From a virus, in IMG/VR virus record IMGVR_UViG_3300030116_001519, positions 1-49,834 of that record: DNA of 49,834 bases. One strand, given 5' to 3'. Each line of letters opens with the position of its first letter. The stretch's first letter is position 1. Under the pieces are notes generated by a model, which was given only the letters and a program-made list of their open reading frames with translations, was not told the origin of the DNA and ran no database searches. This document shows, in pieces, positions 1-49,834 of this stretch. Made by a program: the position numbers and the translations under genes.

Positions 1-3000
1 GAAACATTAAGATTTAAAAAAGGAAGTAATATTACTTTATCAGAATCTGGTGGTGTAATAACAATAGCATCAACAGACACTAATACTCAGTTGTCAAATG
101 CAGAAGTAAGAACAGCAGTAGAAGCTGCTAGTGACTCAAATGTTTTCACAGATGCTGACCACTCTAAATTAGATGGCATTGAAGCCAGTGCAGATGTCAC
201 AGATGAAACCAATGTAACTGCAGCTGGTGCGTTGATGGACTCAGAAGTTTCTAATCTTTCATTTGTAAAAGGACTTACTTCAGGTATTTCTAATGGTAAT
301 GTTTTAGTTGCCAATGCAGCAGTTTCTGATAATGACTTTCTAAAAATTGATGGAACATCAGTAGAAGGTAGAACTGCAGCTGAGATGAGAAGTGATTTAA
401 ATGTTGAAGATGGAGCAACGGCTGACCAGTCAGCAGCTGAAATACTTACAGCTATTAAAACCGTAGACGGTGCTGCAAGCGGACTTGACTCTGATTTATT
501 AGATGGACAACACGGAAGTCATTATTTAGATTTTGGCAACTTTGCTATTGATGATGATGAAATACCTATTGCAAAACTAGCTTCTGACAATGTTAGTTAT
601 GGTGGAGTAACTGTCACTTTAGGTGCTTCAGATGCAACACCTGCATTTGATTTATCTGATGCAACAAGTTTACCTATCGTAGCAGGTACATCTGGAACAC
701 TAAGTGTGGCTAGAGGTGGTACAGGTGCTACATCATTAAATAATTTAATTACATTGAGCACACATACTACAGGTAATTATGTAGCTGCAATATCTGGTAC
801 ATCTAATGAAATAGAAGTATCAGGTTCTGGTAGTGAAGGAGCTACGGTTACTGTAGGTTTACCTGATGATGTAACTATTGGTGGAGACTTATCAGTTACT
901 GGAGGATTAACAGTCAATGGTAGCACAACTACTTTAGATGTAACTAATTTAAAAGTTACAGATAATCTTATAGAACTTAATCAAGGAGTTTCTTCTAATG
1001 CCAACGATAGTGGTATTATAATTGAAAGAGGTAGTACAGGAAATAATGCAATTATCATGTGGGACGAAAGTGCTGATAAATTTGTAGTAGGTACAACTAC
1101 AGCAACTGCAGATTCTACAGGAAATCTAACAGTAGCTACTGGTACTTTAGTTGCAGCTATAGAAGGTAATGCTAGTACTGCAACTGCATTAGCAACAGGT
1201 AGAGATTTTAGTTATACAGGAGACGTAACTGGTACAACTGCTTCAGCTTTTGATGGAACTGGAGATGTAAGTGTGGCTTTAACTATTGCAAGTACAGCTG
1301 TTGAAGGCAGTATGTTAAATAATAATGTAATTAGTGGTCAAACTAATATGACTGGTGATGTAGCAGATGCAGATGAGTTAATGATTTCTGATGATGGTAC
1401 TTTGAAAAGAATTGATTTTAGCGTATTTAGAGACGCAATATTTAACGATGTAAGTGGAGATGCAACAGTAGCTGCAGGTGGAGCTCTTACTATTGCAGCA
1501 AACTCTGTAGCATTAGGTACAGATACAACAGGTAATTATGTTGCAACATTAGCAGATTCAGGAACTGGTGGTATAACAGTTGCTAACTCTGGTAGTGAAT
1601 CAGCAGCAGTTACAGTAGAATTAGATATTAATGGATTAACAGCAGCAACTCTTGCAAGTGGAGATTTCCTTGCTTTTTCAGATGAAAGTGCAACAGGAGA
1701 CCCAACTAAAAAAGAATCTATAGATGATATAGCAACATTGTTTGCAGGTACAGGGCTTACTGCTTCTAGTGCAGTTATTAATTTAGATATTAATGGACTT
1801 ACACTATTGGGAGAAACAGCAGGCTCTACTGATACACTAGCAATATACGATGCAGATGCTGCAGCTATCAAAAAAGTACCTGTTGCTGATTTACCTTTTA
1901 CAAATAACTCTGGTGATATTACTTCTGTTGGTGTAACAGCAGGTACTGGTTTAACTGGTGGAGGTAGTACAAATAGTGGAGCATTTAGTGCTACATTAGC
2001 ATTAGATTTTAGTGGACTTACAGATATGACAGGAGATATATCTGGTACAACAGAATTTATTTTACAAGACGGAACTACAGAATCAAGAAAAGCAGCAAGT
2101 GAAATTAAACTATCTAACTTTAATAATGATAGTGGATTTGTTACTGCTAACACAATGGGTTCTGGTTTTGTTTTAGAGGATGGCGATGGAACAGAAGTAA
2201 CAATTACTGAGAATAAAGAAGTTAAATTTATAGATGGTAAGGGTATGCAAATCAACTGGACAGATACCGATAATGGTACAGATGGAGACCCATACGATTT
2301 AACATTTGATGTAGATATACAAGGAACTGCCTTAGCAGCAGAAGTAGCGACAAACGACTTAGTATTAATATCTGATACTAATGATAGTAATACTGTAAAG
2401 TCTACTACAATAACAGAAATCGTTGCATTAGCACCTCAAGGTGATATTACTGAAGTAGTAGCTGGTACAAATATTAGTGGTGGAGGAGGTACTGGAAGTG
2501 TCACATTAAATGTTGATGATGCTTTCTTGGTAAACGACGCTAACGATACTACAACTGGAACAATAACTGCAGCTGGGTTTACTACAGCAGGTAATTTAAC
2601 TCTTGGTGGACACGCAGTAAATGATATTGACTTAGGTGGAGAATTTGTTGATGCCGACGACCATCTGATGACTTCTGCAGCAATCAACGACAGAATCACA
2701 TCTTTTGGATATACAACTAACACTGGTGACATAACATCAGTAGTAGCTGGTACAGGATTATCTGGAGGAGCAACTAGTGGCGAGGCTACTTTAAATTTAG
2801 ACATCAATGGTCTTGGATTAGCACCAGAAGTTACAACTAGTGATATTGTCGCTATATATGATGCTTCAGCAACAGCAATAAAAAAGATAACTGTAAATGA
2901 TATAGTAGCTCTTGCTTCATCTGGAGATATAACAGGAGTAACTGCAGGAAACGGTCTTACAGGTGGAGGTTCATCTGGTGGAGTTTCTTTAGCAGTAGGT

Positions 3001-5187
3001 GCTGGTAATCTTATTGATGTACAAGCAAATCAGGTAGATGTTGATTTGAGTGAACTTACTGACGGAACTGCTGACATAGTTGGTAGTGAAGATGAGCTGG
3101 TGTATTTAGATAATGGTTCACAAAAGAGAAAGCTTGTATCAGAAATAAAACTAAGTCAGTTTAACAATGACTCAGGCTTTACTGCTAATACTGGAGATAT
3201 AACTGCTGTTGTAGCAGGAGATGGATTAAGTGGAGGAGCAACTTCAGGTAGTGCCACAGTCGATGTAGACATACAGGGAACTGCTTTAGCTAGTGAAGTA
3301 GCTACTAATGATTTAGTATTGATAGCTGATACTAGTAATAGCAATGCTATAAAGTCTATGGATATTAATAGTATAATTTCATTAGCACCACAGGGAGACA
3401 TAACCCAAGTTGTTGCAGGAACAAATCTAAGCGGTGGAGGTAATAGTGGTTCTGTAACTTTAAATGTAGATGACGCATTTTTAAAGAACGATGCAAACGA
3501 TACAACTTCTGGTACAATTACAGCTGCTGGTTTTACAACATCAGGTTCAATAACTTTAGGAGGTCATGCATTTAATGACATTGATTTAGCTGGTGAGTTC
3601 GTTGATGCTGATGACCATATAATGTCCTCTGCAGCGATAAATGATAGAATTACATCTTTTGGTTATACGACTAATACAGGAGATATTACTGGAGTTACGG
3701 CAGGAACTGGACTATCAGGCGGTGGTTCAAGTGGCGGTGTAACAGTAAACTTAGATATTGATGGATTAGGATTAGCACCAGGAGGAGCAACAGATGATAC
3801 TGTTGCTATATACGATGAGTCAGCTTCAGCTATAAAAAAATTACCTTTATCAGATATTGTATCATTGGCACCACAAGGAGATATTACTGGTGTTACAGCA
3901 GGTAATGCACTTACTGGTGGTGGTACTTCTGGAGCTATAACAATTAACCACGAAGATACTTCTTCACAAGCATCGGTTAATAATTCTGGTAGAACATATA
4001 TACAAGATATAACTCTTGATACTTATGGTCACGTAACTGGAATTACTTCTGCTACAGAAACAGTAACAAATACAGATACAAACACAAATCAATTAACTAC
4101 TTTCCAATTAGAAGATGGAGATGGTACAGAAGTTACTATTTCACACGGTAAAGAAGTTAAGTTTGTAGAGGGTGGTGGTATAGATATAAATTGGACAGAT
4201 ACTTCTAATGGTAGCGATTCAGACCCTTATGATTTAACATTTACAGTTTCATCTCAAACTGATAACAACTTTACTGATGCAGACCATAGTAAGTTAGACG
4301 GAATAGAGGCAAGTGCAGATGTAACTGACGCAACTAATGTGACTGCAGCAGGTGCATTAATGGATAGTGAGTGTACTAATCTAGCAGCTGTTAAAGGAAT
4401 AAACCAAGCATTAACTACAAGTTCTGATGTACAATTTGCAGCTGTAACTCAGTCAAGTTTTGTTATGGACGGTAATACTATTTCTGGTATTGATGATTCA
4501 GGTGAATTTACTAATAACGATTCTCACATTATGACTTCTGCTGCGGTAGAAGATAAAATTTTAAGTTATGGATATACTACTGCTTCAGCATTAGGTTTAG
4601 GTGATTTAGCTTTAGTAGATGATATTCCTGCTAGTAAAGTGGTATCTGGAACTCTTGCTTCAGCAAGAATACCAGATGATTTTATTAAAAACAATGCTAA
4701 TGACACAACAAGTGGTACGATTACTGCCGCAGGATTCAATACAGCTTCTGGTAAAGTAGGAGATGTTGATGATGAGTATATTGACTTTGGAACTGCTGGT
4801 GAAATACAATTTAAGATAGATAATGTTGAAGACTTTATGATGGCAGATGGTGGAACATTCCACGCAAACGCAGATATTATTGCTTCTTCTGGTAGTATAT
4901 CATCAGATAAAAAACTTAAAAAGAACATTGTAGATGTTTCATATGGATTAGATGACATATTAAAACTTCGTGGTGTAGAGTTTGACTGGAAAGAAAAATT
5001 TGAAGGTAAACACGATATTGGATTTATAGCACAAGAAGTTGAAGAGGTTATTCCAGAACTTGTAAAAGAAGTAGAAGGATTAAACGATGAAGAATCTCAC
5101 TTAGTTGTAAACTATACAAATGTTATTCCAGTTTTAGTAGAAGCAATCAAAGAATTAAAAGCTGAAATAGAGGAACTTAAGAAATGA
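1..5187 (+). CDS. Giant tail fibre protein, 5' end missing (fibre 1)
   Basis: The reading frame is open from the first base, so the true start lies upstream; 1728 residues are visible. The body is Gly/Ser/Thr/Asp-rich and low in Cys. It carries about eight copies of a repeat of the form GDIT-x-V-x-AGTGLSGGG-x-SG (for example near bases 1911, 2441, 2724, 2923, 3193, 3394, 3679 and 3874). A second repeat, DADHSKLDGIEASADVTD, occurs near both ends. The C-terminus, from about base 4900, matches the peptidase S74 intramolecular chaperone: SSDKKLKKNI, then GVEFDWK, then IGFIAQEVEEV, then a coiled-coil tail. In that family the chaperone trimerises the fibre and cuts itself off at the Ser of the SSD motif. 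The stop overlaps the next gene by 4 bases. A paralogue lies at 10563-15578. Confidence 0.88.
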   Translation, partial: ETLRFKKGSNITLSESGGVITIASTDTNTQLSNAEVRTAVEAASDSNVFTDADHSKLDGIEASADVTDETNVTAAGALMDSEVSNLSFVKGLTSGISNGNVLVANAAVSDNDFLKIDGTSVEGRTAAEMRSDLNVEDGATADQSAAEILTAIKTVDGAASGLDSDLLDGQHGSHYLDFGNFAIDDDEIPIAKLASDNVSYGGVTVTLGASDATPAFDLSDATSLPIVAGTSGTLSVARGGTGATSLNNLITLSTHTTGNYVAAISGTSNEIEVSGSGSEGATVTVGLPDDVTIGGDLSVTGGLTVNGSTTTLDVTNLKVTDNLIELNQGVSSNANDSGIIIERGSTGNNAIIMWDESADKFVVGTTTATADSTGNLTVATGTLVAAIEGNASTATALATGRDFSYTGDVTGTTASAFDGTGDVSVALTIASTAVEGSMLNNNVISGQTNMTGDVADADELMISDDGTLKRIDFSVFRDAIFNDVSGDATVAAGGALTIAANSVALGTDTTGNYVATLADSGTGGITVANSGSESAAVTVELDINGLTAATLASGDFLAFSDESATGDPTKKESIDDIATLFAGTGLTASSAVINLDINGLTLLGETAGSTDTLAIYDADAAAIKKVPVADLPFTNNSGDITSVGVTAGTGLTGGGSTNSGAFSATLALDFSGLTDMTGDISGTTEFILQDGTTESRKAASEIKLSNFNNDSGFVTANTMGSGFVLEDGDGTEVTITENKEVKFIDGKGMQINWTDTDNGTDGDPYDLTFDVDIQGTALAAEVATNDLVLISDTNDSNTVKSTTITEIVALAPQGDITEVVAGTNISGGGGTGSVTLNVDDAFLVNDANDTTTGTITAAGFTTAGNLTLGGHAVNDIDLGGEFVDADDHLMTSAAINDRITSFGYTTNTGDITSVVAGTGLSGGATSGEATLNLDINGLGLAPEVTTSDIVAIYDASATAIKKITVNDIVALASSGDITGVTAGNGLTGGGSSGGVSLAVGAGNLIDVQANQVDVDLSELTDGTADIVGSEDELVYLDNGSQKRKLVSEIKLSQFNNDSGFTANTGDITAVVAGDGLSGGATSGSATVDVDIQGTALASEVATNDLVLIADTSNSNAIKSMDINSIISLAPQGDITQVVAGTNLSGGGNSGSVTLNVDDAFLKNDANDTTSGTITAAGFTTSGSITLGGHAFNDIDLAGEFVDADDHIMSSAAINDRITSFGYTTNTGDITGVTAGTGLSGGGSSGGVTVNLDIDGLGLAPGGATDDTVAIYDESASAIKKLPLSDIVSLAPQGDITGVTAGNALTGGGTSGAITINHEDTSSQASVNNSGRTYIQDITLDTYGHVTGITSATETVTNTDTNTNQLTTFQLEDGDGTEVTISHGKEVKFVEGGGIDINWTDTSNGSDSDPYDLTFTVSSQTDNNFTDADHSKLDGIEASADVTDATNVTAAGALMDSECTNLAAVKGINQALTTSSDVQFAAVTQSSFVMDGNTISGIDDSGEFTNNDSHIMTSAAVEDKILSYGYTTASALGLGDLALVDDIPASKVVSGTLASARIPDDFIKNNANDTTSGTITAAGFNTASGKVGDVDDEYIDFGTAGEIQFKIDNVEDFMMADGGTFHANADIIASSGSISSDKKLKKNIVDVSYGLDDILKLRGVEFDWKEKFEGKHDIGFIAQEVEEVIPELVKEVEGLNDEESHLVVNYTNVIPVLVEAIKELKAEIEELKK

Positions 5188-6278
5188 GCTTGACTGCATC
5201 AGGACAAATATCAATGCACGATATAAGAAGTGAGTTAGGAGCTAGTGGAGAAATATCTTTGATAGAAGCTTCTGACGGTACTATAGCAACTATCAATACT
5301 CAAAATGATGCAGATGATAGACCAGACGGTAGTGCACCTCACGCTATGAGTGAGTTCTATAGCTATGACCACGATTTAGCTGGTACATCTTGGAGTGTTG
5401 CAGATAATACTGGATTAAATCTTGCTGATTTTCCTGGACAAACTGCAACAAGTACTAAAGATGCACAGATGACAGTAAATAATGGTAGTGGTGGAACAAG
5501 TTGTTCTTTGTCTACTAGTGGTGGACCATTTGGTAATTTTACATTAGCTATATCAAGCAGTGGCGACCCAGGTAGTGGCGGTACTAGCAATAGTGGTAGT
5601 GGATTTATTTCTACATCATCAGCTAATAGTAATAGTTTATTTACTGGACATAACTCTGGTACAAGATTTATTAGAACAAGGTGGCAACACACTCCAAGTA
5701 ATAAAGACGGTACAGGTTCTTATACATTAACACTTACTAACAACTCACAAACTGCAACTATTACTGGAACTATTAATTTTGCTTTTGGTGGAGGACCAGG
5801 TTTATGTATTTATGAAAACATACCAGTTAATTTAAAAGAAGGTACTGCAAACATACACGACTTAGATGTTGGAGATATGATTATGTCTTACAATTGGGAG
5901 ACTGGACAAGAAGAAGAAGTTGAGATACAACAGATAGAAAAAAGATTACACGAAAATTTATACAAGATTATGCTATCTGACCCTAATGATGAGACGGAAG
6001 GAGAAGAATTAAAAGAACTAATACTTACAGAGGACCACCCTATATATAAACAAGATGGTAGTATGGTATCTGAAGACCCAAGTAGAACTGCAGCAAACTA
6101 TGATTTAGATGCAGCTTCTATACAACCTAATGATTTACTGAAAGTATTAGATGGCAAGTACTATGCACAGGTGCATAGATTAGAAGGATTTCCAAAGAAA
6201 CATTGGACATATACTATATTAACAAAAAACAATAACTTTTACGCAAATGGCGTATTAGTACACAGTGAATTAACATAA
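5184..6278 (+). CDS. Tail-tip-like protein with C-terminal Hint domain
   Basis: This 364-residue protein starts at an ATGA overlap with the fibre stop. Residues 1-65 form a module with the motif SAPHAMSEFYSYDH, followed by a Gly/Ser-rich beta region. From Cys208, just after GGGPG, the sequence looks like a Hedgehog/intein (Hint) domain: CIYENIPV, then HDLDVGDMIMSYN, then T282-E-D-H285 (the TxxH block), then a last block NFYANGVLVHSE with His360. Hint domains catalyse an N-S acyl shift at the first Cys. The usual C-terminal HN plus Cys/Ser of inteins is replaced by HSELT, so I infer cleavage or transesterification rather than splicing. Its position after a fibre gene suggests a structural tip protein. 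No Hint-domain substrate can be named. Confidence 0.78.
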   Translation: MSLTASGQISMHDIRSELGASGEISLIEASDGTIATINTQNDADDRPDGSAPHAMSEFYSYDHDLAGTSWSVADNTGLNLADFPGQTATSTKDAQMTVNNGSGGTSCSLSTSGGPFGNFTLAISSSGDPGSGGTSNSGSGFISTSSANSNSLFTGHNSGTRFIRTRWQHTPSNKDGTGSYTLTLTNNSQTATITGTINFAFGGGPGLCIYENIPVNLKEGTANIHDLDVGDMIMSYNWETGQEEEVEIQQIEKRLHENLYKIMLSDPNDETEGEELKELILTEDHPIYKQDGSMVSEDPSRTAANYDLDAASIQPNDLLKVLDGKYYAQVHRLEGFPKKHWTYTILTKNNNFYANGVLVHSELT

Positions 6279-6288
6279 AGGGGCAATA

Positions 6289-6585
6289 ATGGAAGTTGGC
6301 AAAGATACTAAATTTACATTATCTATAGAAACAGGTATTAGTATATTGGTTACTGTAGGTATGATTATTGGTATGTGGTATTCATTACAAGCAGAAATAG
6401 AACTTGCTAAAGAATTACCAGAACCAGAGGTTTCACGTATGGAGTATGATTTAAAAGACCAAATGATACGTGATTCAATATTAAATACAGAGGGTAAAGT
6501 AGATAAGCTAGAAGAAAAAGTAGATGATATTAAAGAAGATACTAGAGCTATCACTGAAACTCTTATAGACATGAATAACAAATAA
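6289..6585 (+). CDS. Single-pass membrane coiled-coil protein (copy A)
   Basis: A 98-residue protein with one hydrophobic segment at about residues 14-33 (ISILVTVGMIIGMWYSL), followed by an acidic and basic heptad-like region (DKLEEKVDDIKEDTRAITETL). The start is preceded by AAAGGGGCAATA. The topology resembles spanin or holin-accessory proteins, and the holin gene is about 1.2 kb downstream, but no family is recognised. A second, nearly identical copy begins at 49602. Over the 233 shared bases I count 10 differences, of which 9 are silent. Confidence 0.7.
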   Translation: MEVGKDTKFTLSIETGISILVTVGMIIGMWYSLQAEIELAKELPEPEVSRMEYDLKDQMIRDSILNTEGKVDKLEEKVDDIKEDTRAITETLIDMNNK

Positions 6586-6683
6586 TGAGGTTTACAGATG
6601 AACAACAGATTTATATCATACTTGGTATTAACGCTCTTCTCATCACTATCTTGGCTGCACTCACAATCAGTCAACTTAGATAG
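6585..6683 (+). CDS. 32-residue hydrophobic peptide overlapping the next gene
   Basis: The start codon overlaps the previous stop in a TAATG junction, the same arrangement used by many neighbouring genes. The product has a short polar start (MRFTDEQQ) and then a continuous transmembrane stretch (IYIILGINALLITILAAL). It overlaps the start of the thioredoxin-like gene at 6598 in another frame by 86 bases. It has no separate Shine-Dalgarno site and would rely on coupling. It may be a small membrane or holin-type peptide, or chance. Confidence 0.4.
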   Translation: MRFTDEQQIYIILGINALLITILAALTISQLR

Positions 6684-6981
6684 TTTTCAGAAGATACAAG
6701 CACTAAACATACAAGAATGTGCAGTAGTGCAAGTTAATGCATCTTGGAATTACCAAAACAGAGTAAAGATAGAAAAACTTGCTGACCTTTGTTATGTAGC
6801 AGAAATAGATTTAAACAACAAGTCTATAGGAGCTGTAATACAAAAAGAATGGAATATTAAAGTTGTCCCTACTATTATCATTCTAAAAGAAGGTAAAGAA
6901 GTTGAAAGATACGAACCTGGTATAAGTATGAGATTTGATGAACAAGAGGTATTTAATAAGATTAAGAAGGAGATAAAGTAA
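6598..6981 (+). CDS. Exported thioredoxin-fold protein without CxxC
   Basis: A 127-residue protein starting at ATG 6598 after GAGG with 7-base spacing. Residues 1-23 form a signal peptide (MNNRFISYLVLTLFSSLSWL). The remainder reads as a thioredoxin fold: a VVQVNASW strand, VAEIDLN, and the cis-proline segment VVPTIIILKEGKEVERYEPG. The usual WCGPC active site is replaced by WNYQN, so disulphide redox chemistry is unlikely at that site. Two cysteines remain elsewhere (QECAVV and DLCYV). It may bind a partner in the periplasm; its role in the phage is unknown. The stop overlaps the next start. Confidence 0.62.
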   Translation: MNNRFISYLVLTLFSSLSWLHSQSVNLDSFQKIQALNIQECAVVQVNASWNYQNRVKIEKLADLCYVAEIDLNNKSIGAVIQKEWNIKVVPTIIILKEGKEVERYEPGISMRFDEQEVFNKIKKEIK

Positions 6982-7127
6982 TGCCTGGATTAAAAGGAAA
7001 ACAAGCAAACATAGATGTAGCAAGACCATTTGGTAGAATTACTGCAGCAGATTTTAAGCTTTTAAATAAAATGAAACAAAAAAATGGTAAGGGTGCTACT
7101 AAACCTGCTGCTAAAAATAAAAAGTAA
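6981..7127 (+). CDS. Small basic protein, 48 residues
   Basis: Reads from ATG 6981, which touches the previous stop (TAATG), to a stop overlapping the next ATG at 7127. The Shine-Dalgarno site AAGGAGATAAAGTA precedes it. The product has a central segment RPFGRITAADFKLLNKMKQK and a Lys-rich tail (KNGKGATKPAAKNKK). It belongs to a chain of translationally coupled basic proteins before the holin. No family recognised. Confidence 0.65.
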   Translation: MPGLKGKQANIDVARPFGRITAADFKLLNKMKQKNGKGATKPAAKNKK

Positions 7128-7429
7128 TGCCTAGAAAAAAAAGAGACCCAAAAGTAGGGACTGGGAAAAAACCTAAAGGTAGTGGCAGAAGATTATATAC
7201 TGACGAAAATCCAAAAGATACAGTAAGAATTAGATTTGCAACACCTAAAGATGCTAGAGCAACGGTAGCTAGAGTAAAAAAAATAAGAAAACCTTTTGCA
7301 AGAAAAATACAAATACTTACCGTAGGAGAACAAAGAGCAAAAGTTATGGGTAAAAGAACGGTAGTAAGCATTTTTAAAAAAGGTAAAGAAAGTATTAGGA
7401 GACAAAATGCCCGCAAAAAGAAAAAGTAA
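7127..7429 (+). CDS. Basic protein, 100 residues
   Basis: A very basic protein with a Lys/Arg-rich head (MPRKKRDPKVGTGKKPKG) and tail (RRQNARKKKK) around a compact core (TVRIRFATPKDARATVARVKKI). It starts at a TAATG junction with the 48-residue gene and overlaps the next gene by 23 bases. A nucleic-acid-binding or virion role is inferred from charge and from its place among structural genes. Confidence 0.72.
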   Translation: MPRKKRDPKVGTGKKPKGSGRRLYTDENPKDTVRIRFATPKDARATVARVKKIRKPFARKIQILTVGEQRAKVMGKRTVVSIFKKGKESIRRQNARKKKK

Positions 7430-7709
7430 AAAAGACCCAAGACTAGCTAGAGCTGGAGTTTCAGGTTACAACAAACCTAAAAGAACACCTAATCATCCAA
7501 AAAAATCTCACATAGTTGTAGCCAAAGAAGGTGATAAAATCAAAACTATAAGGTTTGGACAACAAGGAGCTAAAACTGCAGGTAAACCTAAAAAAGGTGA
7601 GTCGAGAAGAATTAAAATGAAACGTAAAAGTTTCAAAGCACGACATAGAAGAAACATAGCCAAGGGTAAGATGAGTGCTGCTTACTGGGCTAATAAAGTA
7701 AAATGGTAG
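7407..7709 (+). CDS. Basic protein with KARHRRNIAKGKMSAAYWANKVKW tail region
   Basis: A 100-residue basic protein beginning MPAKRKSKKDPRLARAGVSG with a conserved-looking centre (HIVVAKEGDKIKTIRFGQQG) and an aromatic C-terminus ending AAYWANKVKW. I recall this arrangement from a conserved phage family of unknown function (a DUF6321-type protein), but that is memory and was not searched. ATG 7407 follows the Shine-Dalgarno site TAGGAGACAAA and lies inside the upstream gene. The stop TAG runs directly into the AGGAGG site that serves the next small frame at 7720. Confidence 0.74.
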   Translation: MPAKRKSKKDPRLARAGVSGYNKPKRTPNHPKKSHIVVAKEGDKIKTIRFGQQGAKTAGKPKKGESRRIKMKRKSFKARHRRNIAKGKMSAAYWANKVKW

Positions 7710-7719
7710 GAGGACAATT

Positions 7720-7758
7720 ATGAATTGTGATTGTTTATGTGGAACATGCCTAAACTAA
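7720..7758 (+). CDS. 12-residue Cys-rich leader peptide
   Basis: An AGGAGG Shine-Dalgarno site at 7708-7713 is spaced 6 bases from ATG 7720, the best-looking ribosome site in this area. The frame encodes MNCDCLCGTCLN and stops at 7756-7758, inside the holin gene whose ATG (7746) lies within this frame. Four of 12 residues are Cys in a CxCxCxxC pattern. It could be a translated leader that couples or regulates holin expression, or a metal-binding micropeptide. The alternative is that the ribosome site really serves a holin start. Confidence 0.42.
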   Translation: MNCDCLCGTCLN

Positions 7759-8117
7759 ATGTAGTTGCAGGCATTATTGATAAAGTAGCTGGTCATGTTG
7801 ACAAGTTTACTTTAGATAAAGAAGAAAAAGCAAACTTAATTATGGAAATTAATAAGGCTCAAATAGAGGTAAACAAAGTAGAGGCTGGCTCTGATAGTTT
7901 ATTCAAAAGTGGATGGAGACCTTCAGTAGGCTGGATTTGTTCTTTTGCATTAGGCTATCATTTTGTAATGCAACCAATGTTAGCATTTATATTAAGTGCT
8001 CTTGGTCACAACATAATATTGCCAGAATTTGATATGACAACTTTAACTACAATTTTAATGGGACTCTTAGGTCTTGGAGGAATGCGTAGTTTTGAGAAGG
8101 TAAAGAAAAGTGCCTAA
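7746..8117 (+). CDS. Holin, three-transmembrane type
   Basis: A 123-residue protein from ATG 7746 (MPKLNVVAGIIDKVAGH). The N-terminal half is amphipathic and charged (DKEEKANLIMEINKAQIEVNKVEAG). It is followed by the segment SGWRPSVGWICSFALGYHFV and two further hydrophobic stretches (PMLAFILSALG, TTILMGLLGLGGM), with a short basic tail. This is the pattern of the 3-TM holin family found in gene transfer agents and many phages. Holins permeabilise the inner membrane to time lysis. In-frame TTG 7731 and ATG 7737 are possible alternative starts. The gene overlaps the 12-residue frame upstream and, by 8 bases, the nozzle-like gene downstream. Confidence 0.75.
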   Translation: MPKLNVVAGIIDKVAGHVDKFTLDKEEKANLIMEINKAQIEVNKVEAGSDSLFKSGWRPSVGWICSFALGYHFVMQPMLAFILSALGHNIILPEFDMTTLTTILMGLLGLGGMRSFEKVKKSA

Positions 8118-10563
8118 ACAAATGTTTACATTAAATGACTTTAGTGGAGGACTAAATACTAAGTCCTCTCCTAGGGATATTTTGCCCAATCAAGTTCAAT
8201 TAGCAGATAATTGTATTCTATCTAACCCAGGATTGATAGAATCTCAATCAGATAATTTAAACAGGTCTCATACTAGTAATACTATAACTAGAGTTAGTAC
8301 AAATGCTCAAGGAACTGGTGCTTTCTTTTTTAATCACGAGTTTGACATATCTGATGGCTCAGGAGCAGTTTCACAGACAGCTACAGAGATTATAGCATAT
8401 CCAGACAATACTGCTTTAAAATTTTTAAGAAGAGATTACAGAGGTGGTCGTACTGACTTAACAGCTTTTTCAGACGTAAATGACACTAATTTTAATCCGA
8501 CAGATAATAATTCAATAGCTAATGTTTCTGATGGTGTTTTTGAACCAATATATTACTATGTTGATGGAGTGTTATATGTAGCAGATAGAAAGAGAGTAGA
8601 TACTTCTGGTAGTTTTACACAAAAATCTATACAACTTATAGAGGGTAAACCAAGATTTAATGATGCAATAGACTCTGCATGGATTAGAGGAGACGCTGCA
8701 CCTGCTTCTACTACAGATGATATTTTTGAAGCTATAGAAGATGAAACTACAGTAAGTTTAAGTAATCCTGATACAGCTGGTGAATTTAGATTAGGTTTTA
8801 ATTCATCTCCTGTGCAAACAAATTTAAGTAATATACAACAAAGTAGTCAGAATATAATCGTAACTGCTAACCCAGCAGATTCTGCAGATGATTCTGTAAA
8901 AACAGATAGCTTTAGCTTTTTTGTAACAATGGCAGCTAGCGCTGCTGATATAGGTAGTAATAGTGATATACAAGCAGATGACGTTATTTATCTAGGTAGC
9001 GAAGCTATGAAAATTATTTCTAATACAGATACAACAAATGGCAATATACAAAAACTAACTGTTATCAGAGGATTTGGAGATACAACTATAACTGAACATG
9101 CTAGCGGAACTATATTGCAAAAATCTAGTGACAATACTATACCAGCTGGTGGATTTCCTGAAGGTATATATGAGTTTTCTTATACATTGGTAGATTATAG
9201 CGGAGACGAAACTTTACCACATACACCAGAGTCAACTACTGCAGTGATAGGAGTTGGTCAGTTTTTTCAAAACGTAGATGTTAAAATGAATATATCATCT
9301 GCATTTAGACCAAAGGAAAAAGGTTTTAGAATATATACAAGAATTAAAGACTCTGGAGATAGATTTACTTTATTTTTAGATTGCGATTATGAAAGAGGAG
9401 CTAGACCTAATTTGTTTGAAGATTTTACTGCATGGACAAATACAGGAACTTATGGCTCTTCAGGTAATGAATCTTTATCATCACAAATAGATATTATTAA
9501 TCCTGCACTAGATACTTATGAAAGTATTAATGGATATTCTCAAGAAGAGCAAAGCATTAGCTTAGGTTCAAAAGGAGGATATAAGGCAGCTACAGTATGT
9601 GCTAGAAGAGCTTGGATATCTAATGTAAGAAAAGACGATGTAGTATATGACGATAGAATATATTATTCTCCAGTCAACAAATTTGCAACGTTTCCAGATT
9701 CATACTTTTTAGATTTAGGTATAAACGATGGTGACTCTTTTTCTGCACTACATAGTCTTGGAAACAGGTTATTAGCTTTTAAACAAAAAAAATTATATGT
9801 TATAAATGTATCATCTTCTTCAGATGCAGGTTGGTATCTAGAAGCTGAATACGATGGAGTTGGTTGTTCTGACCAAGAACAAGTTGCTAAAACTCCTTTT
9901 GGTGTTTGTTGGGTAAATGCAGCTGGTGTCTTTATATTTGATGGAACAAGTCCACCGAGAGAACTTTCCATAAATTTAAGTAGCCTTGATATTACTAATT
10001 ATGCAGCAATAGGATATAACAATGCAGAAAAACAATTATATGTTTGTAACAATACTAGAGCTACTAATGATTTTGATATATATGATTTTACAACGAAAGC
10101 TTGGTCAGTTTCTAAAGTAATGTCAAATGGGATGTCAAACTTTTTTGAAAGTTCTAGTGGTTTGTTTTATATAGAATATGCTTCCTCAGGAGATAACAAA
10201 ACTGTTCAACAAGTTCGTAATACTAACGGAAACTTACAAATAGATTTAAAAACAAAAGATATAGATTTTGGTACTCCGGGTAAAGTAAAAAAAGTTTATA
10301 AAGTATATATTACAGCAAAAGATGATGGAGGTGCTGGTTCTGCAGGTAACACTTTAACATTAAAATATGCACTAGACGGCAATACAACGTTTGGTAATGG
10401 AACAACAGCTACACCAAATTCAAGTAATTTTACAACTTTAGTTTATACATTAAATGTAGATTGTGAATCAATTGCTCTTGAACTTACAGATGAAACTAGT
10501 GAAAGAATTACAATAAACGATATCACAATAGAATACAGAGAAAAATTTAAGAGAGCTTCATAA
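8110..10563 (+). CDS. Tail nozzle-like structural protein
   Basis: An 817-residue protein with a GTG start that overlaps the holin stop. The N-terminus MFTLNDFSGGLNTKSSPRDI, then QVQLADNCIL, is typical of the large tail tubular B/nozzle proteins of short-tailed phages. The middle is beta-rich with propeller-like segments (FPEGIYEFSYTLVDYSGDET, KKLYVINVSSSSDAGWYLEAE, GVCWVNAAGVFIFDG), which fits that family. It is likely part of the tail tube through which DNA leaves the particle. The stop is TAATG-coupled to the second fibre. The assignment rests on N-terminal signature, length and context. Confidence 0.7.
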   Translation: MPKQMFTLNDFSGGLNTKSSPRDILPNQVQLADNCILSNPGLIESQSDNLNRSHTSNTITRVSTNAQGTGAFFFNHEFDISDGSGAVSQTATEIIAYPDNTALKFLRRDYRGGRTDLTAFSDVNDTNFNPTDNNSIANVSDGVFEPIYYYVDGVLYVADRKRVDTSGSFTQKSIQLIEGKPRFNDAIDSAWIRGDAAPASTTDDIFEAIEDETTVSLSNPDTAGEFRLGFNSSPVQTNLSNIQQSSQNIIVTANPADSADDSVKTDSFSFFVTMAASAADIGSNSDIQADDVIYLGSEAMKIISNTDTTNGNIQKLTVIRGFGDTTITEHASGTILQKSSDNTIPAGGFPEGIYEFSYTLVDYSGDETLPHTPESTTAVIGVGQFFQNVDVKMNISSAFRPKEKGFRIYTRIKDSGDRFTLFLDCDYERGARPNLFEDFTAWTNTGTYGSSGNESLSSQIDIINPALDTYESINGYSQEEQSISLGSKGGYKAATVCARRAWISNVRKDDVVYDDRIYYSPVNKFATFPDSYFLDLGINDGDSFSALHSLGNRLLAFKQKKLYVINVSSSSDAGWYLEAEYDGVGCSDQEQVAKTPFGVCWVNAAGVFIFDGTSPPRELSINLSSLDITNYAAIGYNNAEKQLYVCNNTRATNDFDIYDFTTKAWSVSKVMSNGMSNFFESSSGLFYIEYASSGDNKTVQQVRNTNGNLQIDLKTKDIDFGTPGKVKKVYKVYITAKDDGGAGSAGNTLTLKYALDGNTTFGNGTTATPNSSNFTTLVYTLNVDCESIALELTDETSERITINDITIEYREKFKRAS

Positions 10564-13500
10564 TGCCAGGGTCAGGAAAGCACAATGTAGGAAACATTGA
10601 CTCTTTCTTTAAGGTTAGACCATCTAGGTTGAACGTAAGAGAAGGAGAAGTAATATCATTTCTAGAAGATGGAAACTTAGTTAAACAAGAAAAAAGAAAT
10701 GGTGTTATATATCAAAGCGTTTTTGTAGAGCAAGGCAAAAAAGAAAAAGAAGCAACAACTCAAAATCAAACATCCTCAACAGCAATATCTGGTGCAATTA
10801 GCAGTGTTTCTGCTGGCACAGGTTTATCAGGTGGTGGAACTTCTGGAGCTGTAACTTTAAATGTTAGTGGAGTATTAGAGGATTTCAATACGTTAGGAGC
10901 ACCTGCTTCTGATGGTCAATTTATAGTAGCCACTGGTTCAGGAGCTTTTGCATATGAATCAGGAACCACAGTAAGAACAAGTTTAGGTTTAGGAACTTTA
11001 GCTACTCTTAGTAGCATATCAGATTCTCAAGTTGCTTCAGATGCATCTATTGCTATTACTAAACTAGCTGCAAGTAGTATTACTGTTGCAGATGGAAGTA
11101 GCTCTACTGCAATATCTCTAGGAAATACAATTACATTTAGTGGTACTTCAAATGAAGTAACTGTTGGAGAAAGTTCTGGAACAATAACTGTTGGTTTACC
11201 AGATGATGTTGTTATTGCTAACAGTCTTGTAGTAAACGGAACTACAACTACAATAGACACTCAAAATTTAATAGTAGAAGACCCTTTAATTAAACTAGCA
11301 AAAGCTAACAATGCTGCAGATTCTGTAGACATTGGTTTTTATGGCTTGTACGATACAAGCGGAACTGATAAATATGCAGGTTTATTTAGAGATGCTAATG
11401 ATAGTGGTAAGTTTAAATTATTTAAAGATTTACAAGATGAACCTACAACAACAGTTGATGTTTCTGGTACAGGATATGCAAAAGCAACGCTTGTTGCAGA
11501 TTTAGAAGGTAATGTAACTGGTAATGCTTCAGGTAATGCAGGAACAGCAACTGCTTTAGCAACTGGTAGAGATATAAGTTTAACAGGAGATGTTACTGGT
11601 ACAACTAATACTGTATTTGACGGAACAGGAAATGTAAGCATTGCTGCTAGTATTGCTAATGATAGTGTAGATTTAGGAACACATACTACTGGTAATTATG
11701 TAGCTACATTGACTGCAGGTAATTTAATTGATTTACAAAATAATAGTGGAGAAGGAGCTACGCCAACTATAGATGTAGATTTATCTGAACTTTCAACATC
11801 TACATCAGACGGAGACGGAGATTTCTTTGCAGTAGTAGATAGTTCTAATGCTCAGAAAAAACTTACAAAAGGTAATATTAATTTATCTGGTTTTAATAAT
11901 GATTCAGGATTTACTTCTAATGCTGGTACAGTTACTTCTATAACAGTTACTGGTGGTGATGGATTAACAGGCGGTGGTTCTGCTATTACAAGTTCAGGTT
12001 CAGTAACACTTGCAGTAGGTTCAAGTAGTTTGGCTGTAAGTTCTAATGCAGTAGACATAGCCTATAGTGCACTTTCTGCTATATCTGATGATATAGCAAC
12101 AAGTGACCATATAATATTTTTTGATGCATCAAATTCTAATGCTGTTCAAATAGGAACAGTAAGTGATTTACCTTTTACAAATACTTCTGGTACAGTTACT
12201 AATGTAGTAGCTGGTGCTGGTCTTACAGGTGGCGGAACTACTTCAGCAACACTAGATGTTGGTGCTGGCACCGGTATAAGTGTTGCAACTAATTCAGTAA
12301 GCACTAACGATTCAGAAATTGTACACGATAATTTAAGTGGTTTTGTAGCCAATGAACACATAGACCATAGCGGAGTTTCTATTACAGCAGGTAATGGTTT
12401 AACTGGTGGTGGAACTATTGCATCAACAAGAACTTTAGCAGTTGGAGCAGGAGATGGTATTGCAGTAAATGCAAACGATGTAGAGGTAGATTTTTCTGGC
12501 TTAAGTATATTAAATACAGATTCAGAACCTTTGACCAGTCAAGATACGGTTGTAGTTTACAATCAAAGTGCAGATGCTATAGTTCAATTATCAGTTGATG
12601 ATATTGGTGGTGGCACAATTACTTCTGCCACTAATATGTCAAATAACAGAATTTTGACTGCATCAGGAAGCACAACTATTAATGGAGAAGCCAACTTCAC
12701 TATAGATGGAACAAGTTTGCAATTAGGCGATAGTAAAATTTTAAGTCTTGGTAATTCTGATGATTTACAGATACATCATACACCTAATCACAACTATATA
12801 GACATAAATAATGGCAATCTTTATTTTAGAGATGATGCAGATAATAATATTTTAATTGTTTATAGAGAAGGTGGTGGAATACAACTATCTGAAGGGGATT
12901 TAAAAATACCTGCAACTTCTAAACTTTACTTAGATGGTGGTAGCGGAACTTATGTTCACGAACTATCTGACAATGTTATAGAATTTAGAACTGACAACAA
13001 TCCACAATTAAAAATAGATAATAGTGCAGGTGTTATTGTTAATGATGGTTCTTATTCTTCTTTTGATTTTAGAGTAGAGTCTAATAATAATACTCATATG
13101 TTATTCGTAGATAGTGGTAATGATAAAGTCGGTTTAGGAACTTCATCGCCTGATACAACTTTAGATATTACTTCAGCAGGTGCTAATGGAATGGTTATCA
13201 ACACAGATACTAACGATACAAGTAATTCTGGAAGAATATTTTTTAGAAATAGTAGTGGTAGCTATTCTATGTATAAGGTTGGTGGATATTTAAGAGTGAA
13301 TAGTGGTGCTACTGCAGGCTCTTCAAGTGGTGGTACAAATTTAATTTCTATTGGTTCTAATGTCGGAATAGGAACTACAACACCTTCAGAAAAGTTAGAA
13401 GTATCAGGTAAAATATTAGCTACTGGTGGACAAGTTAGAGCAGGTTCATACTTAGAGGGTTTTCCAAGTTTTAGTTTTGCTAATGATACTGATACAGGAA

Positions 13501-15578
13501 TGTTTAGTGATACTGCAAATCAATTAGAATTTTCTACTGGTGGTAGTTCAAGATTAACTATTGACTCATCAGGTAATGTCGGTATAGGCACTTCATCACC
13601 AGCACAAAAACTACACATTGAAGGAAATATTTGTAGACTTGACAAAGTAGGAACTGATGGTGGTTACTACTTATACGATAGTTCAAATAATTTTAGATTT
13701 GCTTTGTTTGATAACAATAGTCAAACTCAATTATATGCAGACGGAAATGGTTCAACAGCAGTAATGACATTTGATAGTGGCGATGTAAGCGTTACTGGAA
13801 AATTGCAATTACCAGCAAGTCATAGTGCAGATAAAATTGTAATGTATAGTGGTGGTAATGAAAAGATTGGTACAGAAGCAAATACATTATTGTTTACTGC
13901 TGCTAATCATGTATTTCATAATACAAGTAATGCTGATATGATGAAAATTACAGCAAGTGGTGTATTTGTAGATGATATATCAGGTTTATCAAATGGTACA
14001 AATAAATTAGTATTAGATGATGACACAAATTCAGCAACTGCAAATGGTGTATCATTAACTGGTGTAAATCATATTTATATATGCCCTGATGAAACTAACA
14101 ATGGGGTTGGAGAAGTAAGAATTATTAAAGGTACTGATAATGATTTAGATAGTGGAACAGCAGCAGAACTAGCAAGATTTGATAATAGTGGTAATTTAGA
14201 TTTTACCAGACTTAGTTCTACTCAAACAAGATATGTTCATTTACCAAGAGCTGGTGGTATTACTTTTTATGGAGATAGAAGTACACATCATGGAATTTTT
14301 TCAAGAGATGACAGCAATTCTTCTGCAGATGATTTATTAATCTCATCATATGGTGCAGTTTATATTGATTTAGATTCTAATAATAACAATACAAGTAATG
14401 CACATTTTGAAATAGGTAAACATAATACAGCAAATGACCCAATCTTTATGGTAGATGGAGAAACTGGACACGTAGGAATTAATGAAAATTCATTAGACGC
14501 AGATTTACATATTACTGGTAGTCCAGTAGTATTAAAATTAGAAAGACCTGGTCAAAGGGCTATGAGAATGGGTACACCTGACAATAGTTCATTATTTATT
14601 TTTGCAGATTCAGATGATTTAAAATCAAACCAAAGAATGGTTATTGATAATTCAGGGCAGGTTGGCATAGGAACTACATCGCCTGATGCTAATTTAGTAG
14701 TGGCTTCATCCTCAGGTGCAACAATAAAATTACAAGATACTGGTTCTCATGCTTTCAGTTTAGTGTGTGAGAATAATTCTAATTTTTTAAACTTTAAAGA
14801 AGGAAGTGGAACTTCCATACTTTCTATAGACGGTAATAATCAAAGATTAGGTATTGGACATACATCACCACAAAAACATTTAGACATCACAAAAACTGGT
14901 ACTGCAACTTTTATGATGAAAGGTACTGGAACTGATAATTACGCAGGGAGTCAATTAAGTCTATTTGCAGGAACTACAAGTAATGTATTTAATTCTGTAA
15001 TGTTTGCTATGGATAGAAGAACTGATGGTGTTGGTGGTATCTATTTACAAAGAAGAGATAGTTCTCATGACTTTAAAGGAACTTTATTTCAATATTTAGA
15101 TGTTTCAGGTTGGACTTTTAGCACAGCATCAAGCACTACAGCTACAAGCACTAATGAAAGAATGATAATAGACCCATCAGGAGATGTAAAAATAAATGAA
15201 TCTCTTGGTATTGGAGTTGCTGCAAGTAGCACAACAGGAAGATTAGATTGTAGTAATGATGTTGTTGCTTTTGCTTCATCTGACAAAAGATTAAAAGAAA
15301 ACATAAAACCATTGGATAATGCACTTGATAAAATCAATAAAATTAATGGTGTAGAGTTTGACTGGAAAAAACTTACAGAAAAAGAAAAAGAAACTATTCA
15401 TGGCAACACAGGACACGATGTAGGTGTTATAGCACAAGAAATAGAAGAAGTCTTACCTGAAGTAGTTACTACAAGAGATAATGGATATAAAGCAGTTAAA
15501 TATGAAAAAATTGTGCCTTTGTTAATACAGGCAATAAAAGAACAACAACAACAAATAGAGGAATTGAAAAATGGCTAA
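10563..15578 (+). CDS. Giant tail fibre protein with self-cleaving chaperone (fibre 2)
   Basis: A complete 1671-residue fibre. The N-terminal ~60 residues (KHNVGNIDSFFKVRPSRLNV, then EGEVISFLEDGNLVKQE) probably attach to the tail. Next come repeats related to those of fibre 1 (SAGTGLSGGG, VAGAGLTGGG, AGNGLTGGG). The distal half carries fibre-type repeats of the form VGIGTTTPSEKLEVSG and SGNVGIGTSSPAQKLHIEG. The C-terminus is a peptidase S74 chaperone: SSDKRLKENI, GVEFDWKKL, VGVIAQEIEEVLPEVV, then a Gln-rich coiled coil. The family trimerises and autocleaves at the Ser of SSD. It starts at a TAATG junction with the nozzle gene and overlaps the next gene by 8 bases. Confidence 0.88.
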   Translation: MPGSGKHNVGNIDSFFKVRPSRLNVREGEVISFLEDGNLVKQEKRNGVIYQSVFVEQGKKEKEATTQNQTSSTAISGAISSVSAGTGLSGGGTSGAVTLNVSGVLEDFNTLGAPASDGQFIVATGSGAFAYESGTTVRTSLGLGTLATLSSISDSQVASDASIAITKLAASSITVADGSSSTAISLGNTITFSGTSNEVTVGESSGTITVGLPDDVVIANSLVVNGTTTTIDTQNLIVEDPLIKLAKANNAADSVDIGFYGLYDTSGTDKYAGLFRDANDSGKFKLFKDLQDEPTTTVDVSGTGYAKATLVADLEGNVTGNASGNAGTATALATGRDISLTGDVTGTTNTVFDGTGNVSIAASIANDSVDLGTHTTGNYVATLTAGNLIDLQNNSGEGATPTIDVDLSELSTSTSDGDGDFFAVVDSSNAQKKLTKGNINLSGFNNDSGFTSNAGTVTSITVTGGDGLTGGGSAITSSGSVTLAVGSSSLAVSSNAVDIAYSALSAISDDIATSDHIIFFDASNSNAVQIGTVSDLPFTNTSGTVTNVVAGAGLTGGGTTSATLDVGAGTGISVATNSVSTNDSEIVHDNLSGFVANEHIDHSGVSITAGNGLTGGGTIASTRTLAVGAGDGIAVNANDVEVDFSGLSILNTDSEPLTSQDTVVVYNQSADAIVQLSVDDIGGGTITSATNMSNNRILTASGSTTINGEANFTIDGTSLQLGDSKILSLGNSDDLQIHHTPNHNYIDINNGNLYFRDDADNNILIVYREGGGIQLSEGDLKIPATSKLYLDGGSGTYVHELSDNVIEFRTDNNPQLKIDNSAGVIVNDGSYSSFDFRVESNNNTHMLFVDSGNDKVGLGTSSPDTTLDITSAGANGMVINTDTNDTSNSGRIFFRNSSGSYSMYKVGGYLRVNSGATAGSSSGGTNLISIGSNVGIGTTTPSEKLEVSGKILATGGQVRAGSYLEGFPSFSFANDTDTGMFSDTANQLEFSTGGSSRLTIDSSGNVGIGTSSPAQKLHIEGNICRLDKVGTDGGYYLYDSSNNFRFALFDNNSQTQLYADGNGSTAVMTFDSGDVSVTGKLQLPASHSADKIVMYSGGNEKIGTEANTLLFTAANHVFHNTSNADMMKITASGVFVDDISGLSNGTNKLVLDDDTNSATANGVSLTGVNHIYICPDETNNGVGEVRIIKGTDNDLDSGTAAELARFDNSGNLDFTRLSSTQTRYVHLPRAGGITFYGDRSTHHGIFSRDDSNSSADDLLISSYGAVYIDLDSNNNNTSNAHFEIGKHNTANDPIFMVDGETGHVGINENSLDADLHITGSPVVLKLERPGQRAMRMGTPDNSSLFIFADSDDLKSNQRMVIDNSGQVGIGTTSPDANLVVASSSGATIKLQDTGSHAFSLVCENNSNFLNFKEGSGTSILSIDGNNQRLGIGHTSPQKHLDITKTGTATFMMKGTGTDNYAGSQLSLFAGTTSNVFNSVMFAMDRRTDGVGGIYLQRRDSSHDFKGTLFQYLDVSGWTFSTASSTTATSTNERMIIDPSGDVKINESLGIGVAASSTTGRLDCSNDVVAFASSDKRLKENIKPLDNALDKINKINGVEFDWKKLTEKEKETIHGNTGHDVGVIAQEIEEVLPEVVTTRDNGYKAVKYEKIVPLLIQAIKEQQQQIEELKNG

Positions 15579-15816
15579 AGTAATCGCAGAAAAAACACAA
15601 GAAGCAGTTGATTCACCTAAAATGGTAGAAATCAAGCATATAAGAACTATGCAAGATGCTTCAGGTAATGATGTAGAAGTGGTAGATTGGACTGATGTGA
15701 AATCAGTAGACCAAGCTATAACAGATTGTGAAGTACATAAAGCTAATCTACAAGCACAACTTACTGAGTGTGAAGCAGAATTAGCAGACTTCATAGCAAT
15801 AAGAGATGCTGAATAA
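15571..15816 (+). CDS. Small coiled-coil protein after fibre 2
   Basis: An 81-residue acidic protein. Residues 45-80 form a strong helical, coiled-coil-like stretch (DQAITDCEVHKANLQAQLTE). It overlaps the fibre stop by 8 bases and its own stop forms a TAATG junction with the next gene. That position suggests a fibre assembly or accessory role, but no family is recognised. Confidence 0.65.
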   Translation: MAKVIAEKTQEAVDSPKMVEIKHIRTMQDASGNDVEVVDWTDVKSVDQAITDCEVHKANLQAQLTECEAELADFIAIRDAE

Positions 15817-16157
15817 TGGCAGGTCCAGCAGTAGGAACAAGTAATGTAGGTATGAGGGCAATTGGTAGTGCTCTTGGAGAAGCTACAAATGTAAATGAAA
15901 CTTCTAATTTAAGTTTAGCAAGTTTATGTGGTGGTACAGATGGAAGCATTACAAATACATTTCCAAGTAATGATGATAGCGGACCAGCAGATACATTTAA
16001 TAGATTAGGTGGTACAAACAACCCTATACAAAGTACGCAGATAGATAATCCAGATGCAACTTTATTAAACAATATAGGTAGTGCACCATATCACATGAGT
16101 CACACTTTTGGTGGGCAACATGCTGACCTAAGTGGTGGTGGTGGACCAGGTAGATAA
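15816..16157 (+). CDS. Tail-tip-like module without Hint domain
   Basis: A 113-residue protein that looks like the N-terminal module of the 5184-6278 product. The motif SAPYHMSHTFGGQH corresponds to SAPHAMSEFYSYDH there. It ends GGGGPGR at the stop, which is the point where GGGPG is followed by the Hint domain in the other protein. I infer a Hint-less relative serving the second fibre, as the longer protein serves the first. It is coupled to the coiled-coil gene by TAATG. The similarity is by eye only. Confidence 0.62.
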   Translation: MAGPAVGTSNVGMRAIGSALGEATNVNETSNLSLASLCGGTDGSITNTFPSNDDSGPADTFNRLGGTNNPIQSTQIDNPDATLLNNIGSAPYHMSHTFGGQHADLSGGGGPGR

Positions 16158-16159
16158 TA

Positions 16160-16288
16160 ATGATTTATAGAGATAAAAAACTTGACATAAGCGACAATAA
16201 ATTACTATTTTATAGCGGTGAGGTATATACGGACTATACTAATAGTATTTTTACTTACTTTAACAGGAGAAACCATGAGCGTAAATAG
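16160..16288 (+). CDS. Possible 42-residue small protein
   Basis: ATG 16160 follows two stop codons in a TAATAATG junction, and the frame runs to 16288, 14 bases into the transglycosylase gene. The product has a protein-like composition (LDISDNKLLFYSGEVYTDYT). A strong promoter-like sequence sits inside the same bases, so this frame may be only an open leader. It has no Shine-Dalgarno site of its own. Confidence 0.28.
   Translation: MIYRDKKLDISDNKLLFYSGEVYTDYTNSIFTYFNRRNHERK
16182..16211 (+). promoter_or_regulatory. Promoter before the transglycosylase gene
   Basis: TTGACA at 16182-16187, an 18-base spacer and TATTTT at 16206-16211. The first 11 bases (TTGACATAAGC) and the -10 region (TATTTTA) are identical to those of the promoter at 41882. 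Transcription would begin about 55 bases before ATG 16275. Confidence 0.6.
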
Positions 16289-16763
16289 TAATCAAATAAA
16301 AGATTTAATTAAAGATGTTTGCGTTCAGATGGGAGAAAAATATGCAAAACAAGAGGCATTGGATATCGTCTATGCTACAGGACTTGTGGAAAGCAAGTAT
16401 GAGTATATCGAACAAATTGGTACAGGTCCTGCGAAATCTTTCTGGCAAGTTGAACCAGAGACTGCAGTGGATAACTGTAGAAATTTTATATCAAAGCGTC
16501 CAGAACTTTTGCAAGTTTGTTCTGATATCCTTGGGATTGACCCTTATTATTTTATTGACGCTCAGCCTGATGATTGGGATTGGATTCTGCGTACTAATAT
16601 TGCAGCTGGTATTTTACATTGCAGAATTAAGTACTGGAGAGTCCCAGAGCCAATCGAAAAGGGTGAAGAGGGTTTAGCAAAATATTGGAAAGAACATTAC
16701 AATACAGCAGAGGGCGCTGGAACAATAGAACATTTTTTAAGTTTAGTACAAGGTAAATTATAA
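16275..16763 (+). CDS. Lytic transglycosylase-like endolysin or virion muramidase
   Basis: A 162-residue protein from ATG 16275, chosen because AGGAGA lies 4 bases upstream. An in-frame GTG at 16218 would add a hydrophobic, signal-like 19 residues (RYIRTILIVFLLTLTGE), so an exported longer form is possible. The core motif ALDIVYATGLVESKYEYIEQ, followed by TGPAKSFWQVEPETA, fits the SLT/goose-lysozyme fold, with Glu39 of GLVES as the likely catalytic acid. It would cut peptidoglycan during entry or lysis. It is the first gene after an internal promoter, leading into the internal virion proteins, which favours an entry role. Confidence 0.68.
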   Translation: MSVNSNQIKDLIKDVCVQMGEKYAKQEALDIVYATGLVESKYEYIEQIGTGPAKSFWQVEPETAVDNCRNFISKRPELLQVCSDILGIDPYYFIDAQPDDWDWILRTNIAAGILHCRIKYWRVPEPIEKGEEGLAKYWKEHYNTAEGAGTIEHFLSLVQGKL

Positions 16764-17770
16764 TGAGTACATATACAAGATTATTAAATTTGTTAGAAGC
16801 TGATAGAAAAGCTGCTGTCTCTAAAGCTGGTTTTGCTTTAGGTAAAGAGTCTATAGAAGAAGCTCAAGAGTTAGCATCTAAAGAAGCTGAAATTCAAAAA
16901 GAAATAAGAAGAATAGAAAGAGAGAATAGAAAAAGAAGTAGTAGAAAAGGACTTGGTGGATTATTAGGAGGAGCATTAGGCTTTGCTTTAGCTGGTCCTT
17001 TAGGTATTGGTACTGGTTTAGCCTCAGGTTTAGGTTCTTTAGTAGGAACAAGAGCTGCAGGAGCTAGAAATAGAGTTGAAGGTATAGACCCAAATTTAAC
17101 TCTAGATGAAAACGCATCGTTTTTTAAAGGACAAAGAGAAAACATAGAAAACGTAGTTGACGACATCAATGCTCAATTAGATGAGCAAAGTAGAAATGAA
17201 TTAACTACTGACATACTTTCTTCTATTGCTACTGGAGCTACTGGTAGAAGATTTGGACAAGGAGAACTAGGAAAGAAAATAACAGGAAGAGCTAGTAATA
17301 TATTTGAATCTATTACAGGCAGAGAAAGTTTAGATTTAGGAAAGAAAATATCTGGATTAACTGACAGAGCTGGTCAGAGATTTGAAAACTTGTTTGGTGG
17401 CAGAGGTTTTGTAACTGACGCACAAACTGCAGGAGGAATATTTGCAGATAGGGTTGAACAAGCAACTAGAGATATGTCTATTGGTTTAGACAGAGGTTTG
17501 TTGTTTGATAGACCAGATATGCTTGCTGAAGAAGCTTTAGCTGACAGGTTTGCTCTGCAAAGTCCTTCAGTTGTAGCAACAGATAATATTATGCTTCCTG
17601 GAATTCCCACAAGTAATTATCAAGATGCAATTAGAAATATAAATCAAGCTAATCTTGCTTCTCTTATATCTTTGTATGGAGGTCAATTAGAAGGTTTGAA
17701 TTCTCCTTTAATGGCAATGCCTTCGCAAGCAAATACACGAATGTTACAACAATTTTATGATGGATTTTAA
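16763..17770 (+). CDS. Internal virion-type protein with glycine-zipper segment
   Basis: A 335-residue protein. Residues 1-60 are a charged helix ending in a basic patch (RIERENRKRSSRKGLG). Residues ~62-100 are a Gly/Ala-rich hydrophobic stretch (LLGGALGFALAGPLGIGTGL) of the kind that can insert into membranes. The rest is helical with many RF/GR pairs. Its position between the transglycosylase and the 1550-residue protein suggests an ejected protein that helps DNA cross the cell envelope. No specific family identified. Confidence 0.6.
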   Translation: MSTYTRLLNLLEADRKAAVSKAGFALGKESIEEAQELASKEAEIQKEIRRIERENRKRSSRKGLGGLLGGALGFALAGPLGIGTGLASGLGSLVGTRAAGARNRVEGIDPNLTLDENASFFKGQRENIENVVDDINAQLDEQSRNELTTDILSSIATGATGRRFGQGELGKKITGRASNIFESITGRESLDLGKKISGLTDRAGQRFENLFGGRGFVTDAQTAGGIFADRVEQATRDMSIGLDRGLLFDRPDMLAEEALADRFALQSPSVVATDNIMLPGIPTSNYQDAIRNINQANLASLISLYGGQLEGLNSPLMAMPSQANTRMLQQFYDGF

Positions 17771-18465
17771 TGATGACTATAAATGAATTATTACAACAAT
17801 TAGGAATATCAGGACTTGATGCTGTTTCAAACTTTCAGCAACAATTTGCTGGAGATGTTGATTTAAATAGATTTGGTAGATTTTTACCACAATTTAATCA
17901 AGGATTGTTTCAACAAGCTTTTGAAGCAGGAACAAGTGATATAGCTGGACAAAGAGCTTTAGCCGCTCAAGATTTTCAAGCAGGATTACAAGGTAATCTA
18001 TTTGCTGGTCAAACAGGACTAATGGGACAACAGCCAGTTGCTACTGGTTTTTCTGGCTCAGGAGCTCAACAAAGACAAATGCAAAATTTAAGACGAGGAG
18101 CTCAACAAGCTTTTGATGCAGATATATATGGAATGAATCGTCAACGTCAAGATGCCGAAAGACAATTTGCTGGACAAGAACAAGATTTGTTTGCAGCACT
18201 GCAACAAAATATTTTAGGATTTCAAGGAGATACTAGACAAGCAATTTTAAATCTTTTAAGATTAGACACTACAGGAAATCAATCTACACCAAGACCTCCT
18301 ATAGCACCACCAACAGCACCAATGCCAGTGCCTGCTGGAATGCAAGGAATGCAAGATAATTTACAAGATAATCTTGGTGAATTTAATAATGTAAATTTTG
18401 GTGATTTTGATTACGAATCTTATTATGATAATTTATTTAAATCTATGAATCAAGGAATGATATAA
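17770..18465 (+). CDS. Gln-rich internal virion-type protein
   Basis: A 231-residue protein dominated by Gln, Ala and Phe (FQQAFEAGTSDIAGQRALAA, then MQNLRRGAQQAFDADIYGMN), followed by a Pro-rich linker (PRPPIAPPTAPMPVPAGMQG) and an acidic, aromatic tail. It starts at a TAATG junction and is TAATG-linked to the next gene. The composition is typical of middle-sized ejected proteins of short-tailed phages. Function inferred from context only. Confidence 0.58.
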   Translation: MMTINELLQQLGISGLDAVSNFQQQFAGDVDLNRFGRFLPQFNQGLFQQAFEAGTSDIAGQRALAAQDFQAGLQGNLFAGQTGLMGQQPVATGFSGSGAQQRQMQNLRRGAQQAFDADIYGMNRQRQDAERQFAGQEQDLFAALQQNILGFQGDTRQAILNLLRLDTTGNQSTPRPPIAPPTAPMPVPAGMQGMQDNLQDNLGEFNNVNFGDFDYESYYDNLFKSMNQGMI

Positions 18466-19718
18466 TGGCTATAAATTACAGAAACATACAGAATCCTCAG
18501 AGCGAACAACTAGGATATTTAAAATTAATTAATGACTTAATTTCTACTAGTCAAAAAGAAAAAGACGCTCAAAGAAAATTTGAACAAACACAAGATGCAA
18601 ACGCAAGAAGAGAACTTAGAGCGGACCAAGCAGATTACTTTAATGCTTATGCTAATTATAATACAGCTATGAATTTAGGTAAATATGATGAAGCAGAAGG
18701 ATTTTTAAATATCATGTATACTTTTGAAGATACACCAGTAAAATTTGCCAAACCTATGGAAGAACTTAATGAAGATTTTTTAAGTAGAAAATCAGATGGT
18801 GCTAATCAACGACTAAATTTAAACTTTTTTAAATCTAGAAATAGACAAGAAATTGAAATAGGTGGTAAATATTTAATGGATAATATGGATAAGTTACAAC
18901 CTCATATATTAAAAGAATATAATCAATTTGTAGCAAGTCCTGTATACAACAATTCACCTGTATATGAGTTTGCAAGAGCTAATTTTCCTTTAGATGTAAA
19001 CTTATATAACCAAACTGTAGGACCTTATTCTAGTATAGAAGAATTTGAGTTTAGAAAACCAGAAGAGTTCAAAAAATATTTGGAGGCTATGCAACTTACA
19101 ACAGTAATTCCAGAAGGTACAAAACCACAAGATGCTATTAATTTAGTAAAAAAAGAAGTAGCAACAAAAATTTTACCTAGATTGCAAGAAGAAAAGTTTG
19201 ATACTTTTCAAGCTTCAGGAGGAAATATACAGTCAGCTTTTGAAAGTGGAAACTATAGAACAAAAGAAAACATTGTTAAAAGCGTGAAAGGTCAAGTGGC
19301 TAGTGAGTTTCTTTCAAAAAACCCTAATTTTGCTAACCTCGATGAGGAACAACAAAAAAACCTTATAGAATCAGAAATGTCTTCAAGATTTGGAAAAGCA
19401 TATGATGAATATGCAGGCATAAAAAAAGAGCAAGAATTACAAGGAGAAAATCTACAAAGTTTATCTAAAAAAAGAAATGAATTACAACTTAAAAAAGAAC
19501 AGTTACAAAAACCTTTAAGACAAGGGTTCCAGGTTGTTCAACCTGACAGATTCTACAGACAATTTGGAGGTAGAATTGAAGGAAAAATGGGAAGAGAAGT
19601 ATTTGATGTTCCAGGTCAACAACTTTTAGACGAAAGAGCAAAAGAACTATCAGACGTAGAAGCAGAGTTAAGACAAATAGATAACAACATACAGATAGTT
19701 AGAGCCCGAAATATATAA
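18465..19718 (+). CDS. Helical internal virion-type protein, 417 residues
   Basis: The N-terminal 60 residues form a charged helix (DLISTSQKEKDAQRKFEQTQ), the middle is mixed, and the C-terminal third is coiled-coil-like (SLSKKRNELQLKKEQLQKPL, then DVEAELRQIDNNIQIVRARN). It lies in a run of genes ordered like the ejection proteins of podoviruses. No motif with known catalytic function was seen. Confidence 0.58.
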   Translation: MAINYRNIQNPQSEQLGYLKLINDLISTSQKEKDAQRKFEQTQDANARRELRADQADYFNAYANYNTAMNLGKYDEAEGFLNIMYTFEDTPVKFAKPMEELNEDFLSRKSDGANQRLNLNFFKSRNRQEIEIGGKYLMDNMDKLQPHILKEYNQFVASPVYNNSPVYEFARANFPLDVNLYNQTVGPYSSIEEFEFRKPEEFKKYLEAMQLTTVIPEGTKPQDAINLVKKEVATKILPRLQEEKFDTFQASGGNIQSAFESGNYRTKENIVKSVKGQVASEFLSKNPNFANLDEEQQKNLIESEMSSRFGKAYDEYAGIKKEQELQGENLQSLSKKRNELQLKKEQLQKPLRQGFQVVQPDRFYRQFGGRIEGKMGREVFDVPGQQLLDERAKELSDVEAELRQIDNNIQIVRARNI

Positions 19719-19721
19719 TAT

Positions 19722-22700
19722 ATGTCAACTCCGTACTTAGATTCAATCTTATCTGGTCAAAGTACTTTTGGTACTAAAACTTATGAAGATGATAGACAAG
19801 ACTTTTGGGATAATATTTTACCTGGTATCGTAAAAGACGCATACAATCGTTCTATTACTGGTATGGCTCAATCAATGTATACTGGCGAACAAAGATTCAA
19901 TATGCCAGATTACAATCCAACCATAGCTCAAGATTTTGGAGCAACTGCTCTTTCTTTTCTTATGCCTGCGGATTTAGCAGTCACTTTTGTTCCAGGAGCA
20001 GCAGCTTCTAGACTTGCAACAAGAAAACTTTTACAACCTGGTCCAAACTCTCCTCTAAATAGAACATCAAAAATGCTACAAAAAAGAGCTAATATGGACA
20101 AAAAAGTAGCAGACAAAGTGGTACAAGATGTCTTTAAGTATGGAGCTTTTAACTCAGCTTCTATTGGTGCATATGATGGATTTTATTCAGCTGCAAAAGC
20201 TGGTAGTGATGAGATATTAAAACAAGGTATTGACCTTTCAGAACTAGAAGATAAAAGCGATGTAGAAATACTAAAAATTATTGGTAAAGAAGGTATGAAA
20301 GGATTATTTAAGGGAGCCAGTCTAGGTCAAATATCTGCTGTTGCAAGAGCTATGAGATGGACTGGAGGATATGGAGCATTACCTCTTGTTGGTAAATTTA
20401 AGGATACAACTGCTGGTGGTTTTTTAAATGAAGCTGTAGCATTCGGAGCAGCAGCTCCATTATTTGATGGTAGACTACCAAAAGGTCAAGATTTTATTTT
20501 AGCAGGAGCTACATTTGCAGCATTAAGAACTGCACCAGCTGCTAAAAAAGTATTTACTTCATTTGGTGAAACTGTAAGAAAACCTATAAGAGATAGAACT
20601 TTATCTGAAGGTCCAATAACTTTTGATGTTACTTTACCAGATGGAAGCACTATTAAACAAACTTTAGATACTACAGATAAAGTAGCAGAGTTTGGAGCAA
20701 AGTCAATTACAGAAGGAGCTATGGATGAACTTAGAAGAACTACTTTCAATCCAGTATTAGGTGCAGACTATATAGGTTTAAGAAAACAAATAGGTGAAGC
20801 TTTAGGAAATGACCAGGTTGTATTTTTTCCAGAAGGCAAAGTACCAGATAAAGTAAAAGCTCTTTTAGATAATGATGTTTTAGAAAAAATAACTAAAACA
20901 ACTAAATTAAGAGCAACTAGGTTAGTTCCACAACAAGTGCCAAATCCAAAAGGAGTTGGAACAGTGAGAGCTTTTGCTGAAGATGTAACAGGAGATGTTT
21001 CTTTAGGTGGTTTAAATTCAATAAAAGTTGATGATTTTGTAAGAGACGCATCAGGTAAATTTACAGGAGAAATAAGAATTAGAGCTGGTAGTGAAACTTT
21101 TTTTAAGTTGGACGCTAGTAATACTGAAAAGTTTTTTAAACATTACACATCTAGCGCTAGTGTTCAAAAACAATTTTTAAGAGCAAACAACAAAAAAACA
21201 GTTGAACAATTAAATGATGCTGTATTAGTATCTAGAGCAAAAAATACTCCAGAATCTGATTTAAATATAGCTATTGCCAATGCAGAGGTTTCATTATATG
21301 GTCCAAACAGAGTTATGGAAGGAGCAAGAAAAGCTGGTAATTTTCCAGAAAATGCTGTTGGTTTAGATGTAAGTAAACTAAATGGAGCAGAAAAAGCTAT
21401 ATTAAATAAACAAATAAGTGCACAACAAAGATATAATGATGTATTTGAAAAACTTAGTGACATAGATAAAAAGAATTTAACTTTACAATTAGATAGACAA
21501 GGATTTTTTAGTGTATCTAAATCAAAAGATGAAGCTATAAGTCCTATAGGCGCAGTGTTAAATTCATTAAAGTCAGGTAGCAGTCAGGTCAGAACTCCTC
21601 AAGCTAAAAAACTTTTAAGATATTTAGATGTTGTTGATGGAGAAATAACAGTTTTACAGGGTGAAAGACTTACAGAACTAGCTGAGGCTTTAGATTTAGA
21701 TGAAATGGCAAACTTTAGAGCTAAGTTAAAAACTACAACTTTAAAAGTAAATCAAACTTGGAATGATTATATTAGAGGAGTTGTAAGAGATAAAGGACAA
21801 TTAAAAAAGTCTTTTTATAGATTAGAAAAAGATTTACAAGATGAAAAATTTTATAGCAAAGTTCAGAAAAAAATTGAGACAACTAAAGGACCTGAGCAAG
21901 CGTTTCATCAAAAAAGATTAGACTCTATTAATGCTTTGAAAGGCGGTGGACAATTTGTTAGTCCTGGAAGAACTTTAGCTAGAGCAGAAGAGTTAGCAAG
22001 AAAATTACCTGGAGTTGAAAGATTAGGTTTGTTACCAAGATTATACTTAGAAGCAAGAGACGCTGGTATTCCTGTTGCTCCTTATGTTTCTAACTTCTTT
22101 CCTAAGAAAATGAAAAAAGACTTGATAGATAGTTTATTTAGACAAGAAAAATCTATTAAAGAACTTGTTGAAAATACTGAGGGCTTAGGTAAAGTAGTAT
22201 ACAATAATATAGATTCAGGTAGTTTAAATGAAAATCAAATAAAATCACTTAACAATGTTATAACTTCTTATTTAGAAACATTAAAGGCTAATTTAGGTTC
22301 TAAAGCTGGAAACTTAAGTAAACAAGAATTGTTAGACGAGGCTTTTTTAAGAATGCATCAGCAAGCAAAAAATTTATTACCAGGCGCTAGTGATGTAGAT
22401 ATATATAATGCTATAAGAGTTGGTGCTTTTAATAGAACTTTAAAACCTTATGCCTCTTTAGAAAGAAGAAGAAGAACTGCTATAGAAAAATTAGAGGATA
22501 TAGATTTTGTTGATGTAGCAGAAGAAGTAGTAAAAGACGCAGAGTTTAGAAAAGCTGCTGGTACAGCTCTTGGAGATATTTCAGATAGTCTTATTGATAC
22601 TGATGCTCTAGTTGTTTTATCAGATTACATTGTTGGAGCTAGTAAAAGACAAATTCTTGGTGGTACTTTTGGTAGAAGAGGTGAAGTATTAGATAAACTT

Positions 22701-24374
22701 ATATCCTTAATACCTGAAGATGCTGCTTTGTCAGGTAGATTAAGACTAGGAGATACACCATTTTTTAGTGCTCCTCAAACAGAAAGACAAGCTGTACAAT
22801 TAATTAGAGATGTTATAACAGGAGATATATCTAATAATGCATCAACTGCAGCAGATGTTTTTAGAAAAGCAGCTAACCTAGAAATGATTACAAAAATTAA
22901 TTTAGGGTTTGCTACTATTCCTAATTTAACACAGACTGCTATATCTACAGCTGTAGAAGCAGGATGGTGGAGAACAATCAAAGCTGTTCATAGACTAGCA
23001 ACAGATAGAGAATTTAGAAAAAAAGTAACATCTTATACTACACTACAAACATTAGTTGATGATATGATTGGAGTAGACCCAGGCACACAAACTATAGCAG
23101 CAGTTGAAGCTAGAAGCCAAGGTATAACTAAACAATTTTTATCTTTTTTCCATAAAAACAACCCTGACCGTATTGGTACAGCATTAGGAGTGACAGATAA
23201 AATATCTCAATTTAGTAAAGTAAATAGAATGAATCAAATGATTGCTGGTGCTACATCTCAAATACTTATAGAAGATTTAAGAGCTTTAGCAAGAGGTAAA
23301 AAAGGTAGTGGTGGTTTTTCATTTTTGGATGCAATTGCACCAGAGAAAAGAAAAAGATATGCCAAGAATAGATTACAAGCTTTAGGTTTTAATATGGATA
23401 GAGTTTTAGAGGACGGGTTTTTAGCAAGTCAATATGGTCAAAGAGAAGTAGCAAGAGTTATGAATAAATTTTCTAGAGATACTCAGCTACAAAGAAGTAT
23501 ACAAAAAGATAATATATTATTTAATCATCCTGACTTTAAACCCTTTTTACTATTTAAAAGATTTGGATATAGACAGGCGCAGTTTACAAAAGATTTAATT
23601 AAAAGAGAGTGGCTAAATGGAAATGTCATGCCGGTATTAGGATTGGGAGCTGCAGGATTTGGAGGTTCTTTTTTTGTACAACCATTTAAAGAAGCAATAT
23701 CTGGTATATTAGGTGGAGATGTAAAATTTATAGATGGAGACCTAACTAATGGAGAGTTTGCTACAAAGATATCAAAACAATTTAACCAAAGAAATAAAAG
23801 AGTTAGATGGTTAAGAGATGGATTAAAAGGTGGTATCACAGGTGAGCAATGGTTAGATGGGTTAGGTTCTATAGGTGCTTTCGGTATGTTTGGTGATATT
23901 ATATCTAGTGATAACAGGTGGTCTACAATTAAGTTTATAGCAACTCCAGTGTTTTTCTCTGATTTCAATAGAGCTTTATCAGCCCTTGAAACAACTCTAG
24001 CAAAGAGTGAAACGTTTTATCCAAGCTTGTACGAACCTGCTGTAGCTGGATTCAAAAGACTAGCACCTGTTTTTGGAGGTGTTGTCACGCAAGCTTCTAG
24101 AAGACTTGAAACTCCAAAGATGGAGATAGATAGATTAAAACAAAGAAGAAAAGAAACCATTGAAGCTGCACTAGATTCTATGGGTGTTGGTAAACCTGCT
24201 TTTGATTTAATAGATGATTTTAACAAGAGTATTGGTTATATAGACCCATCGTTGTATATAGGATTTGATGACGTTAGTATTTGGAAGCTATATGAAAGAG
24301 TGGCTAAAAAACAAAAAAGATTAGAGGAAGAATATCAAACATTAGAAGATAAGATGTTTGAAGATTTATTATAA
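19722..24374 (+). CDS. Very large internal virion protein, 1550 residues
   Basis: The largest complete product of the late operon after fibre 2. Several hydrophobic or amphipathic stretches are visible (FGATALSFLMPADLAVTFVP, AVAFGAAAPLF, MPVLGLGAAGFGGSFFVQPF), separated by long charged helices (LKKSFYRLEKDLQDEKFYSK). Huge mostly helical proteins encoded last in the late operon are typical of podovirus ejection cores that form a conduit or carry enzymes into the cell. I see no clear protease, methyltransferase or polymerase motif. It begins 4 bases after the previous stop and has a weak ribosome site. Confidence 0.65.
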   Translation: MSTPYLDSILSGQSTFGTKTYEDDRQDFWDNILPGIVKDAYNRSITGMAQSMYTGEQRFNMPDYNPTIAQDFGATALSFLMPADLAVTFVPGAAASRLATRKLLQPGPNSPLNRTSKMLQKRANMDKKVADKVVQDVFKYGAFNSASIGAYDGFYSAAKAGSDEILKQGIDLSELEDKSDVEILKIIGKEGMKGLFKGASLGQISAVARAMRWTGGYGALPLVGKFKDTTAGGFLNEAVAFGAAAPLFDGRLPKGQDFILAGATFAALRTAPAAKKVFTSFGETVRKPIRDRTLSEGPITFDVTLPDGSTIKQTLDTTDKVAEFGAKSITEGAMDELRRTTFNPVLGADYIGLRKQIGEALGNDQVVFFPEGKVPDKVKALLDNDVLEKITKTTKLRATRLVPQQVPNPKGVGTVRAFAEDVTGDVSLGGLNSIKVDDFVRDASGKFTGEIRIRAGSETFFKLDASNTEKFFKHYTSSASVQKQFLRANNKKTVEQLNDAVLVSRAKNTPESDLNIAIANAEVSLYGPNRVMEGARKAGNFPENAVGLDVSKLNGAEKAILNKQISAQQRYNDVFEKLSDIDKKNLTLQLDRQGFFSVSKSKDEAISPIGAVLNSLKSGSSQVRTPQAKKLLRYLDVVDGEITVLQGERLTELAEALDLDEMANFRAKLKTTTLKVNQTWNDYIRGVVRDKGQLKKSFYRLEKDLQDEKFYSKVQKKIETTKGPEQAFHQKRLDSINALKGGGQFVSPGRTLARAEELARKLPGVERLGLLPRLYLEARDAGIPVAPYVSNFFPKKMKKDLIDSLFRQEKSIKELVENTEGLGKVVYNNIDSGSLNENQIKSLNNVITSYLETLKANLGSKAGNLSKQELLDEAFLRMHQQAKNLLPGASDVDIYNAIRVGAFNRTLKPYASLERRRRTAIEKLEDIDFVDVAEEVVKDAEFRKAAGTALGDISDSLIDTDALVVLSDYIVGASKRQILGGTFGRRGEVLDKLISLIPEDAALSGRLRLGDTPFFSAPQTERQAVQLIRDVITGDISNNASTAADVFRKAANLEMITKINLGFATIPNLTQTAISTAVEAGWWRTIKAVHRLATDREFRKKVTSYTTLQTLVDDMIGVDPGTQTIAAVEARSQGITKQFLSFFHKNNPDRIGTALGVTDKISQFSKVNRMNQMIAGATSQILIEDLRALARGKKGSGGFSFLDAIAPEKRKRYAKNRLQALGFNMDRVLEDGFLASQYGQREVARVMNKFSRDTQLQRSIQKDNILFNHPDFKPFLLFKRFGYRQAQFTKDLIKREWLNGNVMPVLGLGAAGFGGSFFVQPFKEAISGILGGDVKFIDGDLTNGEFATKISKQFNQRNKRVRWLRDGLKGGITGEQWLDGLGSIGAFGMFGDIISSDNRWSTIKFIATPVFFSDFNRALSALETTLAKSETFYPSLYEPAVAGFKRLAPVFGGVVTQASRRLETPKMEIDRLKQRRKETIEAALDSMGVGKPAFDLIDDFNKSIGYIDPSLYIGFDDVSIWKLYERVAKKQKRLEEEYQTLEDKMFEDLL

Positions 24375-24386
24375 CAGGAGATAACA

Positions 24387-25259
24387 ATGAGAGATATGGA
24401 TAAAATGACTTTGAACGAAATGTTTGGAGAAAAGAGCGCAGCTTTTGGAGAAGGAGCCAGAAGGCTAACAGAAGACGAGCTGTTTACAATGGCTGGATTT
24501 TTACTTCCAGCAGGAAGAATTAAAGCTTTAAAACAAGCAGGAAGTAGAGGAGTCAAGGTTGTAAGAGATTTAATTGACGAACTTATGGGCAAAGGTAAAA
24601 AAGTCTCAGGAGAAGTTCCTGTAGCCAAAGACCCTTTTGACCTCTTGCCTAAAAAACAAGACCCAGGTTTAACTATGAAAGATATTCTGCAAGGAAACCA
24701 GAGAGCTATGGATGTCCCAGCTTTTGAAAGAGAAGCTTTAGGTCTTACTAAAAGGGTTAGAATACCAGGAAGAAAACAAAACGTAGAGACTGGAGCTAAA
24801 TCTGTTAATGAGATGTTAAGAATAGAAGCACCTAAGACTGGCTCTGAGATGTTACCATCTATTCAAAGGCAAATGGTTCCTAGAACTTTTCAGCAAAGAC
24901 AAGATGCTTTTATAGATGATTTACTTAACAGAGTCTATGGAACTCCTTCACCAAGAAGTATGAATCCAAAGGCTGCAGAAATTTTTGAAGACAATCTGTA
25001 TGCACTAAGAAATAGAGTAAATCGTGCTAGTACAATAGGTACACCTACTATAGAACAATCTTTAGATGACTTTCGAAGAGCAGGACAAGCATTTAGAAGA
25101 AGTAATAGAGTTAGTCCTCAACAAAGAGTAACAAAAGAAATAGAGAGAAATAGAAATATGATAAAAAATATAGGCGATTCTATAGGTAAAGACACAGGCA
25201 AGGGATACAAAGAAGTGGACATACAAGATTTAATTGATTTTTTATCGGGGAAGAATTAG
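24387..25259 (+). CDS. Hypothetical virion-associated protein, 290 residues
   Basis: ATG 24387 follows AACAGGAGATAACA. The N-terminus is acidic (MRDMDKMTLNEMFGEKSAAF), followed by a short hydrophobic patch (FTMAGFLLPAG) and a long basic, Arg-rich helical region (QRDAFIDD-type and RRAGQAFRRSNRV segments). The next gene has a vaguely similar start (ITLRGMF) and hydrophobic patch. Context suggests a minor virion protein. Function unknown. Confidence 0.55.
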   Translation: MRDMDKMTLNEMFGEKSAAFGEGARRLTEDELFTMAGFLLPAGRIKALKQAGSRGVKVVRDLIDELMGKGKKVSGEVPVAKDPFDLLPKKQDPGLTMKDILQGNQRAMDVPAFEREALGLTKRVRIPGRKQNVETGAKSVNEMLRIEAPKTGSEMLPSIQRQMVPRTFQQRQDAFIDDLLNRVYGTPSPRSMNPKAAEIFEDNLYALRNRVNRASTIGTPTIEQSLDDFRRAGQAFRRSNRVSPQQRVTKEIERNRNMIKNIGDSIGKDTGKGYKEVDIQDLIDFLSGKN

Positions 25260-25260
25260 T

Positions 25261-25686
25261 ATGGATAAGTTAGATTTTTTAAAAAACCAAGTAAAACAAA
25301 AAGAAGAAGACATAACTCTAAGAGGTATGTTTAAATCTATGATGAGTCAACTAAATCAATATGCTGTTGATGAAGAGTCTGGTAAACTTAGTTCTTCTTT
25401 ATTAGGTGACTTAGCTATAACAGCTATGCCTGGAGTAGGACTAGCAGGAACTATAGGTAGAAAGCCTTTTACAAAACTACTTCCTTCTTTAACTAGAAAG
25501 ATAGGAGGAACTCAAAAGGCTTGGAAAGAAACATTTGGTAGAGAAACATTAGACGAGTTTGACAAAAATCAAGGATTCTTCTTTAACAATGTTAGACTAT
25601 TTGAAAGAGGACTACCAGAAACAGATGTTAGATATCCTTTAGCTAAAAAGGCACACGACTTCTATTATAATGTTATAAAGAAATAA
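25261..25686 (+). CDS. Hypothetical protein, last gene of the late operon
   Basis: A 141-residue protein from ATG 25261, preceded by CGGGGAAG; a longer frame from 25234 has no better site. It has a charged N-terminal helix (DKLDFLKNQVKQKEEDI), a hydrophobic patch (LAITAMPGVGLAGTIG) and an aromatic C-terminus. Its stop codon is immediately followed by the stop codon of the convergent helicase gene, with no base between them. Function unknown. Confidence 0.55.
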   Translation: MDKLDFLKNQVKQKEEDITLRGMFKSMMSQLNQYAVDEESGKLSSSLLGDLAITAMPGVGLAGTIGRKPFTKLLPSLTRKIGGTQKAWKETFGRETLDEFDKNQGFFFNNVRLFERGLPETDVRYPLAKKAHDFYYNVIKK

Positions 25687-27009
25687 TTAGAATGGTACAT
25701 CATCTATTGGCTTCGCCACACTTAGCTCAGCTTCTTCCACAGTATCATATATGGTGCAACAATCTGGTGAGAATCCAACCGTTGCTTTTCCAGTTGAACC
25801 ATATCTATTTTTAGCAACAACTATATCTAAACCAAACCTACCATGCTTTGCACTTTCAAAGTCTACAGTCCAAGGATAGTGTGTAAATGCTACAATCTCT
25901 GCATCTTGTTCTAGATTACCAGATTCAGCAAGGTCACTAAGTTTAGGTATTCTTTCTGTTCTATATTCTATGTTACGATTAAGTTGTGAAACTAAGATTA
26001 CTGAAATCTCTTCTGATTTACACAACCATTTATATCTTCTTGATGTATCACCTATCTTCAATCTTAAATCTCTATTATCATTCTTTGGATATTCTATTAA
26101 ACCAATGTGGTCATCAATAACTACATCAGGTTTAATCTTACGTATTTCTCTAAATGTACTATCAATAGTACTTATGTTGTCATACATAAATAGTTTGTCA
26201 GTATACTTTTCTTTAATAATTTTTAAACTATTATCAATCATTTCTTTATTAGTGACTGCATTATGTCTTAGTGCATGATATGTAATACCTTCTGATTCCA
26301 TAGCAATAAACTTTTTCATCATCTCAGTATTAGGCATTTCTCTATTAAACATAATAACCTTTTTGCCAGACAACACAAGATTTCTGGCTATATTGGCAAC
26401 GGTAGTAGTTTTAGCATTTCCAGGTCGCCCAGCAAAAATGGTTATTTCCCCTTTCGTCATACCGGATATAATATTATCAAGAGCACCGAACCCAGTCTTG
26501 GTAAGTTGTCTTCCATTGAAAATAGAATCCTTTGTATCATTTAACAAAGCATCTAAATCAAAAGTTTGTGTAGGGTCTAAGTTTAATAAATTACCAGTGG
26601 TTTCATATAATTGTTCTAGTATAGCATGAACTCCAGATGATGAATCTTTAGCATCAACAGCAACTTTGTAAGATTGTTTTACTATCTCTCTTTTCAACCA
26701 GTCCTCGTACACTTGCTTTGCATATACTTCTACATTAGCAGATGTAGGTATAGTCTCAGTCAATCCAGTAATATAGTAAGCTTCGTTTTTTACTTTAGCA
26801 CAAACACTTACAGTATCCACTGCTATACCTTCTGAATCTAAGTCACACATGGCTTTCCATATAGTTTTGTTTTTAGTATTGTAAAAGTAATCATCATCTT
26901 GTATCCAAGACTTTGCTTTTATCAAAGCTTTACTATCTAACAGAACAGAACCTAGTACTGCTTTTTCTGACTCTATATTATGTATTGACACTGAATCTTG
27001 TGGAACCAT
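25687..27009 (-). CDS. dnaB: DnaB-type replicative helicase with SSB-like tail
   Basis: A 440-residue protein with the two-domain DnaB layout. The N-terminal helical domain opens NIESEKAVLGSVLLD. The RecA-like motor has Walker A GRPGNAKT at about residues 194-201, a Walker B region PDVVIDDHIGLI, the SQLNR motif, and the KNRYGSTGKATVGF segment that carries the arginine finger region in DnaB. It unwinds DNA at the phage fork. The last residues are PIDDVPF, which closely match the acidic C-terminal tip of SSB proteins and are unusual for a helicase. It is the last gene of the minus-strand replication operon and starts next to the stop of the zinc protein. No phage primase was seen. Confidence 0.88.
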   Translation of the reverse strand: MVPQDSVSIHNIESEKAVLGSVLLDSKALIKAKSWIQDDDYFYNTKNKTIWKAMCDLDSEGIAVDTVSVCAKVKNEAYYITGLTETIPTSANVEVYAKQVYEDWLKREIVKQSYKVAVDAKDSSSGVHAILEQLYETTGNLLNLDPTQTFDLDALLNDTKDSIFNGRQLTKTGFGALDNIISGMTKGEITIFAGRPGNAKTTTVANIARNLVLSGKKVIMFNREMPNTEMMKKFIAMESEGITYHALRHNAVTNKEMIDNSLKIIKEKYTDKLFMYDNISTIDSTFREIRKIKPDVVIDDHIGLIEYPKNDNRDLRLKIGDTSRRYKWLCKSEEISVILVSQLNRNIEYRTERIPKLSDLAESGNLEQDAEIVAFTHYPWTVDFESAKHGRFGLDIVVAKNRYGSTGKATVGFSPDCCTIYDTVEEAELSVAKPIDDVPF

Positions 27010-27395
27010 TATTTATACTCCTTACAATCAGGAGCATCTATACAATCTCCTTTTACACATGGTATATTTTTGTAAAGACTTTGGTCTAAAAAGTTTTTCT
27101 CAAACTTAATACCTTTACCATCTTGTATCTCTACAGCCCATACCCTTTTACAATGAACACATCTGGTTGGTACTCTTGTTGTAGATATAAAATCTATGTT
27201 AGCTTGTTTAATGTTAAATCTTACATTTTGTTTATTGCTTTCATATTTATCTATAACTTCTTGGTCAAACCAATCGTCTGCATTATCTGGGTCGGTGCAT
27301 TTAATATAATATCTATATGCTTCAAATCTAGCTCTATTAGAATCTAGATACTCCTGAGTCATATAATCTAAATCTGAATTTATTTTTTCTACCAT
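27009..27395 (-). CDS. Zinc-ribbon-like protein, 128 residues
   Basis: The N-terminal half is acidic and aromatic. The C-terminal half has RCVHCKRVW and then CVKGDCIDAPDC, five cysteines that could hold one zinc. The start follows GATGAGGTATAA. It lies between the resolvase-like nuclease and the helicase and overlaps the helicase start by one base, so a replication or recombination role is likely. It is not a recognised family and carries no visible primase or helicase-loader motif. Confidence 0.6.
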   Translation of the reverse strand: MVEKINSDLDYMTQEYLDSNRARFEAYRYYIKCTDPDNADDWFDQEVIDKYESNKQNVRFNIKQANIDFISTTRVPTRCVHCKRVWAVEIQDGKGIKFEKNFLDQSLYKNIPCVKGDCIDAPDCKEYK

Positions 27396-27737
27396 TTATA
27401 CCTCATCATTAAAAGTTCTTTGAATTAACTCTAGTAAATCTTTATATCTAATAGTTGCATATATTTCTCCTCTATCCTGCTTGATAAGTGTTATGTCACA
27501 ACTTTTAGGTGGTAAAAGATATTGAGCTATATTTTTTCTCACTTTACACTGTACTTTCATCTCTTGTGAGATTTCAGGTGATAAAAGATACTCGATTACA
27601 ATATCAACTTCAGAGTCTTGTCCCAGGCTTCTGCCATCACTACCCCAAGCTCTTGTAGCTGAAAAACCATAATCTTCAGCAACCTTTACACATTCTTTCT
27701 CAAATCTATTGCCTTTTGCTTTTTCTTTGTTTGCCAT
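27396..27737 (-). CDS. Holliday-junction-resolvase-like nuclease
   Basis: A 113-residue PD-(D/E)XK-type protein. KGNRFEKECVKVAEDYGF contains the early Glu13; RAWGSDGRSLGQDSEVDIVI gives Asp45; VQCKVRK gives the Q63-C-K65 pair in place of the usual E-x-K. The same order (E, then D, then Q/E-x-K with the Ser/Arg-rich segment between) is seen in archaeal Hjc-like resolvases and small phage endonucleases. It would cut branched DNA before packaging. It could instead be a general Holliday or flap nuclease. Confidence 0.62.
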   Translation of the reverse strand: MANKEKAKGNRFEKECVKVAEDYGFSATRAWGSDGRSLGQDSEVDIVIEYLLSPEISQEMKVQCKVRKNIAQYLLPPKSCDITLIKQDRGEIYATIRYKDLLELIQRTFNDEV

Positions 27738-27786
27738 ACCTATTCCTTATATTTTTTATAATTTTTTAAAAAAAACCTTACGAGAA

Positions 27787-27860
27787 TGCCCCTACATGCG
27801 TTTAAAGTGTATTTTTCGATATAACTATCGACTTATGTGCGGTTCGTCCATATAGGGGCA
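27787..27860 (-). repeat. Structured intergenic hairpin within 27738-27870
   Basis: The 133-base gap between two minus-strand genes holds an 8-bp perfect inverted repeat, TGCCCCTA at 27787-27794 and TAGGGGCA at 27853-27860. Inside is a second stem, CGATA and TATCG. On the minus strand a run of eight T follows about 10 bases after the outer arm. It could act as a terminator for the upstream genes or as a small RNA. The remaining bases are AT-rich. Confidence 0.4.
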
Positions 27861-27870
27861 ATTATGAGCT

Positions 27871-28077
27871 TTATTTAGAAATATACCTATTTTTTAACTC
27901 AGAATACAGTTTTCTTAGCGAATATACTAATATTCTCTCTTCTCGCTTATCAAGATTGTATATTTCTTTATCTCCAACTATCCTTCTTTTGCAGTTCACC
28001 ATTTGATTGGTGCCTATCTTGTATCCTGCTAAGTCTTGAAACTTAGACATGATAGCATTCCATCTACTAATATCCAT
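27871..28077 (-). CDS. Small hypothetical protein, 68 residues
   Basis: A basic, aromatic protein (WNAIMSKFQDLAGYKIGTNQ, then VNCKRRIVGDKEIYNLDKRE). Its start forms a TAATG junction with the upstream gene. The C-terminal half (REERILVYSLRKLYSELKNR) is helical. No family recognised. Co-transcription with recombination genes suggests an accessory role. Confidence 0.55.
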   Translation of the reverse strand: MDISRWNAIMSKFQDLAGYKIGTNQMVNCKRRIVGDKEIYNLDKREERILVYSLRKLYSELKNRYISK

Positions 28078-28313
28078 TAGTCGCAGGTTTCACAAAATGA
28101 AGGACCCATAATAGAAGCAGCATTTTTTAGCACATCTTCTTTAGTTACAGGTTCAGAGTTTTCTATCTTATCAAACTGCTCTTGAAACTGAGTCTTCAGT
28201 TTATGTCTAAGTTCAATAGTAGTATTATCTTCATCGTCTTTTCTGAACAGCTCTAATATTTCTATTAGACCCATACATTCTTCTTTTTTTAGTTTTAATG
28301 TATAGTCTTCCAT
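28077..28313 (-). CDS. Small hypothetical protein, 78 residues
   Basis: An acidic helical protein (LKKEECMGLIEILELFRKDD, then RHKLKTQFQEQFDKIENSEP) ending FCETCD. It is TAATG-coupled to both the SSB-like gene upstream and the 68-residue gene downstream. Function unknown. Confidence 0.55.
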   Translation of the reverse strand: MEDYTLKLKKEECMGLIEILELFRKDDEDNTTIELRHKLKTQFQEQFDKIENSEPVTKEDVLKNAASIMGPSFCETCD

Positions 28314-28864
28314 TAGAATGGTAACTCATCTTCTTTAATATTAACTACTGTATCTGACTTGAATACATTGAAGGCTATAGGAGATGTTCTCTTTTCTCCA
28401 TCTCTGTTTGTCCATTCTTCTTGCTCTACTTTAATAGTAACTGGATTACCAGAAATATCTCCTTCTGTAATCATTGGTAGTTCAAACTTACCCTCTTCAT
28501 TCTTAACTATTTCAAATCCACATGCTTCACAGAAAATCATATAACCTTTATTCTGACCAGCATTGTCTTTTAAGTTAGGATACTTCTTAGGGTCAGGTTG
28601 TTTGAATCTAAAGTAACCTTTTGACTTTACCTGACTACCTTTATACTCTGGGTGCTTATCAGCATTGATAGTATATACTGCTTCAAAGATATCTGCGAGA
28701 AACTCACCTTTAATTGTTATATCTTTTTTCACAGTTAATTTAGTCACTATCGCTTCATAAGTTCCATCAGCGATTTGTTTTTTTGTAGGAGAATCAGAAG
28801 CACTAGGGTCATAGTATGCCTTATTGCTATCTAAGTCTGCTATTAATGAATTTACATCACTCAT
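28313..28864 (-). CDS. SSB-like single-stranded DNA-binding protein
   Basis: A 183-residue protein with an OB-fold-like beta pattern (YEAIVTKLTVKKDITIKGEF, then AVYTINADKHPEYKGSQVKS, then NPVTIKVEQEEWTNRDGEK) and a disordered acidic end, KEDELPF. The acidic tip ending in PF is the mark of proteins that recruit partners the way SSB does. It is encoded directly after the Rad52-like annealing protein and TAATG-coupled to it, a common arrangement of SSB and recombinase genes in phages. It is longer and more divergent than bacterial SSB, so the call rests on fold pattern, tip and context. Confidence 0.65.
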   Translation of the reverse strand: MSDVNSLIADLDSNKAYYDPSASDSPTKKQIADGTYEAIVTKLTVKKDITIKGEFLADIFEAVYTINADKHPEYKGSQVKSKGYFRFKQPDPKKYPNLKDNAGQNKGYMIFCEACGFEIVKNEEGKFELPMITEGDISGNPVTIKVEQEEWTNRDGEKRTSPIAFNVFKSDTVVNIKEDELPF

Positions 28865-29481
28865 TATTTACTCCCTTTTAGTTTTGACAACACTTTATCG
28901 TAGTTGTCCTTGTTTATCTTGCCAGACTCTAAAGCAGCTTGAACATTTGTTTGGTCATCATCTTTTAAATTTTTCATGACCTCTACTATCTTGTCATATT
29001 GCCACTCATCTAAAGTCTTATCTAAATATTGTTTACGATATACATCGTCTGCTACATTACATAGTCTGTTTACTGCTACTTTAAAAGCATCAGAGTTTGC
29101 TGCTTTCATATCATTGCCAAGGTCTACATAACCTCCGCCACTTCTAGATACTGCAATTCTATGTGCTGCTACAGAATCAAAACTACGAGGCACACCTTCG
29201 TCCATAACTTTTAGACGTCCATGTACTACAATAGCCTTGTCTCCAAGAGTTTCGTATTTAATTATCTCCCAAGACCAAATAGGATAATGTTTATTTAACT
29301 TAAATCTCATATAACCCTCATCTACATAGTCAAAACCATTTCTGCTTTTAACTACATCTTGAGGAGTAGGTTGTTCTGAAACCTTTTGATGCTTGCGTAT
29401 TAATACATCGTCTTGAATTGCTTGGTCGTGCAATTGTTCCATATCAGATTGATACATATGTAATTCAGACATTTTACTCAT
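28864..29481 (-). CDS. Rad52-like single-strand annealing protein
   Basis: A 205-residue protein. The core YPIWSWEIIKYETLGDKAIV, then GRLKVMDEGVPRSFDSVAAH, then NDMKAANSDAFKVAVNRLCN, then DDVYRKQ, matches the Rad52-type layout: a strand-rich region, then a helix with the A-x-SDA-x-K-x-A pattern, then a Y-R end. Such proteins anneal complementary single strands in phage recombination. A helical C-terminal tail follows. It overlaps the RecB-like nuclease gene by 8 bases; a nuclease plus annealing protein plus SSB is the usual phage recombination trio. Other annealing superfamilies (RecT, Erf) fit less well. Confidence 0.62.
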   Translation of the reverse strand: MSKMSELHMYQSDMEQLHDQAIQDDVLIRKHQKVSEQPTPQDVVKSRNGFDYVDEGYMRFKLNKHYPIWSWEIIKYETLGDKAIVVHGRLKVMDEGVPRSFDSVAAHRIAVSRSGGGYVDLGNDMKAANSDAFKVAVNRLCNVADDVYRKQYLDKTLDEWQYDKIVEVMKNLKDDDQTNVQAALESGKINKDNYDKVLSKLKGSK

Positions 29482-30355
29482 TTATACTCCCATTGTTGTA
29501 AGGACATAGGTGTCTAACCTCACAATAAGATTGACACTTTCTACCGTCCCAAGTTTGTTCTGTTGTACATTTACTCGGCAAGTTACCAGTTTCTAATGCG
29601 TAAGTCAAGTCATTTTTTGCTTTTATGAATTTATTTTCAAGCACTTCATTATCATACTTAGGAACTTCAATAAGATAAATATTCTTATCTAGCCCAGTAT
29701 TTCTAGCCGCTTGCAATCCACCATCTCTTAATGTAACTTGTATATACATTTTATCTACTTCATGTCCTTGTTTTTCTAATAAGTATCTGTACCAATTTAC
29801 TTGCCAACCCCAATCTCCGAAGTCAGCCTTTTCTTCGTCTCTATACCAATGCTTAACTTTTTTTAGAGAACCTTTCTTTCCCCATTTACCAGACGTTTTA
29901 TATCTTTCTCCACTAGGGTCATCAACATATTCAAATGTCATACCTAGTAGTTTAGCACATTTAAAAGAGCCAGTATTCTTGTAATCTATAAGAAGTTTTG
30001 TTTCTTTATCATACAAGTCTGCTATACCAGTAATATCAAACTCTTCTAGTGCCTCTTCTTTTAAGTGTCTGTTATCTTGCCCCTGCTCAAGTTTTAAGTG
30101 GTGTAGAGTACCTGCTAAAGAAAATGCTCTGTCTTGTGGGTCTATATAATAGTCTTTAGTCCTTTTCAAATAAGCCTCACAAGCCCCTACTAATAATTCA
30201 GTAGTAGATGGTTTTCTATTAGGGTCTCTTTCCTTAGACATTTCTAGTAGAGTAGGTAATGACATACCCATCAACTCTATATCTACTGCGCCCTTTTTAA
30301 TATCCTCAAACGAGACTTTATCTCCATTTGGGTAAACGAAACCAACTGCTGGCAT
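29474..30355 (-). CDS. RecB/Cas4-like PD-(D/E)XK exonuclease with Cys cluster
   Basis: A 293-residue protein. LAGTLHHLKLEQ gives the helix with the motif-I His, FDITGIADLY gives the catalytic Asp, LLIDYKNTG gives the D-x-K, and GWQVNWYRYLLEKQG gives the Q-x3-Y motif of RecB nucleases. The C-terminus has KCTTEQTWDGRKCQSYCEVR followed by HLCPY, four cysteines that could hold an Fe-S cluster as in Cas4 and AddB. It would resect double-stranded ends for the adjacent annealing protein. The start follows AAAGGAAATACT and overlaps the ribbon-helix-helix gene by 38 bases. Confidence 0.75.
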   Translation of the reverse strand: MPAVGFVYPNGDKVSFEDIKKGAVDIELMGMSLPTLLEMSKERDPNRKPSTTELLVGACEAYLKRTKDYYIDPQDRAFSLAGTLHHLKLEQGQDNRHLKEEALEEFDITGIADLYDKETKLLIDYKNTGSFKCAKLLGMTFEYVDDPSGERYKTSGKWGKKGSLKKVKHWYRDEEKADFGDWGWQVNWYRYLLEKQGHEVDKMYIQVTLRDGGLQAARNTGLDKNIYLIEVPKYDNEVLENKFIKAKNDLTYALETGNLPSKCTTEQTWDGRKCQSYCEVRHLCPYNNGSINE

Positions 30356-30494
30356 TAGTATTTCCTTTCACATATTCTTTAATTAACTCGTTAAGAACTT
30401 CTTTTATTGATAGTCCTTCTTTGATTGTTTTTGACTTGAACTTTATCCAAAGTTTTTTGTCAATAACAAATGATGTTTGATATCTATTTTTCAT
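30318..30494 (-). CDS. Ribbon-helix-helix DNA-binding protein
   Basis: A 58-residue protein from ATG 30494 (MKNRYQTSFVIDKKLWIKFK). One strand (YQTSFVID) is followed by two helices (KKLWIKFKSKTIKE, then SIKEVLNELIKEYVKGN), the Arc/CopG-like fold of small repressors that bind as dimers. A start at 30509 would add five residues but lies about at the -10 box of the promoter at 30500-30529, so 30494 is preferred and the mRNA may be leaderless. It probably regulates this operon. Confidence 0.65.
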   Translation of the reverse strand: MKNRYQTSFVIDKKLWIKFKSKTIKEGLSIKEVLNELIKEYVKGNTNASSWFRLPKWR

Positions 30495-30499
30495 ATTGA

Positions 30500-30529
30500 A
30501 ATATAACATAATACTTTTATGTAGGTCAA
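30500..30529 (-). promoter_or_regulatory. Promoter for the ribbon-helix-helix and nuclease genes
   Basis: On the minus strand TTGACC (30524-30529), an 18-base spacer and TATATT (30500-30505) fit a sigma-70-type promoter. Transcription would start about at 30493, almost on the ATG at 30494. Confidence 0.45.
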
Positions 30530-30545
30530 TATAAACTTTAAAACT

Positions 30546-30614
30546 TTATTTAGTAACATCTAACCATATTAATATGACTATAAATGTAACTAATACAACC
30601 ATAGATATATGCAT
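30546..30614 (-). CDS. 22-residue transmembrane micropeptide
   Basis: ATG 30614 overlaps the previous stop in a TAATG junction and follows a strong GAGAGGAGAGAATA ribosome site, which is better than that of many longer genes here. The product is almost one hydrophobic helix (MVVLVTFIVILIWLDV). It is too short for standard annotation. It may be a small membrane regulator or toxin-like peptide. Function unknown. Confidence 0.5.
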   Translation of the reverse strand: MHISMVVLVTFIVILIWLDVTK

Positions 30615-30838
30615 TATTCTCTCCTCTCTCTTAATTTACTTTCGTGATTTTCTCCAGTATTGTTATTAACTATTTCACTTACCCAACCTGCACCTGGTAG
30701 ATATTTAGTTTCTATTCTATAACCTATCTCGTCTAGTTCTGCAGTAAGTTCAAGTATCATTTTATTAATTGCTATCGCTCTTTGAGACCTATATTTATTT
30801 AAGTCTCTTATTTCTTTTTTACTTCTATCTTTACCCAT
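30614..30838 (-). CDS. Small hypothetical protein, 74 residues
   Basis: A charged protein with one long helix (INKMILELTAELDEIGYRIE) followed by a short strand region (GAGWVSEIVNNNTG). It overlaps the upstream gene by 31 bases. The helix-then-GY-then-W-x-EI arrangement resembles its upstream neighbour (30808-30996), so the two may be distant tandem relatives. Function unknown. Confidence 0.5.
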   Translation of the reverse strand: MGKDRSKKEIRDLNKYRSQRAIAINKMILELTAELDEIGYRIETKYLPGAGWVSEIVNNNTGENHESKLRERRE

Positions 30839-30996
30839 TTGTCCTCCTGGTTAAGTACATAGTATCCTAGATTATTATTAACTCTCTCTAGGTCTCGTAT
30901 TAGTCTTCTCATTTTGTCGTTGAATATAATATTATTTGTATTCAAATGACCTTCGTTTTTTATAGACCAAGCATTATCTATTTTTTTTGTATTCAT
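30808..30996 (-). CDS. Small hypothetical protein, 62 residues
   Basis: Polar N-terminus, then a helix (FNDKMRRLIRDLERVNNNLG) and a short strand pair (YYVLNQEDKWVKIEVKKK). It lies directly after the zinc-ribbon gene and overlaps the next gene. Function unknown. Confidence 0.48.
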   Translation of the reverse strand: MNTKKIDNAWSIKNEGHLNTNNIIFNDKMRRLIRDLERVNNNLGYYVLNQEDKWVKIEVKKK

Positions 30997-31353
30997 TTAA
31001 CACCTACTTCCATCTAGTATTTTATCGTATTCATCTTTATTGCCCATGGTCTCTTCTGCTACACTTTCTTTAAACTCAAAGTAAGTGACAACTTCTTCAG
31101 AGCAGTCGCAATCTTCCATATAAAATTCTTCAATACCACAATATCCACAGACCATAACATCATCTGAGTCTATCATTTCTATAACACCTTCTTCATGATT
31201 TATCATATTGCCCTCACATTGTTCACATTGTTCTACTAAAACTTTAGGCTCGTCGCCCTCCACTGAGTTTCCACACTGACATACAACAGTTGGTATCCAC
31301 AAACCCTTGGACGACTCGCCCTTCTCTTCCGATATAAAACTAAGATAACTCAT
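30997..31353 (-). CDS. Multi-cysteine zinc-ribbon protein
   Basis: A 118-residue acidic protein with the pairs VCQCG, CEQCEGN, CGYCG and DCDC, enough cysteines for about two zinc sites. Zinc ribbons in phage early operons often bind DNA, RNA or host polymerase, but nothing here identifies a partner. It is TAATG-coupled to the first gene of the operon at 31541. Confidence 0.55.
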   Translation of the reverse strand: MSYLSFISEEKGESSKGLWIPTVVCQCGNSVEGDEPKVLVEQCEQCEGNMINHEEGVIEMIDSDDVMVCGYCGIEEFYMEDCDCSEEVVTYFEFKESVAEETMGNKDEYDKILDGSRC

Positions 31354-31541
31354 TATCTCTGGTCGTTTGCATAATCTCTTTGTTTATCATTCCAACCATC
31401 GATGAGCATATCATTATAAGTTTCAAACTCTTTTATAAGGTTATGGAACATATCATAAGCAAAGCTAATATCATATAAGTCTAGTCCCATTTTCTCATCG
31501 TGAGTAACTGGTATATCTATTAGTATTCTTCTATTTTTCAT
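31353..31541 (-). CDS. First gene of the minus-strand replication operon, 62 residues
   Basis: A small acidic protein (RILIDIPVTHDEKMGLDLYD, then AYDMFHNLIKEFETYNDMLI). The start has only a weak ribosome site (TAGGTAG). Just upstream lies the structured element at 31560-31689. Function unknown. Confidence 0.5.
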   Translation of the reverse strand: MKNRRILIDIPVTHDEKMGLDLYDISFAYDMFHNLIKEFETYNDMLIDGWNDKQRDYANDQR

Positions 31542-31559
31542 ATCTACCTATATACTTTC

Positions 31560-31689
31560 TGAGACAGATAGGTAGGTGCCAGCCTTAGTACTTGCAAATA
31601 TTAATCTAAAACAGGTGGTCGGACTGGATACCGACACTAGCCTTTTATCTAGTATTAATTGTTTATATATGTACTCTCTATCTGTCTCA
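31560..31689 (-). ncRNA. Structured leader or small RNA candidate
   Basis: A perfect 12-bp inverted repeat, TGAGACAGATAG at 31560-31571 and CTATCTGTCTCA at 31678-31689, encloses two further stems: GTCGG/CCGAC at 31618-31622 and 31631-31635, and ACTAG/CTAGT at 31636-31640 and 31649-31653. Together they make a branched fold of about 130 bases in the 5' leader of the replication operon. It does not fit a tRNA or any riboswitch I recognise. Confidence 0.45.
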
Positions 31690-31772
31690 ATTGTTAAAAT
31701 CATGACCGAATTTCTTCATAAAAAATGTTAATGTCAAGTAAAAAAGTAATTATTTTTAAAAAAAATATTTGT

Positions 31773-31805
31773 GTTATCTTGCCCTTAAGTTTGTTATCTT
31801 GCCCT
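31773..31805 (-). promoter_or_regulatory. Tandem GGCAAGATA repeats, replication operon side
   Basis: Two 13-base copies of GTTATCTTGCCCT (plus strand; minus-strand reading AGGGCAAGATAAC) start at 31773 and 31793, exactly 20 bases apart. Related copies occur upstream of the other minus-strand operon at 36151-36247. They are likely binding sites for a regulator or polymerase. Confidence 0.5.
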
Positions 31806-31834
31806 AAAAATATAATTAATAATAAAAATTTTCC

Positions 31835-31854
31835 CGAGGGGCAAAAGCCCCTCG
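31835..31854 (-). terminator. Terminator of the amidoligase operon
   Basis: The stem CGAGGGGC and GCCCCTCG with an AAAA loop (TTTT on the transcript) lies about 10 bases after the amidoligase stop. On the minus strand it is followed by GGGAAAATTTTTATT, giving the U-rich tail of an intrinsic terminator. Confidence 0.75.
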
Positions 31855-31864
31855 AGATTCTAGA

Positions 31865-33847
31865 CTAGGACTCTAAAGACTCTATCACTGAGTCGTAGGT
31901 TCCTTCTTCGTTTCTCCTGCTCAGAGACATCATTAGTTCAGTCTTAATCTGCTCATTATCAACTTCATTATCGTTCAGCATACTACTATTGAACCAATCA
32001 ATCCCTAATCTGTTTCTCTTTACTGGGTATGGAGAACCAGTAAAGGCGTGCCTATCGTCTATAGGTACTTTTATACTAGATATAGATATCCTATCTAGTT
32101 CCATACTACTTATCTCTAGTGTACCATTATCTTTAATATCTAGGGTACCTAGTCTGTTGTATAAGCAGTTTCGAATATGACTATCAGGAGTGTTAGTATT
32201 CTCTATTCTCTCTAGTGTTCTATTTCTAAAGTGAAGTCTAACCCAGTCTGGCATATTCAGTCTATCATATAGACTACTCATATTCATTACAGGGTTCCAC
32301 CAACCTAACAGCCTATTTACTACTGAGTAGTAGGCTTCTAGCATGTAATCATTACCACCAGCAGTCATTACAGCAGACATTGGTACAAAGTCTATGTCAT
32401 TGGCTAGTCGTTCATGTGCTAGTTGTTCTGTAATCTCTATGATTTGTCTAGCATAGTCTGGTTCTAGTTCGTATATCATACCTTGAACTTCTTCCCAGTC
32501 TATAACCTTAGTGGCTCTCATATTGGGAGAGTTTTCATTATAGATATTTAATAGACTACCAAATCTACTATTCTGCATACTAACTCCAGAATCTTGTAGT
32601 AGTACACGAGCGATGTCTGTACCTTCGCTCGCATATAGTTCGTTGGCAATCTCTTTCGTGTAGTCTATTAAACTAGTCCAGAATATAGCCCAGGCTCGCA
32701 TTTTAGTAGGATTAAGAGTACCACTATGATACCTAATCTCTATACTACCTATGCCACTTTCTCTTATACCAGGGTGCATGTTCAGACCAAAGTATCTTTT
32801 ATCGTTCCATCTGCTATCAGTATACCTATGGGTATCATACCAGAAGTCGATAAACTGGTCTCTGTTCCTCACACTACTAAACTCACCCCAGGATTGAGAC
32901 ATAGGTACACAATACCTACTGCTCCTTCTACTAGGTGGTAGCATAGTATATAGGTGTGGTTCTATAGCCTTAACATAGGCTGCTAGCACTATTCTATGAT
33001 ACCAGTCTAAATCCCTGCTATCAAAGTGCATATGCTGACCACAACTAGCGTCTACTTCACCACCATAGTATTTAACAGCGCCAGTAACTATGCCTATGTC
33101 TTTCCATAGATAGTCGCCTCTTCTAGGCTTCATATCTATTTCAGACCCTACATAACCATGACCAAATGAACTGGCATTATGTAGACTGCCATCGTATCCT
33201 GATACATCTCTAGGGTGAGCAGTATAGTTGTCAACATAGTCGCTAGTAGACTCTGATAGTTGTGTTCGCCATACAGCCGGTCCTATAGAACTACTATCAC
33301 CAAGGTTGTTATAATGTTCTATTTCTATACCAACACTTCTTCTACTAGGTATCTTGTCGAAGGATTGTTTATCAGCATAGCGATATACTACTCCATCTCC
33401 AACATCTAGAGACTCTGGTATAGAACCAGCAGGAGGATAGAGTTTATCTATGACTACCCACTCGGGATAGTTTTGAGTATTACAGCCATTAGCATTACAT
33501 ACATAGCCACTGCTTGTCTCCTCGTAGTCGTCATACTCTAGGTCTATTTCATCGTCGCATTCTTCACAACGAGCGAACCTATCATAGTATGCGTCCTCAG
33601 AGAAGTATTCTCCAGTGGTATCACTATATATTAAATCATCATAGTGGTAAATTTCACCAGTGGAAGCACACTCGCCATAACTATCAGCACAATCTTCACA
33701 GATGTATTCACCATCAGCATTATAATAGTCTCCTACTTGTTCTGCTGGTATTTCATCTCCACAATCGGCACAATATACTGGCTCTTGTTCTGAGTCTTCT
33801 CTCCTACTGCCATGAACTTCTTCATAGTTTCTATATTCAGGAGGCAT
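31865..33847 (-). CDS. Amidoligase (COOH-NH2 ligase) with N-terminal zinc ribbons
   Basis: A 660-residue protein from ATG 33847, which overlaps the amidotransferase stop by 11 bases and follows GGAG. Residues 20-125 hold CxxC pairs at 26/29, 50/53 and 94/97, plus C117 and C122, around strongly acidic Tyr-rich segments. Residues ~170-400 match the glutamine-synthetase-like Amidoligase_2 family: GIEIE at 173-177, GYDGSL, GSEIDMKP, CGQHMHFD with the HxH pair at 272-274, and SIEIRYHSGTL at 368-378. The family makes amide bonds on peptides or small molecules using ATP. About 260 residues of unknown function follow. The natural substrate is unknown. Confidence 0.8.
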   Translation of the reverse strand: MPPEYRNYEEVHGSRREDSEQEPVYCADCGDEIPAEQVGDYYNADGEYICEDCADSYGECASTGEIYHYDDLIYSDTTGEYFSEDAYYDRFARCEECDDEIDLEYDDYEETSSGYVCNANGCNTQNYPEWVVIDKLYPPAGSIPESLDVGDGVVYRYADKQSFDKIPSRRSVGIEIEHYNNLGDSSSIGPAVWRTQLSESTSDYVDNYTAHPRDVSGYDGSLHNASSFGHGYVGSEIDMKPRRGDYLWKDIGIVTGAVKYYGGEVDASCGQHMHFDSRDLDWYHRIVLAAYVKAIEPHLYTMLPPSRRSSRYCVPMSQSWGEFSSVRNRDQFIDFWYDTHRYTDSRWNDKRYFGLNMHPGIRESGIGSIEIRYHSGTLNPTKMRAWAIFWTSLIDYTKEIANELYASEGTDIARVLLQDSGVSMQNSRFGSLLNIYNENSPNMRATKVIDWEEVQGMIYELEPDYARQIIEITEQLAHERLANDIDFVPMSAVMTAGGNDYMLEAYYSVVNRLLGWWNPVMNMSSLYDRLNMPDWVRLHFRNRTLERIENTNTPDSHIRNCLYNRLGTLDIKDNGTLEISSMELDRISISSIKVPIDDRHAFTGSPYPVKRNRLGIDWFNSSMLNDNEVDNEQIKTELMMSLSRRNEEGTYDSVIESLES

Positions 33848-34976
33848 AATCAAACTCCATTTCCTCTTGTCCATGGTCATTATAACCCTGGAACCATTCA
33901 TAATCGTATAACCTCTCGACCAGACACCAGCGATTCGGAGTTAGTTTGCTCTCTGCATACCAACTACCATCTCTAGGGTCTAGGAAATACCACTCATTAG
34001 TATCAGGATTTAACTCCCAATACTCACTATCATTTCTATCCTCTATTGGATATAGGCTCTCTAGATTTTCTACACCATAAGACATTAAGTCTATGACCTC
34101 TTCAGGCTTTATGTAGCCATCATCAGGAACATCTTGGTTTAGAAATCCAAACTCTATATCTACATCATAGACATTAACTCCATAGTCTTCATCAGAAGAG
34201 TATGAGTTAATATCATAGTAGTTAGAATATACTTGATACTCTCTGCTCTTATACTCGAAACTAGTCTTTACTACATTAGTAGCATGCGACTGAAACTTTC
34301 TAGTATCAAAAGCATATAGGGTATTAGTATTAATCTGATAGTACTCAACCTCTAGATTTGCTGAGGCGAACGCCTTCTCTAGGAAACCAGCCTCAGAAGC
34401 ATAGAATAAAACTCTAGCGTCTGACCAGTATGCCAAGTAGCAAGGTCTGTTCTTTTCTCTAGCAAGATATAGAGTGTGAGTATTGTCTTTAACGAAAGAG
34501 ATTGCAAAGTCTCCATCTATGTGGTCTACTACTTTATCTATGCTTGGTTCTCTATTGACCAATTCAAATAGATACTGAGTATCCACCTCACAGGCTTTAC
34601 CGACTACTTTTTCTAGTTGGTCGGTATTATACAGACAGCCATTGTGAGCGCCGATAGTATTCCCAATATGAAATGGGTGAGCATTGTCTAGCGACTTCTC
34701 ACCCATAGTAGCAAATCGGGTATGTCCTATATATATACTTATATCGTTCATTCTACGCAGTGCATTCTTGAACTGAGTAGTCTTTATGAACTCGGAAGAT
34801 GGAGATAACGACTTGTGTACGAGGCTATTACCCTTACCTATCTCAGCAATACCTGATGAGTGTCGTCCTCTACTCTCGCTACTAATAGCAAGAGAAGTTA
34901 AGATAGTACGAGCATTCTTCAGTTGTTGCTTGGATAATGGTCTAGGGCTTTTAGCCATACCATATATTCCGCACAT
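33837..34976 (-). CDS. Class II glutamine amidotransferase (Ntn hydrolase)
   Basis: A 379-residue protein whose second residue is the catalytic Cys (MCGIYGMAK). The class II hallmarks follow: RGRHSSG at 36-42, GHTRFAT at 84-90, NAHPF at 98-102, AHNG at 110-113, DTQ at 132-134 and GDFA at 155-158. It takes ammonia from glutamine. The last ~170 residues are acidic and Tyr/Trp-rich and match no synthetase or isomerase domain I know. I infer that ammonia goes to the amidoligase encoded immediately downstream. The ATG follows AAGGAGAATACACT. A hammerhead ribozyme lies 27 bases upstream of the start codon. Confidence 0.85.
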   Translation of the reverse strand: MCGIYGMAKSPRPLSKQQLKNARTILTSLAISSESRGRHSSGIAEIGKGNSLVHKSLSPSSEFIKTTQFKNALRRMNDISIYIGHTRFATMGEKSLDNAHPFHIGNTIGAHNGCLYNTDQLEKVVGKACEVDTQYLFELVNREPSIDKVVDHIDGDFAISFVKDNTHTLYLAREKNRPCYLAYWSDARVLFYASEAGFLEKAFASANLEVEYYQINTNTLYAFDTRKFQSHATNVVKTSFEYKSREYQVYSNYYDINSYSSDEDYGVNVYDVDIEFGFLNQDVPDDGYIKPEEVIDLMSYGVENLESLYPIEDRNDSEYWELNPDTNEWYFLDPRDGSWYAESKLTPNRWCLVERLYDYEWFQGYNDHGQEEMEFDYAS

Positions 34977-35002
34977 AGTGTATTCTCCTTGTGTTTGTTA
35001 AA

Positions 35003-35067
35003 GTAATAGACGCCAAGACTGGAAACTTATCCTGGCGTTTCGGTCTACCGGACCTCATCAGTATTAC
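35003..35067 (-). ncRNA. Hammerhead ribozyme, type I
   Basis: On the minus strand all core boxes occur in order. Stem I strand GTAATA (35062-35067) is followed by CTGATGA (35055-35061). Stem II is GGTC, loop CGGTA, GACC (35042-35054). Then comes GAAA (35038-35041). Stem III is CGCCA paired with TGGCG (35033-35037 and 35011-35015) with a 17-base loop. Then TC (35009-35010) and the second stem I strand TATTAC (35003-35008), which pairs perfectly with GTAATA. Cleavage is expected after the C at 35009, between 35009 and 35008. Both ends open from stem I, so it is type I. It lies between the stop of the 35070 gene and the amidotransferase start. Confidence 0.9.
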
Positions 35068-35069
35068 GC

Positions 35070-35294
35070 TTATTCTATGTCCTTCATTACTCGCTTATAT
35101 ACATTGTAGTCAGTTTCTAGATTATACCAGGTATAGTCTATGCCTGTCTGTGCCTTGCGTTTAATTTCCTTGTTTATAGTAGCAGTACGCATTAAGTCGT
35201 ATTGTTCAGACCTAATCTCTTTTACTAGTGCTAGTACTTGTTCGTACTTGCTTTCTATCTGCCTCATCTTCAGCAGTGTTTCTTTTTGTGCCAT
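35070..35294 (-). CDS. Small helical protein, 74 residues
   Basis: A helical charged protein (LLKMRQIESKYEQVLALVKE, then LMRTATINKEIKRKAQTG). Its ATG at 35294 follows AAGGAAATACA, so it is translated although it overlaps the upstream gene by 83 bases in another frame. Its stop is 2 bases before the ribozyme, so ribozyme cleavage would free it from the amidotransferase message. Function unknown. Confidence 0.58.
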   Translation of the reverse strand: MAQKETLLKMRQIESKYEQVLALVKEIRSEQYDLMRTATINKEIKRKAQTGIDYTWYNLETDYNVYKRVMKDIE

Positions 35295-35634
35295 TGTATT
35301 TCCTTCCTAACCTTTTAAAGCGGTTATATTTACCCATAGGCAATTCTACACCACCTAGAGATTCTTCCTCTAGTTTATCTAGCAGTGGTTCGTTTGCCTG
35401 GACTATTTTCTTATTATGTTCTGATGGTTTACTACTAAAGTGTGCTAGCATATCGTAGCCTAGTCTGTTATACTTAGCAGTAAACTGAAAATTCTTTCTA
35501 GTTGATACTTGGTCTGGGTGTAATCCCTGCTCAGATAGTATTTCTCTATGCATTTCTACTACTTGCATGCAGTCTGCTATCTTGCCTTTTGTTAGCCCTA
35601 ACTTAGTAAGTATCTTTGGTTGCTTTTTCTTCAT
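35212..35634 (-). CDS. Basic hypothetical protein, 140 residues
   Basis: A Lys/Arg-rich protein with a helical start (LTKLGLTKGKIADCMQVVEM), a middle segment (STRKNFQFTAKYNRLGYDML) and a Ser/Thr-rich charged end. It is the second gene of the amidoligase operon. No catalytic motif was seen. It might bind DNA, RNA or protein. Confidence 0.55.
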   Translation of the reverse strand: MKKKQPKILTKLGLTKGKIADCMQVVEMHREILSEQGLHPDQVSTRKNFQFTAKYNRLGYDMLAHFSSKPSEHNKKIVQANEPLLDKLEEESLGGVELPMGKYNRFKRLGRKYNGTKRNTAEDEADRKQVRTSTSTSKRD

Positions 35635-35643
35635 GCTAGTGTA

Positions 35644-36024
35644 TTAGCCTCGCAATATCTTCCTAGTATTATTATATAACTGCTCGCTGTTGTGTGCTTC
35701 GCTGTGTATTAACATTCTACTATTATTAGGGGCAGATATATCTACGACTGAGTCTTTACCTGCTAGACCTTTGTACTTATAGATAGTATTTACTACTGAA
35801 GTTATATCAGTCGCCCATGCTATCCACTCATCGTTGTGGTCCCAGAACTTGTTCGTAGTGTTGCCATTGCGTAGGCTCAACTTCCATAGTCCATGCTCCT
35901 TGGTTATTCTTATGTATAGCCCAGGCTCAATATCCCTGAGGTCTACCTTCTTGTATTCTACCTTATTACAGCACTCGCAAGTGGTCTGCTTTTTGTAGTA
36001 GTCTACCTGTGTGTTATCTTTCAT
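35644..36024 (-). CDS. First gene of the amidoligase operon, Cys-cluster protein
   Basis: A 126-residue protein. C16, C18 and C19 in TTCECCNK suggest a metal site or a half zinc ribbon. The rest is strand-rich with several Trp (GLWKLSLRNGNTTNKFWDHN, DEWIAWATDITSVV). ATG 36024 follows CAGGAGACTATA. A small stem (CGACTA/TAGTCG) lies just upstream. Function unknown; the cysteines are reminiscent of the zinc ribbons on the amidoligase. Confidence 0.55.
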   Translation of the reverse strand: MKDNTQVDYYKKQTTCECCNKVEYKKVDLRDIEPGLYIRITKEHGLWKLSLRNGNTTNKFWDHNDEWIAWATDITSVVNTIYKYKGLAGKDSVVDISAPNNSRMLIHSEAHNSEQLYNNTRKILRG

Positions 36025-36150
36025 TATAGTCTCCTGACTTCCCGACTACGCCACTAGTCGCTAGTTTGTTTAATTCTGGCATTTAGCCAAATTTAGCACC
36101 AAAAGAGTTAGCGACCAAGTAGTTTCTTAGTAGCCCGAAAAACGCCTATC

Positions 36151-36247
36151 ATCTTGCCATGGACTGCCGAGCGAGGCGATTAAATTTGCGGAGCAAATCG
36201 CCGAGCGAAGTATCTTGCCAAGGAAAAAAATAAGTGTTGTCTTGCCA
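36151..36247 (-). promoter_or_regulatory. GGCAAGATA-type repeats, amidoligase operon side
   Basis: Three copies of the motif also found at 31773-31805: ATCTTGCCA at 36151, TATCTTGCCA at 36211 and GTCTTGCCA at 36239 (plus strand). They lie 130-230 bases before the operon start. Between the first two is a stem built from GGCGAT/ATCGCC and ATTTGC/GCAAAT, flanked by direct repeats of GCCGAGCGA. Confidence 0.45.
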
Positions 36248-36346
36248 AGTCGCGGGCTCGTGGATCAACTTTGACGAAGGAAAAGTTAGCCACGAAATAA
36301 AAAAAATAACTGTAGAACTTCTGCTGGTTCTTTTATAAATTGTTTT

Positions 36347-36785
36347 CATGCGAGACGCTAAAACAATAACAACGAAAGAATCCGAAGTTCTCGGGAAAGG
36401 AGGGAAAAATATGACAACCGAAATTAAAAAAATCAGTCTACCGGAAGACGCGTATTATGCAACACGTGAACAATACAAAGCAACCGGAAGGCTTGACGAT
36501 TTTGACGCAACCTTTAGATTGAAAGGAAGTCGCGAAGGGTTAAAGGGTGAAGTCTTAAAAGACTATAAAAAAGACATCAAACCAATACAGAAAATGATTG
36601 ATGACTTGAACCAAAAAATCTATAACGACGATTACCGAAATAATAAAGGTGAGCCGGTCGCTGTGCGTTTAGACCCAACCGCTTTATCTAATTTTAGTGT
36701 GGTAGAGAAAGAGCATCACAGAACCGCGTTGAAGTCGGTCGGCAAGTCGGCGAAGAAATAACTTGCACTTTTAGCGTCTCGTATG
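36347..36785 (+). repeat. Inverted-repeat-bounded segment around a single gene
   Basis: CATGCGAGACGCTAAAA at 36347-36363 and its inverted copy TTTTAGCGTCTCGTATG at 36769-36785 match at 16 of 17 bases and flank one gene (36411-36761) of visibly different base composition. A third copy of the first 13 bases is at 36937-36949. This looks like the ends of a small mobile or transferred unit, but no target-site duplication or transposase is evident. Confidence 0.45.
36411..36761 (+). CDS. Hypothetical protein of different base composition
   Basis: A 116-residue charged, helical protein from ATG 36411, chosen over the upstream ATG at 36348 because AAAGGAGGGAAAAAT precedes it. Segments include SLPEDAYYATREQYKATGRL and VRLDPTALSNFSVVEKEHHR; the end is basic. 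It uses ACC, CCG, CGC and GTC codons much more than the neighbouring genes and is flanked by inverted repeats, so it may have been acquired recently. It stands alone in the divergent control region. Function unknown. Confidence 0.6.
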   Translation: MTTEIKKISLPEDAYYATREQYKATGRLDDFDATFRLKGSREGLKGEVLKDYKKDIKPIQKMIDDLNQKIYNDDYRNNKGEPVAVRLDPTALSNFSVVEKEHHRTALKSVGKSAKK

Positions 36786-36952
36786 TTAAAGCCCTGAGGC
36801 TCTAACTCGGGGGCATACAATCCTACTGACGTCCCTTGACGCAAAGATTTTTTTTACGGTAGTAAAATAAAATCTGTGTCACAGGGCTTGAGTTAGTTGG
36901 ATTGTGCTCGTGAGTTAGAGAACCACAGGGCTAAGACATGCGAGACGCTTAG
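36769..36952. repeat. Long imperfect palindrome, about 185 bp
   Basis: The left arm starts TTAGCGTCTCGTATG and contains AGCCCTGAGG, TCTAACTC and ACAATCC. The right arm, read in reverse complement, gives AAGCGTCTCGCATG, AGCCCTGTGG, TCTAACTC and ACAATCC in the same order. The centre is AGATTTTTTTTAC, a short loop, then GTAAAATAAAATCT. The whole can fold into one long hairpin. It could be an origin element, a foldback element or a structured RNA. Confidence 0.7.
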
Positions 36953-37286
36953 GTCTAACGTAAATTGGAATTTTCAACTAAATATATTTTTTTGCATTTG
37001 GAAAAAGACCGGTACGGTCTTGTGGAAACAAAAGAGACACACAAAATGGGGCATTTTTTTGGAATTTTGAACTTTTTTATGGTTTTTGCCTTAAATTCTA
37101 TAGAGTTTCTCTAGAGTCGCTTGTAGAAAATTTTTTTTTAGAAAAATTTACAAAGGGAAAACTTATAGTTCTCTTAGTTTCCGTCCTTCGGACTCCAAAA
37201 AATACAAAGTTGGCTTTATGTACGTCAATACCCTTTTTATATATTTTGTAAAAATTTTTTTTTCTGGAGTTTTTTTAATAAAGGTG
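36953..37286. other. AT-rich non-coding control region
   Basis: No gene is visible here. It contains a perfect small stem AAGACC-GGTAC-GGTCTT at 37005-37021, another at 37193-37203 (GTCC-TTC-GGAC), and several long A and T runs. Its place between divergent operons, after the palindrome, makes it a candidate replication origin or bidirectional control region. Confidence 0.4.
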
Positions 37287-37316
37287 TTGACATAGGTAAA
37301 AATATTGTTCTAATTT
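37287..37316 (+). promoter_or_regulatory. Promoter of the plus-strand operon starting at 37349
   Basis: TTGACA at 37287-37292, an 18-base spacer and TAATTT at 37311-37316. The element begins TTGACATAGGT, close to the TTGACATAAGC of the promoters at 16182 and 41882. It lies 33 bases before the first gene of the operon. Confidence 0.55.
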
Positions 37317-37348
37317 GCTGTGTATTAAAAAAGATAGGGAGAAAAAAT

Positions 37349-37648
37349 ATGAAAAAATTAGGTAAATTAGAAATAGGTGGACATATTTACGAAGTTTCGG
37401 AAGAAAACTTAGTTTCACCTGACGCTAGTAGGGAGTTATATGGTAGACACGAAGTTATTGGTAATAAAATACGAGTAAACGAGAATATCAAACCCTCAAG
37501 AAAGAAAGAAACACTAATACATGAGATTATACACGCAGTATTAATGAATGGTGGACATGAACATCCAGAACCAATCATAGATTGCATATCAAATGGATTA
37601 CATCAGTTAGGAGTTGGAGACTATTTATGGTCAAAGTTAAAGAAGTAG
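37349..37648 (+). CDS. Small HExxH zinc-protease-like protein
   Basis: A 99-residue protein with LIHEIIHAVL, the HExxH zinc-binding helix at residues 58-62, and His/Glu residues just after (GGHEHPEPI) that could supply the third ligand. N-terminal strands (KLEIGGHIYEVSEEN, GNKIRVNENI) complete a minimal metallopeptidase-like fold related to small phage and ImmA-type proteins. ATG 37349 follows ATAGGGAGAAAAAAT. It is the first gene after the promoter, so early expression is likely. The target is unknown, and it may be a structural rather than active version. Confidence 0.6.
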   Translation: MKKLGKLEIGGHIYEVSEENLVSPDASRELYGRHEVIGNKIRVNENIKPSRKKETLIHEIIHAVLMNGGHEHPEPIIDCISNGLHQLGVGDYLWSKLKK

Positions 37649-37821
37649 TAAAAATAGATAAAGAAAATCTTGATAAACTAACTATTCAAATACTACAACA
37701 GTGTTTTGATGAAGAAATAGAAGAACTTAAAAAACATTTAGACTGGAAAAGATACGAAAAAGTCTTAAGAAGCTTAGAAGATAGACCAGATAAGGAGGAT
37801 TTTCCCGATTATGACAAATAA
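37627..37821 (+). CDS. Small acidic helical protein, 64 residues
   Basis: From ATG 37627, which lies inside the previous gene (22-base overlap); an in-frame start at 37582 is less likely. Helical and charged (LDKLTIQILQQCFDEEIEEL, then DWKRYEKVLRSLEDRPDKED). Function unknown. Confidence 0.5.
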   Translation: MVKVKEVVKIDKENLDKLTIQILQQCFDEEIEELKKHLDWKRYEKVLRSLEDRPDKEDFPDYDK

Positions 37822-38026
37822 TGAACAAATATTAGATATGATTTCAAGAAGACTTGATATTGGAGCTAAAAAGTATGGAAAACAAGTTCCTGTTGATGGA
37901 AGTAGAGACAATTTAAAAGAAAGTATAGAAGAGTTATTAGACTTATGCGTATATCTTTCTGCTGTTGCTCTAGAATTACACAAAACTTATATTAATAACA
38001 AAGAGGTAAATAATGCCAGTAAATAA
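37811..38026 (+). CDS. MazG-like nucleotide pyrophosphohydrolase-like protein
   Basis: A 71-residue all-helical protein. GAKKYGKQVP, then RDNLKESIEELLDLCVYLSA, has the spacing of the E-x-x-E/D helices of MazG-like and dUTPase-like pyrophosphatases, which hydrolyse non-canonical or excess nucleotides. It is short for the family and the assignment is by pattern only. It overlaps both neighbours by about 11-14 bases; the ribosome site is AAGGAGGA. Confidence 0.48.
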   Translation: MTNNEQILDMISRRLDIGAKKYGKQVPVDGSRDNLKESIEELLDLCVYLSAVALELHKTYINNKEVNNASK

Positions 38027-38741
38027 ATGGACAGAAGATGAAATTAGAATCTTAGACCAATACGAACGTACTGCTAAATCTGCATTTGTATTATATCAGG
38101 AAATTAGAAAAGCTGGATATAATAGAACATATAAAGCAGTTACTAAGAAAATAGAGGCTTTAGGTTTACGAAAACCTACTAGATATGCATCTGGACATGA
38201 TATAACTATAGGATATTTAGATATTGAAACTACAGGTTTTAGTGCTAATATAGATTTAATGTTATCATGGTGTATAAAAGGTAGAGGAGTAAAAAAGGTT
38301 GAAGGTGCTTGGATTACTAAAGAAGAACTAATGTCTGAAAAACAAGATGCCAGGATAGTAGAGCTTCTAGTTGAGGAAATGAACAAGTATGATATAATAT
38401 TTACTTATTATGGTACTAGATTTGATATTCCTTTTATTAGAACAAGAGCTTTATATCATGGAACACACTTTCCAATGCATAAAACAAAGTCACACAAAGA
38501 CTTATATTATGCAGTAAAAAGTAAACTTAAACTACATAGGTCGTCTTTGATGGCTGCAACAGAGTTTTTTGGTATTGCTGGAAAAACTAGAGTAAAACCA
38601 GAACATTGGCAAAAAGCACGTTGGGGTGATGAAAAGTCAATGAAATACATTTATGACCACAATGTTGCAGATGTAGAGATTTTAGAAAAACTACACAGAA
38701 AGATAGAAGACCATACACCACCACAAGTAAACGTATTATAG
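38013..38741 (+). CDS. DnaQ-like 3'-5' exonuclease with N-terminal HTH-like helix
   Basis: A 242-residue protein. Residues 1-55 look like a DNA-binding helical segment (WTEDEIRILDQYERTAKSAF, then YNRTYKAVTKKIEALGLRKP). The remainder has the RNase-H-like exonuclease motifs: GYLDIETTGF (Exo I, DxE), YYGTRFDIPF (Exo II) and DHNVADVEIL (Exo III). These enzymes trim 3' ends or proofread. With no polymerase gene visible, a repair or RNA/DNA-processing role is possible. It starts within the previous gene's end and is followed by AGGAGGATAT for the next. Confidence 0.72.
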   Translation: MPVNKWTEDEIRILDQYERTAKSAFVLYQEIRKAGYNRTYKAVTKKIEALGLRKPTRYASGHDITIGYLDIETTGFSANIDLMLSWCIKGRGVKKVEGAWITKEELMSEKQDARIVELLVEEMNKYDIIFTYYGTRFDIPFIRTRALYHGTHFPMHKTKSHKDLYYAVKSKLKLHRSSLMAATEFFGIAGKTRVKPEHWQKARWGDEKSMKYIYDHNVADVEILEKLHRKIEDHTPPQVNVL

Positions 38742-38749
38742 GAGGATAT

Positions 38750-38986
38750 ATGTCTAAAGAAGATAAAAAACAGATGATAACTCATGAAGGAAAAGAATAT
38801 GAGTTTACCATGGATGAATTATCATTAGAAGCTCAAGCTCAATATGGTAGAGCAAATGAACTTGCTGGACAATTGATGAGACTAGAACAACAATCAAATG
38901 AATTAAGGTTTCTAGCCAACAATTATGTAAGGTTTGTTATAGACGAGCTAAGTGATAAAGAAGTTGACGACAAAAAGAAAAAATAA
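38750..38986 (+). CDS. Small phage protein, 78 residues
   Basis: A helical acidic protein (HEGKEYEFTMDELSLEAQAQ, then LAGQLMRLEQQSNELRFLAN) with a Lys tail. The GKEYEF-then-coiled-coil layout reminds me of a conserved small phage family of unknown function (DUF6447-like), recalled and not searched. The ribosome site AGGAGG is strong. Confidence 0.5.
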   Translation: MSKEDKKQMITHEGKEYEFTMDELSLEAQAQYGRANELAGQLMRLEQQSNELRFLANNYVRFVIDELSDKEVDDKKKK

Positions 38987-38993
38987 ATAAATT

Positions 38994-39752
38994 ATGAAGA
39001 CTCGAGTCGTTAAAGGAATAACCCACAACCTTTATGAGAGTGAAGTTGAATTTAGAGAATCACATCCTAATGTGTCTCTAGTTATGGACTGGCGTCATTC
39101 AAATAAAGGTGACTGGGTGTTAACCGACGATGGAAAGGTATGTCAAGTTTTACATTTAGGCATTCTTAATAAAAAATCAAACAAACCTAGTAGTTTTATT
39201 AGAACTATTATAGGTTCTTTTATTTGTGTTGATTCAGTTAAGATGCAAGGAAAAATGAGAACAAATATGCATACCTTTGCAAAAGATGGTGAATCTCCAA
39301 CTGTTAGACGTAAAAAAAGAAAAAAAGCAAATGAAAAAGAGTTTTTGTTTGCCTCTTACGTAGCAAAAGGAGATGATGTAGTAAAAGCATATATGAATGC
39401 TTTTCCTAGTAATAATGAACAATATTCAGAACAACAAGCAAAAATGTTGTTAAAAACTAAAAGGGTGCAGAACTTGATAAGAGAAGAAATAGATAAACAC
39501 TTGCAAGAAGCTGAGATTACTCCAAAGTATCTTTTGGAGGAAATGAGAAATATAATAGATAAACCAGATAGTAGTGATAGAGATAGACTATCTGCTTTAA
39601 GTACGTTAATTAAAATATCAGGAATGCTTGATACGAATAAAACAACAGAAACTGTTGCTTTGTTCCAAGGATTCTCAAAGGAGCAACTAAATGCAATTCA
39701 AGAATCGAAATACGAAAAATTATCAGAAGGCAGTAAAATTACTGAAAAGTGA
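38994..39752 (+). CDS. terS: Terminase small subunit-like protein
   Basis: A 252-residue protein. The N-terminal ~90 residues are strand-rich with an unknown role (DWRHSNKGDWVLTDDGKVCQ). After a Lys-rich linker (RRKKRKKANEK), residues ~110-160 (FLFASYVAKGDDVVKAYMNA, then QQAKMLLKTKRVQNLIREEI) match the helix-turn-helix DNA-recognition domain of small terminase subunits. It recognises phage DNA to start packaging. Its position two genes before the large terminase supports the call. The extra N-terminal domain is unusual. Confidence 0.62.
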   Translation: MKTRVVKGITHNLYESEVEFRESHPNVSLVMDWRHSNKGDWVLTDDGKVCQVLHLGILNKKSNKPSSFIRTIIGSFICVDSVKMQGKMRTNMHTFAKDGESPTVRRKKRKKANEKEFLFASYVAKGDDVVKAYMNAFPSNNEQYSEQQAKMLLKTKRVQNLIREEIDKHLQEAEITPKYLLEEMRNIIDKPDSSDRDRLSALSTLIKISGMLDTNKTTETVALFQGFSKEQLNAIQESKYEKLSEGSKITEK

Positions 39753-39924
39753 TAAATGTAGGTGTATAATCTGCAATAGCAGAATAAGACTTACAGGAGT
39801 TTTGATGATGGATGTTCTTGCTGATGATATAAAAGGAATTAAATGTATTGAATGTATATCGGTCTATGATACAGACTTTGAAATACAAGAAATAGGAATC
39901 TGTTATAATAAAGGACAAGCATAA
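39691..39924 (+). CDS. Small zinc-finger-like protein, 77 residues
   Basis: ATG 39691 follows AAAGGAGCAACTAA and lies inside the terminase small subunit gene (62-base overlap, another frame). CRCIICNS and KCIECIS supply four cysteines for a zinc site. The remainder is mixed. It is TAATG-coupled to the cyclotransferase-like gene. Function unknown. Confidence 0.55.
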   Translation: MQFKNRNTKNYQKAVKLLKSDKCRCIICNSRIRLTGVLMMDVLADDIKGIKCIECISVYDTDFEIQEIGICYNKGQA

Positions 39925-40322
39925 TGAGATTAGCAGTATATGGAACACTTAGAAGAGGTGGAACTGATTTAGGTGTAATAGAAGGATTTAGTTTAGTTTT
40001 TCCTGGAACACAAAACTTTCCAGCAGCTGTTAAAAACGCACAAGGAAAGGGTGTTGTAGTAGAATTGCTAGAAGTTGACGAAGATGACTTAAATGCGTTA
40101 GATAGGTATGAAAACGTTGAAGGTGGTCTATATATAAGAACTACAGTAGATGTTAAAAAAGTTGATGGAGATACAGAAAAAGCTTGGGTATATGTAGCAG
40201 GTCCAGTATTATGGGAAAAATCCAAAACTTTTACAGAAGTACCTGAAGGAGATTGGTTATCAAAGAAAACAGCAAAACTATTGGGAAGAGTTTTTGATTA
40301 TGAGTACAAAGAAATCATTTAA
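39924..40322 (+). CDS. Gamma-glutamylcyclotransferase (AIG2)-like protein
   Basis: A 132-residue protein with the family signature YGTLRRG at residues 6-12, a beta-barrel pattern (GKGVVVELLEVDEDDLNALD) and LDRYENVEGGLYIRTTV, where the family places its LDxxE segment and the strand after it. The family cyclises gamma-glutamyl peptides to 5-oxoproline plus the free amine, removing gamma-glutamyl groups from peptides or amines. It sits between the terminase subunits, an unusual place, in a phage that also encodes an amidoligase. The catalytic Glu was not pinned down by eye. Confidence 0.7.
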   Translation: MRLAVYGTLRRGGTDLGVIEGFSLVFPGTQNFPAAVKNAQGKGVVVELLEVDEDDLNALDRYENVEGGLYIRTTVDVKKVDGDTEKAWVYVAGPVLWEKSKTFTEVPEGDWLSKKTAKLLGRVFDYEYKEII

Positions 40323-41874
40323 CATAATACCTCCAGATTTATCTCAAAAAGAAAAAGCATTAGAGTTAGCAAAAAAAGATATAGTTACTTTTGGTCAAAT
40401 GTTTTTACCAGAAGATTTTATGAAATCAGGACCAGCTCCATATCAATATGAGTTGAGTGACTTACTTTTAGGTGAAGATAAACGTATTTGTATTATATTA
40501 CCTAGAGGTCATGCAAAGTCTACGCTAGCAAAAACAGCATTACTATATCAGTTGTACTTTGCTCCACCTGAAAAAAAACAATTTATAGCATGGGTGTCTG
40601 AAGAACAGTCCCAAGCAATAGACCATATTAAATATATACAAAATCATATTGATATCAATCCTGCTTTAAATTATTATTTTGGAGACTTGAAGGGTAGCAA
40701 GTGGACAGAAAAAGAATTCACAACAGCTAGAGGTGATAGAATTATTGCAAAAGGTACTTCACAAAGATTGCGTGGACGTTCTCAATTAGGATTAAGATAT
40801 ACTAAAATTATTTTAGACGATTTTGAGTCAGAGTTAAATACTAAAACATCAGATAGAAGGAGAGAAATTAAAGAATGGGTAATGTCAACAGTAGAACCCG
40901 CTTTGGAAAACTCGAAAGAAAACGAAGGGTCAATATGGCTTATTGGTACGATAGTCCATTACGATTCATTCCTACAGGGAGTTTACGATGGATATCTACA
41001 AGCGGAAAAAGAAGGAAGAAAATCAGCGTGGAACGTTCTATACAAAAAAGCAATCGTTGACGGCATGCCTTTGTGGCAAAATTATTTTAGTAAAGAAAAA
41101 CTAGATGACATTAAAAGAAGATTTAATGAGATGGGATTGTTGCATAAGTTTGCACAAGAATATCAAAATGAAGCTAGAGACTCTGAGAATGCAAAATTTC
41201 ATATAGATAGAATTAATTACTATGATGGTGAACTAGTATCAAAGAATAATTTTAATTATATAATGGTTGACCAAACAGCTATACCTGTAAATGTTTACAT
41301 GGGAGTTGACTTAGCATATGAAGCAAATGCAAGAAGTGACTATCAAGTTATTGTTACCATAGCCATGGATAAAAATAGAAACGTATACCTAGTTGATTAT
41401 TATAGAGACCATTCTCCTTTGTATGATATGCCAGATAGAATTATTAAATATGCTAAAATGTATCACCCTGTAAGAAGAGTAAATGTAGAGAAAGTTGGTG
41501 CTCAAGGATTAATTAAAGATTACGTAAATCAATTATCTGGAACAGATAGAAAACTAGCTCCTGGATTAGCTCAGGGTGTTAGACCTCCTAATGGTATTAA
41601 AAAAGAAGACAGACTAGAAGCGTTACTATGTCCTATAGTAAATTCTAGAAAGTTGTATATCAAAAAACAACATGTAGAACTTGTTGATGAGATGTTTGAA
41701 TTTCCAAAAGGAAAAAATGATGACTTACTTGATGGTTTATGGTATAGTATTACCACTGCTAAGCCACCTAAAAGTTCTGCAATCGATATAGATAAGTTTA
41801 GTGATATTGGTAATAAATCAGAAGAAATGGGTGTAAAAAGGGCTATTTCTTGGATTACTGGTCAAAAAACTTAA
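40300..41874 (+). CDS. terL: Terminase large subunit
   Basis: A 524-residue protein from ATG 40300, with GGGAAGAG 9 bases upstream; a TTG two codons earlier is possible. The ATPase half has the Walker A-like PRGHAKSTLAKTAL and the Walker B-like KIILDDFES. The nuclease half has MGVDLAYEANARSDYQVI (catalytic Asp), VEKVGAQG and KGKNDDLLDGLWYS (late Asp pair). It pumps DNA into the capsid and cuts concatemers. The start overlaps the cyclotransferase gene by 23 bases. Confidence 0.88.
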   Translation: MSTKKSFNIIPPDLSQKEKALELAKKDIVTFGQMFLPEDFMKSGPAPYQYELSDLLLGEDKRICIILPRGHAKSTLAKTALLYQLYFAPPEKKQFIAWVSEEQSQAIDHIKYIQNHIDINPALNYYFGDLKGSKWTEKEFTTARGDRIIAKGTSQRLRGRSQLGLRYTKIILDDFESELNTKTSDRRREIKEWVMSTVEPALENSKENEGSIWLIGTIVHYDSFLQGVYDGYLQAEKEGRKSAWNVLYKKAIVDGMPLWQNYFSKEKLDDIKRRFNEMGLLHKFAQEYQNEARDSENAKFHIDRINYYDGELVSKNNFNYIMVDQTAIPVNVYMGVDLAYEANARSDYQVIVTIAMDKNRNVYLVDYYRDHSPLYDMPDRIIKYAKMYHPVRRVNVEKVGAQGLIKDYVNQLSGTDRKLAPGLAQGVRPPNGIKKEDRLEALLCPIVNSRKLYIKKQHVELVDEMFEFPKGKNDDLLDGLWYSITTAKPPKSSAIDIDKFSDIGNKSEEMGVKRAISWITGQKT

Positions 41875-41881
41875 TATAGTC

Positions 41882-41911
41882 TTGACATAAGCAAGAAAAA
41901 TGTAGTATTTT
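41882..41911 (+). promoter_or_regulatory. Promoter before the portal gene
   Basis: TTGACA at 41882-41887, an 18-base spacer and TATTTT at 41906-41911. It opens TTGACATAAGC like the promoter at 16182. It sits in the 66-base gap between terminase and portal and would start the head-gene operon. Confidence 0.6.
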
Positions 41912-41940
41912 AACCATAAAATTTAAATTGGGAGAATACT

Positions 41941-43908
41941 ATCAACTACGACAAAAATAAAACAAAACCTCAGATAACTAAAGATTTATTTAGAAGATGG
42001 CGAGATGCTAGAGAAACATGGGATGTAGAAGCCAGAAATGCTGTAGATTTTGTACTAGGAAATCATTATACTTCAGACGAGTCTGATGCTTTACAATCTG
42101 TAGGGCAAGCAGATTTTGTTATAGACAGAGTTTATGCTGCTGTTGATAAATTAAAATCTTTACTTACATCTAAACCTGCAAGGTTTTTAGCTATTGGAAG
42201 AGAGGATTCTGATAATAGACTTGCTAGTGTTTGGAGCAGTCTTTTAGAATATATTTGGGATATATCTAAAGGTGATACTGTTTTTAAACAAGTTGTTCAT
42301 GATTATGCTGTAACTGGTTTAGGTTATATGTATGTTTATGTTGACCCAGAAGATGATTTCGGACGAGGCGAAGTAAAGTACACTCACGTAGACCCATTTA
42401 GAGTTTATGTTGACCCAGCTGCTAGAGATAGATATTTTAGAGATGCTTCTGGTATTATACTTTCTACATACATAACAAAAGAACAACTTGTAAACTTATA
42501 TCCAGAGCTAGAGGAAATGGTAGATGATATTGAAGTTGGAACAAATAGTTTATATGGAGAAGACTATCCTTCTTCAAACTTAAAAAACTCTCAACAAGTA
42601 TTTACTCCCGATGAAGCAAAAGATTTAGATTATTTGGTAAATCAAAAATATCAAATATTAGATAGATTTTATAAAGTAAAAGTCCCTTACTACAGATTGT
42701 TTAGCAACGTAGATGGACAAGAAAAAGTAGTAGACATAGAAAAATATAACATACTACTAGAGGATGTTGAAATAGCAGATGCTATTGAAACAGGACAGTT
42801 AGAAGTAACTGAAATACAACAAACAAGAATTGCTCACTGCTCAAGTGTCGGTGAAACATTATTATTTGAGCGTATTCTAAACACTGACATATATCCGATT
42901 GTTCCATTTTCAAATATATGGACAAATACTCCCTATCCAAAATCGGACGTGAACAAGGTTAAGGACTCACAAAGACTTTTAAATAAGTTATTTTCTTTGA
43001 CCTTGTCACACGCTCAATCAGCAGCAGGGTTAAAGTTATTGGTTCCTGAAGGAAGTGTAGATAGTATTAGCCAATTAGAAAAAGACTGGGCTAACCCAAA
43101 TGCGGTTATAGAATATAACCCTGAATTTGGTAATCCATTTTTCCCTCAACCAGCTCCACTCACCAGTGAGTTTTATTATCTTATAGATAGAGTGGAGAAA
43201 TATATAGATTTAAATTTTGGTATACCTGAATTATTACAAGGATTCCAAGATAAAGCACCAGATTCTGTAAGAGGAACTATGCTTATATCACAAATGGGTG
43301 AATCTAGAGGTAAATCAAAACTAAGAGATATTGAAGGAAGTTTATCAATGGTAGGAAAGGTAGTTTATAATCTTTCTAAAGACCATTATACATTCCAGAA
43401 AAAAATTAAAATCGTTCAATCTAATAATAATTTAACTGAGTTTACAGTTAATAATAGATTGTATGACGATAAAACAAATGAAATCGTGTCCATAGAAAAT
43501 GATATTTCTTTGGGTCAACACGATATTAGAGTAATATCAGGCTCAACGTTACCAAGCAACAAACAAGTAGAATACAATACTTATCTTGAAGCTTATAAAC
43601 TTGGTCTGGTAGATGATGTCGAGGTTTTAAAGAAAACTGAAATCTTTGACAAAGAAGGTGTTCTTCAAAGAAAAGGACGTATGGCACAAATGCAATCCTA
43701 CATAGCACAACTTGAAAATCAAGTAAAGAAACTATCTGGTGATTTACAAACAGCTGACAGAGAAATGGTGAACGCTCGTAAGAGAGCAGAAACCGAGAAG
43801 TTCAAGACAAAGCTTGATGAAGTAGTCAATCAGAAAAAGTTAAAAGAAGAAAGAAAGCTAATGGAATTGGATAGAGCAATTGATAATATGTCTGATGATG
43901 AAGGATAA
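41941..43908 (+). CDS. Portal protein, probable ATC start
   Basis: The homologous region begins well before the first in-frame ATG (42328). The frame is open from 41920, and its first residues (FRRWRDARETWDVEARNAVD) look like a portal N-terminus. No in-frame ATG, GTG or TTG exists in 41920-42327. GGGAG at 41930-41934 is 6 bases before ATC 41941, so translation likely starts there, giving 655 residues. A ring of portal subunits forms the DNA entry vertex. The rest is typical of podovirus (P22/T7-like) portals (FGIPELLQGFQDKAPDSVRG). The C-terminus is a long coiled coil (LENQVKKLSGDLQTADREMV). Confidence 0.82.
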   Translation: MNYDKNKTKPQITKDLFRRWRDARETWDVEARNAVDFVLGNHYTSDESDALQSVGQADFVIDRVYAAVDKLKSLLTSKPARFLAIGREDSDNRLASVWSSLLEYIWDISKGDTVFKQVVHDYAVTGLGYMYVYVDPEDDFGRGEVKYTHVDPFRVYVDPAARDRYFRDASGIILSTYITKEQLVNLYPELEEMVDDIEVGTNSLYGEDYPSSNLKNSQQVFTPDEAKDLDYLVNQKYQILDRFYKVKVPYYRLFSNVDGQEKVVDIEKYNILLEDVEIADAIETGQLEVTEIQQTRIAHCSSVGETLLFERILNTDIYPIVPFSNIWTNTPYPKSDVNKVKDSQRLLNKLFSLTLSHAQSAAGLKLLVPEGSVDSISQLEKDWANPNAVIEYNPEFGNPFFPQPAPLTSEFYYLIDRVEKYIDLNFGIPELLQGFQDKAPDSVRGTMLISQMGESRGKSKLRDIEGSLSMVGKVVYNLSKDHYTFQKKIKIVQSNNNLTEFTVNNRLYDDKTNEIVSIENDISLGQHDIRVISGSTLPSNKQVEYNTYLEAYKLGLVDDVEVLKKTEIFDKEGVLQRKGRMAQMQSYIAQLENQVKKLSGDLQTADREMVNARKRAETEKFKTKLDEVVNQKKLKEERKLMELDRAIDNMSDDEG

Positions 43909-43966
43909 TAAGTAAACTAAGTCGGTTCTGCATTTTAAATGAAATCGACAAGGAGGAAAAGTAAAA

Positions 43967-44734
43967 ATGGCAAATGAACAAGAAAAACAACAGGTTGAAC
44001 AGGTAGACCCAATAGTTGCTGGTGCTGCTGGAAATGAGCCAACTATTTCAGTAGAGGAACAAGAAGCTGAAGGTGCAGAAACATCTGAGGCTGTAGATTG
44101 GGAAGCAGAAGCAAAAAAGTTTCAGTCAATGTATGATAAAAAAACAGCAGAATATGAAAACTTTAACCGAGAAGCTGCAGAGCTTCAACAGTTAAAAAAT
44201 TTATTAGCTGAAAGACCAGACGTTGTCAGAGCTATGGAATCTGCTCTAACTGACAAATCTGATGGGACAAACACATCTAATGACGAAATCGTAAGTCAAG
44301 AAGCGTTTGACCCTTGGGATGCTTACTACAAGCCAGATTCTCCATCCTACAAAATGAGGGTGAAAAGGGAACAAGAGCTTGTACACGAAACAGTTGACCA
44401 AGAAATTGGTAAACTGCAACAGACTATGGCAGTAAATAATTTAAAAAATGAGTTAAAATCTAGACATAAGATGTCAGATGATGAAGCTGCAGATTTTATA
44501 CAATTTGCTACAACACCTAGAGGTGACTTACCTCTTGATACTCTTATTAAAGTATACAGAGAAAGAGATGGTAAAAAAGTAAATGAAAATAAAAAAGCAG
44601 TAGAAAAAGCTCAAAGTATACCACAATCGGCTGGTGTTCTTCAAGGTGGAGAAGCTCCACAAAAAGGAGAAAAAGACCAAGTGTGGGATAGAATTATGAA
44701 TGCTGGTAGTATAGGAAGAATAGCTAAAAAGTAA
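43967..44734 (+). CDS. Capsid scaffolding protein
   Basis: A 255-residue acidic protein, Glu/Gln-rich at the start (NEQEKQQVEQVDP), helical in the middle (FNREAAELQQLKNLLAERPD) and ending in a basic helix (WDRIMNAGSIGRIAKK), which in scaffolds binds the coat protein. Its position between portal and major capsid genes is the standard one. It helps the procapsid assemble and is then removed. ATG 43967 follows AAGGAGGAAAAGTAAAA. A weak stem lies in the gap before it. Confidence 0.75.
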   Translation: MANEQEKQQVEQVDPIVAGAAGNEPTISVEEQEAEGAETSEAVDWEAEAKKFQSMYDKKTAEYENFNREAAELQQLKNLLAERPDVVRAMESALTDKSDGTNTSNDEIVSQEAFDPWDAYYKPDSPSYKMRVKREQELVHETVDQEIGKLQQTMAVNNLKNELKSRHKMSDDEAADFIQFATTPRGDLPLDTLIKVYRERDGKKVNENKKAVEKAQSIPQSAGVLQGGEAPQKGEKDQVWDRIMNAGSIGRIAKK

Positions 44735-44754
44735 TTAACTAGGAGTGAAATAAA

Positions 44755-46143
44755 ATGGCTTTTAATCAAGGACAACTAAAGTCATCACAGATTACTGCTG
44801 TTGCAGCTGACGCTGGTATCGGACAAAGACCGGACCAAAGAAGGCTGTACGACTTTTCTGACAGAGTTGCTGAACTTATGCCAGAAGAGTCACCATTTTT
44901 CGTCTACCTAAGTCAAGTTTCTAAAGTTGCTACAGATGATTCTGTATTCCGTTTTCTAGAAAATAGAACAGGAATTAACTATACATCTCGTAACTTTAAA
45001 TTGGCTGCAAACGTTAATGGTGGTAGTGCTGTATCCGCAGGAACTCTATACGATTTTACAATCGATGATGGAGCAGGAGCTGGAATAGGCTTCGTAACTA
45101 AAGGTATGGTACTAGCAGTAAAGACATCAGGTTATGCTGGTGCAGGTGATGAAGCTGTAGGTTATGCACAGACGTTGGTTAGAGTTGAGTCAGCCCCTAA
45201 TGTACAAACAGCATCAACTACCTTCTCAGGTAGAGTAATTGATGTGTCAAACGCAAATGTATCTGGATATAATGTATTATCTAATAATGACGACTGTCAA
45301 ATTATTGGTACATCATTTGAAGAAGGAACAGGTTCACCTGATACTTTCTCAGACACAATTGAAGATGACTTTGGGTATACTCAAATCTTTAAAACATCTT
45401 GTGAATTAACTAATACAGCAATAGCTACAAGATATCGTGGCTATGAGAACGAATTCGATAGAATTTGGGCTCAAAAATTACGTGAACACAAAGTAGACAT
45501 CGAAAGAGCTATGCTCTTTGGACAAAAAGCTCGTGTTAACGGAGTACAATACACTGAAGGGTTAGTGGGACACATTGTTAAAAATGTAAACCCAGTAGTA
45601 GATAACTCAGCGTTTTCATATTCATCAGGTTCACCTTACTACAGAAGTGTAGCTCAGTCTGAACTTACATATGATAGATTACTTGCTGACTTAGAGGTTA
45701 TCTTTGACCCAGCAAGAGGTGGTTCAAGTGAGAGACTTGTATTAGCTTCTTTACCAGTGATTACATTCTTCAACAAAATGGGCGATGGTGCTTTCATTGA
45801 CGCTTCTGTTGGACATGCAAATGGACCATACAGAGTTAACATGAATAACGTGTCAGGTCAGTTTGGTCACCAATTAATGGAAATCAACACTATACACGGT
45901 TCTATGTTCTTAGTGAAAGAACCTCTATTTAGAGGAGTTGCAAGTGGATTCATGCTTATGGCTGATATGTCTAAATTAGCATACAGACCATTAGTAGGTA
46001 ACGGTCTAAATCGTGACACTCAAATCATGACAAACGTACAAGCTGCGGATGAGGATTTAAGAAAAGACATGATTATGACTGAAGCTGGTCTTGAAATCAC
46101 ACTTCCTGAATGTCACGCTCTATACAACGTGGAAGGAGTATAA
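44755..46143 (+). CDS. Major capsid protein
   Basis: A 462-residue protein right after the scaffold gene. It has a charged N-arm (DQRRLYDFSDRVAELMPEES), a strand-rich core, and the helix-rich segment GYENEFDRIWAQKLREHKVD typical of HK97-fold coats. It forms the capsid shell. ATG 44755 follows ACTAGGAGTGAAATAAA, a strong ribosome site as expected for an abundant protein. It has only a two-base gap before the decoration gene. Confidence 0.82.
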   Translation: MAFNQGQLKSSQITAVAADAGIGQRPDQRRLYDFSDRVAELMPEESPFFVYLSQVSKVATDDSVFRFLENRTGINYTSRNFKLAANVNGGSAVSAGTLYDFTIDDGAGAGIGFVTKGMVLAVKTSGYAGAGDEAVGYAQTLVRVESAPNVQTASTTFSGRVIDVSNANVSGYNVLSNNDDCQIIGTSFEEGTGSPDTFSDTIEDDFGYTQIFKTSCELTNTAIATRYRGYENEFDRIWAQKLREHKVDIERAMLFGQKARVNGVQYTEGLVGHIVKNVNPVVDNSAFSYSSGSPYYRSVAQSELTYDRLLADLEVIFDPARGGSSERLVLASLPVITFFNKMGDGAFIDASVGHANGPYRVNMNNVSGQFGHQLMEINTIHGSMFLVKEPLFRGVASGFMLMADMSKLAYRPLVGNGLNRDTQIMTNVQAADEDLRKDMIMTEAGLEITLPECHALYNVEGV

Positions 46144-46144
46144 A

Positions 46145-46588
46145 ATGGCAAGAGGTAGTATATTAGAAAAAAATAGTGGTAATGGTGGATATTTATTACC
46201 AGTTGAAAGAGTAACTGCAGCTAAAACTTTAGATGCAGTGAAAGATAGTGGAAAAATATTTTTACTAGACGCAGCTGGTGGTGCATATGAAATCACTTTA
46301 CCTACAACTTTAGAAGTTGGTACTCAATACAAATTAATTGTAGAAGAGAATACACCAACAGGAGCTATTACCATAGCAGCTGGTTCTGCAATTATGTTTG
46401 GTAAAATAGCAGAATCTGAAGTTGACACATCTGATGATAACCCAGGTTCATCTGGCGCTACAGGAGTTTCAAATGTTATTTTTGGAACAACTGCAGAACA
46501 AGGTGACCATATTAACATCGAATGTGATGGTAAAAAGTGGTATTTCTACGGAAACGCTGCTAAAGATGGAGCTGTTACAACATCATAA
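46145..46588 (+). CDS. Capsid decoration or cement-like protein
   Basis: A 147-residue protein from ATG 46145 (GGAAGGAGTATAAA upstream), strand-rich and small-residue-rich (GKIFLLDAAGGAYEITLPTT, then LEVGTQYKLIVEENTPTGAI, ending KKWYFYGNAAKDG). A small beta protein directly after the major capsid gene usually decorates the shell. A stable hairpin follows it. Confidence 0.6.
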   Translation: MARGSILEKNSGNGGYLLPVERVTAAKTLDAVKDSGKIFLLDAAGGAYEITLPTTLEVGTQYKLIVEENTPTGAITIAAGSAIMFGKIAESEVDTSDDNPGSSGATGVSNVIFGTTAEQGDHINIECDGKKWYFYGNAAKDGAVTTS

Positions 46589-46607
46589 TATAGTTATTAG
46601 GTACTAT

Positions 46608-46628
46608 GGAGTGGGTTAGTCCCACTCC
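46608..46628 (+). repeat. Stable hairpin after the capsid genes
   Basis: GGAGTGGG and CCCACTCC pair perfectly over 8 bases around a TTAGT loop. There is no following T run, so it is more likely a message-stabilising or attenuating element than a full terminator. It lies 20 bases before the ribosome site of the next gene. Confidence 0.55.
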
Positions 46629-46648
46629 GAAACCTATAAGGAGAAACT

Positions 46649-46864
46649 ATGTGGAGCATATTTAAAGACGAAAACGAATACAATGAAAAAGCAATCATCG
46701 GATTTATATCCTTTGCTTTAATGTGTGTTTTTGGAATTGTAGATTTAGTTATGGGTATCATAGGAATAGAACTTATGGTCAATGATTATATTTATAATTC
46801 ATTTGTATGGGTAACATTAGGTAGCTTTGGTATAGCCGGAGCAGAAAAAGTTTATAAAAAATAA
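46649..46864 (+). CDS. Two-pass membrane protein, holin-like
   Basis: A 71-residue protein with hydrophobic segments at about residues 16-40 (IGFISFALMCVFGIVDLVMG) and 49-63 (YNSFVWVTLGSFGIAG), charged ends and a C-terminal EKVYKK. ATG 46649 follows AAGGAGAAACT. Size and topology fit small holins, but the genome already has a better holin candidate at 7746, so this may be an accessory membrane protein. Confidence 0.6.
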   Translation: MWSIFKDENEYNEKAIIGFISFALMCVFGIVDLVMGIIGIELMVNDYIYNSFVWVTLGSFGIAGAEKVYKK

Positions 46865-46876
46865 TAGGAGAAAACA

Positions 46877-47068
46877 ATGGCAAATTTTGATACTGTGACT
46901 AAAGTTATTATTAACGATGTAAGTCCAGACGCAAGTACTGTAAGTGGTTCTTTAGCAAAAGAAATCAATGATTATATAGAAACTATTGACGATGCAAAGC
47001 TTGTAGCTACAAACGCAGTTATGTTAGATAGCACTAGAGTTGCATACATCATAATTACTAAAGTATAA
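46877..47068 (+). CDS. Small hypothetical protein, 63 residues
   Basis: ATG 46877 follows AATAGGAGAAAACA. Mixed strand and helix (FDTVTKVIINDVSPDASTVS, then VMLDSTRVAYIIITKV). It is TAATG-coupled to the zinc-ribbon gene. Lies in the head region. Function unknown. Confidence 0.6.
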   Translation: MANFDTVTKVIINDVSPDASTVSGSLAKEINDYIETIDDAKLVATNAVMLDSTRVAYIIITKV

Positions 47069-47322
47069 TGGCTAATTGTCAACACTGCGATGAGCCTAAT
47101 CCAGAAGGTTATTTTAATTGTCCTTCATGTGGAAAAAGAGCAGCTCCTAATAAATGGAATACAAATTTTGTTATTAGAGAAAACAACTCAATGGCAAGAG
47201 CTATTCGTACAGACCAGATAGACTTTAATACATTGTCTATGGAAGATAGTATGAAAAAAATGAAAGAAAGTGCAAGTAAACAAAAACCTACACAACGTGG
47301 GAAAGGTATAAGGGTAATGTAA
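47068..47322 (+). CDS. Zinc-ribbon protein, 84 residues
   Basis: ANCQHCDEPNPEGYFNCPSC gives two CxxC pairs, a compact zinc ribbon at residues 4-21. The tail is Met/Lys-rich (MEDSMKKMKESASKQKPTQR) and basic. Starts and ends with TAATG junctions. Its place among head genes and its basic tail suggest a nucleic-acid contact, but no family is identified. Confidence 0.65.
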   Translation: MANCQHCDEPNPEGYFNCPSCGKRAAPNKWNTNFVIRENNSMARAIRTDQIDFNTLSMEDSMKKMKESASKQKPTQRGKGIRVM

Positions 47323-47414
47323 TGTATCATGGCGGAATGAAAAAGAAAAAAAAGAAGACTATGAAAAAAGGCGCAAAAAAGAAAAAGATGATGAAAAGGG
47401 GTAAGAAAAAATAA
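47322..47414 (+). CDS. 30-residue poly-lysine peptide
   Basis: Reads from a TAATG junction with the previous gene to another at 47414. The product is about half Lys (GGMKKKKKKTMKKGAKKKKM). The perfect chain of overlapping stop and start codons on both sides supports translation. It may neutralise packaged DNA or help condense it. No family known. Confidence 0.6.
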   Translation: MYHGGMKKKKKKTMKKGAKKKKMMKRGKKK

Positions 47415-47563
47415 TGAAAGTTAAAGCACCCAAAGGCTATCATTTTATGAAAAAAGGAAGTAAGTTTTCTTTAATGAAAAATCCTAAAGGCGGATATAAA
47501 AAGCATAAAGGTTCTTCATTGACTATGAACTTACCAGTAGTAAAAACACATGGAGGTAAATAA
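47414..47563 (+). CDS. Small basic protein, 49 residues
   Basis: TAATG-coupled on both sides. Composition KVKAPKGYHFMKKGSKFSLM, then NPKGGYKKHKGSSLTMNL: Lys, Gly and aromatic residues. The KAPKGYHFMKKG motif resembles short conserved phage head-region proteins, from memory only. Function unknown. Confidence 0.62.
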   Translation: MKVKAPKGYHFMKKGSKFSLMKNPKGGYKKHKGSSLTMNLPVVKTHGGK

Positions 47564-47757
47564 TGCCAGCAAAGAAAAGAGCTGTAAGAAAAAAACGTAA
47601 AGCTACCAAGAAGAAAGGTAGTCCTACTCCAACAAATAAAGCTTTATACTCAAGAGTAAAAGCTGAGGCTAAACGTAAGTTTGATGTATATCCTTCTGCT
47701 TACGCTAATGCTTGGTTGGTAAGAACATACAAAAAACGTGGTGGTGGATACAGATAA
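47563..47757 (+). CDS. Basic protein with VYPSAYANAWLVRTYKKRGG motif
   Basis: A 64-residue protein. The Lys/Arg-rich start (AKKRAVRKKRKATKKKGS) is followed by VKAEAKRKFDVYPSAYANAW. I recall the YPSAYAN-type motif from conserved proteins of marine phages and giant viruses (DUF5872-like); this was not searched. TAATG-coupled to both neighbours. Likely binds DNA. Confidence 0.68.
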   Translation: MPAKKRAVRKKRKATKKKGSPTPTNKALYSRVKAEAKRKFDVYPSAYANAWLVRTYKKRGGGYR

Positions 47758-48035
47758 TGGCTTATCAAGGCGGTTTACGTAAATGGTTTAAAGAAGATTG
47801 GGTGGACATAGGTTCACCCAAAAAAGGTGGTGGCTTCAAAAAATGTGGACGTAAGTCTGCAAAGGGCAGTAAAAGAAAATACCCTAAATGTGTTCCTGCA
47901 GCAAAAGCTGCTAGAATGACTAAAGCACAAATTAGAAGTGCTGTTAGTAGAAAGAGAGCAAAAGCTCAAGGAGTTGGAGGAAAACCAACTAATGTTAAAA
48001 CTTTTACTAGAAGAAAAAAAGCGAGAAGAGGATAA
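47757..48035 (+). CDS. Basic protein with KYPKCVPAAKAARM motif
   Basis: A 92-residue protein from ATG 47757, chosen for its TAATG junction over an upstream in-frame start at 47712. GGLRKWFKEDWVDIGSPKKG, then KCGRKSAKGSKRKYPKCVPA, then SAVSRKRAKAQGVGGKPTNV. Two cysteines flank the conserved-looking motif. I recall relatives in cyanophages and other large viruses, not searched. Probably a DNA-associated virion protein. Confidence 0.7.
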   Translation: MAYQGGLRKWFKEDWVDIGSPKKGGGFKKCGRKSAKGSKRKYPKCVPAAKAARMTKAQIRSAVSRKRAKAQGVGGKPTNVKTFTRRKKARRG

Positions 48036-48178
48036 TGCCAAGACCTAGTTTTGGAAAAATTACAAGACGAACTAACGGTAAGAAAAAAACTAGACAAGGG
48101 CAAAGTCATAGAACAAAGTATGGAAATAAAATGAGCAATAAGTATTATAAAAAGAAATATAGAGGACAAGGTAAATAA
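48035..48178 (+). CDS. Small basic protein, 47 residues
   Basis: TAATG-coupled on both sides. Arg/Lys-rich with many Tyr and Gln (SFGKITRRTNGKKKTRQGQS, then NKYYKKKYRGQGK). The last of the basic cassette before the connector genes. Function unknown. Confidence 0.62.
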   Translation: MPRPSFGKITRRTNGKKKTRQGQSHRTKYGNKMSNKYYKKKYRGQGK

Positions 48179-48798
48179 TGGCAGAATCATTCAAAGACCA
48201 AGTAGACGCATTAACAGGTTTTGGAACCACAGAAAATGATGCACTATCTGACTGGTTAACAGCAGGTGCACGTTCTGTATTAAATTCTTTACCTCTTAAT
48301 AAATTAGAAAGAATAGCTAGTAATGAGAACTTTACAAATAATATAGATGTAGAGGGAAAAAAGATTTTAGCAGTTGTTAGAAAAGATAACAATCATGCAA
48401 GTAAAATTTATACACCATGTAGAAAACTACCACCTTCAATGATGGGTAGAGTAAATGATACAAACTACATGGAAGCTGCGTCAGAAAGCGACCCAGCATA
48501 TATTATACAAAACGATGTTTTAAATACATACCCAGCAAGTAATTCAAGCAATGATAGTAGAGTTGTTTTTGTTAATTCATCTATTACGTCCGCTCATGGA
48601 GATACTAGTATATCTAATTTTCCAGATGAGGCAGAATATGCTGTTGTTTTATTTGCTGCTAGACAAGCATTAGAAAGAAAAATATCAGATGCCAATGTTG
48701 ATGAAGACATAGAATTAGTAGGAGCATTAAATGCTCAATATCAAATAATTGATGCACAATACAAAGAGCAGATACAAACATTACAAGGAGTATTATAA
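48178..48798 (+). CDS. Head-tail connector-type protein, 206 residues
   Basis: A helical start (FKDQVDALTGFGTTENDALS), a strand-rich middle (RVVFVNSSITSAHGDTSISN) and a long C-terminal helix (AEYAVVLFAARQALERKISD). Length, order and helix content fit the adaptor or tail tubular A-like proteins that bridge portal and nozzle. The assignment is by position. Confidence 0.58.
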   Translation: MAESFKDQVDALTGFGTTENDALSDWLTAGARSVLNSLPLNKLERIASNENFTNNIDVEGKKILAVVRKDNNHASKIYTPCRKLPPSMMGRVNDTNYMEAASESDPAYIIQNDVLNTYPASNSSNDSRVVFVNSSITSAHGDTSISNFPDEAEYAVVLFAARQALERKISDANVDEDIELVGALNAQYQIIDAQYKEQIQTLQGVL

Positions 48799-49139
48799 TG
48801 GCAGCTATAGAATTTACAGGTAAAGAAATATATAGTAGAGTTCTTCAAGCAGTTCCTAATGTCAGTGAGAACTATGTAATAAATTTAATTAATGAAGCAT
48901 TAGTTGATATGGGTAGATATACCAATCAAATAGAAAATGCTAAAACAAACTTAGTGCATAATCAGTTATGGTATGCCCTAGATGATGATGAGTCAGTAAC
49001 TATTAACAAAGTATTTAGATGTACAATACTAAATTCAGAAGGTGAATATATAAAAATTCCTAGATTGTCTAATGGTGAGATTAAACAATTCTATAATGAA
49101 TCAAGTACATCTGCAAATACTAACTGGACGGAGATATAA
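48798..49139 (+). CDS. Head-tail connector-region protein, 113 residues
   Basis: Starts MAAIEFTGKEIYSRVLQAVP with a helical N-terminus (ENYVINLINEALVDMGRYTN) and a strand-rich remainder. It is coupled to both neighbours by overlapping stop and start codons. It likely forms part of the neck. No specific family recognised. Confidence 0.55.
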   Translation: MAAIEFTGKEIYSRVLQAVPNVSENYVINLINEALVDMGRYTNQIENAKTNLVHNQLWYALDDDESVTINKVFRCTILNSEGEYIKIPRLSNGEIKQFYNESSTSANTNWTEI

Positions 49140-49591
49140 TGGCATACGTAAGTAGTACATATACAGACCCAAGCGATACTTTTGTTTGGTGGATTGAAGG
49201 AGATAGATTAGGAATTGCAACTATTGAAGGAGATGCAGGCACATCAGAAACTGGTAGAGGTAATTTAAAAGCAGTTCAATTAGGTTCAAGTAATGACCAA
49301 ATGATTGATGGACTAGTAATATCATACTATGCAGAACCAGACAAACTTACAAGTATTACTGGAACTATAGATATAGATAATGTATTACAACCAGCTCTTA
49401 TTGATTATGTAAAAGCAAAAGCTTTAATGGATGCAGCAGCTAGAGCAACAGACGCAGGTCTTGCTCAAATTAGAATGGCTTCTGCACAACAATGTATGGC
49501 TAACTATAAAGAAGCTGTTCGAAGATATGGTATGAAGAAAAACGATAAGGTTGGAGGAACAAGACAAGTTGTTCCAGCTGATATGAGATAA
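49139..49591 (+). CDS. Head-tail connector-region protein, 150 residues
   Basis: Strand-rich N-terminal half (SDTFVWWIEGDRLGIATIEG, then MIDGLVISYYAEPDKL) and a C-terminal helix (LIDYVKAKALMDAAARATDA, then NYKEAVRRYGMKKND). It ends the run of connector genes. Followed by the second copy of the membrane coiled-coil gene after an AAAGGGGCAATA ribosome site. Confidence 0.55.
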   Translation: MAYVSSTYTDPSDTFVWWIEGDRLGIATIEGDAGTSETGRGNLKAVQLGSSNDQMIDGLVISYYAEPDKLTSITGTIDIDNVLQPALIDYVKAKALMDAAARATDAGLAQIRMASAQQCMANYKEAVRRYGMKKNDKVGGTRQVVPADMR

Positions 49592-49601
49592 AGGGGCAAT
49601 A

Positions 49602-49834
49602 ATGGAAGTAGGAAAAGACACTAAATTTACATTATCTATAGAAACAGGTGTTAGTATCTTAGTTACTGTAGGTATGATTATTGGTATGTGGTATTCGTTA
49701 CAAGCAGAGATAGAACTTGCTAAAGAATTACCAGAGCCAGAGGTTTCACGTATGGAATATGATTTAAAAGACCAAATGATACGTGATTCAATATTAAATA
49801 CAGAGGGTAAAGTAGATAAGCTAGAAGAAAAAGT
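49602..49834 (+). CDS. Membrane coiled-coil protein (copy B), 3' end missing
   Basis: The first 77 codons are visible before the window ends. They match the protein at 6289-6585 at all but one residue (Ile17 to Val). The 233 shared bases differ at 10 positions, 9 of them silent, and the last ~75 bases are identical. The upstream ribosome site is also identical. This is a second gene copy in a different neighbourhood, or a join of two closely related genomes. Confidence 0.7.
   Translation, partial: MEVGKDTKFTLSIETGVSILVTVGMIIGMWYSLQAEIELAKELPEPEVSRMEYDLKDQMIRDSILNTEGKVDKLEEK

Follow-up and report, generated by a model that had tools for sequence, protein, structure and literature searches.

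Among the hammerhead ribozymes closest to the element described here are those reported from phages and prophages by Perreault et al. 2011 (PMC3088659), which include the hammerheads of phage PaP3, the A. tumefaciens ardA triple, and the haloviruses HF1/HF2. In that study, active phage and prophage hammerheads were found to flank genes, the processing of long phage RNAs was proposed, and attention was drawn to a mapped transcript 5' end no more than 3 nt away from the hammerhead site of the HF1/HF2 haloviruses. What such hammerheads do for phages is described as an open question (PMC6155905). The pistol, twister sister, and hatchet ribozymes were found near hammerhead- or twister-associated genes (PMC4604425, PMC10085705), and the same logic of discovery, in which a different structured RNA lies where a hammerhead stands in relatives, applies to the locus analyzed here.

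This locus belongs to the IMG/VR record of an uncultivated virus (IMGVR_UViG_3300030116_001519), the phage genes of which include those for terminase, portal, head, and a DnaB-like helicase; the whole 49,834-nucleotide stretch is referred to here as the window. Positions 35067..35003 of its minus strand hold a complete type I hammerhead motif, with all the core nucleotides and three stems by direct reading, which stands between phage genes like the hammerheads of PMC3088659, in this case between a small ORF and a GATase_6/Amidoligase_2 gene pair (PF13522, PF12224). The first of the pair encodes a class II glutamine amidotransferase (GATase_6) of 379 aa (33837..34976, minus strand; PF13522 at E 1.5e-15, phrog_4736 at E 2.4e-39), which also matches PF13537, and the second an Amidoligase_2 protein of 678 aa (31865..33901, minus strand; PF12224 at E 1.9e-14), the start of which overlaps the end of the GATase ORF. 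Three ORFs in the same orientation precede the motif, in agreement with the three upstream genes of the initial annotation: a 74-aa ORF (35070..35294, minus strand) that stops 2 nt before the motif, a 140-aa ORF (35212..35634, minus strand), both with homologues only in loci L021, L022, and L023, and a 126-aa ORF (35644..36024, minus strand), with homologues in L021 and L022 and a weak phrog_22654 match. A conserved internal promoter within the 74-aa ORF was also considered, and was rejected because promoter-like matches are no commoner there than in shuffles.

The hammerhead itself is of a known kind, and the novelty lies in its gene context, given that the literature searched yielded no example of a hammerhead at an amidotransferase gene. 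PaP3, like the window phage, has an operon of amidoligase and glutamine amidotransferase genes, but its hammerhead-like sequence is located among early genes, near 44,000, unlike that of the window, which is in the amidoligase operon, and these coordinates led us to reject the idea that the known PaP3 hammerhead belongs to its amidoligase operon. As a separate observation, PaP3 (L089) presents twice, at 33183-33308 and 39597-39666 on the minus strand, a hairpin leader of the form GUUAGUAAU[R]CCCC..GGGG[Y]AUUGCUGGC followed by a Shine-Dalgarno (SD) sequence, which has no Rfam match at E 0.5. One of these repeated hairpin leaders precedes the ATP-grasp gene near the amidoligase operon, and NV1 (L092) has a similar form at ~4690-4825.

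The minus strand of the window from 35067 to 35003 reads GUAAUA CUGAUGA GGUC CGGUA GACC GAAA CGCCAGGAUAAGUUUCCAGUCUUGGCG UC UAUUAC, which may be split into its parts as GUAAUA-CUGAUGA-GGUC(CGGUA)GACC-GAA-[A-CGCCAGGAU..GUCUUGGCG-U]-C, with UAUUAC following the predicted cut. Under the core definition of PMC3088659, all the positions are present, i.e., C3 U4 G5 A6 N7 G8 A9, G12 A13 A14, A15.1, U16.1, and H17. On this strand, the 5' strand of stem I, GUAAUA (35062..35067), pairs over 6 bp with its 3' strand, UAUUAC (35003..35008), while the core box CUGAUGA (C3-A9; 35055..35061) is followed by the 4 bp of stem II (GGUC-CGGUA-GACC; 35042..35054), the core G12 A13 A14 (35039..35041), and stem III with its loop (35010..35038), which has 10 bp including A15.1-U16.1. 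The pairs adjacent to the core are standard (1.1-2.1 A-U, 10.1-11.1 G-C, and 15.1-16.1 A-U), and the three helices surround the core with stem I open, which is the type I arrangement. Folded in isolation, the element has precisely the hammerhead fold as its minimum free energy (MFE) structure (-19.2 kcal/mol; z = -1.8), so that the core nucleotides and three stems described on the transcribed strand in the initial annotation are borne out by both reading and folding. The C17 residue falls at 35009, and the cleavage site proposed there, 35009/35008, is thus the right position.

As the motif is simple, a chance resemblance to a hammerhead had to be weighed. The strict type I descriptor has a single match in the window, which is the hammerhead, and none when the whole window is shuffled 200 times with its dinucleotides preserved, while in 4.19 Mb of locus DNA (both strands summed) it finds, outside the window, only the orthologues in L021 and L022. 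In the Rfam covariance search envisaged in the initial annotation, no match was obtained in the window at the gathering level. A short-region search gave RAGATH-1-hammerhead (RF03152) with 28.8 bits (E 0.0042), half of the 56.3 bits set as the gathering score of this family, which means that the element resembles the family and is not classed as a member. The match extends over the whole model, with the type I order, the identical CUGAUGAG..CGAAAC..GUC core, a short stem I, and a long stem III in common, whereas the window element has a longer stem II and only part of the model's small upstream hairpin. The low Rfam score may be counted in favor of chance, although the silence of Rfam is weak evidence, given that the control scan of the PaP3 genome also produced no hammerhead match up to E 0.5, even though the PaP3 hammerhead is reported active (PMC3088659) and a hammerhead-like CTGATGA..CGAAA..GTC can be read near 43976-44113. 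An exact DNA pattern with the same stem II found no further copies in IMG/VR.

The comparison of relatives decides this point. Scans of IMG/VR with the amidotransferase returned 20 loci, and then, with an alignment, 66 loci, to which a third scan with the hammerhead-side alignment as the query added none. The hammerhead is found at the same junction in L021 (protein 91% identical), L022 (80%), L023 (45%), and L055/L056/L062 (50-51%), and in every hammerhead locus it lies no more than a few nucleotides from the stop codon of the upstream gene and immediately ahead of the SD of the GATase gene. In the alignment of the L021, L022, L023, L055, and L056 copies, the core columns are invariant: the core box is fixed bar N7, as are G12 A13 A14 and the UC that precedes the cut, in all the relatives with the motif. 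In stem I, on the other hand, GUAAUA/UAUUAC of the window is replaced by CUUACU/AGUAAG in L023 and CUAA/UUAG in L055, with pairing kept by compensation, and stem II appears as GUCGU/ACGAC in L022, GGGC/GCCC in L023, and GUCUGC/GCAGAY in L055/L056, all paired. Stem III covaries in L022, L023, and L055, and both stems II and III are wholly different among relatives, yet paired. This retention of the core in L022, L023, and L055/L056, together with the compensatory changes in all three stems, indicates that the hammerhead is under selection and supports the type I assignment of the initial annotation. Chance, which retains an almost negligible probability in our own estimate, is refuted by this conservation with compensation, and is excluded. 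We read the selection, from these alignments, as acting on a cutting RNA and not on a mere hairpin.

Some of the relatives depart from the standard core-adjacent pairs, with an A.G or A.A at 10.1-11.1 in L055/L056 and an extra U at this position in L023, which shifts the pair; hits with features such as a non-standard 10.1-11.1 pair or an extra base there were rejected in PMC3088659. In L055/L056, loop II (UAGGUAUA / AAGGUAUA) could pair over 6-7 nt with the AUACCUA that immediately follows stem I on its 3' side, which would be a stem I-II pseudoknot of the kind found in natural hammerheads in PMC3088659. Within 5890-5990 of L055/L056, the segment AUACCUAA can pair with either loop II or the 3' strand of stem I, which is a possible on/off switch.

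In the window copy, inspection revealed no stem I-loop II tertiary contact or pseudoknot, so that cleavage at physiological magnesium may be slow. When at least 20 nt of upstream sequence are added, alternative pairings with the 3' strand of stem I are 0.7-1.5 kcal/mol better than the hammerhead fold, in an energy model that ignores tertiary contacts. One segment that can pair in this way, in competition with the hammerhead fold, is AGUAAU at ~35085-35090 (minus strand), at the end of the 74-aa ORF, and it is not conserved in L022.

The lack of a visible loop contact, the competing upstream pairing, and the use of a different structured leader in relatives would all be compatible with a structure that descends from a hammerhead but has lost any useful rate of cleavage, and that stabilizes the 5' end of the GATase message or modulates its translation. 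We hold this to be unlikely, given that the core bases, which are needed for the chemistry and not for the stability of the stems, are invariant in four diverged copies. A regulated hammerhead, the cleavage of which would depend on a ligand, a protein, or the translation of the 74-aa ORF (the last codons of which are able to pair with stem I), appears to us somewhat less probable still. The competition between AGUAAU and stem I, and the two possible partners of AUACCUA in L055/L056, count in its favor, but the absence of the competing segment from L022 and of any aptamer-like extension from the window copy argue against it.

Our preferred reading, which we regard as highly probable from the comparative evidence, is that 35067..35003 on the minus strand forms a type I hammerhead ribozyme that is under selection within an operon of the phage, with intra-operon mRNA processing as its most likely purpose. 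The points that count against a processing ribozyme include the unreached Rfam gathering score, the slightly favored upstream pairings, and the fact that most of the operon relatives manage without a hammerhead. The motif, its core and stems, and their conservation with compensatory change come from the comparison of sequences, and from them we infer self-cleavage and a role in processing. Once the RNA polymerase has passed the element, the RNA would cut itself co-transcriptionally after C17 (35009), and the three small genes upstream would end up on a separate transcript from the GATase-amidoligase message. This message would be left with a 5'-OH end beginning with the UAUUAC of stem I, a leader of 32 nt (34977..35008, minus strand), and a free AAGGAG Shine-Dalgarno sequence (34990..34985, minus strand), as foreseen in the initial annotation, which had described a leader of about 32 bases with this site. 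Processing of this type would make the enzyme pair independent of the upstream genes in message stability and translation, and would clear the upstream hairpins from the ribosome-binding region. The effect on enzyme dosage or message stability suggested in the initial annotation may follow from it.

The initial annotation had made its proposal depend on the conservation of the core in related phages, which holds wherever the hammerhead exists; in most of the operon relatives, the hammerhead is absent and not decayed. None of the remaining IMG/VR relatives has a hammerhead at the amidotransferase junction, and at least 25 of the 39 non-hammerhead loci tested have another structured RNA at the same place, directly after the upstream stop codon and before the GATase SD. 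This alternative leader (for example, at L036:5866-5954, and in the same place in ~25 loci, L026-L084) is 90 nt long and is built on a P1 stem, GCGACGA..UCGUCGC, that runs on into P2 (P1/P2 of 15-16 bp) and leads to a three-way junction with the hairpins P3, with GUCG in its loop, and P4, with UCCUUUC (both fixed), followed by more hairpins and the SD. Across 23 distinct aligned sequences, both sides have changed in 18 of the 23 consensus pairs, and 90.7% of the cells pair; none of 500 shuffles reaches any of the five measures, and the signal is lost when the partner is slid by 1-3 columns.

A covariance model of this leader matches 21 of the 39 loci at E < 1e-10, most of which are the model's own building set, and, with E values of 0.004-0.18, a further four in the correct position (L070, L071, L026, and L084); it has no match in the window. 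The leaders of the other 14 loci are structured as well, mostly with a CCUUU loop, and no statistically supported relation between them and the model was found. Divergent leaders in L025, L043, L063, and L073-L079 (~5820-5960) present a GACA.. outer stem, an inner GCC..GGC stem, a CCUUU segment, and an asymmetric internal loop, with CAAUAY in some, and are perhaps rearranged forms of the same alternative RNA. Two DNA-pattern scans of IMG/VR, with a loose pattern and the covariance model, gave only GATase leaders among the matches listed, L152 being a GATase start too, so that the alternative RNA looks dedicated to the GATase gene. Among the isolated phages of a 50,697-record collection, no near relative of either the window leader or the alternative leader was found.

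The 4227 Rfam models gave only chance-level matches to the alternative leader, and the scanning of L005, L031, and L036 singly up to E 10 matched no pistol, twister sister, or hatchet family. A conserved small protein was rejected as an explanation, given that the ORFs spanning the leader fail to align with one another and are interrupted in L052 and L065, as was a decayed or permuted hammerhead, given that, of the alternative leaders, only that of L029 has CTGANGA, without the rest of the motif. On this evidence, the alternative leader appears to be an undescribed structured RNA. It could represent an undescribed class of self-cleaving ribozyme that makes the same cut as the hammerhead of the window lineage, which we propose only tentatively and consider rather improbable; if it is not a ribozyme, it would be an undescribed leader for processing or translation control, with a UCCUUUC loop able to pair with the GATase SD. 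In all 32 leaders examined, pairing of the P4 loop with this SD is possible over at least 4 nt, which is a lead only, because a pyrimidine-rich loop would always pair with an SD.

A single branch (support 100/99, 100% of bootstraps) separates the hammerhead bearers from the alternative leaders in a tree of 54 amidotransferases, and one leader swap is enough to explain this tree. When distant phage enzymes serve as the outgroup, the clade with the alternative leader remains intact (100/99) and the lineages with the hammerhead lie next to the root, which suggests that the hammerhead came first and was then replaced, although the outgroup branches are very long and the root is not firmly fixed. 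The downstream gene order is common to hammerhead and non-hammerhead relatives, and an exonuclease-like gene (29474-30355) has ~75-80% identity across both groups, which indicates phages of one kind with different leaders.

At a single operon junction, one lineage thus has a hammerhead and its sister lineage a conserved RNA unrelated to it, with the downstream genes in common, which repeats the pattern by which pistol, twister sister, and hatchet were found. The presence of a different structured RNA at the same place suggests that the phage benefits from some processing or leader function at this junction, and the alternative RNA of the sister lineage probably serves the same step. Given that the two leader types stand at one junction before common downstream genes, this role can be tested by comparing both.
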